From Opitutus sp. (GTDB taxonomy: Bacteria; Verrucomicrobiota; Verrucomicrobiia; Opitutales; Opitutaceae): a DNA stretch of 64,000 nucleotides. The position numbers were made by a program, and so were the translations under genes. Position 1 is the stretch's first letter. Each line of letters opens with the position of its first letter. The notes beneath the pieces were generated by a model. That model was not told the origin of the DNA and did no database searches. It worked only from the letters and a program-made list of their open reading frames with translations. Below, in pieces: positions 1 through 64,000 of the stretch. The stretch covers positions 62,001-126,000 of the forward strand of contig JANPZY010000004.1 in the NCBI GenBank assembly GCA_024707325.1, in the 5' to 3' direction.

Positions 1-65
1 GCCACGATGTCGCGAATGAAATCGCTGGGCGCGGGCGCGGCGGGAGGAGTGGTCTCGACGGACAT
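1..65 (-). CDS. glnS: Probable glutaminyl-tRNA synthetase, N-terminal fragment
   Basis: The minus strand opens an ATG at 65 that runs off the left edge. The 21 visible residues are an Ala/Pro-rich tail followed by SDFIRDIVA. This resembles the start of bacterial GlnRS, where a short tail is followed by a NFIRxII-type motif shortly before the first nucleotide-binding motif. GlnRS charges tRNA-Gln with glutamine. Only the N-terminus is present, so the identity rests on one short motif. It lies downstream of the pyrophosphatase on the same strand with a gap of about 75 nt. Confidence 0.45.
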   Translation of the reverse strand, partial: MSVETTPPAAPAPSDFIRDIV

Positions 66-141
66 GACCGGTCACATTGCGCGAGGGGCGCGAGTGACGC
101 AACGCGGTTTTGGAATCCGAGGCGACGAAGCGTCGCTGGCG

Positions 142-1878
142 TTAGCGACGGCGGGTGCGCTTGAAGGGAGGCGTCGAGACCGGCGTGCTGCCCCCGGAAA
201 GCTCTTTCAACAAGCTCGTGAGATAGGGGATCAGTTGCTTCTTGCGACTGACGATGCCCGGCATGTCGAAGATCTCGTCCTGCTCGACGTGCGGATAGGA
301 GATGCGGCCGATGAACGCCGCGTCGCCTTTCACGAGGAGGAGGGAGTTTTGCGTGTTGATGTCGGTCACCAGGAGCGCGGCGAAGAGGAGTTGCTCGGAC
401 TCGCGCAACTCCTCCAGTGCGGAGGCAATCGCCTTCGAATGGCGCCAGAAGTTGCCGAAGCCGAGTTCCTCGACCTGGGAAACGGAGAAGCGGGCGTTTT
501 CCTCTTCGTAGATCTTGTAGTCGGAGCGGACGATCTTGTCGGGCGAGTTGGCGAGGATGACCGAGCCGGAATTGAAAATTTCCTCGGCGAGTTGCTTCGA
601 CTGAACACCGGCAATCTCGGCGAGCCAGGCGAGCAGGATCGCGTCCTTGCGCGTGGTGGTCGGGCCGTTGAGGTGCAGGGTGTCGGAGATCAATCCGCCC
701 ATCAAAATGCCGGCGATTTGCGGGGAAGGCTGCAGGCCCTCGCGGCGGAAAAGATCGGCGACGATCGTGCAGGTGGAGCCCACGGGCTCGTTGAGAAACA
801 GAATCGGTTGCGCGGTGTTGATCGCGCCGAGGCGGTGGTGGTCAATGATCTCGGTGATCGTGACTTCATCGGCGCCGGGAACCGCCTGGCTGATCTCGTT
901 GTGGTCGACGAGCACGAGGCGGGTTTTCGGCTGCTTGAGAATGTCGGTCTTCGTGATGATGCCCTGCAGCGTGCCGTCGTCAGCGGTGACGAGCATCGAG
1001 TGCGGCGAGTTGGCGGAAAAACGGCGACGCATCTCGGAGATTCGCGTGTCGGCGCTGACGGTCACGTAGTTCGTGTCGATCACACGCTCGATCGTCGAAG
1101 CGGTGCGAACGATCAACGACGTGGTCGCCGAATCGTAGGGGCTCACGATGAGGCTGGTGCCGTTGGCCTTCGCGAGGGAAAGAATCTCGTCGTCGATCTC
1201 GTAGTTGCCCGTGACGACGACCGCGCGCACGCCGATCTCGATGGCGCGTTTTTGGACGTCGCGTCGATCGCCCACGATGATGAGCGACTGGCCGGCGGGA
1301 ATGTTGTCGCGGATGGAAATGCTCCAGAACGAGCGGATATCCATCGTGCCGAGACGCACGAAAAGTTCCTCCACGCGGCTCTCGCCGACGACGTGCAAGG
1401 CGCGACCCCGCAGCGTGCGCGTGATATGCGCGAGCGATGTGCGAACGATGCGGAGTTGTTTCGGTTCGCTGAGTCGGGGGATGAACACCGAGCCGAGCGC
1501 GGTGAGCGAAACAGTGCCGAGAATGTTGCGCCGCGTGGACGTGACGGGCAGCACGCGGACATCGTGCTGGTCGAAAATCTCGAGCGCTTCGGAGCAGGTG
1601 GAGTTCTCGGTGAGCGAGAGAACGTTCGACTCCATGAAGTCGCGCACGCGCGGACTCACGTCGCTGAGATAAAGCGGCAGCGGCTGCTGGAAGCGCGCGA
1701 GAATGGTGTCGATGCGGGCGTTGGAGTTGCCGCAGCGAGCGGCGACGTAGCCCTGTTCGCCTCGGGCGCTCTTGAAGGCAGCGTAGCCAATTGCGGAGCA
1801 GATCGCGTCGGAATCGGGGTTGCGATGCCCGATCACGTAAGTGGTCTGTTGGGAGTGCGCTGTGGAAGCAGGCGTCAT
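142..1878 (-). CDS. ppaC: CBS-domain family II (Mn-dependent) inorganic pyrophosphatase
   Basis: A 578-residue DHH-family pyrophosphatase that hydrolyses PPi to phosphate in the cytoplasm. The N-terminal motif GHRNPDSDA (H18, D22, D24) and the later VDHNE and IIDHHRLG motifs (about residues 320-350) are the metal-binding DHH signatures. The C-terminal part with SRKKQLIPYL is the DHHA2 substrate-binding domain. Between the first DHH motif and the rest lie two CBS domains (about 73-127 and 270-315) flanking a DRTGG-like domain (about 210-260). This is the layout of CBS-pyrophosphatases, which are regulated by adenine nucleotides and, when DRTGG is present, by diadenosine polyphosphates (family knowledge). 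The length matches that class. It may be transcribed with the fragment to its left. Confidence 0.93.
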   Translation of the reverse strand: MTPASTAHSQQTTYVIGHRNPDSDAICSAIGYAAFKSARGEQGYVAARCGNSNARIDTILARFQQPLPLYLSDVSPRVRDFMESNVLSLTENSTCSEALEIFDQHDVRVLPVTSTRRNILGTVSLTALGSVFIPRLSEPKQLRIVRTSLAHITRTLRGRALHVVGESRVEELFVRLGTMDIRSFWSISIRDNIPAGQSLIIVGDRRDVQKRAIEIGVRAVVVTGNYEIDDEILSLAKANGTSLIVSPYDSATTSLIVRTASTIERVIDTNYVTVSADTRISEMRRRFSANSPHSMLVTADDGTLQGIITKTDILKQPKTRLVLVDHNEISQAVPGADEVTITEIIDHHRLGAINTAQPILFLNEPVGSTCTIVADLFRREGLQPSPQIAGILMGGLISDTLHLNGPTTTRKDAILLAWLAEIAGVQSKQLAEEIFNSGSVILANSPDKIVRSDYKIYEEENARFSVSQVEELGFGNFWRHSKAIASALEELRESEQLLFAALLVTDINTQNSLLLVKGDAAFIGRISYPHVEQDEIFDMPGIVSRKKQLIPYLTSLLKELSGGSTPVSTPPFKRTRRR

Positions 1879-1960
1879 GTGGCGTGGGTGGACAGCCTAC
1901 GCCGGCACTCGTGCGGGGCAAAGTGTAAATAACAGACGGCCCGCCCAAACCGGGGCGGCG

Positions 1961-2749
1961 TCAATTCGTCGGCGGCGTAACGGAAGCCGTTCCTGCCTGC
2001 GTGCCGACACCCGCGTATACGCTGCTTGAATACACCCGCGGGTTGCGATTCGTCGCGGCGTCGGCGCCGCGGTAGGGGAGCGCCTGAAGAATGTTGGAGG
2101 TTTTTCGGCCGTTCGAAGCGGTGAGCTGATTGTCGCCCTGAAGATCTTTATAGTAGACGACATTGCCGCCGAGGAAGGCGATGAAGCCGCCGTCGTCCTT
2201 GTAGGCGCCTTTTTCGATGGACCAGAGGCCGTTGGTGCCGAGGCCGCGGGTGAACGCGATCGGCGACGTGGCCGGATCGGACATGCGCAAGCCGCCGACG
2301 ACTTCGATGGAGAGATCGGAGGCGGCGAAGTCGGAGTTCAAAGTCGGATTTCCGGTGGAGGACGGATCCAGGATCGCGGCCGGGATCGACTGGGGAAAAT
2401 AGGGATCGGTCTTCGAGTAATACATCGCCGGATCCGTGATGCCGCCGCTCTTCGCGAGCGCAGCCGCCCAGAGATAATCGGTCGTGGAAAGCGTGTTGCC
2501 CGTGGGCCGGAACGTCGACGGGCTGATGTTCACGCCGGGGAGGCGATCGTTGTTATCCGCCGCGTAGATCATCGCCGCTTTGGCGATCTCGCGAAGGTTG
2601 TTGGAGTCCACGGCACGCTGCGCTTTTTCGCGCACGGCTCCGATCGTGGGGATGAAGATCGCCGCCAGAATTCCGATGATGGCGATGACGGTGAGCAGTT
2701 CGATCAACGTGAAGCCCGCTTGAGCGGTGCGACGGCTGGAGGTTCGCAT
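1961..2749 (-). CDS. Type II secretion/type IV pilin-like protein (pseudopilin)
   Basis: A 262-residue protein with a classic class III prepilin leader: a short basic tail (MRTSSRRTAQA), then G|FTLIELLTVIAIIGILAA with Glu at +5 of the mature protein. Prepilin peptidase should cut after the Gly, and the hydrophobic helix anchors or packs the subunit. The region after the helix (NNLREIAKAAMIYAADNNDRLP) is typical of the G/H-type pseudopilins that are highly amplified in Verrucomicrobiota and Planctomycetes. The ATG at 2749 is preferred because an upstream ATG (2824) would add 25 unlikely residues before the leader. It is divergent from ilvE, with about 105 nt between the starts. Confidence 0.85.
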   Translation of the reverse strand: MRTSSRRTAQAGFTLIELLTVIAIIGILAAIFIPTIGAVREKAQRAVDSNNLREIAKAAMIYAADNNDRLPGVNISPSTFRPTGNTLSTTDYLWAAALAKSGGITDPAMYYSKTDPYFPQSIPAAILDPSSTGNPTLNSDFAASDLSIEVVGGLRMSDPATSPIAFTRGLGTNGLWSIEKGAYKDDGGFIAFLGGNVVYYKDLQGDNQLTASNGRKTSNILQALPYRGADAATNRNPRVYSSSVYAGVGTQAGTASVTPPTN

Positions 2750-2854
2750 GGCGCCGGAGAGTGGAGCGAGAGTCGTGCCGGGTCTGAGCAACGACAAGCA
2801 GAAACTCCCCGTGGGACTGGACATCCGTTTGAGCCGCTTTCTACAGTTTCCTCG

Positions 2855-3721
2855 ATGAAGATCTTTCTCGACGGGAAGTTCGTGGACGAGGCGGAGGCTA
2901 AGATTTCAGTGTTCGATCACGGGCTTCTTTACGGTGACGGGGTATTCGAGGGCATTCGGCTCTATGGTGGAAATATCTTCCGGCTCGAGGAACACCTGGA
3001 GCGGCTCGAGCTGTCTGCAAAGGCGATCATGCTGGATCTGCCGATGACGCGTGCGCAGCTCGCGGAAGCGACATGCGAGACGTGCCGCCGAAACGGCCTC
3101 ACCGATGGTTATATCCGTCTCGTGGTCACGCGCGGTATCGGCGACTTGGGGCTGGCGCCGTGGCTCTGCGTGAATCCGTCGGTCATCATCATCGCGAGCA
3201 AGATCGCCCTGTATCCGCCCGAGCATTACGAGAACGGCCTCGCGATCGTCACCGTGCCCACGCGCCGCATCAATCCAGCGGCGTTTCCCTCGACGGTGAA
3301 GTCGCTCAATTACCTCAATAACATCCTCGGCAAGATCGAGGCCCATCAGTTCGGCGCGCTCGAGGCGATCATGCTCAACGATCAGGGTTACATCGCCGAG
3401 TGCACTGCCGATAACATCTTCATCATCCACCGTGGCGAGATTCTCACGCCCGCCGCCTCGCAGGGCGCGCTCAAGGGCATCACGCGTGACACCATTCTCA
3501 ATCTCGCTGCGGAACTCGGCGTTCCTGCGCGCGAGGCGAATCTCACTCGCTACGACGCGTGGTGTGCGGACGAGTGTTTTCTCACCGGGACGGGCGCAGA
3601 GGTGGTGCCGGTCGTGAAGCTCGATGGACGCCAGATCGGCACCGGCAAGCCCGGACCGATCACGTTGCGTGTCCTGGAAGCGTTCCGGAAACGAGTGCGC
3701 GTGGAGGGCACGCGCATTTGA
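2855..3721 (+). CDS. ilvE: Branched-chain amino acid aminotransferase (class IV PLP)
   Basis: A 288-residue fold-type IV PLP enzyme. It starts MKIFLDGKFV and shows DHGLLYGDGVFEGIR near the N-terminus. The PLP lysine is K149 in VKSLNYLNNI, followed by EAIMLN and IAECTADNIF, all class IV hallmarks. Branched-chain transaminases interconvert Val/Ile/Leu and their 2-oxo acids. With leuC-leuD 8 kb away, a branched-chain role is sensible, but D-amino acid transaminase or aminodeoxychorismate lyase share the fold and cannot be excluded by eye. The ATG at 2855 fits the family start; the same frame stays open upstream but encodes nothing conserved. Confidence 0.85.
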   Translation: MKIFLDGKFVDEAEAKISVFDHGLLYGDGVFEGIRLYGGNIFRLEEHLERLELSAKAIMLDLPMTRAQLAEATCETCRRNGLTDGYIRLVVTRGIGDLGLAPWLCVNPSVIIIASKIALYPPEHYENGLAIVTVPTRRINPAAFPSTVKSLNYLNNILGKIEAHQFGALEAIMLNDQGYIAECTADNIFIIHRGEILTPAASQGALKGITRDTILNLAAELGVPAREANLTRYDAWCADECFLTGTGAEVVPVVKLDGRQIGTGKPGPITLRVLEAFRKRVRVEGTRI

Positions 3722-3869
3722 AATTGCTGCCACGAGTGTGCGACAAGCCTGCGCAGTTTCCTGCGGACAGGTGTGCAGTCGCGTCACTTTTGTTCTCCGC
3801 GTGTCCCGGCACTTGCCAGCGGGGGAGACCGTGGCATGTTTGATGCAACCCAGATTTGTCTCTCGAACA

Positions 3870-4376
3870 ATGGCCAACCCGCTCAAATGCGACCTGTGCT
3901 CCAAGCCCGCTACCGTGCACCTCACTCAGATTGTGAACAACAAGGTGCACAAGGTGGACCTATGCGAGGAGTGCGCCCAAGCCAAGGGCGTGACCGACCC
4001 GAGCGGTTTCTCCCTCGCTGACCTTTTGCTCAAGGCTTCGCTTAACCCCGAGCCGTCCGCTGCAGGCATGCGGTGCGAGAGCTGCGGGTTTACGCAAACC
4101 GACTTCAAGAAGCACGGGCGCTTTGGTTGCCCGGTCTGCTACGAAACATTTTCTGCGCTCGTCGAGCCCATGCTCGACAGCATGCACAAGGGCACTGTCC
4201 ATACGGGCAAGGTTCCGCAACGCGCCCTCACGCGCAAAACCCTCCACGAACGTCTTTCCAAGCTCGAGCTCGACCTCAACGCGGCCATCAAGGCCGAACG
4301 TTACGAGGACGCGGCTCGCTGCCGTGATGAAATCAACCAAGTCAAGCAAAGCATCGCCCAAGCGCCCGCGCGGTAA
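3870..4376 (+). CDS. mcsA: McsA-like zinc-finger protein with UVR motif
   Basis: A 168-residue protein with paired cysteine motifs CDLC (7-10) and CEEC (32-35), a second set CESC...CPVC (about 68-89), and a C-terminal UVR motif (about 133-165, rich in KAERYEDAARCRDEI). This is the layout of McsA, the activator of the protein arginine kinase McsB. Its stop is 4 nt before the mcsB start, and clpC follows, so the three form an operon like that of Bacillus but without a CtsR repressor gene. The ATG at 3870 begins exactly at the conserved MxxPxxCDxC; upstream codons in frame are not conserved. Confidence 0.9.
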   Translation: MANPLKCDLCSKPATVHLTQIVNNKVHKVDLCEECAQAKGVTDPSGFSLADLLLKASLNPEPSAAGMRCESCGFTQTDFKKHGRFGCPVCYETFSALVEPMLDSMHKGTVHTGKVPQRALTRKTLHERLSKLELDLNAAIKAERYEDAARCRDEINQVKQSIAQAPAR

Positions 4377-4380
4377 GCCT

Positions 4381-5473
4381 ATGACGATCGAGTCGCTGAT
4401 CGATACGCCTTCGGAGCTGACGGATTCCGCCAGCAGCAAGACGGCCATCGTGTTGATGACCCGTATTCGTCTCGCGCGAAATCTCGCGGGCACGCCGTTC
4501 CCCGGCTGGGCCAAGCCTGCGCAGCGCTCCGAGATCTTCGATCTTTGCCGCGGCGCGGTGGCTTCGACCACGCCGATGAAGAAGAGCTTGGCGATCGGCG
4601 TGCAGGAACTTTCAGAGCTCGAGAAACAGATCCTCGTCGAGCGCCACTTGATCAGCCGCGAACTCAGCGGTTCGAAGGCGGGTTCCGGTTTCGTCATCAA
4701 CAAGGACCAGACGTTTTCGGTGATGATCAATGAGGAGGATCACCTGCGCATTCAGGTGCTCCGCTGCGGTTTCCAGCTCAAGAAGGCTTGGAACTCCATC
4801 AACGATCTCGATACCGCGCTCGAGGAGCAGCTCGACTACGCCTATTCGCCGAAGCTCGGCTATCTCACCGCGTGCCCGACCAACCTCGGCACTGCGATGC
4901 GCGCGTCGGCGATGATGCATCTCCCGGCCTTGGTCATCGCGAACCAGATGGAAAAGGTTGTTCGTGCCGTGAACCAGCTCGGCATGGTCGTGCGCGGTCT
5001 CTTCGGCGAAGGCTCCGACGCCAGCGGCAGCATTTTCCAGATTTCCAATCAGACGACTCTCGGCGAAACCGAGGACGAAATCATCAAGCGCCTCGGCAGC
5101 GTGCTTAGCTCCATTATCGAGCACGAACTCAATGCTCGCCAGAAGCTGCTCGAAGCCGACGCCGGCAAGCTCTTCGACAAGATCGGCCGCGCGTATGGCA
5201 TCCTGCAGAACAGCCATGTGCTGAGCTCCAGCGAAGCGATGAATCTCCTCTCGCTCGTCCGTTTGGGCGTCGATCTCAGCATTTTCCCCGACGAGACTCG
5301 TTCCATCGTGGACCGCCTCCTCATCGAGGCCCAGCCCGGCCACTTGCAACACGCCCAAAAAAGGCGAGTTCGAGCCTGGTCAGCGCGATTTGCTTCGCGC
5401 CGCGCGACTCCGCGCAGAGTTTGCGAATTTCACGCGCCCCAACTTCAGTTCCACCGGCGAAGGGGCGAATTAA
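4381..5473 (+). CDS. mcsB: Protein arginine kinase McsB (one net frameshift near the 3' end)
   Basis: A phosphagen-kinase-fold enzyme that phosphorylates arginine in proteins, marking them for ClpC-ClpP. Conserved blocks are RIRLARN, NEEDHLRIQ, the YLTACPTNLGTAMRAS stretch (up to the Met-Met) and GSIFQISN, all in one frame up to QPGHLQ. At the A6 run at 5357-5362 the frame becomes wrong. The next frame encodes KGEFEPGQRDLLRAARLRAEF, which matches McsB C-termini, and ends at TAA 5471-5473. Removing one A gives 363 residues; without correction the frame runs to 5481 with an Arg-rich nonsense tail. A programmed -1 slip would enter the wrong frame, so a sequence error or a real mutation is more likely. 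Confidence 0.88.
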
Positions 5474-5491
5474 GCCTTTAACAACATACCC

Positions 5492-8014
5492 ATGTCCCAA
5501 GAACCCATGAACAATTTCACGCCCAGGGCGCAGCAGGTGCTCGCACTGGCGCGCAAGGAGGCCGACCGCTTTCACCACAATTACGTGGGGACCGAGCACA
5601 TCCTGCTCGGCCTGATCAAACTCGGCCAGGGTGTCGCGGTCAGCGTGCTCCAAAAGATGGGCCTCGATCTCGAGACCGTTCGCTCCGCCGTCGAAAAACA
5701 AGTCGGCACCGGTCAGGAAACCAAGACCCAGGGCAGCATCCCTTACACGCCTCGCGTGAAGAAGGTCCTCGCTCTCGCGGGCAAGGAAGCCAAGACGCTC
5801 AATCACTCCTACGTCGGCACCGAGCACATTCTGCTCGGCCTTCTCCGCGAAGGTGAGGGCGTTGCCGCCCGCGTGCTCAAGTCGCTCGACATCGACATCG
5901 AGCGCACGCGCAACGAAATCCTCCGCGAACTCGATCCGCAGTTCTCCAGCTCGCAGAGCGGTGACGCTCCGGGTGAGGAAGCCACCGCTGGCGCTCCCCA
6001 GCGCAGCGCGGCTTCCGAGGACAAGAAAGAGGTCAAGACGCCCGCGCTCAAAGCGTTTGGCCGTGACCTCACCGAACTCGCGCGCAAGGGCGAGATGGAT
6101 CCTGTCGTCGGTCGCAAAAACGAAATCCGCCGCGTCATCCAGATCCTCTGCCGCCGCACAAAGAACAATCCCGTGCTCATCGGCGAAGCCGGTGTCGGCA
6201 AGACCGCCATCGTCGAAGGCCTCGCGCAGGAAATCGCCGCCGGCAACGTCCCCGAGATTCTCCTCGAGAAGCGCGTGATCACGCTAGACCTCGCGCTCAT
6301 GGTCGCCGGCACCAAATACCGCGGCCAGTTCGAAGAGCGCATCAAGGCCGTGATGGATGAAATCCGTCGCGCGAAGAACATCATCCTCTTCATCGACGAG
6401 CTCCACACGATCGTCGGAGCCGGCGCCGCCGAAGGTGCGATGGATGCATCCAACATCTTCAAGCCCGCGCTCTCGCGCGGCGAACTTCAGTGCGTCGGCG
6501 CGACGACCCTCAACGAATACCGCAAGTATATCGAAAAGGACTCCGCGCTCGATCGTCGCTTTCAGTCCGTGAAGGTCGAGGCTCCGTCCGTCGAGGACAC
6601 CATCCTCATCCTCAAGGGCATCCGCGGCAAATACGAGGATCACCACAAGGCGATCTTCACCGACAAGAGCATCGAGTCCGCCGCCAAGCTCTCCGACCGC
6701 TACATCACCGGTCGATTCCTGCCTGACAAGGCGATCGACGTCATGGACGAGGCTGGCTCGCGCGCCCGCATCGGCGCTCTCACGCGTCCGCCGGATATCG
6801 AAAGCCTCACCAAGGAGATCGAGTCGGTTTGCGCGCTGAAGGAAAAAGCCATCAGCGAACAACACTTCGAGGAAGCCGCCCGCTATCGCGATCAGGAGAA
6901 GCAACTCCGCGCGAAGCAGGAGCAGATCACGGCTGATTGGAAAAAGGCCCGCGACGAAAAGCGCATCACCATCGACGAAGACATGATGATGCAGGTCGTC
7001 GCCGACTGGACCGGCATTCCGCTCAGCCGCATGGAAAAGAAGGAGAGCGAAAAGCTCCTCTCGATGGAGGCCGAGCTCCAGAAATCCGTCATCGGTCAGG
7101 ACGCCGCGTGCAGCGCCATCGCGCGCGCGCTTCGTCGCTCCCGTGCGGACCTCAAGGACCCGCGCCGTCCCATCGGCTCCTTCATGTTCGTCGGCCCGAC
7201 CGGCGTCGGCAAAACCATGCTCGCGAAGCAGCTCGCGGCGCAGATGTTCGGCAACCAGGACGCGATCATCCAGATCGACATGTCCGAATACATGGAGAAG
7301 TTCGCCGTCTCGCGCCTCGTCGGCTCGCCTCCGGGCTACGTCGGTTACGATGAAGGCGGCCAGCTCACCGAAGCCGTGCGTCGCCGCCCGTATGCGGTCG
7401 TCCTTTTCGACGAAATCGAAAAGGCGCACCCCGACGTCATCCAGATCCTGCTGCAAATCCTCGAAGACGGCCGACTCACCGATTCGCTCGGCCGCACCGT
7501 GGATTTCCGCAACACGATCATCATCATGACGAGCAACGTCGGCGCGCAGCTCCTGCAGCGTCAGACGTCGATGGGCTTCGGCGCCGCCGCGCAGAACATC
7601 AACGATCTCGAAAAGATGAAGGAAAAGGTCAGCGAAGAGGCCAAGCGCGTCTTCAAGCCCGAGTTCCTGAATCGTATCTCCGACATCATCTTCTTCCGCC
7701 CGCTGGAGAAGAAGGATCTCGTCAAGATCGTCGACCTCGAGACCGCCAACTTCTCGAAGCGTCTCACCGAGCGCAAAATCACCCTCGAATTCACGCAGGC
7801 GGCCAAGGAACTCCTCATTGATAAGGGCTACGACGAGAAATACGGCGCGCGTCCGCTGCGCCGTGCCGTCGAGCACTACCTCGAGGATCCGCTGGCCGAA
7901 GCTCTCCTCCGCGGCGACGTGAAGGATGGCGAGCCCTGCATCGTGGATCGCGAAGGCGACAAACTGATCTTCAAACAAAAGACGCCCACCGCCGACAGTG
8001 GCGTGGCGCCCTAA
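5492..8014 (+). CDS. clpC: ATP-dependent Clp protease ATP-binding subunit ClpC
   Basis: An 840-residue HSP100 unfoldase that feeds substrates to ClpP. Order: two Clp_N repeats (about 1-145, each with NYVGTEHILLGL-like motifs), first AAA+ module with Walker A GEAGVGKT (about 231-238), a middle region with a UVR motif (about 450-486), second AAA+ module with Walker A GPTGVGKT (about 568-575), then the D2 small domain. The UVR-containing middle region distinguishes ClpC from ClpA and ClpB. A tripeptide MGF at 694-696 occupies the place of the ClpP-docking loop. It is last in the mcsA-mcsB-clpC operon and is followed by a good terminator. An ATG at 5507 (MNNFTP) is an alternative start. Confidence 0.96.
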   Translation: MSQEPMNNFTPRAQQVLALARKEADRFHHNYVGTEHILLGLIKLGQGVAVSVLQKMGLDLETVRSAVEKQVGTGQETKTQGSIPYTPRVKKVLALAGKEAKTLNHSYVGTEHILLGLLREGEGVAARVLKSLDIDIERTRNEILRELDPQFSSSQSGDAPGEEATAGAPQRSAASEDKKEVKTPALKAFGRDLTELARKGEMDPVVGRKNEIRRVIQILCRRTKNNPVLIGEAGVGKTAIVEGLAQEIAAGNVPEILLEKRVITLDLALMVAGTKYRGQFEERIKAVMDEIRRAKNIILFIDELHTIVGAGAAEGAMDASNIFKPALSRGELQCVGATTLNEYRKYIEKDSALDRRFQSVKVEAPSVEDTILILKGIRGKYEDHHKAIFTDKSIESAAKLSDRYITGRFLPDKAIDVMDEAGSRARIGALTRPPDIESLTKEIESVCALKEKAISEQHFEEAARYRDQEKQLRAKQEQITADWKKARDEKRITIDEDMMMQVVADWTGIPLSRMEKKESEKLLSMEAELQKSVIGQDAACSAIARALRRSRADLKDPRRPIGSFMFVGPTGVGKTMLAKQLAAQMFGNQDAIIQIDMSEYMEKFAVSRLVGSPPGYVGYDEGGQLTEAVRRRPYAVVLFDEIEKAHPDVIQILLQILEDGRLTDSLGRTVDFRNTIIIMTSNVGAQLLQRQTSMGFGAAAQNINDLEKMKEKVSEEAKRVFKPEFLNRISDIIFFRPLEKKDLVKIVDLETANFSKRLTERKITLEFTQAAKELLIDKGYDEKYGARPLRRAVEHYLEDPLAEALLRGDVKDGEPCIVDREGDKLIFKQKTPTADSGVAP

Positions 8015-8040
8015 AACGACGACCACCCGTCGCCCAACGA

Positions 8041-8076
8041 AAACCCCGCTCTCGAGACCAAGGGAGCGGGGTTTTT
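8041..8076 (+). terminator. Rho-independent terminator after clpC
   Basis: Stem AAACCCCGCTC pairs with GAGCGGGGTTT, followed by a run of five T. It begins 27 nt after the clpC stop codon and would end the mcsA-mcsB-clpC transcript. Confidence 0.85.
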
Positions 8077-8141
8077 CATTTTGGGAAAGTTGAGAGCTGA
8101 GAGTTGAGGGCTAAGCGCGGTCGCATCGGGGGCACACCTTC

Positions 8142-8237
8142 TGTCATTCTGAGCGAAGCGAAGAATCCACTTGGAGATTGTCCGCGGTGACACACAGCGC
8201 AGCGCGAACTGGATTCTTCGCTTTGCTCAGAATGACA
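8142..8237. repeat. Imperfect 28-nt inverted repeat (REP/MITE-like palindrome)
   Basis: Two 28-nt arms (8142-8169 and 8210-8237) are reverse complements with one mismatch and are separated by 40 nt. The core is CATTCTGAGCGAAGCGAAG. To my knowledge this type of core is a widespread intergenic palindrome in many unrelated bacteria. It has no coding capacity and could fold into a long hairpin. It sits directly before the 22-nt tandem array. Confidence 0.8.
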
Positions 8238-8241
8238 AACC

Positions 8242-8461
8242 ATGTCGCGACAAGGTGTGGACGTCGTCGCGACCAAGTGCGTCCACGGTCGGGCGGAGGT
8301 GCGAACCAAGTCGCGAGCAGGTCCGGCTCGAGTCGAGCGAAGGTGCGCACACGCCGACGACGAGGTGCGGAGTGGCTTGAACGAAGGTGCGCACACGGTC
8401 GCGACGCGGTGCGGACCGGGACGAGCCCCGTTGCGGATCGTGTGGTGATCGCGTGCGGCTC
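8242..8461 (+). repeat. 22-nt degenerate tandem repeat, array 1 (about 10 units)
   Basis: Ten consecutive units of exactly 22 nt fit one consensus: GRGTCGSGMC followed by AAGGTGCGSACC. Unit starts are 8242, 8264, 8286, 8308, 8330, 8352, 8374, 8396, 8418 and 8440. The last two are the most diverged. No indels break the period. Short ORFs through it are artefacts of a GC-rich repeat with few stops. It fills most of the space between clpC and the transglutaminase-like gene. Confidence 0.88.
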
Positions 8462-8512
8462 GACGCGGAACTCTGGCATCGCTCGCCGGAAAAAATTTCT
8501 TAGGCAGAACGC

Positions 8513-10306
8513 ATGCGAGGGCTGATCCGGCTGATTCCTTTGCTCGTGTTTCTGTGCGCAATCGCGCGCGGCGCGATTGCGATTCCGGCCGCCGAGATTT
8601 CGTCGCCACCCAGCGCCGATCGTGTGAAGCAACTCGTGCGCGAGGCCGCTCGCGATGGCTGGGCGCCGCACGCGCGCGCATTGCGCGAAGCCGCTGTCGC
8701 CGCCTACGAGAAGAACCGCACCGAGGCCGCGAGCGCGTGGTTTCGACTTTATCAGTGGGCGCTGCTGCTCGGCGAATCCGAGGACGCGTTTACCGGCCGC
8801 TGGATCATGGCCGTGCAGGAGGCGAGGGTGGCGCACGCCAACATGCAGCGCACGTTCGCGCCGCCGCGTCGCCCGCTCTCGTGGTATCTCGCGCCGGAGT
8901 TGCAGCAGTGGATGCTCAGCAACCGCGCGTGGAGCGATGAGTTCTTCGGGCTGCTGCAGCCGGTCGATTACGTGCCCGCTGTTTTTCGCACGCTTAACAC
9001 GCTCCACGAACGCGAGCCGGAGATGTTCAAACGCTACGCGAATCTCGCGCTCGCGATTGCGGTTGTGTTTGACGTGCCGCCGCCACCCGACTGGCCGCAT
9101 GGGCAGACGAATGCCTCGCTCGCCACGCGTGGATGGCCCGCGCCGCGCGACGCATTCAATTGGTGGATACGCGAGGATCGCGCCGGCCGCACGTATCACA
9201 CGCTGACGAAACTCGGCGCGGATGAACTCAGGTTCGTAGTCGATGCCGCGGCGCCATTCGACGAGCTCGAATGGACGCAGCAGGTCGCCAATTACCCGCT
9301 CGATCAACTGGAGCGTGCCTACACGATGATCCAGTATCGCACCGATCGCGTGACGCGGCAGCAGATGCTCTGGCCTAAGAAATCCTACACGCTGCACGAG
9401 ATTCTCGGCGATGGGGGCATCTGTGTGGATCAGGGCTACTTCGCCACGCAGGTCGGCAAGGCGCGCGGCGTGCCCACGTTGCTTTTCATGGGCGCGGGCA
9501 ACGATGGGCGCCACGCGTGGTTCGGTTTTCTCAACGCGAAACAGCAGTGGAAACTCGATGCCGGACGCTACGCAGAGCAGCGTTTCGCGACCGGCTACAC
9601 GCGCGATCCGCAGACGTGGCGCATCCTGTCCGATCACGAGTTGCTGTTCTTATCGGAGCGTTTTCGTCGCAGGACCTCTTACCGCCAGTCGCGCGTGCAC
9701 GCGGAGTTCGCGGTGGATTTTCTCGGTCGCGAGGACTTCGCCGCCGCGGCTGCGGCCGCGCGCAAAGCAGTGAACTACGAACGGCGCAATCAGGTCGCGT
9801 GGGAGACGTTGATCGAGGCCGAAAAGCGGCTCGGCCGCGACGCGAAGGCGCGCGAAGCCACACTGAATGAAGCGGCACTCGCGTTTCAGTCGTTTCCGGA
9901 TCTCGCGGTGCTCTATACGAAGCGCCGCATCGAAAGCCTGCGCAGTCGCGGCGAAACGAGCGCGGCCGAACTGGAAGAGCAGCGCCTCGCGCGAAAGCAT
10001 CTGGGCAATCGTCGCGACCTCACCGTGCAAAGCGCGCGTGAGATTTTGCAGCGCGCGGTCGCGACGCAGCCGCTCGCCGAGCAGGTGCGCACGTATCACG
10101 GCTTGCTGGATCGCTACGGCCGGGACGGTGGGATCGCGTTTCTCGATCAGGTGATCGCGCCGTTCTGCGATCACTTGCTGGATTTGAATCACGCGGCCGA
10201 AGCGCGACTCGTCGTGGATCGCGCGCGAGCCGTGATGGCCGTGCAATCCGGCACGCAACTCGAGCAGGAGTTTAACCGACTCACCGAGAAGCTGCGGCGC
10301 CGTTGA
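8513..10306 (+). CDS. Secreted transglutaminase-like (papain-fold) protein
   Basis: A 597-residue protein with a signal peptide (MRGLIRLIPLLVFLCAIARG). A transglutaminase-core-like domain carries a plausible triad: C304 in GGICVDQGYFA, H334 in GRHAWFGF and D349 in KLDAGR. Proteins of this superfamily act as proteases, peptide cyclisers or cross-linkers outside the cytoplasm; the substrate here cannot be told. Residues before about 290 (three hundred of no recognised family) and the helical, TPR-like C-terminal third (about 400-597) suggest a scaffold around the catalytic core. Its last 26 nt overlap the convergent LysR gene. Confidence 0.75.
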   Translation: MRGLIRLIPLLVFLCAIARGAIAIPAAEISSPPSADRVKQLVREAARDGWAPHARALREAAVAAYEKNRTEAASAWFRLYQWALLLGESEDAFTGRWIMAVQEARVAHANMQRTFAPPRRPLSWYLAPELQQWMLSNRAWSDEFFGLLQPVDYVPAVFRTLNTLHEREPEMFKRYANLALAIAVVFDVPPPPDWPHGQTNASLATRGWPAPRDAFNWWIREDRAGRTYHTLTKLGADELRFVVDAAAPFDELEWTQQVANYPLDQLERAYTMIQYRTDRVTRQQMLWPKKSYTLHEILGDGGICVDQGYFATQVGKARGVPTLLFMGAGNDGRHAWFGFLNAKQQWKLDAGRYAEQRFATGYTRDPQTWRILSDHELLFLSERFRRRTSYRQSRVHAEFAVDFLGREDFAAAAAAARKAVNYERRNQVAWETLIEAEKRLGRDAKAREATLNEAALAFQSFPDLAVLYTKRRIESLRSRGETSAAELEEQRLARKHLGNRRDLTVQSAREILQRAVATQPLAEQVRTYHGLLDRYGRDGGIAFLDQVIAPFCDHLLDLNHAAEARLVVDRARAVMAVQSGTQLEQEFNRLTEKLRRR

Positions 10307-11219
10307 CCGCGCGCGCGGCTTTTTCCGCCACGGCCAGAAACGCCGCGAGCGCCGGCGAGGGCGCGGGCGATTTGGGCCAGCCGATCACGAGACGACTCTC
10401 GGGCGACGGCCCTTCGAGCGGACGAAAGATCACTTCCGGCGGCAGATGCTGCGCCTCCGATGGCGTCATGAAAGTGGCGCCAAGTCCGGCGCGCACGAGA
10501 CCGACTGCGTTGGTGCGCGGCCATACTTCTTCGGCGATGCGCGGCGTGACGCCTGCACGATGAAACGCCGCGAGCACTCGATCGTAGAAACCGGGATTGT
10601 GCGTGCGCGGAAACAGCACAAACGGCGTGTCCGCAAGATCGCGGAGCTGCAGGTGCGAGCGCGAGGCGAGGGGATGCTGGCGTGGAAGCAGCACGCCGTT
10701 GTGCTCGCGCAAGAGCAGACGCGTTTGCAGGCGCGGCGTCGCGGCGTCCGGGTGAAAGAATCCGCAAGCGAGCGTGCCGGCGGCGAGCGCCTGAACCTGG
10801 GCGGAGGAGGGGGATTCATTGAGCTCGATTCGCACCGCAGGATAACGCGCGCTGAACTCACGCAAAATGCCCGGCAGCACCGTCGCCATCGCGAGACCCG
10901 TGAACGCGATCCGGATGTGGCCGACCTCGCCCGACGAAAGCGCGCGAACCTCACCGGGGATTTCGCGCAGATTGCGGAGGAGCGGCTCGATCCGATCGAG
11001 CAGCAGCCGGCCCGCCGGTGTGAGTTCCACGCCGCGGCGCGTGCGGTTGAGCAGGTCTGCATCGAGCGCCGACTCGAGCTGCGCAATGGCGCGACTCAGG
11101 GCGGGTTGCGCCACGGCGAGCGACTCGGCGGCTTTGCGAAAATGGAGCAATTGCGCGACCTCACGGAAATAGACCAGGTGGCGCAGCTCGAACGGGAATT
11201 GATACTCGCGCGGCATCAC
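10281..11219 (-). CDS. LysR-family transcriptional regulator
   Basis: A 312-residue regulator with an N-terminal winged helix-turn-helix (about 10-70, LRHLVYFREVAQLLHFRKAA, then LAVAQPALSRAIAQLE) and a periplasmic-binding-fold effector domain (about 100-300). It is divergent from leuC with about 130 nt between the starts, the usual arrangement for LysR proteins and their targets. Control of leuCD is therefore a reasonable inference, but the effector is unknown. The first two codons are both ATG (11219 and 11216). The 3' end overlaps the preceding + strand gene. Confidence 0.92.
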   Translation of the reverse strand: MMPREYQFPFELRHLVYFREVAQLLHFRKAAESLAVAQPALSRAIAQLESALDADLLNRTRRGVELTPAGRLLLDRIEPLLRNLREIPGEVRALSSGEVGHIRIAFTGLAMATVLPGILREFSARYPAVRIELNESPSSAQVQALAAGTLACGFFHPDAATPRLQTRLLLREHNGVLLPRQHPLASRSHLQLRDLADTPFVLFPRTHNPGFYDRVLAAFHRAGVTPRIAEEVWPRTNAVGLVRAGLGATFMTPSEAQHLPPEVIFRPLEGPSPESRLVIGWPKSPAPSPALAAFLAVAEKAARAVNGAAASR

Positions 11220-11350
11220 AGGCAGCGAAAGAAGTATTTCCTGTTATGGCAACTTTCGGGTAAATTCCTCGGCACATCGGCTAGTTGCCCCTCAGTCCGA
11301 GCGCGTGCTCCGGCATTGCGGGGCGGCGACCGGCTCTCTCACTCTACACC

Positions 11351-12769
11351 ATGGCTAAATCACTTTTCCAAAAAGTCTGGGACGCGCACACCGTCCGCAA
11401 ACTGGCGAACGGCCAGACGCAGTTGCTCATCGGCACGCACCTCATCCACGAAGTGACGAGCCCCCAGGCGTTCGGCATGCTGCGCGATCTCGGCCTGAAG
11501 GTCGCGATGCCGCACCGCACGTTTGCGACGGTCGACCACATCGTGCCCACGGATCAGTTCGTGGAGCCGTATCGCGATCCGCTCGCGCAGGCCATGATGG
11601 ATGAGCTGCGCAAGAACTGTGCGGAGTTTGGCATCACGTTTTTCGATCGCTCGACCGGCAAGCAGGGCATCGTGCACATCGTCGGTCCCGAGCAGGGCAT
11701 CACGCAGCCCGGCACGACGATCGCTTGCGGTGACTCGCACACCAGCACGCACGGCGCGTTTGGCGCGATCGCGTTTGGCATCGGCACCAGCCAGGTGCGC
11801 GACGTGCTCGCGACGCAGACGATGGCGCTCGGCGCTTTGAAGGTTCGCCGCATCGAGGTGAACGGAAAGCTGCGCCCCGGCGTTTATGCGAAAGACGTCA
11901 TTCTCCACATCATCCGTCTCACCGGCGTGAACGGCGGCACCGGTTACGCCTACGAATACGCGGGCACGACCTTCGACGCGTTCACGATGGAAGAGCGCAT
12001 GACGGTGTGTAACATGTCCATCGAAGGCGGCGCGCGCGTCGGCTACGTCAATCCCGACGAGACGACTTTCGCCTACCTGAAGGGGCGTCCGTATTCGCCG
12101 AAGGGCGCCGAGTGGGACGCCGCCGTCGAGCGTTGGAAGTCTTTCGCCTCCGATCCCGGCGCGCATTACGACGATGTCATGGTCATCAACGCCGCCGACA
12201 TCGCGCCGACCGTTACGTGGGGCATCAATCCCGGCCAGGGCATCTCGATCAACGAGAACGTTCCCAGCCCGGAGACCGCGAAATCGGCCGACGAGAAGGC
12301 CGGCATCGTCGAGGCGCTCGAATACATGAAGCTCCCCGCCGGCCAGCCGATCAAGGGCACGAAGATCAACGTCGCGTTCCTGGGCTCCTGCACCAACGGC
12401 CGTCTCTCGGATTTCCGCGAGGTCGCCAAATACATCAAGGGCAAGAAAGTCGCTCCCGGCGTGAAGGCCATCGCCGTTCCCGGCTCCCAGATCGTCGCGC
12501 TCCAATGCGAGAAGGAAGGACTCGACAAGGTTCTCTCCGAAGCGGGTTTCGAATGGCGCGCCGCCGGCTGCTCGATGTGCCTGGCGATGAATCCCGACAA
12601 GCTCATCGGCGATCAGCTCTGCGCCTCGTCCTCGAACCGCAACTTCAAGGGCCGCCAAGGCTCGATCACGGGCCGCACGATTCTGATGAGCCCGGTCATG
12701 GTCGCCGCCGCCGCGGTCACGGGCCAAGTCTCTGACGCCCGTGAAGTCTTCAGCGTGAGCGACAACTAA
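11351..12769 (+). CDS. leuC: 3-isopropylmalate dehydratase large subunit
   Basis: A 472-residue aconitase-family enzyme subunit. With LeuD it isomerises 2-isopropylmalate to 3-isopropylmalate in leucine synthesis. The three [4Fe-4S] ligands are visible at C347 (GSCTNGR), C407 and C410 ([11 protein letters not shown]). The [19 protein letters not shown] stretch is also conserved. The length fits the family (about 466-475). The ATG at 11351 gives the standard [13 protein letters not shown] start; it is preceded by a pyrimidine-rich tract without a Shine-Dalgarno site. leuD follows after 92 nt. No leuB or leuA lies in the window. Confidence 0.97.
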
Positions 12770-12861
12770 GCTCCAACCCTCAACGCAAACGCGCGAAATC
12801 ATCCAAGCATAGCCGAGAACTTCTTCGCGAACCTTCGCGCTTCAGCTAAACCTCTTCAAAC

Positions 12862-13464
12862 ATGGCTCTCGAAAAAATCACCTCCGTCACCGGCCGCGGC
12901 GTCTTCGTCCCCGGTAACGACATCGACACGGACCGCATCATTCCTGCGCGCTTCATGAAGTGCGTGACCTTCGACGGTCTCGGCGAATTCGTCTTCTTCG
13001 ACGTGCGCCACGACCCGCAGGGCAACAAGATCGACCACCCGATCGACCGCCCGGAGCACAAGGGCGCGACGATTCTGCTCTCCGGCGCCAACTTCGGCTG
13101 CGGCTCCTCCCGCGAGCACGCCCCGCAGGCGATTTCGAAGGCAGGCTTCAAGGCGATCATCGCCGAAAATTTTGCCGAGATCTTTTTCGGTAACAGCACC
13201 ACGCTCGGCATGCCCTGCGTGTCCGCCAGCCGCGAGGACATCGCCAAGATCGCGGCGTTCGTGGAGGCGAATCCCGACAAGGAGATCACCATCGATCTCG
13301 AGAAACTCGAGGTTCGTTTCGGAGACCAGTCGGTGAAGATCGCGCAGCGCGAGACCGCTCGCGACGCGCTGGTGAATGGCCGCTGGGATCCGATCGGCGA
13401 ATTGCTCGAAGGTCTGCCTGCCGTGAAGACGAAAGTTCAGGAACTGCATTATTCTGCTACCTGA
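12862..13464 (+). CDS. leuD: 3-isopropylmalate dehydratase small subunit
   Basis: A 200-residue swivel-domain partner of LeuC, with VFVPGNDIDTDRIIPARFMK near the N-terminus and the FGCGSSREHAPQAI substrate-loop motif at about residue 73. Length and motifs are standard. It is in the same direction as leuC and is followed by a strong terminator 25 nt after its stop, so leuC-leuD is a two-gene unit. Confidence 0.96.
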   Translation: MALEKITSVTGRGVFVPGNDIDTDRIIPARFMKCVTFDGLGEFVFFDVRHDPQGNKIDHPIDRPEHKGATILLSGANFGCGSSREHAPQAISKAGFKAIIAENFAEIFFGNSTTLGMPCVSASREDIAKIAAFVEANPDKEITIDLEKLEVRFGDQSVKIAQRETARDALVNGRWDPIGELLEGLPAVKTKVQELHYSAT

Positions 13465-13488
13465 GCACGGTTGGAGACGTCTACTTGG

Positions 13489-13521
13489 GCGCAGCAAGCT
13501 TCTAGCTTGCTGCGCTTTTTT
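13489..13521 (+). terminator. Rho-independent terminator after leuD
   Basis: A perfect 12-bp stem (GCGCAGCAAGCT / AGCTTGCTGCGC) with a 3-nt loop is followed by six T. It closes the leuC-leuD unit. Confidence 0.93.
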
Positions 13522-13553
13522 AATGAACATTTGCTGAGGTCCCTCGTCAGACC

Positions 13554-14138
13554 GTGACCACTTTTCCTATGCTTCTCGCCATGATCAGGGTGTTCGAAGG
13601 CGCGGGCCTTCTGATTTATCCACTCGCGGTCTGCTCGGCAGCCGCGGTGTTCATCATCTGCGAGCGAGCGTTCGCTCTCCGAAAAGCCGCGGTGATGCCG
13701 CAGGACTTGGTGGATGCCGTCGTGAGCGGACGCCCGCTGGTCGGCGGCAAGCACACGGTGCTTGCGCGCATCGTCGAGTTCGCCGAGCAGCACAAAAACG
13801 ACGAAGGCGCCGTGAAAGCCTTCGCCCGTCTCGAGATCAACCGCATGGAGCGCGGCGTGCCTTACCTCGACGTCATTTACGCGGCCGCGCCGCTCATCGG
13901 TCTCACCGGCACGGTCATGGGTTTGTTGCGGGTGTTCTCGCAAATTTCTCCGGACACCGGTCTGCCGGATCCGGTGGCATTCACCTCGGGCGTGGCGCTC
14001 GCACTCTCGGCGACCGTGATCGGTCTTTGCATTGCGATTCCGTCGCTGGTCGGCAGCGGCTACCTGCAGCGGAAAATCGAAAACTACGCGGCGCAGCTCG
14101 ACGTGTTGCTCGAGCGAATCCTCCAGCGCAGCCGTTAA
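13554..14138 (+). CDS. exbB: ExbB/TolQ/MotA-type proton channel protein
   Basis: A 194-residue inner-membrane protein with three hydrophobic segments (about 8-32, 100-125, 140-165). The MotA/TolQ/ExbB signature is in the second half (YLDVIYAAAPLIGLTGTVMGLLRVF...GVALALSATVIGLCIAIPS). With ExbD it uses the proton gradient to energise TonB-like transport or envelope maintenance. The start is either GTG 13554 or ATG 13569. The stop overlaps the exbD start by one base (TAATG), indicating translational coupling. Confidence 0.9.
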   Translation: MTTFPMLLAMIRVFEGAGLLIYPLAVCSAAAVFIICERAFALRKAAVMPQDLVDAVVSGRPLVGGKHTVLARIVEFAEQHKNDEGAVKAFARLEINRMERGVPYLDVIYAAAPLIGLTGTVMGLLRVFSQISPDTGLPDPVAFTSGVALALSATVIGLCIAIPSLVGSGYLQRKIENYAAQLDVLLERILQRSR

Positions 14139-14536
14139 TGAGCAGCCTCTATCCAAAGCGTCGCAAGCGGCCCGAGATGAATCTCGTGCCTTTGATCGAC
14201 GTGCTCGTGATGCTCGTGTTCTTCGCGTTCGTCACGATGCAGTTCAAATCCGCGGCGACGCTCAACATCACGCTGCCGAAGGTCGAGACCGCCGGCAAAA
14301 ACGAGTTCAAGGGCACGGTCACCATCACGATCGACAAGGACGGCGCGGTTTCCTTCAACGGCCAAGCGGTGAGCGATGAGCAGCTATTGGCGCTGCTCGA
14401 TCGGGTGAAGCAAGTGGACCGCGAGATCCCGGTGCTGATTCAGGCTGATGAGACGACGCAGTTGAAGAAACTGGCGTTCGTCATGGATGCGTGCCGCAAG
14501 GCCGGTCTCAATCGGTTTAGCCTCCAGAGTCGTTAA
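14138..14536 (+). CDS. exbD: ExbD/TolR family biopolymer transport protein
   Basis: A 132-residue protein with a basic cytoplasmic tail (YPKRRKRP), one membrane helix containing the conserved Asp (MNLVPLIDVLVMLVFFAFV), and a periplasmic domain. The Asp is the proton-path residue in this family. It is coupled to exbB by overlapping stop and start codons. No TonB or TolA gene is adjacent, so the energised partner is unknown. Confidence 0.92.
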   Translation: MSSLYPKRRKRPEMNLVPLIDVLVMLVFFAFVTMQFKSAATLNITLPKVETAGKNEFKGTVTITIDKDGAVSFNGQAVSDEQLLALLDRVKQVDREIPVLIQADETTQLKKLAFVMDACRKAGLNRFSLQSR

Positions 14537-14597
14537 GCCTGCATGGCTATCGACGCGTCGGGTTGCGCTGGCTGCAGGCGCGTTTCAATCTGAGCGG

Positions 14598-15284
14598 ATG
14601 AAGATCGTCCTCACTGGAGTCACGCGCGGTCTCGGTCGCGCGCTCGCGATGGAGTTCATTCGGCTCGGCCACACCGTCATCGGTTGCGGCCGCAGCGGCG
14701 ATGCGATCTTCGATCTGCGCATGGACTACCAGGCGCCGCACGATTTTTCGGTCGTCGACGTCGCGCTCGACAACAAAGTCGCGATCTGGGCGGCCAAGGT
14801 GCTCGAGAGCGACAGCGCGCCGGATCTGCTGATCAACAACGCCGGCGTGATGAATCCGCTCGCGCCGCTTTGGGAAATTTCCGATCGCGATTTCACGCGC
14901 GTGACCGACGTCAACATCCGCGGCGTGGCCAACGTCATCCGCCACTTCGTGCCCGCGATGGTGAAGCAAAAACGCGGCGTGATCGTGAATCTGAGTTCGG
15001 GCTGGGGAAGGTCCACGTCGCCCAACGTCGCGCCGTATTGCGCTTCCAAATACGCCATCGAAGGCCTCACGCACGCGATGGCGCAGGAGCTGCCGGAAGG
15101 CGTGGCTGCGATCGCGCTCAATCCGGGCGTCATCGACACGGAAATGCTTCGCAGTTGCTGGGGCGATGATGCCGGCAGCTACCCCAAAGCCCAAGCGTGG
15201 GCCAAGACCGCGGCAGCGTTCATTCTCGGTTTCGGCCCGAAAGATAACGGACGTTCGCTCAGCGTGTCCTCGTTCGAGGATTAA
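14598..15284 (+). CDS. Short-chain dehydrogenase/reductase (SDR)
   Basis: A 228-residue classical SDR. The nucleotide-binding TGVTRGLG motif is at 6-13, NNAG at about 75, and the catalytic SSGWG...YCASK gives Y147 and K151. The substrate is not identifiable. The ATG at 14598 fits the motif spacing; the longer frame from 14487 runs back into exbD. It follows exbD by 61 nt and may be co-transcribed. Array 2 of the 22-nt repeat begins 8 nt after its stop. Confidence 0.9.
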   Translation: MKIVLTGVTRGLGRALAMEFIRLGHTVIGCGRSGDAIFDLRMDYQAPHDFSVVDVALDNKVAIWAAKVLESDSAPDLLINNAGVMNPLAPLWEISDRDFTRVTDVNIRGVANVIRHFVPAMVKQKRGVIVNLSSGWGRSTSPNVAPYCASKYAIEGLTHAMAQELPEGVAAIALNPGVIDTEMLRSCWGDDAGSYPKAQAWAKTAAAFILGFGPKDNGRSLSVSSFED

Positions 15285-15292
15285 TCCGCATC

Positions 15293-15424
15293 GGGTCGCG
15301 CCTGTGTCCGCACCGAGTCGGGCTCAAGTGCGCACACGGTCGAGCCAAGGTGTGAACCAGGTCGAGCCGAGGTGCGGACCAGGTCGGGACAAAGTGCGGC
15401 TCAGGTTGCGACACTGCGCGGCGC
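15293..15424 (+). repeat. 22-nt degenerate tandem repeat, array 2 (5-6 units)
   Basis: Five clear units start at 15293, 15315, 15337, 15359 and 15381. They match the array 1 consensus (GRGTCGSGMC then AAGGTGCGSACC) in the same orientation. A sixth, decayed unit (15403-15424) appears to have a small deletion. It occupies most of the 182-nt gap between the SDR gene and the next small gene. Confidence 0.87.
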
Positions 15425-15466
15425 GATTCACGGCTCGCGAGGAACATTTTCGGCATTCGCTGCACG

Positions 15467-15799
15467 ATGAATGCAGCCATGACGACTGCAGGACGAGATT
15501 CGTTGAATGGCAGGATCGTGCTGGTGAAATCCAGCAAGGATCGACGCGATCCGCCGACCGCGCTGCGTGGCACGATCCGCGTGGATCATGAGTCGCGACG
15601 CGTGTGGGTGGAAGTGGCGCTGCCTGATATGTTCACCGCACCGGCCCACCGTCGCGAGTTCGAGCTGAACGACGCGCAAGTGGAGGAGCTGCTCAGTCAT
15701 GAGCAGCTCGGCACGTATAGCTGCACGGTGGATTATGACTTCGAAAAAGATGCCCGCGATCAGGCCCCCGTCACAACGGAGACTACCGACAAGCAGTAA
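15467..15799 (+). CDS. Hypothetical protein, 110 aa
   Basis: A soluble, charged protein with no signal peptide or membrane segment. The central part (RGTIRVDHESRRVWVEVALP...REFELNDAQVEELL) looks like a small beta-rich fold, and the tail is acidic and Thr/Lys-rich. I do not recognise a family. An internal ATG at 15479 is an alternative start. It is supported as a gene mainly by plausible composition and because no other frame here encodes a better protein. Confidence 0.5.
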   Translation: MNAAMTTAGRDSLNGRIVLVKSSKDRRDPPTALRGTIRVDHESRRVWVEVALPDMFTAPAHRREFELNDAQVEELLSHEQLGTYSCTVDYDFEKDARDQAPVTTETTDKQ

Positions 15800-15884
15800 G
15801 CCGCGCCCACGCGAGCCGGCACGCCGCGGGCCTTCGCCTCACGGCACGCTGGTGACCGCGCTGTTTTTCCTCCTCGGTTGAAGC

Positions 15885-15912
15885 AAAAAAAGGGCGGGCA
15901 CGTGGCCCGCCC
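15885..15912 (-). terminator. Rho-independent terminator for the DUF892 gene
   Basis: Read on the minus strand, an 8-bp stem (GGGCGGGC / GCCCGCCC) with a 5-nt loop is followed by seven T. It lies just past the DUF892 stop codon. Confidence 0.85.
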
Positions 15913-15923
15913 GGTGTGGCAGA

Positions 15924-16439
15924 TCAGTCCACCGCTTCAGCCGTGTCTGCTGACTCGGCGCGCGGATTAATTCGCTCGGCGAGCTGCGTGAGTTTTTCGT
16001 CGGTCGCCGACTCTTCCTTGAGCGTGGTCTCGAGGAGTTTGGCGGCGTCCTTGTAGTCGAGCAGCTTTGCGAACGTGCGCATGCTGCCGTAGCCGGAGAT
16101 TTCGTAGTGCTCCACTTTCTGCGCGGCGACGATGAGAGCGGCGTCCATCACTTCGGGGTCGGCATCTTCCTCGATCGTCTCGCGGGCTTCGGCGATGAGT
16201 CCTTTCATCGCCTTGCACGTCTTACCCTCGGGTGAGAGGCCAAGTGCCTGGAAGATTTTATCGAGCCGGTGGATGTGCTCCTTGGTTTCTTTCAGATGGG
16301 TTTGGAAACCGTCGCGCAGGGTGGGCGAGTGGGCGGCTTGCGCCATGAGCGGGAGTGCTTCGGTGAGTTGATTCCCTGCGTTATACAAATCGCGGAGTTC
16401 TTCGACGAAGAGGTCGTTGAGGTTTTCGAGAGACGCCAT
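15924..16439 (-). CDS. Ferritin-like DUF892 (YciE/YciF family) protein
   Basis: A 171-residue, four-helix-bundle protein of the YciF type. It has LNDLFVEELRDLYNAGNQL at the N-terminus, repeated E/H pairs (HLKETKEHIHRLDKIF, EHYEISGYGSMRTFAKLL) and a short acidic tail. The family is stress-induced and binds a dinuclear metal site; its reaction is not established. The ATG at 16439 matches the family start (MASLENLNDLF). The gene is alone, with its own terminator. Confidence 0.9.
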   Translation of the reverse strand: MASLENLNDLFVEELRDLYNAGNQLTEALPLMAQAAHSPTLRDGFQTHLKETKEHIHRLDKIFQALGLSPEGKTCKAMKGLIAEARETIEEDADPEVMDAALIVAAQKVEHYEISGYGSMRTFAKLLDYKDAAKLLETTLKEESATDEKLTQLAERINPRAESADTAEAVD

Positions 16440-16629
16440 GGGAATGAAGAGTGAGGGTTTGGTTTTCTGCGCGTCGGCCGTGTGCCGGCGCTGGGGCCGC
16501 ACAGTAGTGCCGACGTGAAGGCACGTCACTGGGGACGGAGCCTGCCACGGTAATGGAGTTTTCCCCGAAGTTTGCTTCCGCAGGATTTCGGGCGGGTGTG
16601 GGGAACCGCGCGCGAGCCGATGCTACCAA

Positions 16630-17703
16630 ATGGCCGTGGCACCGCCTGCACCCCCGTCGATAGAGACCCGCACCATCACCAGTTACATCGTGATCGGGCT
16701 CACGTTGACCGCAGTCGCGGTGTTGAGCTGGCGCATCTCGCACGTGTTCGTGGTGGCGTTCGGCGGCATCGTGTTGGCGACTGTTGTGCGTTCGATGTCG
16801 GAGCCTCTGAGTCGCAACACGCGGCTGTCAGATCGCTGGAGCCTCGTGGTGGTGTTGTTGATTCTGCTGTTGTCCGCGTGCGTGCTCACGATGGTGTTTG
16901 GCAATCTCGTCATGGGCCAGGTCGGCGAGCTGCGCGAGAAACTCCCCGTTGCGCTGGAGGAGTTCACCAACTCCATCGGTAAATCCGACATGGGGGCGAT
17001 GATGTTGGACTCGTTTGAGAAATCGATGACCGAGGGGACGACGTGGTCGGGATTCGGACTGGCCGCGGGGGCAGCGTTGTCACTGACCGCGGATCTCATC
17101 CTGCTCTTGTTTCTCGGCGTTTACTTCGCCGTGGATCCGAAACTCTACCGGAGCGGCGCGCTACGACTGCTGCCACCGAAGCGGCGCGCACAGGTGCGAA
17201 GTGCGCTCGATGATGCGGCCGAGGCGCTGCGCAAGTGGGTGCTGGCGCAGTTGGCCGCGATGGTGGCCGTTGGCGTGCTAACCGGAGTGGCGCTGACGAT
17301 CATCGGTGTGCCGATGGCGTTCGCGCTCGCGGTGCTGGCCGGGCTTTTGGAATTTGTGCCGATCGTCGGACCGATCTTTGCCGCGATTCCGGCGCTGCTG
17401 CTGGCGTTTGCGCATGGACCTTCGACGCTGGTTTACACGGCAGGCGCCTACGTGGTGGTGCAGCAAATCGAGAGCAATCTCATCACGCCGCTCGTGCAGC
17501 GCTGGGCGGTGAAACTCGCGCCGGTCGTGGGCCTGCTTTCGGTGCTGGCCTGTGGCTACATCTTCGGCGTGATCGGCATCATTTTTGCGACGCCGATCGC
17601 GGTGGTGGTGGTGGAGCTGGTCAAGCACCTCTACGTCGAGGACACGCTGGAAAACAACGCGCCTCCAGCGCCATCGATCAGCGCGAAGGCGGCACGCGGC
17701 TGA
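16630..17703 (+). CDS. AI-2E family transporter (PerM-like)
   Basis: A 357-residue polytopic inner-membrane protein with about eight hydrophobic helices. The C-terminal region has the family motifs (GLLEFVPIVGPIFAAIPALLLAF, then YVVVQQIESNLITPLVQ). Members include the proposed AI-2 exporter TqsA and Na+/H+ antiporter-like proteins, so the substrate is open. A short Pro-rich tail precedes the first helix. It is a stand-alone gene. Confidence 0.9.
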   Translation: MAVAPPAPPSIETRTITSYIVIGLTLTAVAVLSWRISHVFVVAFGGIVLATVVRSMSEPLSRNTRLSDRWSLVVVLLILLLSACVLTMVFGNLVMGQVGELREKLPVALEEFTNSIGKSDMGAMMLDSFEKSMTEGTTWSGFGLAAGAALSLTADLILLLFLGVYFAVDPKLYRSGALRLLPPKRRAQVRSALDDAAEALRKWVLAQLAAMVAVGVLTGVALTIIGVPMAFALAVLAGLLEFVPIVGPIFAAIPALLLAFAHGPSTLVYTAGAYVVVQQIESNLITPLVQRWAVKLAPVVGLLSVLACGYIFGVIGIIFATPIAVVVVELVKHLYVEDTLENNAPPAPSISAKAARG

Positions 17704-17806
17704 GCACCTGTAACCAGATTTTGGTTACACCTTGCCGAGGCGTTTGCACGATCGGCGAAGGCTCGGGTTGACGAACCTCGGTTTGCGCGCACCGTCGGCG
17801 CCTCGC

Positions 17807-18676
17807 ATGAAACAGCATGGATTGATGGACACGTTTTCGTCTCCGGCGGAGGGGCTGGCGGCGACCACGACGTTGAACAATGGCGTGAAGATGCCGTGGA
17901 TGGGCGCGGGCGTCTGGCAGATCAATAGCGACGACGAGACGAGTCGCGTGGTGCAGGCTGCAATCGCGGCCGGCTATCGCCGCATCGACACCGCCAGCCT
18001 GTATGGCAACGAACGCGGCGTGGGAGAGGGGATTCGCCAGAGCGGCGTCGCGCGCGACCAGATCTTCGTCACCACCAAAGTGTGGAACGACGACATGCGG
18101 ACGGGACGCATCGAGGAAGCTCTCGAGAAAAGCCTGCAGAAGCTCGGCTTCGATTACGTCGATCTCTATCTGCTGCACTGGCCGGTGAGCGGAAAGATCA
18201 TTCCTGCCTGGCAGGCGCTCGAGCGTCTTTACCGCGAGGGCCGTGTGCGCGCGATCGGCGTGAGCAACTTCATGATCCCGCATCTCGAGGATCTGTTGAG
18301 CTCGACCCGGGTCGTGCCGGCGGTGAACCAGATCGAGTTTCATCCCTACCTGCAGAGCCGCGCGTTGCTGAACTATTGCCGAGGAAAAAACATCCAGCTC
18401 GAGGCGTGGAGCCCGCTCATGCAGGGCGGTCCGTTGCTGCAGAATCCGGTTTTGGAGGACATCGCTCGTGCGCACGGAAAGACTCCGGCTCAGATCATCC
18501 TGCGCTGGGATTTGCAAATGGGCGTGGCGACGATTCCGAAGTCGGCGCGGGCCGAGCGGCTCGCGGCGAATGCAAACGTCTTCGACTTTACGCTTTCGGA
18601 GGCGGAGATGCGCGCGATCGCGGGGCTGGATCGCGGACAGCGGGCGGGACCGGATCCGTTTAATTTTAATTTCTAA
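17807..18676 (+). CDS. Aldo/keto reductase
   Basis: A 289-residue (beta/alpha)8 NAD(P)H-dependent oxidoreductase. The catalytic tetrad is D61, Y66 (IDTASLYGNE), K91 (VTTKVWND) and H124 (LLHWPV). The C-terminal IPKSARAERLAAN motif binds the NADP phosphate. Similarity in style is to 2,5-diketo-gluconate reductase-like AKR5 enzymes, which reduce many aldehydes. Two starts are possible, ATG 17807 or ATG 17825; the second begins closer to the usual family start. Confidence 0.94.
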   Translation: MKQHGLMDTFSSPAEGLAATTTLNNGVKMPWMGAGVWQINSDDETSRVVQAAIAAGYRRIDTASLYGNERGVGEGIRQSGVARDQIFVTTKVWNDDMRTGRIEEALEKSLQKLGFDYVDLYLLHWPVSGKIIPAWQALERLYREGRVRAIGVSNFMIPHLEDLLSSTRVVPAVNQIEFHPYLQSRALLNYCRGKNIQLEAWSPLMQGGPLLQNPVLEDIARAHGKTPAQIILRWDLQMGVATIPKSARAERLAANANVFDFTLSEAEMRAIAGLDRGQRAGPDPFNFNF

Positions 18677-18742
18677 CGCCGCGCGCGATTTTACGTCGCA
18701 ACCGTTGCCTTGGGGGTGCGTCCTTCTACGCTCCACACCCCC

Positions 18743-21700
18743 ATGCGCTTCCCCCTACCGTCTCTCGCGGCGGCTGTCGCCGTCGTTGGTTCAATCTGTG
18801 TCAGCTCGGTCTTCGCGGCCGAAGGTGACCATTACACGGACAACACTCCGCCGCATACGCTCACGGATCCCGGCTCGCGACGCGCGGAGCCCGAGGTGGA
18901 AGGCGCCTCGGATGAGGCGATGCAGGCGCTGCGCCGGATGAAGCTGCCGGCGGGCTTCAAGGCCTCGCTTTGGGCGGCCGAGCCGATGCTGGCGAATCCG
19001 GTGGCGTTCAATATCGACGAACACGGCCGCGTTTTCGTTTCCGAAACCTATCGTTACCGCACGAGCGTTCTCGATATCCGCGAGTATCTCTGGATGCTCG
19101 AGGACGATCTCGCCTCACGCACGATCGAGGATCGTGCGGCTCTCATCCGGAAAAGCTTCGGCGAAGAGGGCGAAAAGGAACTTTCGATCGAGAGCGAATT
19201 GATCCGCCTCGTCGAAGACCGTGATGGCGATGGAGTGGCGGATCACTCGTCCGTTTACGCGACCGGCTTCAACAGCGCGCTGGATGGCATCGCGTCCGGC
19301 GTGTTGGCGCGACGCGGCCAAGTGTGGTTCACCAACATTCCGAGTCTCTGGCTCCTGACCGGAAAAGACCGCGCGGAGAAACGCACCGAAATCAGCCGTG
19401 GCTACGGCGTGCGCTTCAACTTCACCGGGCACGACCTGCACGGCTTGGTCTTCGGACCGGACGGGAAAATCTACTTTAGTATCGGCGATCGCGGCGCGCA
19501 CGTGCCGACGAAAGAGGGTGGTGTCGTCGCGACGCCCGACACCGGAGCGGTGTTTCGCTGCAATCCCGACGGCTCGGAGCTCGAACTGTTCGCGAGCGGC
19601 CTCCGCAATCCGCAGAGCCTCCTCTTTAATGAATACGGCGACTTGTTCACCGGCGAAAACGATTCCGACCAGGGCGACGAGGAACGCCTCGTGCACGTGG
19701 TGGAAGGCGGCGACAGCGGATGGCGCGTGGGCTATCAGTTTGCGCCGTTGGACAACGCGGGGCCGTGGAATTCCGAAAAGATGTGGCATCCCCGCAACGC
19801 CGAGCAGCCGGCCTTCATGCTTCCGCCGATCTGCAACATCGAGGATGGTCCGTCCGGCATCGCCTACAATCCAGGCACCGCGTTCGGTGGCGCTTACCAG
19901 AGCCACATCTTTGTTACGCATTTCAAAGGCAGCATCTCGAGCAGCGGTATCTACGCTTACGAGCTGAAGCCCGACGGCGCATCCTATCGCGTTACGGACG
20001 CGGTGCCGTTCCTCACCTCGGCGCTGCCGACCGACGTCCGCTTTGGTCCGGATGGACGACTCTACTATTCCGACTGGGCGGAAGGATGGCCGAAGTCGAA
20101 GCGCGGCCGCATCTACGCGATCGCGCCTGAAAATCACGCGGCCGACACCACCGCGAAGGAAGTGCAGCGTCTCATCGCATCGGATTTCACCCGCAAATCG
20201 GCGGGGGAACTTACAACGCTGCTCGGCCATGCCGACTGGCGTGTTCGCCTCGAAGCACAGTATACCTTGGCGGAACGAGGCAGCGCTTCGATCGCCGGTC
20301 TGAAAAAAGTCGCGCTCGACACCGGCGCTCCGGAGTTGGCACGCCGCCATGCGCTGTGGGCGCTTGGACAACTCGCGCGCAAGGATGCGACGGCGCTGGG
20401 CGGATTGCAGGCGTTGCTCGGCGACGCGGATGCGGAAGTGCGCGCCCAGTATCTCCGCGTTTGTGGCGATGCGAAGCTTGCCTCGGCCGGGGAGGACATG
20501 ATCCGCAGTCTGCGGGATGAAAATCCGCGCGTGCGGTTCTTCGCGGCGATGGGGTTGAGTCGCCTGGGGAAAAAGGACGCGGCGTCGGCGCTCATCGAGG
20601 CGGCGCGGGAAAACAACGACCGCGATCTCTACGTTCGCCACGCCATTGTGATGGGTTTGGTCGGGGCCAACGACGAGGCGGCCTTGCGGAAAGCCGTCAC
20701 GGACGACTCGCGTGCCGTTCGGCTCAGCGCGTTGCTTGCGATGCGCCGTCTGAAGTCTGCTGCGATCGCAGAGTTTCTGCGCGATCCGGATCCGACGCTG
20801 GTGCGGGAAGCGGCAGTCGCGATCAATGACGAACCGATTGCCGAGGCGCTTCCAGCGCTCGCGGCGCTGGTTGAGGCAAAGAGCGCCGAGCCCGCCGTGG
20901 CGCTGCGCGCGATCAACGCCAGCTTCCGTCTCGGACAGGCGAAGCACGCCGCCGATCTTGCCGCCTATGCCGCGCAAGCGCACGGCTCCGACGAATTGCG
21001 CGCGGAAGCGCTGAAGCAACTCGCACTCTGGCCCAAGCCGCCGCAACGCGATCGCATCGTCGGCGTTTTTCGACCGCTTGAAGCGGGAAGTCGGGACGAA
21101 GCGGCCGCGTCTGGCGCCGTGCAGAATGTCCTCGTGGATCTTCTCGGCGAGTCCGCCCCGGAAACAGTCCAGCTTGCCGCGATCGAAGCAGTGCGTGCGT
21201 TGCAGCTGAAGACCGCCGGCGAGTTGCTGGCGGCCGCTGTGGCCAACGCGAAACTTCCTGCGCAGACCCGCGCGGCGGCGCTCGATGCGCTCAGTTTCTT
21301 TGAGGATCCCCGCACCGCTGAGGCGGTGAAGTTCGCGAGCGAATCGAATGTGGAGGCGCTCCGTCTCGCGGCGCTGCCGATCGCGGCACATCTCTCGCCC
21401 GATACGGCTGCGCCGTTGCTCGCTCGATTGGTGGAGAGCGGAACAGTCGCGGAGCAGAAAGCCGCCTATGCCGCGCTGGGATCGTTCGAGCATTCCACGG
21501 TGGATGAATTGTTGATTTCGTCGCTGGCGAAACTGGAACGCGGCGAGGTGCCTGCCGCGGTGCAACTCGAGTTGGTGGAGGCGGCGGCCAAGCGCGAATC
21601 GGCAGCGGTGAAAGAAGCCGTGGCGCGCCGCGAAGCGCAGCTCGCCAGCTCGTCTGATCCTCTCGCTCGCTACCGCATTGCCCTGGAAGGCGGCGAGGCG

Positions 21701-22177
21701 CGCCGCGGACTGCGGGTGTTTTACACGCAGCCCGTGCTCGCCTGCGTGCGTTGTCATCGTGCCGGTCCTGACGGCGGCGATGCAGGGCCCGACCTGAGCA
21801 CGATCGGAGCGAAGCACTCGCGCGAATATCTTCTCGAAGCGGTCGTGAAGCCCAGCGCGACGATCGCGCCTGGTTTCGACACCGCAGTCGTCACGCTGAA
21901 ATCGGGCGCGTCCGTCGGTGGCGTCGTGACCGGTGAAACTCCCACCACACTCCAACTGCGTGACGCCGACGGCGGAATCGTAGAGGTGAAAAAGGCCGAC
22001 ATCGCGCGCCGTGAGAGCGTGCCGTCATCGATGCCGGAAATTTATGGTGCGGTTTTGAGCGGCTCCGAACTGCGCGATCTCGTCGAGTTTCTCGCCGGTC
22101 TCACCGAGGCCCGCGAGGTCGGTGTGGATCGTGAGAAACCGCGCGCTCTCCGAGGTAAAGCCGACGAGAAGCTGTAA
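18743..22177 (+). CDS. PVC-type haem-binding CxxCH protein (propeller + HEAT + cytochrome c)
   Basis: A 1144-residue secreted protein with signal peptide MRFPLPSLAAAVAVVGSICVSS. It has a sorbosone-dehydrogenase-like beta-propeller (about 50-450), a long HEAT-like alpha-repeat region (about 480-950, many DxxxxVR/A repeats), and a C-terminal cytochrome c-like domain with CVRCH at 1001-1005, where haem binds C1001, C1004 and H1005. This architecture is characteristic of Planctomycetes, Verrucomicrobiota and related bacteria, where such proteins are thought to oxidise sugars in the periplasm (inference from domain families). ATG 18743 is chosen because it starts the signal peptide. Confidence 0.93.
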   Translation: MRFPLPSLAAAVAVVGSICVSSVFAAEGDHYTDNTPPHTLTDPGSRRAEPEVEGASDEAMQALRRMKLPAGFKASLWAAEPMLANPVAFNIDEHGRVFVSETYRYRTSVLDIREYLWMLEDDLASRTIEDRAALIRKSFGEEGEKELSIESELIRLVEDRDGDGVADHSSVYATGFNSALDGIASGVLARRGQVWFTNIPSLWLLTGKDRAEKRTEISRGYGVRFNFTGHDLHGLVFGPDGKIYFSIGDRGAHVPTKEGGVVATPDTGAVFRCNPDGSELELFASGLRNPQSLLFNEYGDLFTGENDSDQGDEERLVHVVEGGDSGWRVGYQFAPLDNAGPWNSEKMWHPRNAEQPAFMLPPICNIEDGPSGIAYNPGTAFGGAYQSHIFVTHFKGSISSSGIYAYELKPDGASYRVTDAVPFLTSALPTDVRFGPDGRLYYSDWAEGWPKSKRGRIYAIAPENHAADTTAKEVQRLIASDFTRKSAGELTTLLGHADWRVRLEAQYTLAERGSASIAGLKKVALDTGAPELARRHALWALGQLARKDATALGGLQALLGDADAEVRAQYLRVCGDAKLASAGEDMIRSLRDENPRVRFFAAMGLSRLGKKDAASALIEAARENNDRDLYVRHAIVMGLVGANDEAALRKAVTDDSRAVRLSALLAMRRLKSAAIAEFLRDPDPTLVREAAVAINDEPIAEALPALAALVEAKSAEPAVALRAINASFRLGQAKHAADLAAYAAQAHGSDELRAEALKQLALWPKPPQRDRIVGVFRPLEAGSRDEAAASGAVQNVLVDLLGESAPETVQLAAIEAVRALQLKTAGELLAAAVANAKLPAQTRAAALDALSFFEDPRTAEAVKFASESNVEALRLAALPIAAHLSPDTAAPLLARLVESGTVAEQKAAYAALGSFEHSTVDELLISSLAKLERGEVPAAVQLELVEAAAKRESAAVKEAVARREAQLASSSDPLARYRIALEGGEARRGLRVFYTQPVLACVRCHRAGPDGGDAGPDLSTIGAKHSREYLLEAVVKPSATIAPGFDTAVVTLKSGASVGGVVTGETPTTLQLRDADGGIVEVKKADIARRESVPSSMPEIYGAVLSGSELRDLVEFLAGLTEAREVGVDREKPRALRGKADEKL

Positions 22178-22367
22178 CCAGAAACTGGATACAGTCGGGA
22201 AAAGCGGGCTCGCGACGTGAAGAAACGCGGTCTTTGCGCAAATTCACGTCGCGTGAGATCGCGCACGTCTAGAGTTTACAAACGCCGGAAAACTTTTCGT
22301 TATGGTGACGCGCCGGCGCGGAATGGCTCCGCCCGGTGAGCACAACCAAAGACAAACGAAAAAACAC

Positions 22368-22472
22368 ATGGCTAAGAAATCCTCAAAACCCGCTAAGAAG
22401 ACTGCTAAGAAGACCGCTAAGAAGGCTGCGCCGAAGAAGAAGGTCGCTGCCAAGAAGCGCTCCAAGAAGTAA
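22368..22472 (+). CDS. Small lysine-rich histone H1-like protein, 34 aa
   Basis: A 34-residue ORF starting MAKKSSKPAKKTAKKTAKK and ending KKRSKK. It is almost only Lys, Ala, Thr, Pro and Ser, like the C-terminal tail of histone H1 and of chlamydial Hc1/Hc2. Such peptides bind DNA non-specifically and compact the nucleoid (family knowledge). It is preceded by an A-rich leader and stands alone in a 420-nt space between the CxxCH gene and the convergent SLC13 gene. Codon use is biased to AAG for Lys, supporting translation. It is too short for standard ORF cut-offs. Confidence 0.8.
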   Translation: MAKKSSKPAKKTAKKTAKKAAPKKKVAAKKRSKK

Positions 22473-22597
22473 TCGACTCGCTTCGTCTCTCTTCGCTCGG
22501 CGACCCCTGGCCGGCGAAGAGAGACGCAGGCAATCTCGCGCGGCGCTCGCGCCGCTGTTAGTTTCCAGGGGAAATTCCGCCACGCAGCTCGAACGGC

Positions 22598-24382
22598 CTA
22601 CTGAGCCGGTTGCAGCGACCACAAGGTCGGCACGAGCCACAGAGCGAGGGCGAAGATCACCACGGTCAGCAGTCCGCCGACCCGCATGAAATCGGCGAAG
22701 CGGTAGCGTCCCGGTCCATAGACCATGAGGCACGCTGGCTCGAGTGGCGTCAGATACGAGCAGCTCGCTGCAATGGCGATCATCAGCGCGAACGGGCGTG
22801 GATTCAGCCCGGATTGCGTCGCTGTCTGCACTGCGATCGGCAGCAACACCGCCGCCGCGGCTTGGTTCGACATCGGTTGGGTGAGCGCGACAGTAAGAGC
22901 GAAGAATCCACCCAGCAGACCGAGCGGCGAGATTCCGCCCGTCCACGCGGCGACGTGACCGGCGAGGTATTCCGCCGTGCCGGTGCTCATCATGGCTTCG
23001 CCCAAGGTGAGCATGCAGGCCACGAGGATCACGGCGCGCCACTCCACTTCGCGGTAGGCTTCCGCCGGGTCGATGCAGCGTGTCGCCAGCACGAGAAAGG
23101 CGCCGGACAAAACGGAGACGGGGAGCGGCAACACGCCCGTGGCTGCGAGAGCGAGCGCTCCGACGAAGATCAAGATGGCCCGCCACGCGCGCGTGCGATC
23201 CACGCGCTTCTCCTCGACCTGATTCAGCACGCTGATCAATCGATCCTCGGCGAGCTGGGTGATCGAGCGGGAGCTGCCTTGGAGCAGGAGCACGTCGCCC
23301 ACGCGAAACACCGTGCGACCGAGCTTGCCGGGTTGGTTGCGACCGTGCCGATTGAGTCCGAGCACCTGCACGTTGTAGCGCTCGCGGACGCCGATCGCGC
23401 TGAGTGTCCGGCCGACGAGTCGTGAGCGCGGAACGATAAGCGCCTCGACCAGCTTCGTGTCTTCATCGCGCAGATCCGGATCGGAGAGTTCGAGATCGGG
23501 CCGGATTTCGAGACCGACGGTGTCCTTCACTTTCAGCACGTCCTTGCGCGCGCCTTTCACGAGCAGGATGTCGCGCGCCTGCAGTTTCAGATCGCGCCGG
23601 GGCCAGAGATGCACGTCGGGTTTGCGGACAACGCGCACGACCTGCAGATCCATTTCTCGCCCCAGGTTTGCCTTCGCGAGTGTTTCTCCGATGAGCGGAG
23701 AGTCGTCCAGGACGACGACCTCCGTCACATAGTGTCGCAAGTCGAACTGCTCGACCAACTCGACCGGAGCACGCTGCGGAATCAACCGGCGTCCGATGAA
23801 AAACATGTAGATCAGCCCAGCCACCGCGATGGGCAACCCAACAGGCGTGAGCTCGAACATGCCGAGCGGCTCCAAGCCGGAACGGGTCATGAGTCCGCTC
23901 ACCACCAGATTGGTGGACGTGCTGATGAGCGTGACGGAGCTCGTGAGGATGGACGCGAAGGCGACCGGCATCAGCAGACTGGAGGGCGAGACTTTGGCCT
24001 TCGCCGCGAGGCCGGTGACAATCGGCAAGAATAACGCCGCAGCTGCGGTGTTGCTGATGAACGCGCTCAACGTGGCCACCGCCAGCATCACCGCGGCAAG
24101 CAGCGTGTTCATGCTGCTGCCGGCGTGGCGGAGAATAAAACGCGACGCGAGATCGACGACACCGGTGCGAATCAACGCCGTGGTCATGATCAGCAGGCCG
24201 AGAATCATGATCACGGTATCGCTGCCGAAACCTGCGAACGCTGTGTTCGCAGGCACCAGCCCCGAGATCACCAGCGTGAGCAGCAATCCCAGCGCGACCA
24301 CGTCGCTCGGGATCCATTCGAAAGCAAACAAGACGAGCGCCACCACCACCAGGCAGAGCAGGAGCGCAATCGAGAAGGTCAC
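22598..24382 (-). CDS. SLC13/DASS-type anion symporter with two RCK_C (TrkA-C) domains
   Basis: A 594-residue membrane protein. Two hydrophobic blocks (about 1-200 and 405-590) each contain a DASS-like hairpin motif (AFISNTAAAALFLPI and TQPMSNQAAAAVLLPI). They flank two cytoplasmic RCK_C domains (about 220-300 and 305-385). This layout is typical of CitT/SLC13-like transporters that move sulfate, di/tricarboxylates or other anions with Na+. The RCK_C domains probably gate by ligand binding. It lies upstream, in the same direction, of nothing obvious; the CBS protein next to it is also on the minus strand, 62 nt upstream. Confidence 0.9.
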   Translation of the reverse strand: MTFSIALLLCLVVVALVLFAFEWIPSDVVALGLLLTLVISGLVPANTAFAGFGSDTVIMILGLLIMTTALIRTGVVDLASRFILRHAGSSMNTLLAAVMLAVATLSAFISNTAAAALFLPIVTGLAAKAKVSPSSLLMPVAFASILTSSVTLISTSTNLVVSGLMTRSGLEPLGMFELTPVGLPIAVAGLIYMFFIGRRLIPQRAPVELVEQFDLRHYVTEVVVLDDSPLIGETLAKANLGREMDLQVVRVVRKPDVHLWPRRDLKLQARDILLVKGARKDVLKVKDTVGLEIRPDLELSDPDLRDEDTKLVEALIVPRSRLVGRTLSAIGVRERYNVQVLGLNRHGRNQPGKLGRTVFRVGDVLLLQGSSRSITQLAEDRLISVLNQVEEKRVDRTRAWRAILIFVGALALAATGVLPLPVSVLSGAFLVLATRCIDPAEAYREVEWRAVILVACMLTLGEAMMSTGTAEYLAGHVAAWTGGISPLGLLGGFFALTVALTQPMSNQAAAAVLLPIAVQTATQSGLNPRPFALMIAIAASCSYLTPLEPACLMVYGPGRYRFADFMRVGGLLTVVIFALALWLVPTLWSLQPAQ

Positions 24383-24444
24383 ACGAGTTTGGACCAGTTC
24401 AGACGGCGGTGGCTCCGTGTGACAATGAAGCCAAATGCGGTCCC

Positions 24445-24873
24445 TCAGGGCAGCGGCTCGGCTGGCTGCGAGACGTCTTTCAGCACGGTGCCAGACAGGC
24501 CGGCGTGAACGTCCACTGCGATGTCTCCGAGAGAAATGATGCCGACAAGTTTCCCCGCACGATCGAGCACCGGCAAGCGGCGCACCTGGTAGCGCTGCAT
24601 GAGCGCCACCGCTTCCTCGACCTCCTGATCCTCTCGCACGGAAATCGATCCGGTGGACATTACGTCGCGCACGAGTGTGCGCGAAAGATCCGCACCGTCG
24701 GCGACCGCTTGGACCACGATATCCCGGTCGGTGAGCATTCCGACGATCACGCCGTTATCCACCACCGGCACCACGCCGATGTCATGGAGGCGCATCAACC
24801 CCGCAGCTTCCACCACGGTCGAGGTCGGCGCGACGGAGTGCGTGCCCTTGGTCATCATTTCGCGAGTCTTCAT
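24445..24873 (-). CDS. CBS-domain pair protein
   Basis: A 142-residue soluble protein composed of two CBS domains (about 7-62 and 72-128), with MLTDRDIV and GIISLGDIA motifs. CBS pairs sense adenosine nucleotides or SAM. The gene is on the same strand as the SLC13-type transporter 62 nt downstream, so the two may form a unit in which this protein reports energy state. A purine-rich Shine-Dalgarno-like AAGGTGG precedes its ATG. Confidence 0.88.
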   Translation of the reverse strand: MKTREMMTKGTHSVAPTSTVVEAAGLMRLHDIGVVPVVDNGVIVGMLTDRDIVVQAVADGADLSRTLVRDVMSTGSISVREDQEVEEAVALMQRYQVRRLPVLDRAGKLVGIISLGDIAVDVHAGLSGTVLKDVSQPAEPLP

Positions 24874-25065
24874 GGCGCCACCTTACGCAGAGTGGTGGAG
24901 CACTGCCATCGGGCCGTGTCCCGACCCAACCCTCCGTCGCTCGCGAAGTCTGCGATGTCGGAACGGCGGTCGAGTGAAGAAAGACGATGAGTCGACGGCT
25001 CTCGGTTTGCCCCATGGTCGACGACGCGAGCGGGAAGTAAGTTCGGTGCACGTTCAATTCGCGTT

Positions 25066-25356
25066 ATGAAAACTCTCAAGAGTCCTGTCGCCCGCTCTGT
25101 CGTAATCGCTGCGTTTGTCGCTGCCACGATGACTGCCGGTTGTCGTCCGCACGATGGCGATCCGAAGGTAAAAGAAACGGATCGGCAGACGATGTATCCG
25201 GAAGGCCAGCGGCAATCGACCGGGGATGAGGCGAAGGGTAGTCAGGATTCGCAGCCTGAGAACGAGTTGACGCGGCGGCCGAGCGACAGCTCCGGCGGGA
25301 CCCAAACTCCCGGCAGCGAAACTTCGGGAAACGCCGACGACCGGAAAACGAACTAG
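25066..25356 (+). CDS. Hypothetical lipoprotein, 96 aa
   Basis: The N-terminus has a basic tail, a hydrophobic stretch and a lipobox-like TAGC (Cys at about residue 26), so it is probably lipid-anchored. The mature part is hydrophilic and rich in Gly, Ser, Asp and Gln, looking disordered. No family is recognised. It is one base from the convergent stop of the next gene. Confidence 0.6.
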   Translation: MKTLKSPVARSVVIAAFVAATMTAGCRPHDGDPKVKETDRQTMYPEGQRQSTGDEAKGSQDSQPENELTRRPSDSSGGTQTPGSETSGNADDRKTN

Positions 25357-25357
25357 C

Positions 25358-25729
25358 CTACGAAAGGCTGGCGAGCTCCGCGAAATGCAGCGAGCGCGCT
25401 GAGGTGCCAAACGGCAACGAGACTTCGGAACTGCCGAAGCCCATCGTTTCGATGAGTTCGCCGTTTTTTCCTTCGCACGGATCGGCCTCGATCGAAGCGA
25501 TCACGTGGGCCATGAGTCCGAGCGAAATCTGATCGGCCATCTCGCACTTTCGTTTTTCCTCCGCGAGCTGCGCCTCAAGCCGGGCGATCACCGTGCGCGA
25601 ATCGAGACTCGGCTGAATCGCTTCGTTGAACTGGCTCAGCGTCAGCCCGCCGAACGGCTTGGATGGCCGCAGGAGTGCCCACGCGCCGAGCATGCGAGTC
25701 AGGAGAGCTTGATTCTGTTTGAGATTCAT
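25358..25729 (-). CDS. Hypothetical protein, 123 aa
   Basis: A soluble protein with an N-terminal helical segment (MNLKQNQALLTRMLGAWALL) and a central coiled-coil-like stretch (SRTVIARLEAQLAEEKRKCEMADQ, split over about 50-75). It has no membrane segments. I recognise no family. ATG 25729 is chosen; a longer frame from 25813 adds 28 residues with no evident conservation. It is convergent with the lipoprotein gene. Confidence 0.5.
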   Translation of the reverse strand: MNLKQNQALLTRMLGAWALLRPSKPFGGLTLSQFNEAIQPSLDSRTVIARLEAQLAEEKRKCEMADQISLGLMAHVIASIEADPCEGKNGELIETMGFGSSEVSLPFGTSARSLHFAELASLS

Positions 25730-25905
25730 AGGTGGACCGCCAGCGGCGCCGGCAATGCTTTGAGCGTTCAGCGAACCGCTCGTTTCGCGCGGCGATTTTT
25801 CACGTAAAATCACGTAGGGGTGTCGCTCGTGATTTGCGTTAATCGAGCAGTCGCGGGCGGCGGACTCGCGATTGCGCTCTGCGCGCTGGTGAGTTCGTTC
25901 CTGTG

Positions 25906-26379
25906 ATGAACAATCGAAAGCTGCCAGTCGTCGCGGTCTTGCTGACGTTTCTTCTCTGCTCCTGTGCGACGTGGTCCTCGCGTCAAATCTCGGTATCGCT
26001 TGCCGATGTGGAGGCCGTCAACGCGTCGGTGTTCGAGACCGGTGTGGCCCTCACCGTGCGCATCGCGAACGAATCGGAAACGCCACTCGCGCTGCGCGGC
26101 AGTGTCTATCGCCTCTACGTCAATGGCGTGTTTGTCGGCCGCGGACTCTCCGACGAAGCGCTCGAGGTCGCGCCTTTCAGCACGGCCACGCAACGCGTGC
26201 CGCTCTACGTTGAGAATCTCTCCATGCTTGGAAAAATCCGGATGTGGGCGGCGGGCTCAAAAATCGAGTATCGCCTCGATAGTCGACTGCATCCCGTGAC
26301 CGGGAGTGGGGTGCATGCCGAATCCACTGGCGAGCTCGATTGGCGGATGTTCACGCAAGCGGTGGAGCATCTCCGTTAG
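25906..26379 (+). CDS. LEA type 2 (WHy-like) family lipoprotein
   Basis: A 157-residue protein with a lipoprotein signal (hydrophobic stretch, then LCSCATWSS). The rest is a late-embryogenesis-abundant-2/WHy-like beta-sandwich: VNASVFETGVALTVRIANES, then YRLYVNGVFVGRGLSDEALE. Such domains occur in stress or envelope proteins; the function here is unknown. GTG 25903 immediately precedes ATG 25906. The 3' end overlaps the convergent gene by 4 nt. Confidence 0.75.
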   Translation: MNNRKLPVVAVLLTFLLCSCATWSSRQISVSLADVEAVNASVFETGVALTVRIANESETPLALRGSVYRLYVNGVFVGRGLSDEALEVAPFSTATQRVPLYVENLSMLGKIRMWAAGSKIEYRLDSRLHPVTGSGVHAESTGELDWRMFTQAVEHLR

Positions 26380-27068
26380 CGGTTCGGTGCCGGACGCCGC
26401 GGCGCTGCACGCACCGGCCGTGAATCGGCATCACGGCGAGATCTTGTTTCCGCGGCGATGGCTTGAGTGATCGCCGCGCGCACATCCAAACGCTTTCGAC
26501 TGTGATCCGTGATCTGATCGAAGTGCGTTTGAGCGATGGAGCAGCGGCCCATCGTTCTCTCCATATACTCGGCGATGAACGTCTGCTGGAAGCGCTTGAC
26601 GCTCTGCTGCACGGCGGCGGAGTCGGTTGACGCCAAGGCAAGCGATTGACCGATCATGCGGTGCCCAAGATCCGAGGCGATGGCGTGCGCGTTTCCGTAG
26701 TAGTGTTCGCAGATCTCGCGATGAGCTTCCTCGTGCTCGATGACCGCGGGCCGGCCATCATTCGGTGTCCACAGCACGATTTTCAGCCGGGTGGTGATTT
26801 TCACGCCTTGCACAAGGGCGCGACTTGGCGATCTGGCGCCTGCCTCGCGAGTGACGCGTGTCTCCATGTCACAAGAAAATCGATACACGCACTGGCCCAC
26901 CTCGGGCGGACGGAGCGGAGGCATGTCCGGTGGAGGTGACTTCGGATCGAACGTGCGGCGTTCCACTCGGGTGGCGGTGATTTCGAGCGTGAGCCCTGCG
27001 GGAACGCTCGATGCAGCCAGGCACGGCGCGACGATCGCAAGGAGAACAACGACGCAGGAAAATCTCAC
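26376..27068 (-). CDS. Exported protein with HExxH zinc-protease motif (DUF922-like)
   Basis: A 230-residue exported protein. From GTG 27068 the signal peptide is MRFSCVVVLLAIVAPCLAA; an upstream ATG at 27158 would bury this signal behind 30 residues and is less likely. The segment VIEHEEAHREICEHYYG contains HEEAH, an exact HExxH metal-binding motif, as in the DUF922 Zn-protease-like family. Two Cys near CVYRFSCDM may form a disulfide. The C-terminus is Arg/Pro-rich and probably disordered. Substrate unknown. Confidence 0.65.
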   Translation of the reverse strand: MRFSCVVVLLAIVAPCLAASSVPAGLTLEITATRVERRTFDPKSPPPDMPPLRPPEVGQCVYRFSCDMETRVTREAGARSPSRALVQGVKITTRLKIVLWTPNDGRPAVIEHEEAHREICEHYYGNAHAIASDLGHRMIGQSLALASTDSAAVQQSVKRFQQTFIAEYMERTMGRCSIAQTHFDQITDHSRKRLDVRAAITQAIAAETRSRRDADSRPVRAAPRRPAPNR

Positions 27069-27229
27069 GCCGGACCATTCGGGCTTTTGGCGCAAAATCA
27101 ATGCAACGGCCGCAGGGTTCGCGGAGGATTCTGCGCAACACTTGCGTTGCTTTGTCAAAAGCCGGCTAAAGCACGCGGCGGCGCGCCCTTTGCCTTTAGC
27201 GAGAGGGAAACGGACGATTCATTTCCGCC

Positions 27230-27661
27230 ATGTCCAGCCATGTCCGACGTCTCTTTTCCGCAGGTATTTTCCTGCTGTGGTTGAGCGCGGCTTCAGCCGA
27301 GGAGGAGGGATGGGAAAAAGTCCACGTAGGAATGAAAACGGGCGAAGTGGTCGAAACGGTGGGAGAACCTCTCGTGACGACGAAGGGCCGCGGCTTCGAA
27401 GTTTTCATCTATGATCGCGGGGCGGAGGTCGTGCTCTTCCGCGGATTGGTCGTTGCGTGGACGCCGCCGCCGGGAAGCGGCGATGATGCGGGACGTCAGA
27501 TCGATTTCAGCCCCGTGGTCGAAGCGGCGAAGGAAGCCGCCAAAGACGCCGAAAAGCAGGAGCAGGAGGCTGCGGCCGTGCGTTACGTTCCGCGGGGCGA
27601 AGGCCGAACCGAATACGAGCGCGTTGCGCCGTCCTGGCGCTCGCGTATCCGTCGCTTCTGA
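27230..27661 (+). CDS. Exported protein with BamE/SmpA-like segment
   Basis: A 143-residue protein with signal peptide (MSSHVRRLFSAGIFLLWLSAASA). The next 50 residues (VHVGMKTGEVVETVGEP...FIYDRGAEVVLFRGLVVAW) resemble the small BamE/SmpA fold, in which GMxxxEVxxxxGxP begins a helix-strand unit. A helical, Glu/Ala/Lys-rich stretch and a basic C-terminus follow. The family is assigned only by this motif. It converges on dtd with a 9-nt gap. Confidence 0.55.
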   Translation: MSSHVRRLFSAGIFLLWLSAASAEEEGWEKVHVGMKTGEVVETVGEPLVTTKGRGFEVFIYDRGAEVVLFRGLVVAWTPPPGSGDDAGRQIDFSPVVEAAKEAAKDAEKQEQEAAAVRYVPRGEGRTEYERVAPSWRSRIRRF

Positions 27662-27670
27662 GCGCGGACG

Positions 27671-28126
27671 TCACTCGCGCAGACGCGAGTCGATGATCAG
27701 CGTGACGGGGCCGTCGTTGACGAGGGAGACGGCCATGTTTGCCCCAAAGCGACCGGTGGAAACCGGCACGCCCACCGCGCGTTCGAGCGCCGCGACGAAC
27801 GCCTCGTAGAGCGCGAGTGCTTCCGGCGGTTTCGCTGCGTCGTTGAACGAGGGGCGCTGGCCTTTGCGCGTGCTGGCGATCAGAGTGAACTGACTCACCG
27901 CCAACACCGCCGGGGAGGGAAGCTCGCGCACCGAGCGGTTCATGCGCCCGGCTTCGTCCTCGAAGATGCGGAGCCCCGCGATCTTTCCGGCGAGCCAGTC
28001 GATGTCAGTTGTTGTATCACCATTTTGAATACCGACGAGCACCAGCAGGCCAGCGCCGATGGCGGCAATGGTTTCACCGGCCACGGCAACCTGAGCCGAA
28101 GACACTCGCTGGATGACAACGCGCAC
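27671..28126 (-). CDS. dtd: D-aminoacyl-tRNA deacylase
   Basis: A 151-residue DTD that removes D-amino acids and misacylated Gly from tRNA. It starts [15 protein letters not shown] and has the two active-site motifs SQFTL (about 78) and NDGPVT (about 137; NxGPVT in the family). The length is standard. It lies downstream of fabV on the same strand with a hairpin terminator between them, so it probably has its own promoter. Confidence 0.96.
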
Positions 28127-28137
28127 GAAAAAGTGAT

Positions 28138-28173
28138 GCGGAAAAAAGAAACGGCCGGCGAAGATCGCCGGCC
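28138..28173 (-). terminator. Rho-independent terminator after fabV
   Basis: Read on the minus strand: stem GGCCGGCG / CGCCGGCC with a 5-nt loop, then a T-rich tail (GTTTCTTTTTT). It follows the fabV stop codon by about 10 nt. Confidence 0.75.
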
Positions 28174-28182
28174 GCGCGTCGG

Positions 28183-29370
28183 TCAGACCATGGGCACGTG
28201 CGGTTCGACGTCCGCCTCGTAGTCCACGCCGGTGAGCCCGAAGCCGAAAAGCTTCAAGAACTCCGAGCGGTAACCAGCGATGTCCGTCTGCGCGGCGAGG
28301 TTTTCCGTGGTGACGATCGGCCAGATCTCGCGGACTGCGGCTTGGACATCCGGCGCCATTTCGAGATCGTCGATGCGGACACGACCGGCTTCGTCGAAGC
28401 GCGGCGTTTGGCCGTTATACATGTGCGTCGCGAACAGGCGCTGGATTTGCTCGATGCAGCCCTCGTGCGTGCCCTTCGCTTTCATGATCTTGTAGAGAAT
28501 CGAGATGTAGAGCGGGACGACGGGAATCGCGGAGCTGGCTTGGGTGACGAGTGCCTTGTTGACCGAGATGAAGGCGCGTCCGCCGCCGTGGGCCTTGAGG
28601 AGCGCATCAAGCGACTTGGCGGCGCGCTCGAGGTCGTTTTTGGCGAGGCCGATGGTGCCGTTCTTGTAGATCGGCCAGGTGACTTCCGGCCCGATGTAGG
28701 AATAGGCGATCGTTTGCGCGCCCGGCGCCAGGAGATTGGCGTCGCGCAGCGCGTGGATCCACATCTCCCAATCTTCGCCGCCCATGACGGCGCTCGTGTC
28801 GGCGATCTCGGCTTCGGAAGCGGGCTCGATCGTGATGTCGGTGACGATGCCCTTGTCGGTGTCGACCGTCTTGTTGGTGTAGGACGCTCCGACCGGCTTC
28901 AGCACGGACTTGTGGACGGCACCGGTTTTCGGATGCGTGCGGCGAGGGGAAGCGAGGGAGTAAACAACGAGGTCGACCTGACCGAGGTCGGCACGGATGG
29001 TATCCAGCGTCTGTTTCTTGATCTCGTCGGAGAACGCGTCGCCATTGATGTTCTTCGCGTAAAGGCCGGCGGCGCGGGCGGCGTTGGTGAACGCGATGGT
29101 GTTATACCAGCCGGGCGTCGCGGGGCGACCTTCTTCCGACGGACGCTCGAAAAACACACCCAGGGTGGCAGCGCCGGTGCCGAACGCGGCGGTGATCCGC
29201 GAAGCGAGGCCGAAGCCGGTCGAGGAGCCGAGAACGAGAACTTTCTTTGGGCCGTCCTTGATCGGCCCCTTCGACTTCACGTAGTCGATCCATTCCTGAA
29301 CATGGGCCGCGCAACCCGTGGGATGGGAAGTCACACACACAAAGCCGCGAACCTTGGGTTTGATGATCAT
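28183..29370 (-). CDS. fabV: Trans-2-enoyl-ACP/CoA reductase FabV
   Basis: A 395-residue NADH-dependent enoyl reductase that completes the fatty-acid elongation cycle. The start [20 protein letters not shown], the cofactor loop [13 protein letters not shown] and the active-site Y-x8-K (Y235 and K244 in [12 protein letters not shown]) agree with the family, including residue numbering. FabV enzymes are typically insensitive to triclosan (family knowledge). It has its own terminator. Confidence 0.97.
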
Positions 29371-29462
29371 AGAAAACTAAGAATTCGGGCCGGCGGAAAC
29401 GTGACAAGGCTCATTTACGGGGCAGCAAAACCGGCGTTCGGGCTGGCGATGCGCGTCGTGCG

Positions 29463-30176
29463 CTACTCGCTCGCAAGCACGACCGGACCCTCGCGTGTCG
29501 TCGCGCCGCCGCGCCGTTCGCGGCTTACGATAAAACGGACGGCACCCGCAGAGAAGGTCTGCGCGGACCTAAAAATCACCTGCGTGTTTCCGCTTTCCGC
29601 GCTCACGTGAAAAACTCCGCCCTCGACCGGCTTCGGTTCACCGGCGTCGATGAGCCACAGTTGATAATCTCGATCGTCTGAGATCGCGGGAAGGCGGGAT
29701 GCGTGAAGCACGCCTTCGCTGCGGTTCGAATCCCAAACCACGATCGCATGGGCGCGCGGGGCGTGGTCGAGCTGCGATTGCAGCGCGACGATTTTCAACC
29801 GCGACAGATCTGGTTGCGCGGTCGTTTGCGACTCGAGTTGCGCGATGCGCACGTCGCGTTCCGCGAGACGTGCAGCCGCGCTCGTTTGCGCGGCGCGCGC
29901 GAGTTCCTGTTCGCGGGCGGAAAGAATCGCGCCGGCTTCGACTTGATGGCGAAAGGTGCGGGCCTCCAGCTCCGTGAGTGTGAGTTCGTCGCGCAAGCGG
30001 GCGAGTTCGACGCGTGCGCCGAAGTAGAGCTGGGTGAGCGCGAGACCGAGCGCCGCGAATCCGGCGGTCAGCACCCAAGGAACCCAGCGCACGAGCGAGA
30101 AATGGCTCGTCGTGCGGGACGATTCCGCGTCCTGCGGTGCGGAATTGGGGGACGAGGTGGGAGCGTCGGGCGGCAT
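29463..30176 (-). CDS. Membrane protein with anti-sigma-K (RskA) C-terminal-like domain
   Basis: A 237-residue protein: Pro/Ser-rich cytoplasmic tail (1-27), one membrane helix (about 30-52, VRWVPWVLTAGFAALGLALTQLYF), a coiled-coil stalk (about 55-125), and a domain with AIVVWDSNRSEGVLHASRLP and YQLWLIDAGEPKPVEGGVF that matches the RskA C-terminal domain. In true anti-sigma factors the N-terminus holds a zinc-binding anti-sigma domain; here only 27 residues without His/Cys precede the membrane helix. No sigma gene is adjacent. It therefore may act in envelope sensing without binding a sigma factor directly. Confidence 0.75.
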   Translation of the reverse strand: MPPDAPTSSPNSAPQDAESSRTTSHFSLVRWVPWVLTAGFAALGLALTQLYFGARVELARLRDELTLTELEARTFRHQVEAGAILSAREQELARAAQTSAAARLAERDVRIAQLESQTTAQPDLSRLKIVALQSQLDHAPRAHAIVVWDSNRSEGVLHASRLPAISDDRDYQLWLIDAGEPKPVEGGVFHVSAESGNTQVIFRSAQTFSAGAVRFIVSRERRGGATTREGPVVLASE

Positions 30177-30263
30177 CAGAAACGTTGCAGTTTGGAGAAG
30201 CTCAGCCGCGGCGACACGAACGAAATTCGTCCGGTGATCTCTTCGCGACGGACCAAAGCGAAA

Positions 30264-30356
30264 CTACAGCACCGCCATCCCGACGAGGCCGAGGATCAAC
30301 AGCGCGGCAAGCAGGACGAGGATGGTGCGTTCGCGAGAGGTGAGCGGGAGTGGCAT
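30264..30356 (-). CDS. Small single-pass membrane protein, 30 aa
   Basis: A 30-residue ORF (MPLPLTSRERTILVLL..., ending VGMAVL) with a basic cytosolic head and one hydrophobic helix that fills the C-terminus. Its ATG lies 3 nt after the stop of the exosortase-EpsI gene, so it would be last in that operon. Position and composition make it plausible as a small exosortase-associated peptide, but I know no family and it could be spurious. Confidence 0.45.
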   Translation of the reverse strand: MPLPLTSRERTILVLLAALLILGLVGMAVL

Positions 30357-30358
30357 GG

Positions 30359-31926
30359 TCAAAAGCCGAGAGGACGCAGCGAGGAGAGGATCGTTTGCGC
30401 GAGAGGATCGTTTGCGAAATCGCTCCAAGGACGGTTGGAAGAGATGCGCACGAAAAGTTGATCGCCCTCGCGGCTGAAGCCGTGGTTCCACGCGAGTTTT
30501 AGCAGCGCGCCCGGCGAGCGGGGATCGAGATGCGCGAGCAGTCGGCCGTCGTAGAAATGCCAGAACCAGACGTATTGCGGGAAATGTTGATTGCGGAACA
30601 ACCGGGCTTCCGCCGCAGGCAGCGGACCGCCGGGCGTCGCAAGCACTTCGCGGGTGACGGGCTGTGACTCCAGCACCCAACCGCTGCCCGGCCAGCAAGC
30701 GTCGGGCGTGTGAGTCGAGACGGAGCTCACGGAGGCCTGTCCTGCGCGCCAATAGGCGAGATAGACTGTGACCTGATGGATGCCCGTCGGCGTATGTTTC
30801 AGATAAGTGCGCTGTAGCAGCGTGTCGGTCTGCAGCGTGGAGCGAAATTGGTAGATCGAAGCGTCGGTGGTCACGCTCCAACCCGGTGCGCTGGTCGGGA
30901 GAACTCGCTCGAGATCGGGAACGACGGAGTTGTTCCGCGGGGACGGCGCCGTCTTGAAGTGAAAGAGCAGTGCAACCGCGACCGCCACGGCCAAACCGTT
31001 CGCGAGAAATCGGCTCGCAGTGGTGGACCTCGCCGTGCTTCCGCGAGCGTGCGGTGTTGAGTCTTCACCGTCCGGTTTTTCGATCAACCGCGCCAAACCA
31101 AACAGGACCGCAGCCGTGAGACCGAGCACGGCAAATCCCGTCCAGTCGTGCCAAGGTCCCGTGATATCGACGTCGGCGTTCGCGAGCAATGTGAGCAGGA
31201 GCGAACGAGCAAAGTTCATCGCGAGTGCCAGAATCGGCGCCGCTAGCAAAATCACCGCGCGTGCCCAACTGCGACGCACGAGCGTAGCAGAAAAAAGAAC
31301 CCGACGAACACGCACGAGATCAGGGAGCGCACACCGCTGCAGGCGTCTTCGACCCCCACGACAGCATGCGCGAGATTGATGACGTTGCCGTCACGCGTGG
31401 CGGCGATGCCGAGAAGGTGCAGCGCACGCACGACGTTTTCGGAAACCGCCAGCTGCAGCCCGAGCGTCAAACGCGTGTAGGTGCCCGGCGGCATCGGGGC
31501 CGTTAACAACCAAAGCGCGACGGCCACCAGCGAGCTCCAATTGAACGGCACAAGGCGCACCTCGCGCGCAGATGCGGTCGCGAGCGCCGCGAGCAAAAAG
31601 CTCACGAGTGCACAGCTGAGCACAAACACCACCATCGTGTGCGACCAGCCGACGGCGGCCGCGAACAATCCGCCGAAACCGAGTAACACCAATCCCGCGA
31701 GCAGTGCGGCGGCACAGACGCACGTGGCGATATTCGGACGGAGAAAACGCTGCGTGCCGTGGCGCACGCTTTCCGCGATCAGCAACGCGAAAACAAGCGG
31801 GGTGAAGAAGCCATGCGACAGATCCGGATTCGAGACCCAGTGTGGCCACAGCAGCGCGATCTGCACGGTCAGTAACACCGCTATTGCGGCACCGGCCGTA
31901 TACCACGAGAGCGGGAGCGATTTCAT
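30359..31926 (-). CDS. Exosortase fused to EpsI-type domain (one net frameshift)
   Basis: An integral-membrane transpeptidase-like enzyme that processes PEP-CTERM proteins. Start MKSLPLSWYTAG, then about eight helices. The catalytic Cys is in GVEDACSGVRSL; the Arg is in MNFARSLLL and the His in WHDWTGF, both in the following frame. The break is at a T6 run (31291-31296 on the + strand as A6); adding one T gives GFFFSATLVRRSW, a good exosortase sequence, and a 522-residue protein. After the last helix comes an EpsI-like periplasmic domain (about residues 330-520). The start overlaps the upstream gene's stop (ATGA). The fusion replaces the usual separate EpsI gene. Confidence 0.85.
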
Positions 31927-33426
31927 TTTCGCAGCTCGACCGTCGCAGGGCCGCGGCGCTTGCCTGGATATTTCTCCAGAAGCGCGTAGTGCACTTCCAT
32001 CGGAGTGGGGAGCGTGCCCAGCAATCCCGCGGCGCGAGCCTGGCCGGATTCTCCCAGAAAGAACAAACGCACGACTTCGAGAATCTGCGGTGAGCCGCCG
32101 CTCTCGGCGCGGATCATGTCGGCGATCGTTCGCATTTTTTTCGATGTCTTTGCCTGCGCCCACAGCGGCATACACTGAGAGATAAAGGCCGAGCGTGTCG
32201 CCCGTGAGTGGGATCCGCGCCTCGATGAACTTGCGATAAAATCGGTCGAGGATCGCGGGCGATTGATAGCGGATCAGGTGGGCGGACAACAGGGTGATCG
32301 CTGGCGCGCCCAGAGGCGTGGAGAGAATCAGGTCCACGTAGCGTTCGAGCGACTGGCGTGCGTCCGAGACGGCATAAGCGCGAAGATGCAGCGTCGCACG
32401 CGCGATATCGTCGAGAGTGCGACCATAGGACTCCAGTAGATCGAGCCCGTTGTAGGTATCGCCGAGTTCGATCAAGGAGGAGACTTGATAAAACCAAGCG
32501 TAAGCGGGCGCGTCGTCCCAGCGGCGTTCGAGCAAGGCTCGCGCTTGCGCCGTCTCTTGCGCGCGGAGGAGCAACTCGCACTGCATCACCTGACGCCATG
32601 GAGCGGCGCGGGGAGTGGAGTCATCACGGATGCGTTCGAGCGCCTCCGTGCTTCCGGTCTGGCGACTCGCGAATATCAGCGCGCGCATCCACACGGGAGC
32701 GTCGGGTGAATCGCCGAGGATCTGATCGGCGGCTAACTTCTCGATCTGCGAAAAGTCACCTCGGGCCAAAAGCGCGCGAAACCAAAGCTGGGCCGTTGCT
32801 GCGCGCTCGGAGGGAAACTGCGCCAGCAAACGCTGATAAACCTGATCGGCGAGAACCGGACTGCTGAGTTGAGTCTTCTGCGCAAAGGCGATCGCGATTT
32901 GGTAATTGTGCGGATCGAACTGATAGGCGTTCGTCAGATAAAGCATGCCCTCGGCGGGCTGGCCCGCAGCGAATGCCTTTTCGGCGCGACTCATGAAATA
33001 CCAGCCTCGCACCTCTGTGATGCGATGCCAGGAGCCCGGCCACATCACGTGCAGCACGCTGACCGGATAACCGACCGTGCGGAGAAATGCGAATGTGCCC
33101 AGCACCAGCACCAGATAGATCGTCGCGGCCGTTCCGCCGTAGTAGCCGAACGTCCGCCCCCAGAATGGCCGCACGTCGGCCGTGTTGGCGGAGCACCGCA
33201 GACCGTTTTCTGTTTTTACCAACAGCGGGCACACGCGCCGAAAGCGTAGTTGCTCGTTCCACGACATCGACGCTTCGCACTGCGTTTCGAACGCACGGCC
33301 GGAATCGCTGGGGCTCTGGCAAGGACAGGCCACACGCCCGCGGCGCCAGCGGAACCACGATTTGCGCGTGTTCCAGTAGAGCAGCCCCCACGCGAAGCGG
33401 AAAAAGTCGGCGAGCCAGCCAGTCAC
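31923..33426 (-). CDS. Membrane-anchored TPR-like protein upstream of exosortase (one net frameshift)
   Basis: About 500 residues. The N-terminus is aromatic and basic (WGLLYWNTRKSWFRWRRGR) with a Cys-containing cytosolic part, then a helix (about 95-115, TIYLVLVLGTFAFLRTVGY), then a long helical-repeat domain in which DPHNYQIAIAFAQ resembles TPR units. Near the 3' end the frame is broken at an A7 run (32136-32142); removing one A joins IEK to MRTIADMIRAESGGS and ends at 31923, overlapping the exosortase ATG. The start is GTG 33426 or TTG 33435. Its place in the operon suggests a scaffold for sorting or for the matrix glycans. No enzyme motif is seen. Confidence 0.72.
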
Positions 33427-33525
33427 GCCGCGCAACCTAGGGAGAGTCCCCTAAGCCGGAAAGTGAAAACTGAGTGCAGACGCTGGCAACTTGCGGGAAA
33501 GGTCCGATATTCGGCGCGCGTTACC

Positions 33526-34121
33526 ATGAATACCCTAAAGAAAATGCTCATTGTCTTCGCGGCGACTCTGGTGGCCGCTGTTTCTTCGGGACATTCCGCC
33601 GTCAAAATCGGTCAGCCGGCACCCGATTTCAGTCTCACCGATTTGGACGGCAAAGCGCACCAGCTCTCCGGGCTGAAAGGCAAAATTGTCGTGATCGAGT
33701 GGACGAATCCCGACTGCCCGTTCGTGCAGAAGCACTATCAGAGTGGAAACATTCCCAAACTCCAGAAAGCCGCGGCGCAAGAAGGCGTCGTGTGGCTGGT
33801 CGTGGAAACGGGATCCAACCGCGCTGCCGATAAAGTGAAGAGCTGGCAGCGCGAAACGGCTCCGCCGCGGTGGCGTATCTCCGTGACGCCGATGGGCAAG
33901 TCGGCCGCTCTTACGCGGCCAAGACGACGCCTCATCTCTACGTCGTTTCGCCCGACGGCCTGGTGGTTTACCAAGGCGCTATCGACAGCATTCGCTCGGC
34001 CGACACAAAAGACATTGCCAAGGCCAAGAACTACGTCGCCGCGGCACTCGATGCCGTCAAAGCTGGCAAGCCTGTCGAGGACGCTTCCACCCAGCCCTAC
34101 GGCTGCGCGGTAAAATACTGA
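33526..34121 (+). CDS. Exported redoxin (AhpC/TSA-like, single-Cys) (one net frameshift)
   Basis: Signal peptide MNTLKKMLIVFAATLVAAVSSG, then a peroxiredoxin/thioredoxin fold: VKIGQPAPDFSLTDLDGK, WTNPDCPFVQKHY. The CPFV motif has one Cys only, as in a known exported redoxin subgroup. The frame is lost after WQRE; adding one A to the A3 at 33854-33856 gives WQRENGSAAVAYLRDADGQ and continues to AKTTPHLYVVSPDG and the family's PYGCAVKY end, 198 residues in all. It probably reduces peroxides or reports redox in the periplasm. The gene ends before a strong terminator. Confidence 0.82.
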
Positions 34122-34148
34122 GCGGTTCGCCAACGTAGCTCGCTACGG

Positions 34149-34182
34149 AAACCGGCCGACGAGGAGCGGCCGGTTTTTGTTT
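34149..34182 (+). terminator. Rho-independent terminator after the redoxin gene
   Basis: Stem AAACCGGCCG / CGGCCGGTTT with an 8-nt loop, then TTGTTTT. It begins 27 nt past the redoxin stop codon. Confidence 0.85.
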
Positions 34183-34294
34183 TCCGTTTACGTGCGGCGA
34201 TACCGGTCGTGTCACCGCACAGCCGCAGTCGTTCGGCACAAACTCGCACTTGACGCGCGCCGCGAAATCGAAAGCGTCTCACCTTCCAACAGAC

Positions 34295-34369
34295 GCCCTC
34301 ATCGTCTATCGGTTAGGACAGGAGATTCTCAATCTTCAAAGCGGGGTTCGATTCCCCGTGGGGGCGCCA
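34295..34369 (+). tRNA. tRNA-Glu (anticodon CTC)
   Basis: A full cloverleaf can be drawn: acceptor GCCCTCA with TGGGGGC, D arm closed by GTC/GAC, anticodon stem GGAGA/TCTTC, loop TTCTCAA with anticodon CTC at 34328-34330, T arm CGGGG/CCCCG with TTCGATT, and an encoded CCA (34367-34369). It reads GAG codons. No integrase or repeated 3' end follows, so it is not an obvious island border. Confidence 0.93.
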
Positions 34370-34530
34370 ATTCCTCGCCAGACGCTGGGAGGAAGAACCG
34401 AAGAAAGCTCCGCTGATCGGTTCGTTTGTATCGCCTCTGTTTACCCGCGGGGTTGAGGTGTGCCCGCTGTGCACGACGCGGCAGCTCAGCGGTATCGCCA
34501 ACGCAGGCGACGATGCTAGCGTCGCCCGAA

Positions 34531-34890
34531 ATGACGCATTCTGGACCCAAGTTACTCCTGCATGTGGAAGGTGCGGTCGTGCTCGTTGCGGCCGTGTTCG
34601 CGTATGCAAAGCTCGGGGCCTCGTGGGGCTACTTTGCGCTCTTGTTTTTCGTGCCGGATATTTCGATGGTGGCCTACGCTGCCGGCACACGGGCGGGAGC
34701 GTGGAGCTACAATGCCGCGCACACTTACTTCGGCCCCGCGCTTCTGGCAGTCGTCGCGTATGCGGCCCAATATGCAGGACTCCTCTCGGTGGCCGTGGTG
34801 TGGATCGCCCACATCGGTTTTGATCGTCTGCTCGGCTACGGCCTCAAATATCCCAGCAATTTCAAAGACACTCACCTTCACCGAGTGTGA
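34531..34890 (+). CDS. DUF4260 family membrane protein
   Basis: A 119-residue protein with about four hydrophobic segments (LLHVEGAVVLVAAVFAYA, YFALLFFVPDISMVAYAAG, FGPALLAVVAYAA, LSVAVVWIAHIGFDRLLGYGLKY). The final motif, His/Asp followed by GYGLKYP, is characteristic of DUF4260. Function is unknown. An ATG at 34513 is an alternative start. Confidence 0.85.
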   Translation: MTHSGPKLLLHVEGAVVLVAAVFAYAKLGASWGYFALLFFVPDISMVAYAAGTRAGAWSYNAAHTYFGPALLAVVAYAAQYAGLLSVAVVWIAHIGFDRLLGYGLKYPSNFKDTHLHRV

Positions 34891-34943
34891 GTGTTGCAGC
34901 CACATCACGGGTGCGATGACGTCGCTTCAACCCTCCGAAAAAC

Positions 34944-35363
34944 ATGTTCTACGCACTCTTGTTGGTGACGTTTGTGGTAGCGACCGCTGTCTCGTGGCTG
35001 TCGGTGCGGATCTTCTCGAAACCGGCCGACGTCATTCTGAAGCGCATCATTCAGGACGACATTTACCGCTCGTGGCTGACTTACCTGAAGTTCGCCCTCT
35101 ACGTTGTCGGTATCTCGGCGGGCGTTCGCATCTATCAACTCGAGCAATACATCAGCCCGCAGGACGGGAAGAAAGAGGGACAAGTTTTGCCGCTGAATGC
35201 CGAGCGATGGACGCTCGAAGTCTATCGAACGATCATCGAAACCCTCCAAGGCATCGCGTGGGTGCTGCTCGTTTACTTCGTGGTCGCGCTCGTCGCGTTC
35301 GTGATCGTTCGCATCGTGGAAATCTGGCGTAAGTCAAAGACGGATCCGAACTCGCAGCCCTGA
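34944..35363 (+). CDS. Hypothetical membrane protein, 139 aa
   Basis: A protein with three hydrophobic stretches: an N-terminal helix (FYALLLVTFVVATAVSWL), a middle one (about 48-62, FALYVVGISAGVRIY) and a C-terminal one (about 103-125, VLLVYFVVALVAFVIVRIV). A basic tail ends it. No family is recognised. It follows DUF4260 by 53 nt in the same direction. Confidence 0.65.
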   Translation: MFYALLLVTFVVATAVSWLSVRIFSKPADVILKRIIQDDIYRSWLTYLKFALYVVGISAGVRIYQLEQYISPQDGKKEGQVLPLNAERWTLEVYRTIIETLQGIAWVLLVYFVVALVAFVIVRIVEIWRKSKTDPNSQP

Positions 35364-35408
35364 GCTCTTTGACACCTCGCCGCGGTGACGCAGCGTGCAG
35401 CGGTTCTC

Positions 35409-35897
35409 ATGAGCGGTTCTTCCATTGATGCGAGGGTTTCGATCGGTCACGTGCATCTCAAGGTCGCGGACCTCGAACGTGCGCTTGGCTTCTACTGCGG
35501 CGTGCTCGGTTTCCAACTGACTCAACGCTACGGGCGCGAAGCGGCTTTTGTTTCCGCGGGCGGTTATCATCACCACATCGGCCTGAACACGTGGGAGAGC
35601 AGGGGAGGCTCGCCGCCGCCTCCGGGCACCACGGGATTGTTTCACGTGGCGATTCTTTATCCGACGCGCGCAGCGCTCGCCGATGCGCTGCGACGCCTGA
35701 TCGAAGCGAGAGTCCCGCTCGACGGCGCCAGCGATCACGGCGTCAGCGAAGCGCTTTACTTGCGCGATCCGGATCAGAATGGCGTGGAGTTGTATTGGGA
35801 TCGTCCGCGCGCCGAGTGGCCTCACACGCCGGACGGAAAACTGGCGATGTATACGCGGGCACTCGATCTCGAGTCGCTGCTGGACGAGCTAAGCTAA
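35409..35897 (+). CDS. VOC-family (glyoxalase/dioxygenase superfamily) protein
   Basis: A 162-residue protein with paired beta-alpha-beta-beta-beta modules. Metal-ligand positions are visible: His in GHVHLKVADL, His in GLFHVAILYP and Glu in GVELYWDRP. YCGVLGFQ and YHHHIGLNTW fit catechol-2,3-dioxygenase-like (CatE) members. The substrate is not identifiable. ATG 35409 is preferred over GTG 35385, which would add eight residues. Confidence 0.88.
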   Translation: MSGSSIDARVSIGHVHLKVADLERALGFYCGVLGFQLTQRYGREAAFVSAGGYHHHIGLNTWESRGGSPPPPGTTGLFHVAILYPTRAALADALRRLIEARVPLDGASDHGVSEALYLRDPDQNGVELYWDRPRAEWPHTPDGKLAMYTRALDLESLLDELS

Positions 35898-35969
35898 ATG
35901 AAGGCAATGCACGGCGGCGCGGACTGTGCGCCAGGCCACCGTGCGGAGATGCGGATTGCTCGCGCGAGC

Positions 35970-36720
35970 TCAGGCGCGCTTGCTGGCGATCTGGCGGCTC
36001 TTCTTTCGGAAAAGCACCAGGAGGCCGGCCGCCGCGCCACAGATGATCGCGTAGGTGGAAGGTTCGGGCACGGCGACGATTTCAAGTGCTGGGCCGGGAT
36101 CTCCACCAAGTTCTCCGCCAAACATTCCTTGGAAATACAAGCCCGTGATCAAGTCGGGGGTATACAGCAATTCGCCGAAGCCCATGCCATTCAATGCCGA
36201 CAGATCGGCTTCGAGGATTAGAGAGGTGAATGAGAAGATCGGGCGCTGACCAAACCACCAAATGCCGCCGTCAAATATGAGGGCCTTGCCGTCCCCGGAG
36301 ACGGCAAGTTTCTGATCGATGCTATCCCAAAGACTTCCGTTAAAATCGGTGAAAGATACGGTGGTAGTGAGCGGTGTGTCGTTTCCGATCACGGACCACC
36401 CGTCTGCGGAAAAAAAGCGTCAGGCCAAAACTAAGATAACCTCCTGTCGAGTCCGGCGGCGTTTGCACGTTGAAGTATCCGCCCGTCGGGGCAGAAATCG
36501 TGAGCCGGAGTTTTTGATAGGCTGACAGATCGGCCGTGAAGGACTCAACCGGAGTCGCTCCCCAGAATCCACCCCAAACCCAATCTGTGGTGCTGGCGAA
36601 AACGTCATTATCGAACGTATGCGAGGTCGTCGTCGCAGTTACGTTCAGCTCGAGCACCTGGGTGCGACCGGCAGGGATTGCTACGAAAAGCAGGAGAGTG
36701 AGGGACAGTAGTTTCTTCAT
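35970..36720 (-). CDS. PEP-CTERM sorting-domain protein (one net frameshift)
   Basis: Signal peptide MKKLLSLTLLLFVAIPAGRTQ, a beta-rich extracellular body, and a C-terminal PEP-CTERM signal: VPEPSTYAIICGAAAGLLVLF followed by RKKSRQIASKR (written here in two parts). It is a likely substrate of the exosortase 4 kb away, to be cut at the VPEP motif and anchored or released. The frame is lost at a T7 run (A7 at 36410-36416 on the + strand); removing one T joins GLTLF to SADGWSVIGNDTP and gives 249 residues. The body has no recognised domain. Confidence 0.85.
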
Positions 36721-36866
36721 GGACGGTGTGTGTAGCGGGATTTGTAAATGCAAAAGATGTCCCTAACGTGTGATCAAGTCTTGAGTGCGGATAATTTGCC
36801 AAATGACGCTTCACTGCTGGTTCACGCACGACCGGCTGAAAAACTCTAGTGCAGGAGCCAACCCGT

Positions 36867-37220
36867 ATGCCCGAGAAACACCGCATCTATACCATGGCTG
36901 TCGCGAAGGTGTATCCCTTCTACATCGAGAAGGCGGAGAAAAAGGGGCGCACGAAAGCGGAGGTCGACACCATCGTTTGCTGGTTGACCGGCTACAGCCA
37001 GCGCGAGCTTGAGACGCAGCTGAAGGCGCAGACGGACTTCGAAACGTTTTTCAAGGAGGCCCCAAAACTGAACCCCGCGAGAACTGCCATCAAAGGCGTG
37101 ATCTGCGGTGTTCGCATCGAGGAGATCCAAGATCCGCTGATGCGAGAAGTTCGTTACCTCGACAAGATGATCGACGAACTGGCGAAGGGGCGGCCGATGG
37201 AGAAAATCCTGCGGACCTAG
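36867..37220 (+). CDS. DUF2200 family protein
   Basis: A 117-residue cytosolic protein with the DUF2200 pattern: [32 protein letters not shown] and [12 protein letters not shown]. The family is short, conserved and of unknown function. ATG 36867 (MPEKHRIY) fits the family; an upstream frame start at 36849 adds six residues. Confidence 0.9.
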
Positions 37221-37578
37221 CTTGTGTTGCTGCTGCGAAAGGCTCGGAGCTCTTGAGCCGGGGCTGCAGCGTTTATCCTGTCGGTCGATTATTCCTCGAA
37301 CTCGCTGCCGACCGGTAGATTCGGGAAACCTCCATGTGAGCCACTCTTGGGGAGCGGCTAGTGGGGTATCGGCTTTCTCCTGAGTGGCAGCTCAGGTTGC
37401 GCTCAGTCAAACCCGCGGGCGGTCCCGGTGTCTGCTGGGGGAATCTCCAGTATCCGGTGATTCATCCGCCACACGCCACCCGACGCTCGTGCACCTCGCT
37501 CACCGCCGCGGCGGCAGCCGTGCCTTCGGAAAACCGCCAGTGTAAACCACACGTCGCGCATCTCGCGACTCCGCGCCC
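37221..37578. other. Intergenic region with no recognised feature
   Basis: A 358-nt gap before the glycosyltransferase operon. I see no convincing ORF, tRNA, terminator with a T run or 22-nt repeat unit. It presumably holds the promoter of the operon, but I cannot point to a clear -35/-10 pair. Confidence 0.4.
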
Positions 37579-38826
37579 ATGAGCTTGGAACTTACGATTC
37601 TCATGCCGTGCCTCAACGAGGCGCTTACGATTCCCGCGTGTGTGAAAAAGGCGCAGGTCTTTCTTCGCGATCACCAAATCGAGGGAGAGGTGGTGGTCGC
37701 CGACAACGGCAGCACGGATGGCTCGCGCGAACTCGCCACGGAGCTGGGCGCGCGCGTGGTGCCTGTGCCCGTGCGCGGCTACGGCGCTGCGCTCGCTGCA
37801 GGTATCGAGTCTGCTCGTGGTCGCTTCGTCATCATGGGCGACTCGGACGACAGCTACGATTTTTCTGCCCTGCTACCTTTCGTCGAGAAACTGCGTGAGG
37901 GCTACGAGCTCGTCATGGGCAATCGTTTCCGCGGTGGAATCGCGCCCGGTGCGATGCCGCCGTCGCACCGCTATTTCGGCAATCCAATGCTCACGTGGGT
38001 GGGTCGTCTCTTTTTCAACTGCAAGACGTGCGGTGATTTCTACTGCGGGCTGCGGGGCTTCGAAAAACGCGCGATTCAACGACTCGATCTGCAGAGCCGC
38101 GGCATGGAGTTCGCTCTCGAGATGCTGATCAAGGCCGGCATGAACGGCCTGCGCATCACGGAGGTGCCGACGACGCTTTCGCCAGATGGACGCGACCGTC
38201 CGCCGCATCTGCGCAGCTATCGGGATGGATGGAGGAGCTTGCGGCTTTATCTGTTGATGAGCCCGCGGTGGTTTTTTGCCGTGCCGGGATTTTCGCTGCT
38301 GGCGCTCGGTGCCATCGTGATCGGCGCATTGTTGTCCGGTCCGGTTTCGATCGGTGGCGTGCGCTTCGATTATCATACCTTGATCTATGGCGCTGCGGTG
38401 TTCGTGCTCGGATATCAAGCGATCATCGCAGGCGCGTTCGCGAAACTGATCGCGGTCGAAGCCGGACTGCATCCGCCCGTGACAAAGCTTTGGTTTCTCG
38501 AATCGCGCGCGATGTTCGAGCGGCTGCTGATCGCGGGAGGCATCCTCGGCGCAGCCGGCATCGTGTTGGGGCTCTTCGCCACGCAACAATGGGCCGCCGC
38601 CCACTTCGGCAACCTACTGCCGGCCGACACGATCCGTCTCGTGGTCTGTTCGGTGCTCCTGCTCATCCTCGGCGGACAAACGGCGCTGGCCGGCTGTCTG
38701 TCCGGCATGATCAATCTGCTCGCCGATCGTCGGGAGCAGAAGACCGAGGAACGCGTCCGCCGTGAACGCAGCGCAGTTTCGCGAACGACTGATTCCACCT
38801 TTACCGCCATCCGCTCCGAAGCATGA
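37579..38826 (+). CDS. Polyprenyl-phosphate glycosyltransferase (GT2, DPM1/GtrB-like)
   Basis: A 415-residue enzyme with an N-terminal GT-A domain (LTILMPCLNEALTI, VVADNGSTDGS, and the GDSDDSYDF metal-binding motif at about 93) and a C-terminal membrane part with four or more helices (about 225-375). Such enzymes load a sugar on a polyprenyl phosphate at the inner membrane face. It starts a five-gene operon; its stop overlaps the next ATG by 4 nt. The donor sugar is unknown. Confidence 0.92.
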   Translation: MSLELTILMPCLNEALTIPACVKKAQVFLRDHQIEGEVVVADNGSTDGSRELATELGARVVPVPVRGYGAALAAGIESARGRFVIMGDSDDSYDFSALLPFVEKLREGYELVMGNRFRGGIAPGAMPPSHRYFGNPMLTWVGRLFFNCKTCGDFYCGLRGFEKRAIQRLDLQSRGMEFALEMLIKAGMNGLRITEVPTTLSPDGRDRPPHLRSYRDGWRSLRLYLLMSPRWFFAVPGFSLLALGAIVIGALLSGPVSIGGVRFDYHTLIYGAAVFVLGYQAIIAGAFAKLIAVEAGLHPPVTKLWFLESRAMFERLLIAGGILGAAGIVLGLFATQQWAAAHFGNLLPADTIRLVVCSVLLLILGGQTALAGCLSGMINLLADRREQKTEERVRRERSAVSRTTDSTFTAIRSEA

Positions 38827-40619
38827 ACACGTCCTCATCCATCGCGGGCGCGGATCATGCCTTGGAGCGCACCGGGTCGTGGCTCGCTGCGGCTCGACTC
38901 GAGCGTTGGAGCGCACCGAGTCGCGACTTGTTGCGGATCGGCTTGGGCATCGGGGTGGCTTGCCTCGCGATCCTGCTCTGGCTGCCGCGGCTCAAGGGAC
39001 CGATCGACCTGCGTTACGACGCCGGAGTGTATTACGTGTTGGGCACTTCGCTCGCCCACGGAGAAGGCTACCGCATCATCAGCGAGCCTGGTGCACCTGA
39101 AGGTATTCAGTATCCGCCTGGTTTGCCGGCGCTGGTCGCGCTGCACCAGCTCGTGCTCGGCACCAGCGATCCTGCGGTGGTCGGTCAATTTTTGCGGCTG
39201 ACCTATGCGCTGATGTTTGTCGCGTTGTCGCTCGCGCTCTATGCGCTGGCGAGGCGCTGGGTGGGAGAGTGGGCCGGTGCGGCGGCCACCGTGCTCTGTC
39301 TGTTACAGGTAAACACCTATCTGCTTTCGGACATGCTCTTCACCGAGCTGCCGTTCGCACTCGTCACCGTGCTGCTCGCGATGTGGTTGCACAATCAGCG
39401 GGAGCGCGAGGGCAGCGCGCAGAGCGAACTCGTCGGCTGGTTGCTGGCGACGCTGACCTTTGCGCTCCGGTCGGCCGGAATCGCGGTGTTGTTTGCGTGG
39501 GTGGGCGAGGCGGCGATTCGCCGTCGCTTCCGTCTCGCACTGCTCCGTGCAGCCCTCGCGGCCGTGCCGTTTCTCGCCTGGCAGGCGCATGTCGCTCGCG
39601 TGCAGTCGAGCGAGGACTATCGCTCGCCGGCCTACGAATATCAGCGCGCGCCCTACCAGTTCTACAACGTGAGCTACTCGGACAACATGAAGCTCACCGA
39701 TCCGTTCGCACCGGAACTCGGTCCGGTGAGCTCCGCAGTGCTCGGCAGCCGTGTGTTGTCGAATCTCTGGCAAAGTCCGCTGAACTTCGGCGAGGCGGTG
39801 AGTGAGACTCGCGGTTTCTGGGTCGCCACGGGCGATGCGATGTTGGCGCCCGTGCTCGGTCCGCGTTGGCCGACGTTGCTGGTCACGCTGCCGTTTGTGC
39901 TCGCGGCGTTTGTCGCGACATGGGGACTTTGGGAACTGGTTCGCGCGCGACTGTGGTTTGCGGCGCTGTTTGTCGGATCGTCCATCCTGCTCGTCTGCAC
40001 GACGCCGTGGCCCGGACAATTTCTCCGCTATCTAGCGCCTCTCGTTCCGTTCCTCGCGATCGCTGCCATGCTGGCTGCGGTGCGCTTCAGCCGAGAGATC
40101 CTCACCGTGCGATCGACCTTGATTCGACGCGCCCTTCTGGGCGCGGGCGTCGCTACAATGGTGTGTTCGTTGGCCGTGCAAGCCTACACGCTGATGAACA
40201 GTTTCCGGGTGCGTCACTACTCGCCGTCATTGGTCGAAGGGGAAACGCGCCGGTGGAACAGTCCGCGCTGGTTTTATCATGAGCGTCCGTGGCATCACTG
40301 GGGCGCGGCGGTTTCGTGGCTTGCAACCCACGCGCCTGCCGGCGCCGTGGTCGCGACAACGTCGCCGCATCTGCTGAATCTTCGCACCGGGCATCCCGCA
40401 GTGATGCCGCCGATGGAAGCCGATCCGGCGCGGGCCAACGCTCTCATGCAGCGCGTGCCGATCGACTATCTGATTGTCGATGAAATGGACTTTCTCGATA
40501 TCGCGCGGCGCTACGCCTTGCCTGCAGTCGAGAGCGATCCGGCAAGCTGGGCCTTGGTTCACCGCGTCGGCGGCACGCGGGTGTTTCAGCGGATCGCAGG
40601 CGAGGGCAAGCAGCCATGA
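38823..40619 (+). CDS. GT39/ArnT-like membrane glycosyltransferase
   Basis: A 598-residue polytopic protein with about 10-12 helices and a periplasmic loop after the first helix that carries RYDAGVYYVLGTSLAHGEGYR and YPPGLPAL, as in GT-C transferases using polyprenyl-phosphate sugars. A soluble C-terminal domain (about 470-598) follows. Residues about 11-39, before the first helix, are encoded by four units of the 22-nt repeat. A start further in (for example TTG 38928 or 38931, just before LLRIGLGIG) would leave the array outside the protein. Overlapping ends couple it to its neighbours. Confidence 0.82.
   Translation: MNTSSSIAGADHALERTGSWLAAARLERWSAPSRDLLRIGLGIGVACLAILLWLPRLKGPIDLRYDAGVYYVLGTSLAHGEGYRIISEPGAPEGIQYPPGLPALVALHQLVLGTSDPAVVGQFLRLTYALMFVALSLALYALARRWVGEWAGAAATVLCLLQVNTYLLSDMLFTELPFALVTVLLAMWLHNQREREGSAQSELVGWLLATLTFALRSAGIAVLFAWVGEAAIRRRFRLALLRAALAAVPFLAWQAHVARVQSSEDYRSPAYEYQRAPYQFYNVSYSDNMKLTDPFAPELGPVSSAVLGSRVLSNLWQSPLNFGEAVSETRGFWVATGDAMLAPVLGPRWPTLLVTLPFVLAAFVATWGLWELVRARLWFAALFVGSSILLVCTTPWPGQFLRYLAPLVPFLAIAAMLAAVRFSREILTVRSTLIRRALLGAGVATMVCSLAVQAYTLMNSFRVRHYSPSLVEGETRRWNSPRWFYHERPWHHWGAAVSWLATHAPAGAVVATTSPHLLNLRTGHPAVMPPMEADPARANALMQRVPIDYLIVDEMDFLDIARRYALPAVESDPASWALVHRVGGTRVFQRIAGEGKQP
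38852..38939 (+). repeat. 22-nt degenerate tandem repeat, array within the GT39 gene (4 units)
   Basis: Four in-phase units start at 38852, 38874, 38896 and 38918 and fit the same consensus and orientation as arrays 1 and 2. They lie inside the annotated N-terminus of the GT39 gene. Units share GGAGCGCACC or TGCGGMTC right halves, so they are related to each other as well as to the other arrays. Confidence 0.8.
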
Positions 40620-42208
40620 GTCACTCCGTATCCACTTTTTCAGCACATGCGCTTGCGCCCCTTGGCGCATCGCAGGCGGAGGCGGCAATGCCTGATCCGC
40701 TCATTGCGACCCTCGCGCTACGCGAGGCGTTTCGCGACGACTACTGGGAGCGCCGCGATCCGATCATCGACGATCGACTGCTGTGGCGCGCCCAGACGTT
40801 TCGCCACACCGTGCACCTGCTGCCCGGTCAGACGATTCTCGAGCTGGGCGGAGGGCGGGGACGTTTCACCCGCGTGCTGCAACGTCTCACCAAAGGCGAA
40901 AATCCGCTCACCACGGTCACTTTTCAACAGGAGGAGGCGGCAACGTTTGATCTGCATGGCGGCGTCGAACACGTGCGGGCGCGCCAACTGCCCGGGCCGC
41001 TCGCGGGTCGCAAGTTCGACTGCATCGTCGCGATGGATCTGCTCGATGACCAGAACTCGGCGGATCTTTTGCAGATCGTGCATGACCTGCTCGCTCCGGG
41101 AGGCGAGGTGGTGTTCTACGAGAGCAATCCCTGGAATCCGGTGCGCAGTCTGCGGGCGGCGACGGCACAACTTTTCGGCGGACGTGATCCGCGGCGCCTG
41201 TTGAACCGCAAGAAGCTCTACGAGTTGATCTCGGAGATCGGTTTCATCCGCGTTTACGCGGTCTACAACGACTTCGTTTTTGCGCCGCTCCCGCGACGCG
41301 CGATCTGGTGGTTCCGCAATCTCTCGATTCTCCTCGAGAATGCGCCAGTTGTTTCCGCGCTTGCCGGCTCGATTCTGTTGCACGCGCAAAAACCTCCGCG
41401 GAAGCGTGAGATCGTCGGCGTAAATCTCTTCGAACACGAGGTGCTGCGAGGCGCGGTGTCCGTGGTGATCCCGTGTCGCAACGAGGAAATGAACATCGGC
41501 GTGCTCGTCCGAAAGATCCTCGAGCTTTACGGCGGCTACGTGCACGAAGTGATCCCCGTCGATGACGGCAGCACCGATCGCACACGCGAGGTCATGGCGG
41601 CACTCGCAGCCGAGGATGCTCGCGTAAAACCGCTGCATCGCACGCCGCCGCACGGAGTGGGACATGCGATCGCGGCCGGACTACGCGCGGCGCGTGGACG
41701 CTACGTGCTCACGATGGATTGCGATTTCGAGCATCTGTTGCCGGAGCTTCGCGACCTCTTCGACGCGGGCGCGCAGGGCGGCTACGACGTGGTGATGGGC
41801 AGCCGGTTTTCCCGACACAGCGTGCTGCTGAATTATCCGTTCATGAAGATTGTGGCGAACCGCACGTTTCACGGTCTCGCGCGCATTCTGCTCGGTTACA
41901 CGATCCGCGATGTCACCAACAACTTGAAGCTGATGAAGCGCGAGGTGGTGGACGCGCTCATCCTGCAGCAGCCTGGCTTTGCGGTGAACGCGGAGACCGG
42001 ACTGCAGCCGGTCGTCCTCGGCTGCAAGGTCCGGGAGATGCCGATCTCGTGGATTAACCGCACGCCGGGCATGGGCACGTCGTCTTTCCGGCTCGTTCGC
42101 GTGGGCGGCGGCTACTGGCGCGTTCTGGCCGGACTTTGGTGGAAACGGCTTTTTCAAACCGGACCGTATCGAGACCTTGGATGCAAACCGCGTTCGCCCC
42201 AGTCCTGA
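40616..42208 (+). CDS. Methyltransferase-glycosyltransferase (GT2) fusion
   Basis: A 530-residue two-domain protein. Residues about 60-240 form a class I SAM-dependent methyltransferase (motif I ILELGGGRGRF at about 73-83, and DCIVAMDLLDD at about 137). Residues about 280-520 form a GT-A glycosyltransferase (SVVIPCRNEE, PVDDGSTD at about 315, and TMDCDFEH at about 367). Both halves have their key motifs, so the protein may methylate and extend one glycan. An ATG at 40688 would trim 24 residues. It overlaps both neighbours in the operon. Confidence 0.88.
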   Translation: MSHSVSTFSAHALAPLGASQAEAAMPDPLIATLALREAFRDDYWERRDPIIDDRLLWRAQTFRHTVHLLPGQTILELGGGRGRFTRVLQRLTKGENPLTTVTFQQEEAATFDLHGGVEHVRARQLPGPLAGRKFDCIVAMDLLDDQNSADLLQIVHDLLAPGGEVVFYESNPWNPVRSLRAATAQLFGGRDPRRLLNRKKLYELISEIGFIRVYAVYNDFVFAPLPRRAIWWFRNLSILLENAPVVSALAGSILLHAQKPPRKREIVGVNLFEHEVLRGAVSVVIPCRNEEMNIGVLVRKILELYGGYVHEVIPVDDGSTDRTREVMAALAAEDARVKPLHRTPPHGVGHAIAAGLRAARGRYVLTMDCDFEHLLPELRDLFDAGAQGGYDVVMGSRFSRHSVLLNYPFMKIVANRTFHGLARILLGYTIRDVTNNLKLMKREVVDALILQQPGFAVNAETGLQPVVLGCKVREMPISWINRTPGMGTSSFRLVRVGGGYWRVLAGLWWKRLFQTGPYRDLGCKPRSPQS

Positions 42209-43866
42209 CCGATCGCGTGTCGTCCGCGCGCGTCCGAGAACGCTCCCTGATTTCGTGGGCGTTGCCGGCGGTGGTTGTTCTCGCGGCGGTGCTGCAGATT
42301 GGCGGCGCGGCGCGGCAGGGCTTGTGGCCCGACGAAATCTTTTCCCTCGCGATGGCGACGGGACACAGTCTCGAACATCCAGCTGCTGCGGCTCAACCGG
42401 AGTTCGGCGATTATGTTGAGCGCGAGGGCCCGGCGACCGCGCGTCACTACCGGCAATATCTCGCCCACGGCGATTCTTCCGCGGGTATCGGTCAAGTGGT
42501 CCGCGCGGTGTTTCTGTCGGATACGAGCCCGCCGCTTTATTACGTCGGGCTCTACGGATGGACGCGTGTCTTCGGCACGAGCGATTGGGCGCTGCGAGGT
42601 TTCTCGATCGTATGCTCGCTCGCGGCGCTGCCGTTTCTGGTCGCGATCGCGCGACGCATTTCTCCCTCTGACAATGCGCTGCTGCCGGCGGTCCTTTTCG
42701 CGTGTGCACCGCTGGCCGTCTATTACTCGGGCGAGGGCCGCATGTATGGGCTACTCTGGCTGCTCGTCTGCGCGCATGGTTGGACGACCTTGCGCGTGCA
42801 TGAAAGCGGAGCGCCGCGCAGTTCGCTCGCGTGGCTGCTTACGTCGGCGGCAGGCATGCTTACGCACTACTTCTTCGTTTTCCCATGGGCTGCGAGCGTA
42901 GCGTTTCTCTTTCTGCAACCGGGCGCGGATCGACGCTGGTTGCTCGGTCTGCGGTTGGTGGTCGTCGCTACGCTTCTGCTTCCGTGGTTCTGGCATGTGC
43001 CAGAGAGTCTGCGTCAATGGCGCGTCACCGGCAGCTGGCTCGAGTGGGCGCCGCCCGGTTACCAACGTCTCGTCGCGCTGCGCGATCTGGTGATGCAGTT
43101 CTTTACCGGACGATCGTCGATGCTGTGGGCCTCGGATCGCACCGCGGAAAAACTCGCGCTGCTCGCCTGCACGGCGGTGGCGATCGCCGCGCTTTGGCGC
43201 GTGAGACTGCGTGTTTTCTCCGGCCCGCGTTTGTTCGTGTGGCTCTGGTTCGTGGCGGCATGTGCGGGACCGGTGGTGTTCGATCTTTGGCGCGGCACCT
43301 ACACGCACACGTATTCGCGTTATGCGGCGACGGCGCTGCCGGCAGTTTGCCTGCTCGCGGGCGGTGCTGCGGCTGCGCTGGGCCGGATTCCGCGCGCGGT
43401 GTGGCTGGTGCTGCTGTTGATCTCCTGGAGCCCGAGTCTGGCGAACATCTACCGCAATCGCGCGCGCAGCGGTTCTCCGGTTCGTGAAGCGGCGCAACTC
43501 GCCAGCCGACTCGCAGGCCCAGACGAACTGCTGGTCGTGCACTCCATTCCGTCGGGCGTGCTCGGCATCGCGCGCTACGCGGATCCGTCGACGCCCATTG
43601 TGGCGTGGACGGGCCAGCTTGGTCAGCGGCAGATGCCGACGAGTATCGAGCAACTGGCCGCCGGACGGGATCGGATCGTGTTCGTGCGATTGCACGATGT
43701 GGGTGAACCCGCGCCACAGGAAGAGTGGTTGCGGATGACGCATGCGATCGCATTGGAGAAGCGGATCGGCTCGATCAACGTCATCGAGTTTCGGTCGCTG
43801 CAACTGGCCGCGGTAACGTCCGGCGCCGGGGAGGGAGGCTCCGATGCGAACATCAGTTCTCGTTAA
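42181..43866 (+). CDS. GT39-like membrane glycosyltransferase
   Basis: A 561-residue polytopic protein (about 10 helices). The first periplasmic loop has GLWPDEIFSLAMATG, whose Asp-Glu pair matches the catalytic motif of PMT/ArnT-like GT-C enzymes, and SDTSPPLYYVGLYGW. It probably moves a polyprenyl-linked sugar to an acceptor on the periplasmic side. ATG 42181 is preferred; an earlier frame start (42136) overlaps its neighbour by 73 nt. Overlap with the upstream gene is 28 nt, with the downstream one 23 nt. Confidence 0.88.
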   Translation: MQTAFAPVLTDRVSSARVRERSLISWALPAVVVLAAVLQIGGAARQGLWPDEIFSLAMATGHSLEHPAAAAQPEFGDYVEREGPATARHYRQYLAHGDSSAGIGQVVRAVFLSDTSPPLYYVGLYGWTRVFGTSDWALRGFSIVCSLAALPFLVAIARRISPSDNALLPAVLFACAPLAVYYSGEGRMYGLLWLLVCAHGWTTLRVHESGAPRSSLAWLLTSAAGMLTHYFFVFPWAASVAFLFLQPGADRRWLLGLRLVVVATLLLPWFWHVPESLRQWRVTGSWLEWAPPGYQRLVALRDLVMQFFTGRSSMLWASDRTAEKLALLACTAVAIAALWRVRLRVFSGPRLFVWLWFVAACAGPVVFDLWRGTYTHTYSRYAATALPAVCLLAGGAAAALGRIPRAVWLVLLLISWSPSLANIYRNRARSGSPVREAAQLASRLAGPDELLVVHSIPSGVLGIARYADPSTPIVAWTGQLGQRQMPTSIEQLAAGRDRIVFVRLHDVGEPAPQEEWLRMTHAIALEKRIGSINVIEFRSLQLAAVTSGAGEGGSDANISSR

Positions 43867-44764
43867 CAATTTCAACAACGCGCGCTTCCTCCGCACGTGC
43901 ATCGATTCGGTGCTCGGGCAGACGAGGACGCCGGACGAGATTATCGTCTACGACGACGGCAGCACGGACGATAGTATCCGGATTCTGGAGACATACGGTG
44001 AGGCGATCCGCGTGATCCGCGGCGAGCGGCAGGCCGGTCTGCCCTGGAACAATCAGGCGAAAGCGATCGAGCACGCGTTTCGCGCGTGCAGTGGCGACAT
44101 CGTGTTTCTGCTCGATTCAGACGACGCGTTCGCGTCGGGAAAGATCGCGGCATATCTGCCTGTGTTCGCAGCCGACGAATCGGTCGTGATGGTGCAGTCG
44201 CCCCTGTGGAAAATCGACGACGACGGCGTCTACACGGGCATCGAATACGACGTGCGCCGCCACGCCTCGGACTACCTGCGGCACATCGCCGAGACGCACG
44301 AGGTGAACATCTACTATCCGACGAGCTCGCTCGCGTTTCGCCGGAGCTATCTGCAACAGCGTTTGCCGCTGGAGGTGGGCGACGGCCTCGCGTTGTGGCC
44401 CGATGCCCGCCTCAGCCTGATCGCGCCGCACTTCGGGAAGATCGTGACGCTCGATCAGCCTTTCACGTGGTGGCGGCGTCACGCGGCGTCACACACGGTC
44501 GTGCGGAAAACGAGCGTTTACGAGCAGGTCTCGATGAACCGCACGTTCTATAACGCGTTTTGCTGCGCGCGCGGATTGCCGCAAGTGAGCACGTGGCGCA
44601 GTCGCGAGCATCGGCGTCGTTGGTTAAGGCACATCAGTCCGGAATGGCTGGTGCGCGTTTACCACTACCAACGCTGGTGGCGAGGGTATCACCTCGGGCA
44701 TCCGGTTATCGCCACACCGCAACCAGCCCCGGCACGCGACGAGTCGCGCGTGAGTGCGGCGTGA
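43844..44764 (+). CDS. Family 2 glycosyltransferase
   Basis: A 306-residue soluble GT-A enzyme: TSVLVNNFNNARFLRTCID, YDDGSTDDS and the LLDSDDAF metal-binding motif at about 90. It is the last gene in the operon and has a clear purine-rich Shine-Dalgarno site (GGGAGGGAGG) before its ATG. Its last eight codons (ending DESRVSAA) lie inside the first unit of a 22-nt repeat array, so the array has reached the coding end. Confidence 0.92.
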   Translation: MRTSVLVNNFNNARFLRTCIDSVLGQTRTPDEIIVYDDGSTDDSIRILETYGEAIRVIRGERQAGLPWNNQAKAIEHAFRACSGDIVFLLDSDDAFASGKIAAYLPVFAADESVVMVQSPLWKIDDDGVYTGIEYDVRRHASDYLRHIAETHEVNIYYPTSSLAFRRSYLQQRLPLEVGDGLALWPDARLSLIAPHFGKIVTLDQPFTWWRRHAASHTVVRKTSVYEQVSMNRTFYNAFCCARGLPQVSTWRSREHRRRWLRHISPEWLVRVYHYQRWWRGYHLGHPVIATPQPAPARDESRVSAA

Positions 44765-44894
44765 GTCGGGACTGAGTGCGGACCGACTCGGGACAATGTG
44801 CGCACCGGGTCGGGCCAAGGTGCGGACACGGTCGACGCAAGGTCCGGACCGAGTCGCGACAAGGTGCGGCTCGAGTCGAGCCGAAGTGCGCGCT
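44741..44894 (+). repeat. 22-nt degenerate tandem repeat, array between convergent genes (7 units)
   Basis: Seven exact 22-nt units start at 44741, 44763, 44785, 44807, 44829, 44851 and 44873, all on the consensus of the other arrays. The first unit covers the end of the GT2 gene (stop at 44762-44764), and the last ends on the first base of the opposing gene's stop codon (44894-44896). The array fills the whole space between the two stop codons. Confidence 0.9.
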
Positions 44895-46322
44895 CAGTTG
44901 AACGGGGCGGCGGTGTCGCGTGCGTAGTTGGCGCCGCGGCCGGTAAGCTCGCGCCAGGTGGTGACGTGATAGCGCACGATATCCTCGGACGTGAGCGCGT
45001 TTTCGCGCCGGGTGCCGGGAGCGAGCGGATCGACGCGGTGATCGTAGTGAAACGAGCCGCCGAGGCTGATGTAGTTGGCGACGATCGAACCGCTGATGTG
45101 GCCGTTGCCGTTGACGTTCACGTTGTAGTTCGGGCCGTAGAACGCGAAGGTGGAGTTGCCGGCGCCGTTGACGGCGAGATTCTGGCCGGCTGCGCCGTTG
45201 GCGATGATGACGAGGTTGTTGGCCTTGCCCGTCTTGTTGTTGAATGCGGGCGTGTTGCCGTTGCCGTTGGCGTTGATGTTGCCGCTGACGTAAAGCCGGA
45301 GTGAGGCGTTGCCGGAGTCTTCGACCTGGATGCCATCGCCGTTGAGGGAGAGCTGTCCGTTCACGACGAGCACGACCGGGCCGACGATCTTGAAGGCGGC
45401 GTTGCCGCTGAGATTCACGTTCTGGCCGGTGGTGTAGTAGTAAGTCGGCGTCGTGGCACCGGGGGAACCGAGGGTGGTGACCCCGTTCGGGATGTTTTGC
45501 GGGAGCGCCTGTCCCGCGGTGGCGCCGCTGTTGGTGGGCGAGGCGGGTGCGGCCGGCAGGTTGATCGAGACGTTGGTGGTGATGAGATTTTGGTCGAAGC
45601 GCGTGCCGGCTGACGTCTCGCCGTTGGTGAGGCTGCCCTGCGTGACGGAGACGGCGCTTTTCGAGCCGCCGCCGACGGCAGTCTGTCCGAAAATGTTGGA
45701 GTTCTGGATCTGGATGTTGCCGCTGACGGACGCGACGAGGATCTTGTCGCCGCGGTTTGTATTCAGATTCCAAGCGACCCACGTCGGAATCGAACGAGTC
45801 CACGTAGGCGGAGTTGTTCATCACGATGTTGTTTTTCGAAACGAGCCCCATGCCGACACCGCCGCCGTCGTCGGACGCGGAAATGCCTGCGCCGCTCTCG
45901 GTCGAGCGCGTGATCTCGACTTTGACCTGTCGCTTGACCTTACCCGCGATCGGATGATCGACGATGCCTTCGGCAATCACGACCGGATGTTCGCCGGTGG
46001 GATCGTCGATGCGGATTTTGATGGTGCCGGTCGCACCGCCGCCGAGCTGGATCGGCGTGCCGTCGGAGCGGTGTTCGATCGTCCGCGAAATGGCATCGAT
46101 GCCGGCTGAACTCCAGCTGTCGCTCGTGGCGTTGTTGAGTGCGAGCAAGGCTTCGTCGATGCCAGCTTCGGCGAGATGGAGCGCGCGGTTCATGTTGAGC
46201 GAGCTGGTGCTGAGCCGCGTTTCCAGCATGACCGTGCGCAGATAAGCGGCGGCCGCGCTGCAGACGATGATCGCGAGGATCAACGTGAAGATCAGGGCGG
46301 AGCCTCTTTGCGAACGGAGCAT
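44894..46322 (-). CDS. PilX-like minor pilin/adhesin (one net frameshift)
   Basis: About 475 residues after correction. The N-terminus has a PilX-type leader helix (MLRSQRGSALIFTLILAIIVCSAAAAYL, split here from its LRTVMLETRL continuation), followed by MNRALHLAEAGIDEALLALN, typical of PilX_N. The body is Gly/Asn/Ser-rich with beta-strand repeats (SGNIQIQNSNIFG, SGNINANGNGN). The frame is lost near 45785 after SFDSDVG; the next frame starts NLNTNRGDKILVAS. One net base removed restores it. It lies last in a three-gene minor-pilin unit and overlaps the upstream stop by ATGA. Confidence 0.8.
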
Positions 46323-46858
46323 CAGATCGATCGGAGCGTGAACTGCGCGGTGAGAATGCGCGCGGTGTTGTGGCCGGTGCCGCCGAGCTTGAGTTTGATC
46401 CGGCCGTTGAGCTGAACCTGTTTGACCATGCTGAGCGTGGTCGTGGAGCTGCCGTCGGCTTTGGTGAAATTGAAAGCGAGGGTGTCGATATCGCGAAACG
46501 TGCGTTGCGCGACGCCGTCGACGGAGCGCGTGAGCGTCTGGGTGGCCGCGTCGTAGGTATAGACCACGGATTGAACGCCGGCGCCGCTGGCGGCGGGCAG
46601 CGTGCCGCCGAGTTCGGAGACGGAGGCGCTGGTGAGGGTGGTGAACTGGCGGACGTCCTGGCCGACTTGCTCGAGAATCAAACGGCTCTCCGCGTTCATC
46701 ACCGTGTAATTGCCGAGGGCGTGATTGCCGCGAGCGATCGCGACGATGCCGGTGAGAGAAGCGACGCTAAGCACGAGCATCAGCGCCATGCTGATGAGCA
46801 CTTCGGTGAGCGTGAACGCCGCACGGCGGTCGGATTTTCTAGAAACCCGCGAAAACAT
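46322..46858 (-). CDS. PilW-like prepilin-type protein
   Basis: A 178-residue protein with a prepilin leader (SRKSDRRA|AFTLTEVLISMALMLVL; Glu at +5). The body has Thr/Ser-rich beta segments typical of minor pilins. ATG 46858 is preferred because it begins just before the leader; it overlaps the upstream gene by 20 nt. Its stop overlaps the next ATG (ATGA). Confidence 0.83.
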   Translation of the reverse strand: MFSRVSRKSDRRAAFTLTEVLISMALMLVLSVASLTGIVAIARGNHALGNYTVMNAESRLILEQVGQDVRQFTTLTSASVSELGGTLPAASGAGVQSVVYTYDAATQTLTRSVDGVAQRTFRDIDTLAFNFTKADGSSTTTLSMVKQVQLNGRIKLKLGGTGHNTARILTAQFTLRSI

Positions 46859-47321
46859 AATCGCTGAGGCCTCGCTCGCTGAGGCGCACGTAGGTGGAGG
46901 GAGTCTTGGTCTTACCGAACGCGTCCACGTAGCTGACCGTGATGAGCGCCTCGGCCTTGCCGTAGGGCGGATTGCCGTCGCCAAAGGGCTCGAGCACGGT
47001 GAATGCGGCCTGGACGGTGAAGTTGGTCGGCAGATCGGTAAAACCTTCGGTGGCGAGATTGGTGATGTCCACCGGCTGCGGCTTATCCAGATACTCGGAC
47101 TTGATGGAGCTGTAGGTCTGCGAGCGGAGATTTTCGACCTGGGTGGTGATGATCTGCGAGGCGAGCGTTTCGAGACGGGCAGAGGTCGCCAGACGATTGC
47201 CGATCTTCAAAACCGCAAACGTCGGCGCCAGGATGAACGCGATCAGCACGATCGCGATGATCACCTCGACCAGCGAATACGCGTCCGCGCCGCGCTGTGG
47301 AATGGCTCGAGGGGAAGACAT
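46839..47321 (-). CDS. PilV-like prepilin-type protein
   Basis: A 160-residue protein with a leader ending in a YSLVEVIIAIVLIAFILAP helix (Glu at +5 of the mature form), of the PilV/GspI type. It is first in the unit pilV-pilW-pilX on the minus strand. These subunits usually prime pilus assembly. Together with the pilB/pilT/pilC genes at 56-62 kb, they supply parts of a type IV pilus or type II secretion pseudopilus. Confidence 0.82.
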   Translation of the reverse strand: MSSPRAIPQRGADAYSLVEVIIAIVLIAFILAPTFAVLKIGNRLATSARLETLASQIITTQVENLRSQTYSSIKSEYLDKPQPVDITNLATEGFTDLPTNFTVQAAFTVLEPFGDGNPPYGKAEALITVSYVDAFGKTKTPSTYVRLSERGLSDYVFAGF

Positions 47322-47512
47322 GAACACGAGGGAAACACCCTAGAAATCGGCTCAAAGCTGTGGCAATTAAATCATGCCTTTGCGAACGGATTGTTTTGGC
47401 TCTGCACCAGAGGTTTACGATGTTCGCACAGAACGTGCCACTCCGCCCTGCAGCTCGTGAGCGCGCAGTGCCGGCCGGCCTGTGACGATCCTCGGCGCGG
47501 GGGAAAACAGCC

Positions 47513-49144
47513 TCACGCATCTCGCGCAGACTTTCCGAACCGGCGACGAACGGCGCGCGAGTAGGCGATGACCGGAGCCAGCGCAATCAAGGACAGGCTC
47601 GCGACGACGAGCATCTGATATTGCTCGGCCTGCGGATCGGCGAGGATCGAGCGAGCGATCGGGTCGTTGGCGTGTTGAGCGAACGCGATCGGACCTTCGG
47701 CGGCGATCCGTGCGACGGCGAAGCTGCCGGCCTGCGCCGTTTCCCAGCCGGCGGCGCTGAGCCAGCCATACGCTTTCACCCCGAAAGAGGCAGCGCCGAT
47801 CACGAGGTAACCCACGACGAAGTTGCCGAAGGAAAACAAGCCGAGTCCGATGCTGCCGAGGGAAAACGCGCCGATCGAAATGGCTCCAATGCTAAACGGA
47901 GCCACCGCGAAACCGCCCCAAGCCATGATCAATCCGTAAGCACGATCGCCCCCGGCGAACCAGCCGAATACCGGCCCCGCTCCTGCATCGGGCGAAGAGA
48001 AACGGACGTGCACCAGCGGCACGCCGAAAAGGCGCACGCGACTTTTGTATTCGCTCGCGGACGATCCGACCTGGTCGATTGCGTGGGTGAAATACTCCGG
48101 GTGAGCGCGACGCTCGGCCGTGCGGAGTGCGCGCATGCGCTTCATCACGCCCGCCAGTCCCATCGGCCAGAGAACGATGAACGCGAGCGCGATCACCTGC
48201 GCGACGGCGGTGAAAACGATGCGGTGTTCCCACCAGCGAAACGACGCGAAGCGAAGCAGGAGAATCGCGGCCATCACTCCGAGCGTCGAGACCAGAGCGG
48301 CGATGGTAATTTTCACGACGGCGCGGCGCTCGCGCGGCGTGCGTGATTGATCGAGATTCGTGCGAAGAGTGAGAACGGCGGAGACGAGTCCGGACGTCGA
48401 CGTGATGATGGTCGCTAGCGTGGTTGTCTTGGCGAGCATCCCTCCATGCGCGGCCGCAGCGCCGAGGCCCGCGGCTTTCGCGGGCGCGGCGAGTTCCGGC
48501 AGTGCCGCGAGCACGCCGAGCGTGAACACGCGGCCTGGCGTGCTGCGCTCGAGCGCGCCCTCGACGAAGGCGAGAACTTGTTCCTGCAGAATCTTGCGAC
48601 CGCGGGAGAGCCGTTGCTTGACGGTGTCTTCCGTCAGGTCGAGGGCGGCGGCGACGTGTTCGATGGAGCGGTGTTCGCGATAGTAGAGAATGAGTGGCTC
48701 GCGGTAATTCTCCGGCACGCGCTCCAGCGCGCTCCACATGAGGGCCTGTTCCTCCTTGTGTGCGGCAACATCAGGCGTGGGTTGATCGTTGGACGGAAGG
48801 AAATCGGCGGAATCTTCGATCGACTCGGCGTGGCGGACGGGCTCGCGTCCATCGGCGCGGCGCAGGCGGCTGATTTTGAAACGCAAAATTCCGCAGAGCC
48901 ACGCGCGGAGTTTTTCGGGTTCGCGCAAAGTGGCGAGCTGGCGCCAGGCATCGATGAACGCGTCTTGGGCGAGGTCCTCGCTTTGACTCAGTTGCCCCGT
49001 CGCGGAATAGGCGAGGGAGCAAAGCAGACGCTGATAACGTTCGACGATCTGGCCGAAAGCGCGGCGATCGCCTGCGAGCGTGGCGGCGACGAGTTCTGCG
49101 TCGGAGGGAGCGACGACGGGAGTCATGGGATCGGGCGCGTGCAT
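47513..49144 (-). CDS. ECF-type sigma factor fused to a membrane domain
   Basis: A 543-residue protein. Residues about 15-90 are sigma region 2 (LSQSEDLAQDAFIDAWRQL), and 130-190 are region 4 (ALERVPENYREPLILYYREHRSIEHVAAAL...KQRLSRGR). After 200 come hydrophobic helices (about 280-345), then an unusual Gly-rich repeat (about 415-465, FSIGAISIGAFSLGSIGLG, with a G every four to six residues) and a last helix. The membrane part likely tethers and gates the sigma factor, replacing a separate anti-sigma. The ATG at 49126 (MTPVVAP) is an alternative start. It is divergent from the CIA30-like gene with 215 nt between. Confidence 0.88.
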   Translation of the reverse strand: MHAPDPMTPVVAPSDAELVAATLAGDRRAFGQIVERYQRLLCSLAYSATGQLSQSEDLAQDAFIDAWRQLATLREPEKLRAWLCGILRFKISRLRRADGREPVRHAESIEDSADFLPSNDQPTPDVAAHKEEQALMWSALERVPENYREPLILYYREHRSIEHVAAALDLTEDTVKQRLSRGRKILQEQVLAFVEGALERSTPGRVFTLGVLAALPELAAPAKAAGLGAAAAHGGMLAKTTTLATIITSTSGLVSAVLTLRTNLDQSRTPRERRAVVKITIAALVSTLGVMAAILLLRFASFRWWEHRIVFTAVAQVIALAFIVLWPMGLAGVMKRMRALRTAERRAHPEYFTHAIDQVGSSASEYKSRVRLFGVPLVHVRFSSPDAGAGPVFGWFAGGDRAYGLIMAWGGFAVAPFSIGAISIGAFSLGSIGLGLFSFGNFVVGYLVIGAASFGVKAYGWLSAAGWETAQAGSFAVARIAAEGPIAFAQHANDPIARSILADPQAEQYQMLVVASLSLIALAPVIAYSRAVRRRFGKSARDA

Positions 49145-49359
49145 GTTATGGAATGCTTTTACGTGCCCGGGAAGGGGGAAGAGGTGACAAGGAATCTAGA
49201 TTCCCTCGCTTGGAAAACTGGCGAGTGACCGGAGATCGGGGCGGCATCATCGCGCTTCCGGCGACGGTGGAGAAAGGTTTTTTGGGGAGACTTGTCACCG
49301 GAGGAGCGGGTTTGGGCACTGATGGGCGAACACACGTTTGAACCCAACTCACATCTCCC

Positions 49360-49959
49360 ATGAAAACTCCCACTGTTTCGTTCCTCTGGCGCTGGACCAA
49401 GGTCACGATCATCGTCGGCGTCGTCTTCTGCGCGCTGCATCCGTATGCGAAAGCCGGCGCGCCGGCGCTGATCGATGATTTCTCCGATCCGATGCGGCAC
49501 GGCGCCCAGCGGCTTTTGTTCAACGACAAGGATCTCGGTAGTCAGTCGCACGCGACGCAGATGTGCGCGGATGGCGTGCTGAAAATCGAAGGCGAGCTGG
49601 TGCCGGGCCGCGGCGTGCCGGCGTTTATCAGCGTGCCATTGATTCTGACGGCGGACATGCAGCCGCAAGATCTGAGCGCCTATGAAGGCGTGCGGCTGCG
49701 CGTGAAGGTGAACAAAGGCATCTTGTCGGTGCAGGTCGCGAGTTCGGAAGTGACGAATTTCGATTATCACACGGGCGGCCCGGTGGTGGCGAAGCGCGGC
49801 GAGTTTCAAGAAGTCCGGCTGGCGTTCAAAGACATGAAACGTGGCTGGTCGGAGCAGACCCGGCTGAATCTGAAGACGATCACGAGCGTGAATCTCGTGG
49901 CCTTCGGCATGGCGAAGGATGCGTTCTCCTACGAAGTGGACGAAATCGGCTTCTACTGA
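49360..49959 (+). CDS. CIA30-like (complex I intermediate-associated protein 30 domain) exported protein
   Basis: A 199-residue protein with a signal-anchor-like N-terminus (VTIIVGVVFCALHPYAKAGA) and a CIA30-type galactose-binding-like domain: LIDDFSDP at about 38, LSAYEGVRLRVKVN, and a C-terminal SYEVDEIGFY. In bacteria this domain is found in exported proteins that probably bind carbohydrate. It is divergent from the anchored sigma factor and may be its target (inference). The acyltransferase follows after 20 nt. Confidence 0.75.
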   Translation: MKTPTVSFLWRWTKVTIIVGVVFCALHPYAKAGAPALIDDFSDPMRHGAQRLLFNDKDLGSQSHATQMCADGVLKIEGELVPGRGVPAFISVPLILTADMQPQDLSAYEGVRLRVKVNKGILSVQVASSEVTNFDYHTGGPVVAKRGEFQEVRLAFKDMKRGWSEQTRLNLKTITSVNLVAFGMAKDAFSYEVDEIGFY

Positions 49960-49979
49960 GCGCGCACGACTTTCTTCCC

Positions 49980-51247
49980 ATGAGCCCGTCAGCAGTTTCT
50001 CCGGCGCGGTTGGATTATCTCGATGCGACGCGCGCATTCGCGCTGGTGCTCGGCGTCGTGTTTCATGCGAGTCTGTCGTTCATGCCGATCTTCATGGGCT
50101 GGGCGGTGCAGGACATCTCGACGGGAACGGCGGTCGCGACCTTCGTGACGATCAGCCATTCGTTTCGCATGGAGCTGTTTTTCCTGCTGGCGGGATTTTT
50201 CGGCTGCGTGACCTTGCAGCGAAAAAGCGTGGGCGAGTTCGTGCGCGGGCGCTTCGTGCGGATCGTGGTGCCGTTTGTCGTCGGCTGGTTTCTGCTGCGG
50301 CCGCTGTTGGTGTCCGGTTGGCTCATGGGCAGCGCGAGCCTGCGCGGCGACTACGCGTTCTGGCCGAACATCGTCGCGGGTTTCAAAACGCTCGAAACGC
50401 TCCCGGCGGGAATTTTCACGGGAACGCACCTGTGGTTTCTGTATTACCTGACATTGCTGACGGGCTTGGCGCTCGCGGTCCGGGCGTTGATTGGCGCGAC
50501 GGGGACGATGGGTGATGCGATCATGCGCGGTGCGGACGTTGCGACGCGCTGGGTGGCGAAGTCATCGCTGGCGATTCCGGTGCTGGCGGTGCCGACGGCC
50601 GTGGCGCTTTGGTTCATGCGCTTCTGGGGAATGGACACGCCGGATCAGTCGCTCGCGCCGCACTGGCTGGTGCTTGCCGTGTATATGGGATTTTTGGACT
50701 TGGCTGGCTGGTTGGTCGCGGGCGAGGCACTCTGATCGAAGAACTGTCGCGCTTGAGCGTGGATCGCTGGCTGTGTGCGACGGTGGGCATCTCAGGCGTG
50801 TTGTGGCTGGGACGCCTGCAAGGTGATCTGGCGCATCCGCACTACGCAGCGTTGAAGGCGGGCTTCGCGCTCAGCTATGCAGCGACCATGTGGTCGCTGG
50901 TGTTTCTGACGATGGGCATGTTTCGGAAAATCTGTGCGGAGGAGCGCCGGTGGATCCGCTATATCGCCGATTCGTCGTATTGGATGTATCTCGTGCACCT
51001 GCCGATCGTGGTGTGGTTGCAGGTGGCGATCGCGGAGGTCGCGTTGCGCTGGTCGGTGAAACTCGGAGTCGTGTCGGCTGCAACCGTCGGTCTTGCGCTG
51101 GTGACGTATGATTTGTTCGTGCGCTCGACGTGGGCGGGCTTGGTGTTGAACGGGCACCGGCGCGAGCGGGCGATGGCGGGATGGTTGCGACGCGCGGCTG
51201 CGCACAGCCAACGTGGCGAAACGTCGCTGTCAGGAACCTCGGTGTAG
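49980..51247 (+). CDS. Acyltransferase family 3 (OafA/OpgC-like) membrane protein (one net frameshift)
   Basis: A polytopic acyltransferase. RLDYLDATRAFALVLGVVFHAS at the N-terminus carries the catalytic-type Arg and His of the family, followed by about ten helices. The frame fails at a T5 run (50691-50695); adding one T turns YMGFLDLAG into YMGFFGLGWLVGRG, and the second frame continues to YIADSSYWMYLVHLPIVVWLQ, a family hallmark, for 422 residues. It probably acylates a glycan during export. It lies directly after the CIA30-like gene. Confidence 0.85.
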
Positions 51248-51312
51248 AAACAGAGACCGTCGGCACGCCGGTGCACCGCACATGCGGCCTGCGCAGCTCT
51301 CCACGTGCTGCG

Positions 51313-52848
51313 CTAGAAGAACAGCGCGCGATCGAGCGAACGATACTGGATCGCTTCGAGCAGATGCGGTGACTCGATGCGGTCGCTGCCAGCGAGATCG
51401 GCGATCGTGCGCGCGACCTTGAGCACGCGGTCGTAGGCGCGGGCGGAGAGATTCAGTTGCTCCATCGCGCGCTGGAGGAGATCGCCGAGTGCGGGATCGA
51501 TCGCACAATGTTTCGCGATCTGCGCGTGGGTCATGCGCGCGTTGGCGACGGTTTTGGTGCCGTGGTAGCGCTCGTGCTGACGGGCGCGCGCGGATTCGAC
51601 GCGGTTGCGGATGGTCGCTGAATCCTCGCCGGGTTGCGACGAGCGCAGTTCGGTCAACGTCAGGGCGGGAGCGTCCACATGAATGTCGATGCGGTCGAGT
51701 AACGGTCCGCTGATGCGCGAGCGGTAACGCTGGATTTGCGTGGGCGAGCAACGGCACTCGCGACGCGTGTCACCGAGATAGCCGCACGGGCATGGGTTCA
51801 TCGCCGCGACGAGCATGAAGGCGCACGGCAGCGTGATTTTACCTGCGCTGCGGCTGATCGTGACGGTGCCATCCTCAAGCGGCTGGCGCAGCACTTCGAG
51901 GGCCGAGCGTTTGAACTCAGGCAACTCGTCGAGAAACAGCACGCCGTGGTGGGCGAGCGAGATTTCTCCAGGCCCGGGGATCGCGCCGCCTCCGAGCAGA
52001 CCGACATCCGAGATCGTGTGATGCGGACTGCGAAACGGCCGCGTGCCCCAGGAGAGTTCGCCGCTCAACGTGCGGCCCGCTGCGGAGTGGATGCTGACGA
52101 TCTCCAGCTCCTCGTCGATCGTCGGCGCCGGCATGATTCCGGGCACGCGTTTCGCGATCATCGATTTTCCCGCGCCGGGCGGGCCGATCATCATGACATT
52201 GTGTCCACCGGCCACCGCGACTTCGATCGCGCGACGCAAGGCGTGCTGGCCTTTGACTTCGGAAAAGTCGCCAGCGGAGGCGAACGATACAGTGTTTCGG
52301 TTGTGTCGCTCCGCCACCACCGGCGGAAGCGGCCGTTCGCCCGTGAGAAAACGCACGGCCGCGTCGAGCGACGGCACTGCGTGCACGGTGACGCCCTCAA
52401 CATTGGCGGCTTCCTGGGCGGACACCGGTGGCAGAAGCAGACCGCGTTTACCGAGCTTTCGCGCGAGTCTTGCCATCGCGAGCGCGCCGCGCACGGGCCG
52501 CGTGGCGCCGGACAAACTTAGCTCGCCGGCGATGAGCCAGTCGGAAAGCGAGTCAGCCTTCAGTTGCTCCGTGGCGGCGAGAATGCCGAGCGCGATTGGC
52601 AGGTCATAAAACGGACCTTCTTTTCTGAGGTGACCGGGTGCGAGGTTGATCGTGGTGCGCGTGCGCGGCGGGCGAAAGCCGCTGTTGCTGAGCGCGGAAA
52701 ACACGCGGTCGTCCGATTCCTTCACCGCCGCGTCGGGCAACCCGACGAGAATCAATTTCGGCTCGCCGGCTTCACCTGCGTTGACCTCCACGAAAACCAA
52801 CTCCGCATCGATGCCGTTGAGGGCCGCTGATGGGATCGTGGCAAGCAT
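51313..52848 (-). CDS. comM: YifB/ComM-like Mg-chelatase-family AAA+ ATPase
   Basis: A 511-residue AAA+ helicase-like protein. N-terminal ChlI-type domain (about 20-140, [20 protein letters not shown] start), Walker A GPPGAGKS at 222-229, Walker B FLDELPEF at about 300, and a C-terminal Mg_chelatase_C segment ending in [17 protein letters not shown]. ComM promotes branch migration in natural transformation (family knowledge), which fits with the nearby pilus genes. Confidence 0.95.
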
Positions 52849-52869
52849 GCGCCGGGCGAGGTTCGTGGG

Positions 52870-53727
52870 CTACGCGACGGCCGAAGTGGCCGCAATGGAC
52901 CGGCCCTCGATGATGGCGATGTTGCGCGCGACGGCGTCGAGATAGGGATTGGTGCCGTCGGGCAGGCCGAGGAAGCGGTAGACGGCCTGAAAATCGTGGG
53001 TGAGTTTTGGCAGCACGAGCTTGCGCCAAAAATCGGGCGTGCGCGCCTGCAGATCGGACGCCGAGCGGAAGATCCGGCGTTCGGCCGGAACGTGTGCGTA
53101 GTCGTCGGACTCGCAGAACTCGCGGTAGAGGATCTCGAGTTCGTCGGGATAATCCGGCGCGGCCATTTGCCCGAGGTAATCGGCCGTCGCGAGAGCGCAG
53201 CCGATGAACCGCTCGGTATCGTCGCGAAAATGGAGACGTCCGATCTGCTTCGCCGCGCCCGTGCAGTTGATCGCGCCAAGCACGCCGCTGATTTCACCTT
53301 CGTCCACGCCGGCGGAGGGAAGATACGAAGCGGCAAACGCTGCGCTACGGAGAACGTGGCAATAAGTGTATTTGGCGCCGGTGCCCTCGGTATCGGAGCG
53401 CAGCTTCAAATATCCGACGTCGTGGAGCAGGGCGGACACGATGCCCAACTCGAACTGGCGTGGCGAGAGCGGCCAGCCATCGGTGGCGCGGTAATTTCCC
53501 TCGAGGAGCAACGCCATGCAGAGGGTGGCCTGCAGGGTGTGCTCAAGATCGTGATACGCCAGATCGATCGGATGATAGTCCGGGTGCGCCCCGGTAAACA
53601 TATCGATGACGGTGGTCGCCACCCGGTCGATCAGCGCGGGCTGTTTACCAGGATAGGTGCGACGGAAAATCTCTCCCAGATGGTCTGCAACGGCACGGGA
53701 ATTCTTGGTGTCGACGGGCGGCAACAT
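52870..53727 (-). CDS. HD-domain phosphohydrolase with PDE-like motif
   Basis: A 285-residue soluble protein with YHDLEHTLQATLCM (about 60) and ALLHDVGYLKL (about 95), which resemble the paired YHNxxHA and HDxxH motifs of eukaryote-type cyclic nucleotide phosphodiesterases, and a later TADYLGQM (Asp). These would bind two metals. The substrate, a nucleotide or second messenger, is unknown. It sits 21 nt before comM on the same strand and may be co-transcribed with it. Confidence 0.75.
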   Translation of the reverse strand: MLPPVDTKNSRAVADHLGEIFRRTYPGKQPALIDRVATTVIDMFTGAHPDYHPIDLAYHDLEHTLQATLCMALLLEGNYRATDGWPLSPRQFELGIVSALLHDVGYLKLRSDTEGTGAKYTYCHVLRSAAFAASYLPSAGVDEGEISGVLGAINCTGAAKQIGRLHFRDDTERFIGCALATADYLGQMAAPDYPDELEILYREFCESDDYAHVPAERRIFRSASDLQARTPDFWRKLVLPKLTHDFQAVYRFLGLPDGTNPYLDAVARNIAIIEGRSIAATSAVA

Positions 53728-53836
53728 GGGAGAGTGGGCTGGAAAGCGCGCCGACGTGCGTCCGGTCGCGAGTGGACGCGGCCATTAAGAATTTGCGAAG
53801 TTCACGCGCAAGCCGAAATCTGGCGCGGAGATAGGC

Positions 53837-54421
53837 ATGATCCTCGGTGTCACAGGCGGGATAGGTTGCGGTAAATCGAGCGCGGTCGCGATGTTCGCGA
53901 AGGCGGGCTTTCGCATGCTCGATTCCGATCGCTTGATCCGCGAGCACGTGCTCGCAGACGCGGAGGTGCGCGGGTTGTTACGCGAGCGTTTCGGTCAGGA
54001 GGTGCTGACCGCCGAGGGAGCGGTCGATCGAGCCCGGCTCGGTGCGGCGGTGTTTTCGGACTCGGCTGCGCTGGCGTGGTTGGAAAGCGTGACGCACCCG
54101 CGACTGTTCGCGTTGTGGCGCAAGGCGTTTGCCGAAGATCCCAAGGCAGCGTGGGCTGTGGAAGTGCCGCTCCTTTTCGAGAAAGGCTTGGAGAATTGGT
54201 TTGATTTCACAGTATGCGTCGCGTGTTCTCCGGAGCGACAACTAGCCCGACTGGAGCAGCGCGGTTTGCCACGCGCGCTCGCCGAGCAACGAATATCCAA
54301 GCAACTGCCCCTCGCGCGTAAGATCGAACAGGCCGATTTTGTTTTATGGAACGACGGCACGCCGGAGTTCCTCCAAGCGGAAATCCGGCAACTCATCGAA
54401 GCGCTGACGGTCATCCGCTAA
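53837..54421 (+). CDS. coaE: Dephospho-CoA kinase
   Basis: A 194-residue P-loop kinase that makes CoA in the last step of its synthesis. P-loop GGIGCGKS at 7-14, LDSDRLIREH at about 29, and WAVEVPLLFEKGLE in the CoA domain. It has a GGAG Shine-Dalgarno-like site. It starts a run of + strand genes with rho 57 nt later. Confidence 0.96.
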   Translation: MILGVTGGIGCGKSSAVAMFAKAGFRMLDSDRLIREHVLADAEVRGLLRERFGQEVLTAEGAVDRARLGAAVFSDSAALAWLESVTHPRLFALWRKAFAEDPKAAWAVEVPLLFEKGLENWFDFTVCVACSPERQLARLEQRGLPRALAEQRISKQLPLARKIEQADFVLWNDGTPEFLQAEIRQLIEALTVIR

Positions 54422-54478
54422 GAAGTTCGCCCGCGGTGGCGGCTCCCGTCGCTTCATTTTCCACGCCCGCAATCCACC

Positions 54479-56404
54479 ATGGAACTCCCTCCTAAGAACG
54501 ACGACGAGACTGCGTCCGCCGCCGCCGATAGCGAAGGCGCCACGCCGAAGAAGACGGCGAAGCGCAAGACCACCCGCGCTCCTCGCGGTCCCCGGAAGGC
54601 GAAGACCGCCGCCTCGGCCGAAGCTGAGCTCCCTCTCACGGAAGCGCGCCCCGAACCCTCGTCGGAGCCCAAATCCGAACCGAAACCGGAACGCCACGAA
54701 CCCGCGTCGGCGCCGGCCCCCGCGGCTGAGGAACGTGCTCCGCGCGAAGAGCGAAAGCCGCGCGCAGAGGAAGCACCGTCGAGCGAAGCTCCCACAGCTC
54801 CGGCGCAGGAGGCCCCGCAAGCTTCCGACTCCAATGCTCAACCGTCCGAAGGCGAACAACCGCGTCGCGACGATAACCAAGGCGGCCGTGGCGAGTGGCA
54901 GGACCGCGGTGGCGGCGGTGGTGGTGGCCGAGATTTTTGGAAGCGCAACAAACGCAAACGCGGTCGCCACGGTGGCGGCGGCGGACACTGGCAAGGTGGA
55001 GCGCAGGGCGGTCGCGAACAGCACCCGCCACAACCACCTCCGCCGAGCAATGCGCCGGTCACGGGCGAACTTCCCAATCCCTCGCGCTTCAACGATCTCG
55101 CTGCGCTCGAAACGCTAGCCACGGAGATTTCCTCCGGCGGCGGCGAGCCGGTTTATCTCCACGAGCTCTACGCCCGCACGCTGGCCGATCTGACGCAATA
55201 CGCGCGCGGTCTCGGCGTGACGATCGAGGGTGCGCCGAACCGCCGTCAGTTGCTCACGCAGGTGCTGGCGACCGTCGCCGAGCAGAAGCGCCCGTTGCGT
55301 GACCGTGGTTACATCGATGTGACCGATCGCGGCGCGTTCGTGGTGCATGAGCACGTCAACTATCGGTTGTATCCAGAAGATGCATACCTGCCGGAAAGCC
55401 TCATCAAGCTCTACGGCTTGAAGCGTGGCCATCGCGTCGAGGTGCTCCTGCAGGCGCCGCAGCCCGGCGAGCGCTGCCCGTCGGTCGTGCGCGTCGACAC
55501 CGTGATGGGCCTGCCCGCGGCGGAGATCTCGAAGATCACGCCGTTCGAGGAACTGGTGCCTTATTATCCGCTGAAGCGCATTCTGCTCGAGCGCTCCGAG
55601 CCCCAGAAGGATGTTTCGATGCGCGCCATCGACATCCTTACGCCGATCGGCTTCGGCCAGCGCGCGTTGATCGTGGCGCCGCCGCGCACCGGCAAGACCG
55701 TGCTGCTGCAGAATATCGCCAACTCGATCACCGAAAACAGTCCGCACGCGAAACTGATTCTTTTGCTGATCGACGAGCGCCCCGAAGAAGTCACCGACTT
55801 CAAACGTCACACGAAAGGCGAGGTTGTTTCCTCGACGTTCGACGAGACGCCCGAGAGTCACGTGCACTGCGCCGAAATGGTGATCGAGAATGCGCGCCGT
55901 CGCGTCGAGATGGGCGAGCACGTCGTCATCCTGCTCGATTCCATCACGCGTCTCGCACGCGCCTACAACGCGCTCACCGGCAACCAGGGCAAAACGATGT
56001 CCGGCGGTCTCGAGTCGAACGCGCTGCAAAAGCCCAAGCGCTTCTTCGGCTCGGCCCGCAATATCGAAGGCGGCGGCAGCCTCACGATCATCGCCAGTGC
56101 GCTGATCGACACCGGCAGCCGCATGGACGAAATCATCTTCGAAGAGTTCAAGGGCACCGGAAATTGCGAAGTCCACCTCGACCGCGGTCTGGTGGAGCGG
56201 CGCATTTTCCCCGCGATCAACATCGATCGCTCCGGCACCCGTAAGGAAGAACTCATTTACCACCCGGAAGAGTTGCAGCGCATCTACGGGCTGCGGCGCG
56301 CGATGCAGGGCCTTGGCCCGATCGAGTCGATGGAGATGCTTATCACGCGGCTCAAGAAGACCGCTTCGAACGCCGAGTTCCTGCTCGCTCTCGGCAAGCA
56401 ATAG
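54479..56404 (+). CDS. rho: Transcription termination factor Rho with long disordered N-terminus
   Basis: A 641-residue hexameric RNA helicase. Residues 1-200 are an insertion-like low-complexity region: Lys/Glu/Pro/Ala repeats, then Arg/Gly-rich stretches (about 138-180). A Rho N/RNA-binding part follows (about 215-370, RDRGYIDVTDRGAFVVHEHVN), then the ATPase with Walker A PPRTGKT (K406), a Q-loop/R-loop region and VVILLDSITRLARAYN. Extended N-terminal domains are known in Rho of Actinobacteria and Bacteroidetes, where they bind RNA. It is followed within 14 nt by the pilB-like gene. Confidence 0.96.
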   Translation: MELPPKNDDETASAAADSEGATPKKTAKRKTTRAPRGPRKAKTAASAEAELPLTEARPEPSSEPKSEPKPERHEPASAPAPAAEERAPREERKPRAEEAPSSEAPTAPAQEAPQASDSNAQPSEGEQPRRDDNQGGRGEWQDRGGGGGGGRDFWKRNKRKRGRHGGGGGHWQGGAQGGREQHPPQPPPPSNAPVTGELPNPSRFNDLAALETLATEISSGGGEPVYLHELYARTLADLTQYARGLGVTIEGAPNRRQLLTQVLATVAEQKRPLRDRGYIDVTDRGAFVVHEHVNYRLYPEDAYLPESLIKLYGLKRGHRVEVLLQAPQPGERCPSVVRVDTVMGLPAAEISKITPFEELVPYYPLKRILLERSEPQKDVSMRAIDILTPIGFGQRALIVAPPRTGKTVLLQNIANSITENSPHAKLILLLIDERPEEVTDFKRHTKGEVVSSTFDETPESHVHCAEMVIENARRRVEMGEHVVILLDSITRLARAYNALTGNQGKTMSGGLESNALQKPKRFFGSARNIEGGGSLTIIASALIDTGSRMDEIIFEEFKGTGNCEVHLDRGLVERRIFPAINIDRSGTRKEELIYHPEELQRIYGLRRAMQGLGPIESMEMLITRLKKTASNAEFLLALGKQ

Positions 56405-56418
56405 CCGGCGCAGTCTCC

Positions 56419-58156
56419 GTGATCTCGCCGGCTGACGACTTCGTGCTCAAAATCGCGCGCGAGCGAAATCTCGTGCGCGATGAGCATCTCGAAGCCGCGC
56501 GCGAAGTCCTGGCCGGGCACGGAGACCTGACGGCGCCTCCGAGCACGATTGATCTGCTGGTGGAGCAGGGCGTGCTCACGCGCGAGCAGATCGCGCGTTT
56601 GCTCGCTGAGGCGTTTCACATGCCCGTCGCGGAGTTGGACGGCCTTCGCGTCAGGCGCGGAGCTTCTGCGACTAGTCCCGCGCGCGCTCGCCGTGCGGCA
56701 CACGCTCGTGCCGCTCACGCTGACCGGCCGGCTTCTCAAAGTTGCGATTGCTGATCCGATCGAGACCGAGGGCGTGGATAGCCTGGCGCATCTGCTGAAA
56801 TTCGAGGTCGAACCGTGCGTCGCCTCGCGTGAAGAAATTCTCGCCGCGATCGACCGGCTCTACGGCAAGGAAGAGTCCTCGCTCGATTCGCTGCTCGGCA
56901 CGCTCGAGTCGGCGGGTGCGGCCGCGATCGGCGAAAACCTAGCCGCTGCCTCGGCTCAAAACGAAACCGCGGACGAGGGCGATCCCGATGCGCCGATCGT
57001 TCGCTGGGTCCATGCGCTGATTCTCGAGGCGATCCAGCGCCGTGCGTCGGATATTCACGTCGAGCCGCTGGAGAAACGCCTGCGTGTGCGCTACCGCATC
57101 GACGGCGTGTTGCTCGAGGTCGAGAACCCGCCGAAGCGACTCCAGCTCGCGATCGTTTCCCGCCTGAAGTTGATGGCGAACATCTCGATCGCGGAGAAAC
57201 GCATCCCGCAGGACGGGCGTATCCAGATTTCGCTTACGGGCCGCTCCATCGATCTGCGCGTTTCCTCGCTGCCCACAGTTCACGGCGAGAGCATCGTGAT
57301 GCGTATTCTCGACAAGGAAGGCCTGCAGCTCGGCTTGCCCGAACTGGGTTTTCTGAGCGACGACCAGGCGACGTTCGAGAAACTCATCGCGTTGCCCGAT
57401 GGCATCGTGCTCGTGACCGGCCCGACGGGTTCCGGCAAGACGACCACGCTCTACGGCTGCCTCCACTATCTCAACAAATCGGATCGGAAGATCATCACGG
57501 TCGAGGATCCGGTGGAGTATCAACTCACGGGCATCAATCAGGTGCCGGTGCGGCACGAGGTCGGAATGACGTTTGCCTCGGCGCTCCGCGCCATGCTTCG
57601 CCAGGCTCCGAATATCGTGATGATCGGTGAAATCCGTGACGCCGAGACGGCCGAGATCGCGATCAACGCCTCGCTGACCGGCCACATGGTGTTCTCGACG
57701 CTCCACACCAACGACGCGCCGGGGGCGGTGACGCGTCTCATCGACATCGGCGTGAAACCGTTCCTCGTGTCCACGTCGCTGCGCGCCGCGATGGCCCAGC
57801 GGCTCGTGCGAAAAATCTGTCTAAAATGTCGGCGCGAGTATCAGCCCAGCCCAACGGAACTGTGCGCGCTCAACCTCAGCTCCGCGCAACTCGAGGGCGC
57901 GCGTTTCCAGCGAGGACACGGCTGCCCGGAGTGCAATGGCACCGGTTTCCGAGGGAGAATGGGCATTTTCGAGATCTTCTCCGTCAACGAGGAGCTGCAG
58001 CGGATGATCTACGAGCACGCCAGTTCGGCGCGTCTGCGCGAGCGTGCCCGGGCTCTTGGCATGCGGACCATGCGCGAAGACGGTGCCCGCAAGGCTATCG
58101 CTGGTTTGACCACCATCGACGAAGTCGTCTCGATCACCGTCGGCGATTCCAGCTAA
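56419..58156 (+). CDS. PilB/GspE-like secretion ATPase, paralogue 1 (one net frameshift)
   Basis: A type II secretion/type IV pilus assembly ATPase. The N-terminus ([18 protein letters not shown]-like, starting at GTG 56419) is in one frame, and the remainder, from [19 protein letters not shown], in another. The switch is near 56655; removing one net base gives [13 protein letters not shown] and a 578-residue protein. Walker [15 protein letters not shown], Asp box, His box ([16 protein letters not shown]) and a Zn tetracysteine (CLKC, CPEC) are all intact. It lies between rho and pilT. Confidence 0.88.
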
Positions 58157-58170
58157 CAACCCGCGGTTCC

Positions 58171-59253
58171 ATGAGCTATGAAATGAACGAACTGCTCGAT
58201 CTCGTCGTCGAGCAAAACGCCTCGGATCTTCACTTGCAGGTCGGCCAGCCGCCCACGTTGCGCTTGAGCGGCAGCATGACGCCGATCGACGGTCCGAATC
58301 TCACGCCGACGGACACCGAGAACCTCATGCTCTCGATCACGCCGGACACGCATATTTCCAATGTGAAGCTGAACGGCGGCGCCGACTTCGGTTTCGCGTT
58401 CGGCGAGAAGGCCCGCTTCCGCGTCTCCGTGCTGAAGGCCAAGGGCAACTACGGCATGGTGCTCCGCCAGATCCCTTACAAAATGTTTGGACTGCGGGAC
58501 ATTGGCCTGCCCGACAAGATCCGTGAGCTGCTCTATCGTCCGCGCGGTCTGATTCTCGTCACAGGTCCGACCGGTTCCGGCAAATCGACGACGCTCGCGT
58601 CGATGATCAACTACATTAACGAAAACCGCGACGGGCACATCATCACGATCGAGGATCCGATCGAGTATTACCATCCGCACAAACGCTGCGTCGTGACTCA
58701 ACGCGAGATCGGCTCCGATGTGCCGAGCTTCGCGGAGGCGATCCGTCGCGCGCTGCGTCAGGACCCCGACATCATCCTCGTCGGCGAAATGCGCGACCTC
58801 GAGACGATCGAGGCGGCGATCAGCGCGGCCGAAACCGGTCACCTTGTTTTCGGCACGCTGCACACCAACAGCGCGGCCAAGACGATCGACCGTATCGTCG
58901 ATGCGTTTCCGGCGAACATGAAGGATATGATCCGCACGCAGCTCGCGTCCTCGGTGCAGGCCGTGATTTCCCAAGTGCTCTGCAAGAAAGTCGGCGGCGG
59001 CCGCATCGCGGGTTACGAGATCATGGTCAGCACGACCTCGATCGCGTCGCTCATTCGCGAAAACAAAACCTTCCGCATTCCTTCGGACATTCAGACCGGC
59101 GCGCACCTCGGTATGATCACCATGGATACTCACCTGCTGAGCCTCTTCAACCGGGAGCTCATCACGGCCGACGAATGCGTGGAAAAAGCGCAGGATCCGG
59201 TCGCGATGCGCGAAAAGCTCGTCGGCATGGGCGCGCAACTGAAACCTCTCTGA
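58171..59253 (+). CDS. pilT: Twitching motility retraction ATPase PilT
   Basis: A 360-residue PilT with [18 protein letters not shown] at the start, Walker A GPTGSGKS at about 132-139, [20 protein letters not shown] (Asp box, Walker B) and [21 protein letters not shown] (His box). PilT depolymerises type IV pili. ATG 58171 is 12 nt after the preceding stop; the longer open frame upstream lies inside the pilB-like gene. Confidence 0.95.
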
Positions 59254-59277
59254 TCTCACGTCACCGCCGCCTCCACG

Positions 59278-60969
59278 ATGTTCGAGGGCCACGATCAGGC
59301 GGTTTACGAGATGCTCCGCGAGCAGGCGGTGCTGCCGCGTGATCAGGTCGAGTCCCTCTTTGAGGAGCATCGCGTCACCGGCAAACCGCTCGCCGATCTC
59401 GTGCTCGATCTCGGCCTGATCGGACGTGATGCATTTCTCGAGCGCGTCGCGGCGCTGCTCGGTTGTGAGCACGTCGCCAATCTGCCGACACACTTTCCGT
59501 CATCGCTCATCGAAACGCTGCCCGCGCATCTCGCGCGCGACTACGGTGTGTTTCCGCTCCGCGCCGAAGGTCCGGCACTCGTTCTAGCCGCAGTCGATCC
59601 GTTCAATAGCCAGGTGATCGACGATCTGACGTTCGCGCTCAGTCGCGACATCCGTATCGCCGTCACCGAGCCCGAACGCGTGCAGGCGTTGATCAAGCAG
59701 CACTACGGCGAGGACAGCACGAGCATCGACGATCTGCTGCGCGAGTTTTCCACCACGGAGTTCGCCGAAAAGGAGCAGAACATCTCCCTCGACGATCTCG
59801 AAGCGCTCGCCGGCCAGACGCCGATCGTGCGGTTCGTGAATCTTGTGCTCGCGCAGGCGATCCGCGACAAGGCGAGCGACGTTCACTTCGAGCCGTTCGA
59901 ACACGAGTTCAAAATCCGCTACCGGATCGACGGTGCGCTCTACGAAATGGCGCCGCCGCCGCGCGCACTCGCGCTGCCGATTACCTCACGCGTCAAGGTG
60001 CTCGCGAATCTCAACATCGCCGAGCGACGCGTGCCGCAGGATGGGCGCATCAAGCTCACCGTCGCCGGACGCCCGGTGGATTTGCGCGTGTCCACTTTGC
60101 CCACGCAGTTTGGCGAGAGCGTGGTGCTGCGCGTGCTCGATCAATCGGCGGTGCAGCTCGATATCACGCAGCTTGGGATGCCGCCCGACGTGCTCGAAGG
60201 TGTGCAGGAGATCGTGCGGCGCCCCAACGGCATTTTTATCGTCACCGGTCCGACCGGCTCCGGAAAAACCACCACGCTCTACAGCGGCTTGCGGTTGATC
60301 AATCATCCGGACCTGAAGCTGCTCACCGCGGAAGATCCCGTGGAATACGAGATCGAGGGCATCATGCAGGTGCCGGTGAATCCGCAGATCGGGCTGACCT
60401 TTGCGTCGGCGCTGCGGTCGTTTCTCCGCCAAGACCCCGACGTGATCATGGTGGGCGAAATTCGCGACCTCGAGACCGCGCAGATCGCGATCCAAGCGTC
60501 ACTCACCGGCCACTTGGTCCTTTCGACCCTTCACACCAACGACGCCGCCGGTGCCGTCACGCGGCTCGTCGACATGGGCGTGGAGCCGTTTCTCATCGCC
60601 TCGACGCTCGAGGCCGTGCTCGCGCAGCGACTGGTGCGCCGCGTGTGCTCGCGTTGCCGCACGCCGTTTCACCCGACGCCGGACTTGCTGGCGCAGCTCG
60701 ATCTCTCCGCGGTAGGCGCGGAAGGCCGGCAGTTTTTCTACGGCGAAGGTTGCCCGCACTGCAGCCGTTCAGGCTACCGCGGACGGCTCGGTATCTACGA
60801 GTGGCTGCGCATGACGGAGTCGTTGCGCGAACTCGTCGTCGCGCGCGCTCCGACGCTTCGCATCCGTCGCCGCGCGATCGAGCAGGGCATGCGCACGCTG
60901 CGCGACGACGGCCTGCGCGCGATCTTCAACGGCGCGACCACGATCGAGGAAGTCGTCAAATACACCTGA
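59278..60969 (+). CDS. pilB: PilB/GspE-type assembly ATPase, paralogue 2
   Basis: A 563-residue ATPase: N-terminal MshEN-type domain (about 1-150, including [22 protein letters not shown]), Walker [16 protein letters not shown] at about 323, Asp box, His box ([22 protein letters not shown]) and Zn tetracysteine (CSRC and CPHC). It powers assembly of pilin or pseudopilin. It has the same domain plan as paralogue 1, so the operon carries two extension ATPases around one pilT. Confidence 0.94.
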
Positions 60970-60979
60970 GACCGGAGCG

Positions 60980-62281
60980 ATGCCACGTTTTCTCTACACT
61001 GCCATCGAAGCTCGCACCGGACGCGATTGTCAGGGCACGATCGAAAGCGCGAGTGCCGAGCAAGCGGCATTGGAACTGAAATCGCGCGGCCTCGCGCCGA
61101 CCTCGCTGCAACTCGACGGTGCAATCACTCGCACCGCGGTCGAGCCGGCCAAAACACGCACGCGTCGCGCCACGTCTGCGACCACCGCTTCGGCTCCAAC
61201 TGCGACGAGACCGCGCGCTGCGCGTTGGCAAATCGGTCGTGCGATTTCGCTCAAGGCGCTCACGGTTTTCACGCGGCAACTCGCGACGCTCATCAAAGCC
61301 GGCATGCCGTTGCTGCGCTGTCTCGAAGTGCTCGCGCGGCAGGAACGTCAGCCAGCGCTTCGGGCGGTGCTTGAATCCGTGGCTGAGACGATTCGCTCGG
61401 GTGGAAACTTCTCCGACGGACTTCAGCAACATCCAAAGATTTTCGACCGGCTCTACGTCAACATGGTGAAAGCCGGCGAAGCGGGCGGCGTGCTCGACAC
61501 CGTGCTGGAGCGCATCGCGCGCTTCATGGAGAAGGCCGAGCAGATCAAGGGTAAGGTCAAATCGGCGATGACCTATCCGCTGATCGTCATCACGCTCGCG
61601 GTCGGGATCGTTTCAGCGCTGATGGTTTTTGTGGTGCCGAAGTTCGAGCAGATCTTTGCCGGACTTCTGAAAGGGCAGCCGCTGCCGCTGCTCACGCAGT
61701 GGGTGCTCGGCTTGAGCTACTTCGTCACGAATCACATCGCGGCCACGCTCGGCATCGTGATTGCGCTCGTGATTCTGTTTCAGGTTGTGCGTCGCACGAA
61801 GCGCGGGGCGCGCGGGTGGGACTGGCTGTTGTTTCACGCGCCGGTCACCGGCGACTTGTATCTCAAGGCGAGCATCGCGCGCTTCACGCGGACGTTCGGC
61901 ACCTTGCTCGCGAGCGGCGTGCCGATCCTGCAGGCGCTACTTATTACGCGCGACACCTGCGGCAACGTTCATCTCGCCGACGCGCTCGACGTCGTGCACG
62001 ACCGCGTGAAGGAAGGCGACAACGTCGCTGCGCCGCTTCAGGCGACGGGCGTTTTCCCTTCGATGGTCACGAGCATGATCGAAGTAGGAGAGGAGACCGG
62101 CGCGCTGCCCGAAATGCTCTCACGCATCGCCGACAGTTACGACGAAGAAGTGGACAATGCCGTCGCGGCGCTCACCTCGATCATCGAGCCGCTCATGATC
62201 GTGTTTCTCGCACTGCTCGTCGGCACCATCGTGATCGCGCTCTTCCTGCCGATCGTGTCGATCATCCAGTATCTGCAGTAG
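60980..62281 (+). CDS. pilC: Type IV pilus/type II secretion inner-membrane platform protein PilC/GspF
   Basis: A 433-residue protein with a Thr/Ala-rich N-terminal part (about 50-85), then two T2SSF domains (about 90-215 and 290-415), with TFTRQLATLIKAGMPLLRCLEV and TRTFGTLLASGVPILQALLI, and membrane helices at about 200-225, 245-270 and 405-430. It couples the ATPases to pilin assembly. It is last in the run rho-pilB-pilT-pilB-pilC; a GGAG precedes its ATG. Confidence 0.94.
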   Translation: MPRFLYTAIEARTGRDCQGTIESASAEQAALELKSRGLAPTSLQLDGAITRTAVEPAKTRTRRATSATTASAPTATRPRAARWQIGRAISLKALTVFTRQLATLIKAGMPLLRCLEVLARQERQPALRAVLESVAETIRSGGNFSDGLQQHPKIFDRLYVNMVKAGEAGGVLDTVLERIARFMEKAEQIKGKVKSAMTYPLIVITLAVGIVSALMVFVVPKFEQIFAGLLKGQPLPLLTQWVLGLSYFVTNHIAATLGIVIALVILFQVVRRTKRGARGWDWLLFHAPVTGDLYLKASIARFTRTFGTLLASGVPILQALLITRDTCGNVHLADALDVVHDRVKEGDNVAAPLQATGVFPSMVTSMIEVGEETGALPEMLSRIADSYDEEVDNAVAALTSIIEPLMIVFLALLVGTIVIALFLPIVSIIQYLQ

Positions 62282-62310
62282 TGCGCGACGCGGTCTCGCG
62301 CGCCGGCCAT

Positions 62311-63318
62311 TCAAGCCTGCTGATTCGGAGGAAGCTTGGTCAGCAGTAACGGCGAATTCAGTCCCGCGAGCCGCTCGGAAAACTCGACGCCTTCGGGCGC
62401 CTGACGTAGCGCGCGCTGCACCATGCCCATCTTTGCATCGAGATTGTCGATCATCGAAACGAACACCGCCTCTGGCGTCGCCGCGTAAACCGCCGCGCCC
62501 CATTCGGGTTCGCCCTGATGGCTGAGCACGATGTGTTCGAGACGCTCGAGCCGGTCAGGATCGAGCTTTGCCTTGATCCCGGCTTTGCGCGCGAGCTGAT
62601 AGCCGAGCACGACGTGGCCCTGCAAAATTCCGCGGCGGCTGCGCTTCACTGAGAGCGTGCCCTCATACTCGATGACCTTGCCTGTATCATGAAGCAGGAT
62701 ACCGGCGAGCGCGAGGTCGCCATCGACTTCCGGGTAGAGCGGCAGCAGGGCCTTGCAGCACCGCGCCATGTGGATCGTGTGCTCGAGCAGGCCGTGACGA
62801 TACGCGTGGTGCATCGACACCGCCGCGGGCGACCACCGAAAGGACTCGCCGATTTCCTCGAAAACACCGCGCACCGTCATCCGGAGTTCGTCGTGTCCGA
62901 TCGAATCGACAAACGCGTTCAACTCCGTCCACAGCGCGTCCGCATTCTCCGGCGCGGTTTCGACGAGATTCTCCAGCGCGCCCGGCATGGCGGCGAGTTC
63001 CTCCTCCGAGATGAGCGCGGCCTTGTTCAGCCGCGGCGAGAGGCGCCCCTGATAGAAATCCACCTTGCCCTCCACGCGCACCGCTGCGCCTTCACCGGCG
63101 CTCTTCAGCACTTCGAACACCGGACTGTCGCCAAACACCGTCGAGCCAAACGAGCCGCCGCGATCACCGAGATCCGCGGTGAGAAACGGATTTCCATTCG
63201 AGGCGGTCTTGGTCGCGAGGCGTTTGATCACCAGCACGCTCGTGAAGACGCGTCCGGTGTCGCCGGTTTCGAAAGCCTTGAGTTCGCGGACGGTGAGAAG
63301 CGGGAGAGGATCGGCCAT
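62311..63318 (-). CDS. YhaM-like OB-fold/HD-domain 3'-5' exoribonuclease
   Basis: A 335-residue protein: N-terminal OB fold (about 20-105, VFTSVLVIKRLATKTASNGNPF) and an HD domain (about 155-290) with HHAYRHGLLEHTIHMARCC and GILLHDTGKV. This is the YhaM layout (3'-5' exoribonuclease G family). It has a Lys-poor acidic linker. It converges on pilC with a 29-nt gap. Identity is by domain order; RNA activity is inferred. Confidence 0.88.
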   Translation of the reverse strand: MADPLPLLTVRELKAFETGDTGRVFTSVLVIKRLATKTASNGNPFLTADLGDRGGSFGSTVFGDSPVFEVLKSAGEGAAVRVEGKVDFYQGRLSPRLNKAALISEEELAAMPGALENLVETAPENADALWTELNAFVDSIGHDELRMTVRGVFEEIGESFRWSPAAVSMHHAYRHGLLEHTIHMARCCKALLPLYPEVDGDLALAGILLHDTGKVIEYEGTLSVKRSRRGILQGHVVLGYQLARKAGIKAKLDPDRLERLEHIVLSHQGEPEWGAAVYAATPEAVFVSMIDNLDAKMGMVQRALRQAPEGVEFSERLAGLNSPLLLTKLPPNQQA

Positions 63319-63375
63319 GGCTTGCGTTGGGTTATGGCGGCTCCGCGCCGCGCGTAAAGCTCCCCGTGCCGCTGC

Positions 63376-63917
63376 TCACGCGTGCTGTTTCACGAGCCGC
63401 GTAAACTCACGGAAAAACGGATGCGTCGTCTCGCGCAGCATCGCGTAGAAGACCGTTTCGGAGGGCAACACGGCGACGCCCGCGTGACGCAGCGCTGCGA
63501 AACAGCTGGTTGCATCGTCGGGCCGGCGCGCTGCGACAGCATCACTCAACACCGTGACCTGCCAGCCGAGCTGCAACGCATCGAGCGCGGTTTGGTAAAC
63601 GCACACCGGTGTTTCCAGGCCGCACAGAAGGATGTGCTCGGTGCCGTTGTCGCGCAGCCAGGCGAGCGTGGGCTCGTCGGCCAGCGCGGAAAACGTGCGT
63701 TTCGGAAAAACCTTCGCGTCGGGCGCGAGCTGGAGGAGTTCGGGCGCTGTCGCGCCGAGTTTCTCGGAACTTGCTCGGTAAACACGACCGGAACGCCGAG
63801 ACCAACCGAGGCCTGCAGCGCGAACGCGCAGCGTTTCGACACCTCGGCCCCCCGGTGCATGGCGGCGAGGAAAGCCGGTTGCATGTCCACACAGAGCAGC
63901 GCGAGAGGAGAACTCAT
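63376..63917 (-). CDS. Isochorismatase-family cysteine hydrolase (one net frameshift)
   Basis: About 180 residues. The catalytic Asp is in ALLCVDMQPAFL, Lys in the PKRTFSAL part and Cys in GLETPVCVYQTA. The frame breaks near 63764: adding one G turns VPRNSARQ into VPEKLGATAPELLQLAPD, and the rest continues into VCVYQTALDALQLGWQV. Members hydrolyse amides such as nicotinamide; the subgroup (nicotinamidase-like, YcaC-like) is not clear. An array of the 22-nt repeat lies upstream, on the gene's own strand. Confidence 0.84.
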
Positions 63918-63952
63918 GCCGTGGAAACTGATTTCTGTCGCTCGGTCCTCCA

Positions 63953-64000
63953 AGTGAAAACCTGCGCCCGACTCGAGCCGCACCTTGGCGCGACGTGGTG
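63953..64000 (-). repeat. 22-nt degenerate tandem repeat, array at the right edge (2 or more units, inverted)
   Basis: On the minus strand, a unit at 63975-63996 (ACGTCGCGCC then AAGGTGCGGCTC) and a diverged unit at 63953-63974 match the repeat consensus. The array runs off the window edge, so its length is unknown. It is the only array here in the opposite orientation. Confidence 0.7.

Follow-up and report, generated by a model that had tools for sequence, protein, structure and literature searches.

A degraded 22-bp repeat array within the 5′ end of a GT-C glycosyltransferase gene of Opitutus sp., one of a species-specific family of helically phased arrays

The 5′ end of a membrane glycosyltransferase gene of Opitutus sp. 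carries a degraded array with a 22-bp period, one of a large, species-specific family that is absent from relatives, as sampled from one genome of the species. Comparison with homologous sequences makes it very probable that the encoded protein has a longer N-terminal tail because of the array; translation most likely starts at ATG 38823, and the tail then owes its surplus of about 25 floppy residues to the array. For the family as a whole, the best explanation, to which we give slightly better than an even chance, is that of helically phased, species-specific DNA-binding arrays, tolerated here as a translated transferase tail. The window, that is the whole stretch of 64,000 nucleotides analysed, corresponds to C1:62001-126000 of a 4.04-Mb genome in four contigs and contains the following features:

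37579..38826, plus strand: upstream GT2 glycosyltransferase gene (Pfam Glycos_transf_2)
38823..40619, plus strand: gene of a membrane GT-C glycosyltransferase, 598 aa, called GT39 in the initial annotation (ORF, homologues, AlphaFold/Foldseek fold)
38852..38939, plus strand: degraded 22-bp-period array of about 3.5-4 units in the 5′ end of the GT-C transferase gene
38928..38933, plus strand: alternative TTG starts 38928 and 38931 from the start-codon listing, which in a rival reading leave the array upstream of the gene
8255..8430, plus strand: another array of the family, intergenic, with 7 called units
15284..15415, plus strand: array of 6 units between convergent genes, beginning at the stop codon of gene 14598-15284
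44754..44885, plus strand: array of 6 units between convergent genes, overlapping stop codon 44762-44764
63962..64000, minus strand: start of a further array of 7 units that crosses the window end (C1:125962-126115)

The ATG of the transferase gene overlaps the stop codon of the GT2 gene (ATGA). The GT39 label is loose. The protein has no match in Pfam or NCBIfam and thus none to the PMT or PMT_2 models that would place it in GT39/PMT; PMT_2 is reached, at E 0.013, by one of the six aligned members of the transferase family, the window protein not matching. Its AlphaFold model (pTM 0.79) matches OST, ArnT and DPY19 in Foldseek at E 1e-6 to 3e-5, so the predicted structure has the fold of the GT-C superfamily. 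Residues 1-29 of the model have pLDDT below 50 and the first long helix spans residues 31-57; the array, encoding residues ~11-39, therefore ends where the first membrane helix begins, in agreement with the initial placement of the repeat ahead of that helix. The gene belongs to a cluster at 37579-43866 that comprises GT2, GT-C, a methyltransferase-GT2 fusion and a second membrane protein. A homologue of this second membrane protein also stands next to two of the distant transferase relatives (L101 and L102). Elsewhere in the window, at 22368-22472 on the plus strand, a small lysine-rich ORF of 34 aa (MAKKSSKPAKKTAKKTAKKAAPKKKVAAKKRSKK) resembling the tail of histone H1 lies between larger genes.

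Within the array, units in the register of the family start at 38865, 38887, 38909 and 38931, with unit PWM scores of 13.2, 8.4, 17.9 and 8.1, and a decayed half-unit precedes the first of them, which makes 38852-38939 a fair outline. The first three units sum to 39.5, far above every control, as the best three-unit sums were −8.0 when both strands of 400 kb from related genomes were scanned and −0.6 in the reversed own sequence; the existence and location of the array, as first annotated, are thereby upheld. It includes a 44-nt direct repeat and begins 26 nt past the GT2 stop codon, a position typical for the family. By score it stands near the weak end of the family, with a mean unit score as low in just one of 90 intergenic arrays, and it was not detected in a TRF run; an Rfam search over the window returned one tRNA and no other match. 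The initial annotation also held that the array can be read through in every frame with few stops since 66 nt equal 22 codons. Arrays are indeed mostly open, on average in 4.3 of 6 frames per array versus 2.4 in shuffles and 2.8 in other intergenic DNA; the codon arithmetic contributes little to this, which arises mainly from a consensus free of stop triplets.

For the family, a contiguous 480 kb and a further 33 stretches of 20 kb were analysed, together 1.14 Mb of the genome. These yielded 102 arrays, whereas the same sequence reversed and 400 kb from relatives yielded none; extrapolation from this sample gives about 360 arrays per genome. The median array has 6 units and 132 bp. The consensus of the 22-bp lattice, GTGCGSACC-RR-GTCGVGMC-AAG, contains two near-palindromic cores per unit, GTGCGSAC and GTCGVGMC, whose dyads are 11 bp apart. 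A one-unit pattern has 1350 matches in the own genome and background levels elsewhere in the bacterial family, and a two-unit pattern has 1608 matches versus 0-4 per genome in 386 others of the phylum. Exact matches are absent from viral contigs, TRF found no 22-bp arrays in samples of three other genomes (G058, G001, G020), and no description of this family was found in the open literature. An excess of matches in the related genome G058, considered as possible related arrays, was traced to a GAGCGCACCCAGCCGRGYC repeat within a longer dispersed IS-like element (L117-L124). Other repeats were seen in passing: a CGTC-type palindrome, CGCGACGCCCTCGTCGCG, is an ordinary REP-like repeat common to the own genome and G001 (L041-L100, L125-L134), at about 8-9 strand-summed copies per 200 kb, while a separate repeat, CTCAACTCTCAACCC, has 12 strand-summed copies per 200 kb (C1:1-200000) and none in the G001 sample.

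Most arrays stand at the 3′ ends of genes; their spacing is even, at ~11 kb, and they keep an exact helical register while non-core positions vary. Convergent gaps are occupied in 33 of 94 cases and divergent regions in 9 of 126 (p 2e-7). Between tandem genes, 21 of 44 arrays lie within 30 nt of a stop codon and 4 within 30 nt of a start; array beginnings are often within 25 nt of a stop codon and starts are avoided, with nearby stop codons tending to sit in lattice spacers. The mean spacing is 10.9 kb with a CV of 0.55, compared with 0.92 ± 0.13 for gene-context-matched nulls (p 1e-4), and gaps under 4 kb are depleted, with 2 observed versus 12.7 expected and, in the independent 20-kb stretches, 1 versus 12.1. 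Orientation shows no bias (27/17, p 0.17), and a replication polarity in which all arrays on C1 would be plus-strand was ruled out, the orientations being mixed.

Twelve of the 102 arrays (about 12%) fall in predicted genes, whose start positions are approximate because the calls come from a simple purpose-built codon model. The in-gene arrays checked, in GlmM, LarC, a UDG-family protein and a PAP2 protein, where the array comes directly past the signal peptide, sit in tolerant places. Arrays in conserved genes, usually in a linker or loop, are the following:

L065 1350-1415: molybdopterin oxidoreductase gene
L079 15788-15897: GlmM, between domains I and II
L068 19794-19903: loop of LarC
L047 13127-13258: N-terminal linker of a UDG-family protein

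Of the lattice steps between units, 514 of 521 are multiples of 22 bp, and 597 of 623 units are distinct. Adjacent units are 0.639 identical and random units 0.621, against a column-frequency expectation of 0.6205. The best core positions are 91-98% fixed, a conservation somewhat inflated because the motif model was itself used to find the units, and other positions are free. Mutual information between positions is short-range; complementary covariation between units was not seen, nor was a duplication signature among units within one array, and the flanks of 89 arrays contain no conserved ends beyond a half-unit. T-tracts accompany 4-7% of array ends, compared with 11% among other intergenic sites. 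As RNA, both strands fold moderately more strongly than shuffles do, with mean z of −2.5 and −2.1. Slippage or recent copying is disfavoured because the units are diverse while register and cores are kept, the opposite of the trace expected from such processes.

Two possibilities had been offered for the transferase, an array kept as a cytosolic tail or a true start further downstream, and of these the first fits better. No clear relatives of the protein occur among 252 genomes of the bacterial family; five are found elsewhere (L101-L105), in MAGs labelled Chthoniobacterales, Gemmatimonadetes, Nitrospira, Deltaproteobacteria and Gemmatimonadales, i.e., under four phylum labels. In the window protein 58 residues precede the conserved GP[IL]D motif, against 29-41 in the homologues with a definable start (L101 41, L103 32-39, L105 29-33), a comparison with few and distant sequences (38-47% identity) whose own tail length varies. 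L104, with a single ATG/GTG/TTG start, has 13 residues in a frame that opens at most 47 codons upstream, and L102 is cut off and gives no count. L105 shares the junction of GT2 and transferase genes, with a GTGA start/stop overlap and a tail of 33 residues, 75 nt shorter than in the window. It is from these tail lengths and this junction that lengthening by the array appears very probable. Aligning orthologues, as the initial annotation proposed, left its premise intact, since none of the five relatives keeps the array-encoded residues and no conserved tail of 30 residues emerged. That the gene instead begins at TTG 38928/38931 or GTG 38955, leaving an ordinary GT2 3′-end array between genes, seems rather unlikely to us, even though the family-typical distance from the GT2 stop, the lack of tail conservation and the non-coding-like codon usage of the tail (−0.04 per codon versus +0.17 for residues 40-100) would all suit it. 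A start at either TTG, although possible, is weaker than ATG 38823: it leaves 22-23 residues before GPID, fewer than in every clear-start homologue (L101, L103, L105), and L105, with its GTGA overlap, offers a parallel to the ATGA overlap here. An obvious ribosome-binding site is lacking before both TTGs, as it is before ATG 38823.

The remaining alternatives concern the arrays themselves. In-gene palindromic repeats are usually interpreted as scars of mobile elements, and a selfish REP/RPE-like palindrome, spread by a transposase such as RAYT and inserted in the transferase gene, would be in keeping with the single Y1_Tnp gene of the genome and with the behaviour of REPs, which lie at gene ends, may supply stop codons and in some cases stand within ORFs, encoding 20-30 residues (PMC3733652). 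Arrays do share the preference of REP/BIME elements for gene 3′ ends and convergent genes, but the consensus is not a 20-40 bp palindrome with a GTAG (or CGTC) end tag, and 3.3 kb around the Y1 gene contain no arrays. The arrays are not filed as REPs because this tag, conserved ends and linkage to a RAYT transposase are all lacking. Insertions would not be expected to produce even spacing and independent units, nor does the array in GlmM make that protein longer than its relatives, and we regard this origin as improbable. Invasion, as worded in the initial annotation, would be one possibility: other in-gene arrays sit in linkers, but GlmM is not lengthened and units within one array are free of a duplication signature. 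An RNA-level element at transcript 3′ ends, either terminator or mRNA stabiliser, with the location in the operon incidental, would explain the preference for 3′ ends and convergent gaps as well as folding z of about −2 on both strands. This is weakened by the missing preference for the transcribed strand, by the lack of base-pair covariation and by the lack of the T-tracts that follow the hairpin of an intrinsic terminator, and it leaves the even genomic spacing without explanation; some support for an RNA-level role may persist in the folding excess, yet as a full account it also strikes us as quite unlikely. Neutral expansion of a minisatellite by slippage fits tandem, short-period and mostly intergenic repeats, but units of the same array are not more alike than random ones (0.62-0.64 versus 0.62) and the register is kept; a slippage origin is rejected on these identities and appears very improbable.

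The register, the fixed cores, the lack of strand preference and the lack of T-tracts speak for selection on helically phased, double-stranded DNA; in appearance, the arrays are closer to DNA-binding sites than to ordinary junk repeats. Under the binding explanation, each array would serve as a helically phased platform to which a candidate protein, probably a dimer, binds sequence-specifically; this protein may organise or insulate the chromosome, and selection would target the DNA motif. At 38852-38939 the favoured site just past the GT2 stop is already the 5′ end of the next gene; the array falls in coding sequence because the two genes overlap by ATGA. There it would be tolerated as ~25 disordered N-terminal residues read from ATG 38823, its motif possibly weakened by double duty. 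A more specific version, in which a candidate DNA-binding protein of a species-specific chromosome-organising system is loaded on, or wraps, the DNA at ~360 phased-dyad arrays about 11 kb apart, the need for them being strong enough that they also enter coding sequence (the GT-C tail, the linkers of GlmM and UDG and a loop of LarC), falls somewhat short of an even chance in our judgement. That arrays of such apparent age should be confined to one species speaks against the binding explanation.

If the binding explanation is true, the arrays offer a ready map of ~360 sites for finding the binding protein, and a demand at the DNA level can reshape protein tails and linkers. Register and core bases kept while other similarity is lost, together with even spacing, would then reflect a selected DNA function spilling into proteins.

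Among known systems, the type II plasmid centromeres, parC of R1/pSK41 with ParR (PMC5016525), likewise consist of tandem phased sites, bound by a small dimeric DNA-wrapping protein, but parC is a single array beside its par operon, whereas here ~360 arrays are dispersed along the chromosome. Strong gyrase sites, including BIME-2 (PMC6379681), show a helically phased G+C pattern over ~130 bp and an association with 3′ ends, comparable to the median array of 132 bp; the arrays differ by their explicit one-species motif. Both parallels are analogies of how such systems work, with membership not claimed. CRISPR loci, with identical repeats and unique spacers, are unlike these diverse units that follow one another at exactly 22 bp. 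Rickettsia palindromic elements are also palindromic repeats read in frame at tolerant protein sites, but have another sequence and architecture, and the arrays here are mostly extragenic; in-frame lengthening versus relatives, their hallmark, is supported for the GT-C tail and not for GlmM, the UDG-family linker being variable in length anyway. In-gene palindromic repeats are already known even in Opitutus terrae, in which REPs inside ORFs, encoding 20-30 residues, are commonest (PMC3733652). The GTAG REPs of that species and other REP/BIME elements resemble the arrays as hundreds of GC-rich palindromic repeats in convergent and tandem gaps, near stop codons and in some cases in genes (PMC3733652). 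The arrays differ in their continuous 22-bp lattice, 11-bp dyads, even spacing and lack of a 20-40 bp hairpin unit, and they occupy the niche that REPs hold elsewhere.

Follow-up and report, generated by a model that had tools for sequence, protein, structure and literature searches.

Bacterial supercoiling domains are about 10 kb in size, and their boundaries are usually thought to be diffuse or stochastic. The ends of phage Mu and Tn7 are arrays of ~22-bp sites, the MuA and TnsB sites both being of about this length. In this respect they are like the 22-bp arrays of an Opitutus genome described here. A second likeness is an exclusion zone near 5 kb, as in Mu target immunity (PMC7350765); this is a likeness of pattern and not of mechanism. 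Unlike Mu and Tn7, the 22-bp arrays have no defined ends and gave no target-duplication signal, and no transposase or viral relatives were found for them.

The REP/BIME elements of the GTAG and CGTC families also form hundreds of intergenic copies, lie in convergent or unidirectional gaps near stop codons and are partly palindromic (PMC3733652). In convergent gaps, REPs keep to within 20 bp of either gene's 3′ end and frequently supply stop codons, and CGTC REPs have no RAYT partner (PMC3733652). The location at gene ends near stops is shared by the 22-bp arrays. However, a REP/BIME is a stem-loop of 20–40 bp, with alternating orientation in BIMEs, whereas the arrays consist of units in one direction at a fixed 22-bp phase and are spaced along the chromosome. 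Neither a GTAG nor a CGTC tag is present in the consensus of 750 units, and the flanks have no conserved end. The array family is one of dispersed intergenic repeats, set apart from REP/BIME by tag, unit structure, phasing and spacing.

The E. coli gyrase motif spans 130 bp, with a flank GC phasing of 10.75 bp that is explained by wrapping, and a non-periodic centre of ~36 bp (PMC6379681, in the excerpt used). The arrays resemble this motif and the BIME-2 gyrase sites in length (median 154 bp), in GC phasing (11 bp) and in their association with transcription-unit ends. According to the same excerpt, the attraction of E. coli gyrase downstream of transcribed units seems not to be hard-wired by the motif (PMC6379681). 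The gyrase motif is degenerate and has a non-periodic centre with a cleavage motif; the arrays are periodic throughout with a conserved word grammar. STAR elements, a Staphylococcus family, are likewise interspersed intergenic direct repeats whose numbers depend strongly on the species. The abstract on them describes neither helical phasing nor chromosome-wide spacing (PMC3532100).

The array between two convergent genes

We analyzed a stretch of 64,000 nucleotides, called the window here. The features at the locus are as follows.

43844..44764, + strand: glycosyltransferase gene, family 2 (open reading frame; Pfam Glycos_transf_2, E=3.3e-24)
44743..44896, + strand: 22-bp array of seven units, confirmed in the sequence
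44743-44764, 44765-44786, 44787-44808, 44809-44830, + strand: array units 1–4
44831-44852, 44853-44874, 44875-44896, + strand: array units 5–7
44894..46322, − strand: pilin-like gene in two frames (open reading frame; DUF7305, E=6e-17, C-terminal frame)

The stop codon of the glycosyltransferase gene (TGA, 44762-44764) and its last codons lie within unit 1, and the minus-strand stop of the pilin-like gene (44894-44896) forms the final bases of unit 7. Because these stops close unit 1 and unit 7, the 129-bp stop-to-stop gap is entirely array. Tandem Repeats Finder detects the array with a score of 111 and a period of 22. The initial annotation had placed an array filling the convergent gap at 44741-44894, two bases off register. 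The array is real, and its first unit overlaps the last glycosyltransferase codons and its last unit ends at the opposing stop, as had been proposed. Between 44600 and 45050 no terminator-like or promoter-like site was found, nor a stem-loop followed by a T-run as in an intrinsic terminator, in agreement with the earlier remark that a T-run terminator is lacking.

For the three best homologues of the glycosyltransferase (two from relatives, one from this genome) the alignment stops at residues 274–278 of 306, so the array-encoded tail is not conserved. Outside its own genome the best homologues are 46–52% identical. The pilin-like gene (46322-44894, minus strand) shifts frame at ~45750-45790, and its C-terminal part matches DUF7305. 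Either the gene is a pseudogene or the assembly contains an error here.

Uptake sequences consist of one short motif each and are much denser than the 22-bp arrays, and seven phased copies are not needed for such a role. Type IV pilin-like genes do adjoin the window array, and a link between known uptake sequences and the terminators at gene ends has been described (PMC1852404). Taken together, it is highly improbable that the arrays are DNA uptake or self-recognition sequences.

A dispersed family in one genome

Three further arrays of the same 22-bp family lie in the window.

8244..8463, + strand: array of 10 units, between codirectional genes
15295..15426, + strand: array of 6 units, 10 bp past a stop codon
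63973..64000, − strand: start of a 7-unit array that overruns the window end (full span G000:C1:125973-126126)

We found 115 arrays in 1,464,000 bases sampled from three contigs (36% of the genome), which scales to about 320 arrays in the 4.04-Mb genome. This strict set replaced a run at a looser cut-off, which gave 75 arrays, two of them one-unit fragments. At the threshold used, the array finder returned 0 arrays on the reversed sequence of two contiguous blocks (G000:C1:62001-526000 and G000:C3:1000001-1400000). With up to 2 mismatches, the unit pattern had 448+462 matches in its own genome, against 2+1 for the reversed pattern. The family is therefore not due to chance. With up to 1 mismatch there were 229+238 matches. 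A search of the same genome with the surrounding 451 bases gave at least 41 matches (40 scored of 389 candidates).

Among 251 other genomes of the family Opitutaceae, none had more than 2 matches to the unit pattern at up to 1 mismatch. The same was true of every other genome among 387 drawn from the phylum, some of which also belong to the family set. The genome of a congener had no unit matches. Phages and plasmids gave no unit match and viral contigs no exact match. In 390 kb from five family members, a small sample with few convergent gaps, Tandem Repeats Finder and autocorrelation gave nothing at 22 bp. A literature search brought up no description of the 22-bp family, although one may still exist in print.

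The Y1 transposase domain (PF01797) has one weak match in the genome; 10 of 11 relatives have 3–13 matches and one has none. With this sole weak Y1 match, a link to RAYT seems doubtful.

Another dispersed repeat, marked by GTCATTCTGAGC and AGCGAAGAATCC, occurs at 38 places between genes in the 864 kb of the two contiguous blocks. Of these, 16 are no more than 300 bp from a 22-bp array, and one copy is at ~8200-8240 of the window. At 30384-30416 of the window, 17 bp are tandemly duplicated without a mismatch (1.9 copies, 100%); this duplication is unrelated to the 22-bp family.

Unit grammar and helical phase

The consensus from 750 units is GTCGCGCCAAGGTGCGGACCGG. Each unit is made of two quasi-palindromic 8-mers, GTCGnGnC and GTnCGnnC, which are 11 bp apart and separated by 3-bp linkers. 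The 22-base step equals two turns of the DNA helix, and the strongest harmonic in the GC profile of the arrays is at 11 bp. Phase is strictly kept: of 411 unit hits (>11 bits), 389 fall on phase 0, 19 are shifted by ±1 and 3 lie elsewhere. Array lengths are exact multiples of 22 in 109 of 115 cases. They range from 3 to 14 units, with a median of 7 (154 bp) and a mean of 7.1 ± 2.1, and 73 of the 115 arrays have 6–8 units.

Units deviate from the consensus at 28% of positions. C15 and G16 are fixed at 97–98%, and neighbouring positions vary mainly by transversion; within the 8-mers, 1958 of 2580 deviations are transversions and 622 are transitions. Coupling between positions is strong inside the words (5–7, 17–18 and 20–22) with little between words. 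To us this variation suggests a degenerate grammar of recognition that is held under constraint; a reshuffling of old alleles could also account for it.

Unit identity is 0.614 within arrays, 0.610 between arrays and 0.635 for adjacent units. As identity within an array equals that between arrays, unequal crossing-over is not homogenising the units. Arrays share 112 24-mers, against 55 in unit shuffles, and a unit-order model gains 160 bits, whereas eight shuffles gave −3 to 95. The multi-unit order shared by some arrays therefore indicates copying, beyond selection alone. By the same 24-mer sharing and order model, the case for a fixed ancestral unit order is weak, and this idea was set aside.

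Position at gene ends

Genes were called with a home-made hexamer caller, so the gap classes given here carry its error: the 115 arrays comprise 41 in convergent gaps, 56 in codirectional gaps, 9 in divergent gaps, 8 inside called genes and 1 at an edge, and the sampled gaps of at least 60 bp comprise 140 convergent, 437 codirectional and 181 divergent. Of the 41 convergent arrays, 22 approach a stop codon to 8 bp or less. Position within the gap is non-uniform for both convergent arrays (KS P=3e-5, 34 arrays) and codirectional arrays (P=1e-4, 53 arrays). Array length rises modestly with spare room (Spearman 0.31, P=0.002).

The initial annotation had suggested that the repeat extends until it meets coding sequence. 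The hugging of stops and the relation of length to room speak weakly for this, whereas most arrays leave bases unused on one side. The exact double fit of the window array is uncommon, since only 7 of 41 convergent arrays come as near as 25 bp to a stop on both sides. It is the tight end of a general gene-end habit, one known for another repeat class. A striking single intergenic "exact fit" is thus best read against the whole family.

Arrays in codirectional gaps lie in sense orientation in 31 cases and in antisense in 25. Array strand agrees with the local GC skew in 42 of 69 cases (P=0.09), and on this ground a replication-linked strand bias was dropped. The GC skew changes from minus to plus at ~1.11 Mb of G000:C3 and from plus to minus at ~150 kb of G000:C1; these switches are perhaps the replication origin and terminus.

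RNA folding and transcription ends

Compared with dinucleotide shuffles, the two strands of the window array fold with z of −2.83 and −2.33, and the mean z of 63 arrays is −2.16. When permuted units were the reference the z was −0.18, with random units it was +0.10, and with column-shuffled units it was −0.17 for one strand and −0.16 for the other (102 arrays). As all three kinds of rearranged array fold as well, nothing beyond the consensus is selected for folding. The unit-permutation, pool and column shuffles thus gave no sign of a selected RNA arrangement.

At 82 array-adjacent gene ends, a terminator-like site stands before the array in 14 and just beyond it in 7. Convergent ends have a terminator-like site within 150 bases in 3 of 44 cases with an array, compared to 39 of 212 without. 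Counted by gap, such sites occur in 23% of 22 convergent gaps with an array and 44% of 62 without, and in 47% of 36 codirectional gaps with an array and 27% of 206 without; the reversed-sequence control for this count gave 16 of 84. The smaller number of terminator-like sites at array-bearing convergent ends makes it possible that arrays replace terminators at some of these sites. A general terminator role is unlikely.

A bidirectional transcription barrier, the other role first suggested for the window array, was not borne out. Nearly half of the arrays (56/115) are in codirectional gaps, sense and antisense arrays are similar in number, the 14 gene ends above already have an ordinary terminator-like hairpin ahead of the array, and folding is no better than that of unit-permuted or column-shuffled arrays.

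The same data bear on REP/BIME-like transcribed elements, in which GC-rich quasi-palindromic RNA would protect 3′ ends or aid convergent termination. The folding of both strands relative to dinucleotide shuffles and the poverty of terminator-like sites at array-bearing convergent ends agree with such a role. So do the preference of REPs for convergent and unidirectional gaps, their proximity to gene ends (<20 bp) and their supply of stop codons, as given in the excerpt (PMC3733652). However, the shuffles remove the folding excess, a terminator-like site precedes the array at those 14 gene ends, and an RNA element would not predict a fixed 22-bp phase or a multi-kb spacing. We consider this explanation distinctly unlikely.

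Arrays keep their distance from one another

The two contiguous blocks hold 37 arrays in 464 kb and 32 arrays in 400 kb. Of the 67 distances between neighbouring arrays, just 4 fall short of 5 kb. Simulations that scattered the arrays at random over gaps of the same class predicted 11.4 and 9.7 such distances in the 464-kb and 400-kb blocks, and the depletion is significant in each (P=0.0003 and 0 of 4000 simulations, respectively). The coefficients of variation of spacing are 0.55 and 0.64, whereas random placement gave 0.93 and 0.92 on average (P=0.0003 and 0.010). A third sample of 30 separate 20-kb stretches had 2 spacings below 5 kb, whereas 12.0 were expected (none of 3000 simulations gave so few). 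In the two contiguous blocks the result is stable at score cut-offs from 30 to 90. Two weak 3-unit arrays (L009 and L030) lie 2–3 kb from others; they appear at the looser cut-off only and are absent from the strict set.

Neighbours closer than 5 kb are as sparse in opposite orientation (1 of 27) as in the same orientation (3 of 40), and the median spacings are 9682 bp and 9672 bp, respectively. The equal depletion of opposite pairs argues against deletion between direct repeats, and recombinational loss of nearby direct repeats was rejected as the cause of the spacing. Phasing and spacing together are the surprising part of this family.

Random placement does not yield this spacing, and this counts against ordinary selfish or drifting tandem repeats that are tolerated in gene-end gaps. 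Confinement to one species, the permissiveness of gene-end gaps (the most permissive DNA) and the slight rise of length with room would suit such repeats. However, homogenisation within arrays is absent, lengths peak at 6–8 units, the phase is kept, and the words vary mostly by transversion. Drift is accordingly a very unlikely explanation.

The main rival to the reading that we prefer derives the arrays from insertions of a mobile element (extinct or non-autonomous) with a transposase that would have bound the 22-bp sites; no host function is needed. On this view the spacing would be what target immunity left behind as a fossil, and insertion bias together with purging would account for the placement at gene ends. 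The 5-kb depletion does resemble the cis-immunity of Mu, which is strong to ~5 kb and symmetric according to the cited excerpt (PMC7350765). Multi-unit words held in common show copying of whole segments, and distribution in a single species fits a recent burst. However, conserved termini are absent, and target duplications are not in excess (among 111 arrays, 18 share a 6-mer, compared to 15 ± 3.3 when shuffled). The searches of phages, plasmids and viral contigs gave no relative at the levels stated above, the units lack the similarity of recent copies, and the word grammar and phase lock would need explaining in dead copies. We regard this rival as rather unlikely.

Discussion

The arrays form a phase-locked family with a preference for gene ends and a mutual spacing, and they are absent from relatives. 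We infer, tentatively and with a probability of about 0.42, that they are double-stranded, helically phased protein-docking stations at gene ends, which serve topology or domain organisation. The window array would then be one of ~320 lineage-private dispersed DNA elements of this type. Its 8-mers, 11 bp apart, would present contact sites once per helical turn on one face of the DNA, and a plentiful protein able to wrap DNA or to polymerise would occupy each array stretch. By length, GC phasing and position, DNA gyrase would be the most attractive candidate binder, and a private nucleoid protein is the alternative candidate. Stations behind genes would meet the positive supercoils driven there by transcription without disturbing any promoter, and they would be kept several kb apart. 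The independence of array orientation from the genes and the spacing rule for both types of pair are as expected of a double-stranded element. Against docking stations, other Opitutaceae live without the array family, and insertion of an element could likewise yield the position and spacing.

The docking reading can be taken further. One species may have acquired ~320 hard-wired phased stations at transcription-unit ends, ~12 kb apart and with a 5-kb exclusion, at which gyrase or a private nucleoid protein would set supercoiling domains. This would amount to a sequence-encoded chromosome lattice, a proposal that we think unlikely in this full form. At the level of the family, helix-phased arrays at gene ends and kilobases apart would be either written domain or topoisomerase stations or a genome-wide fossil of target immunity.
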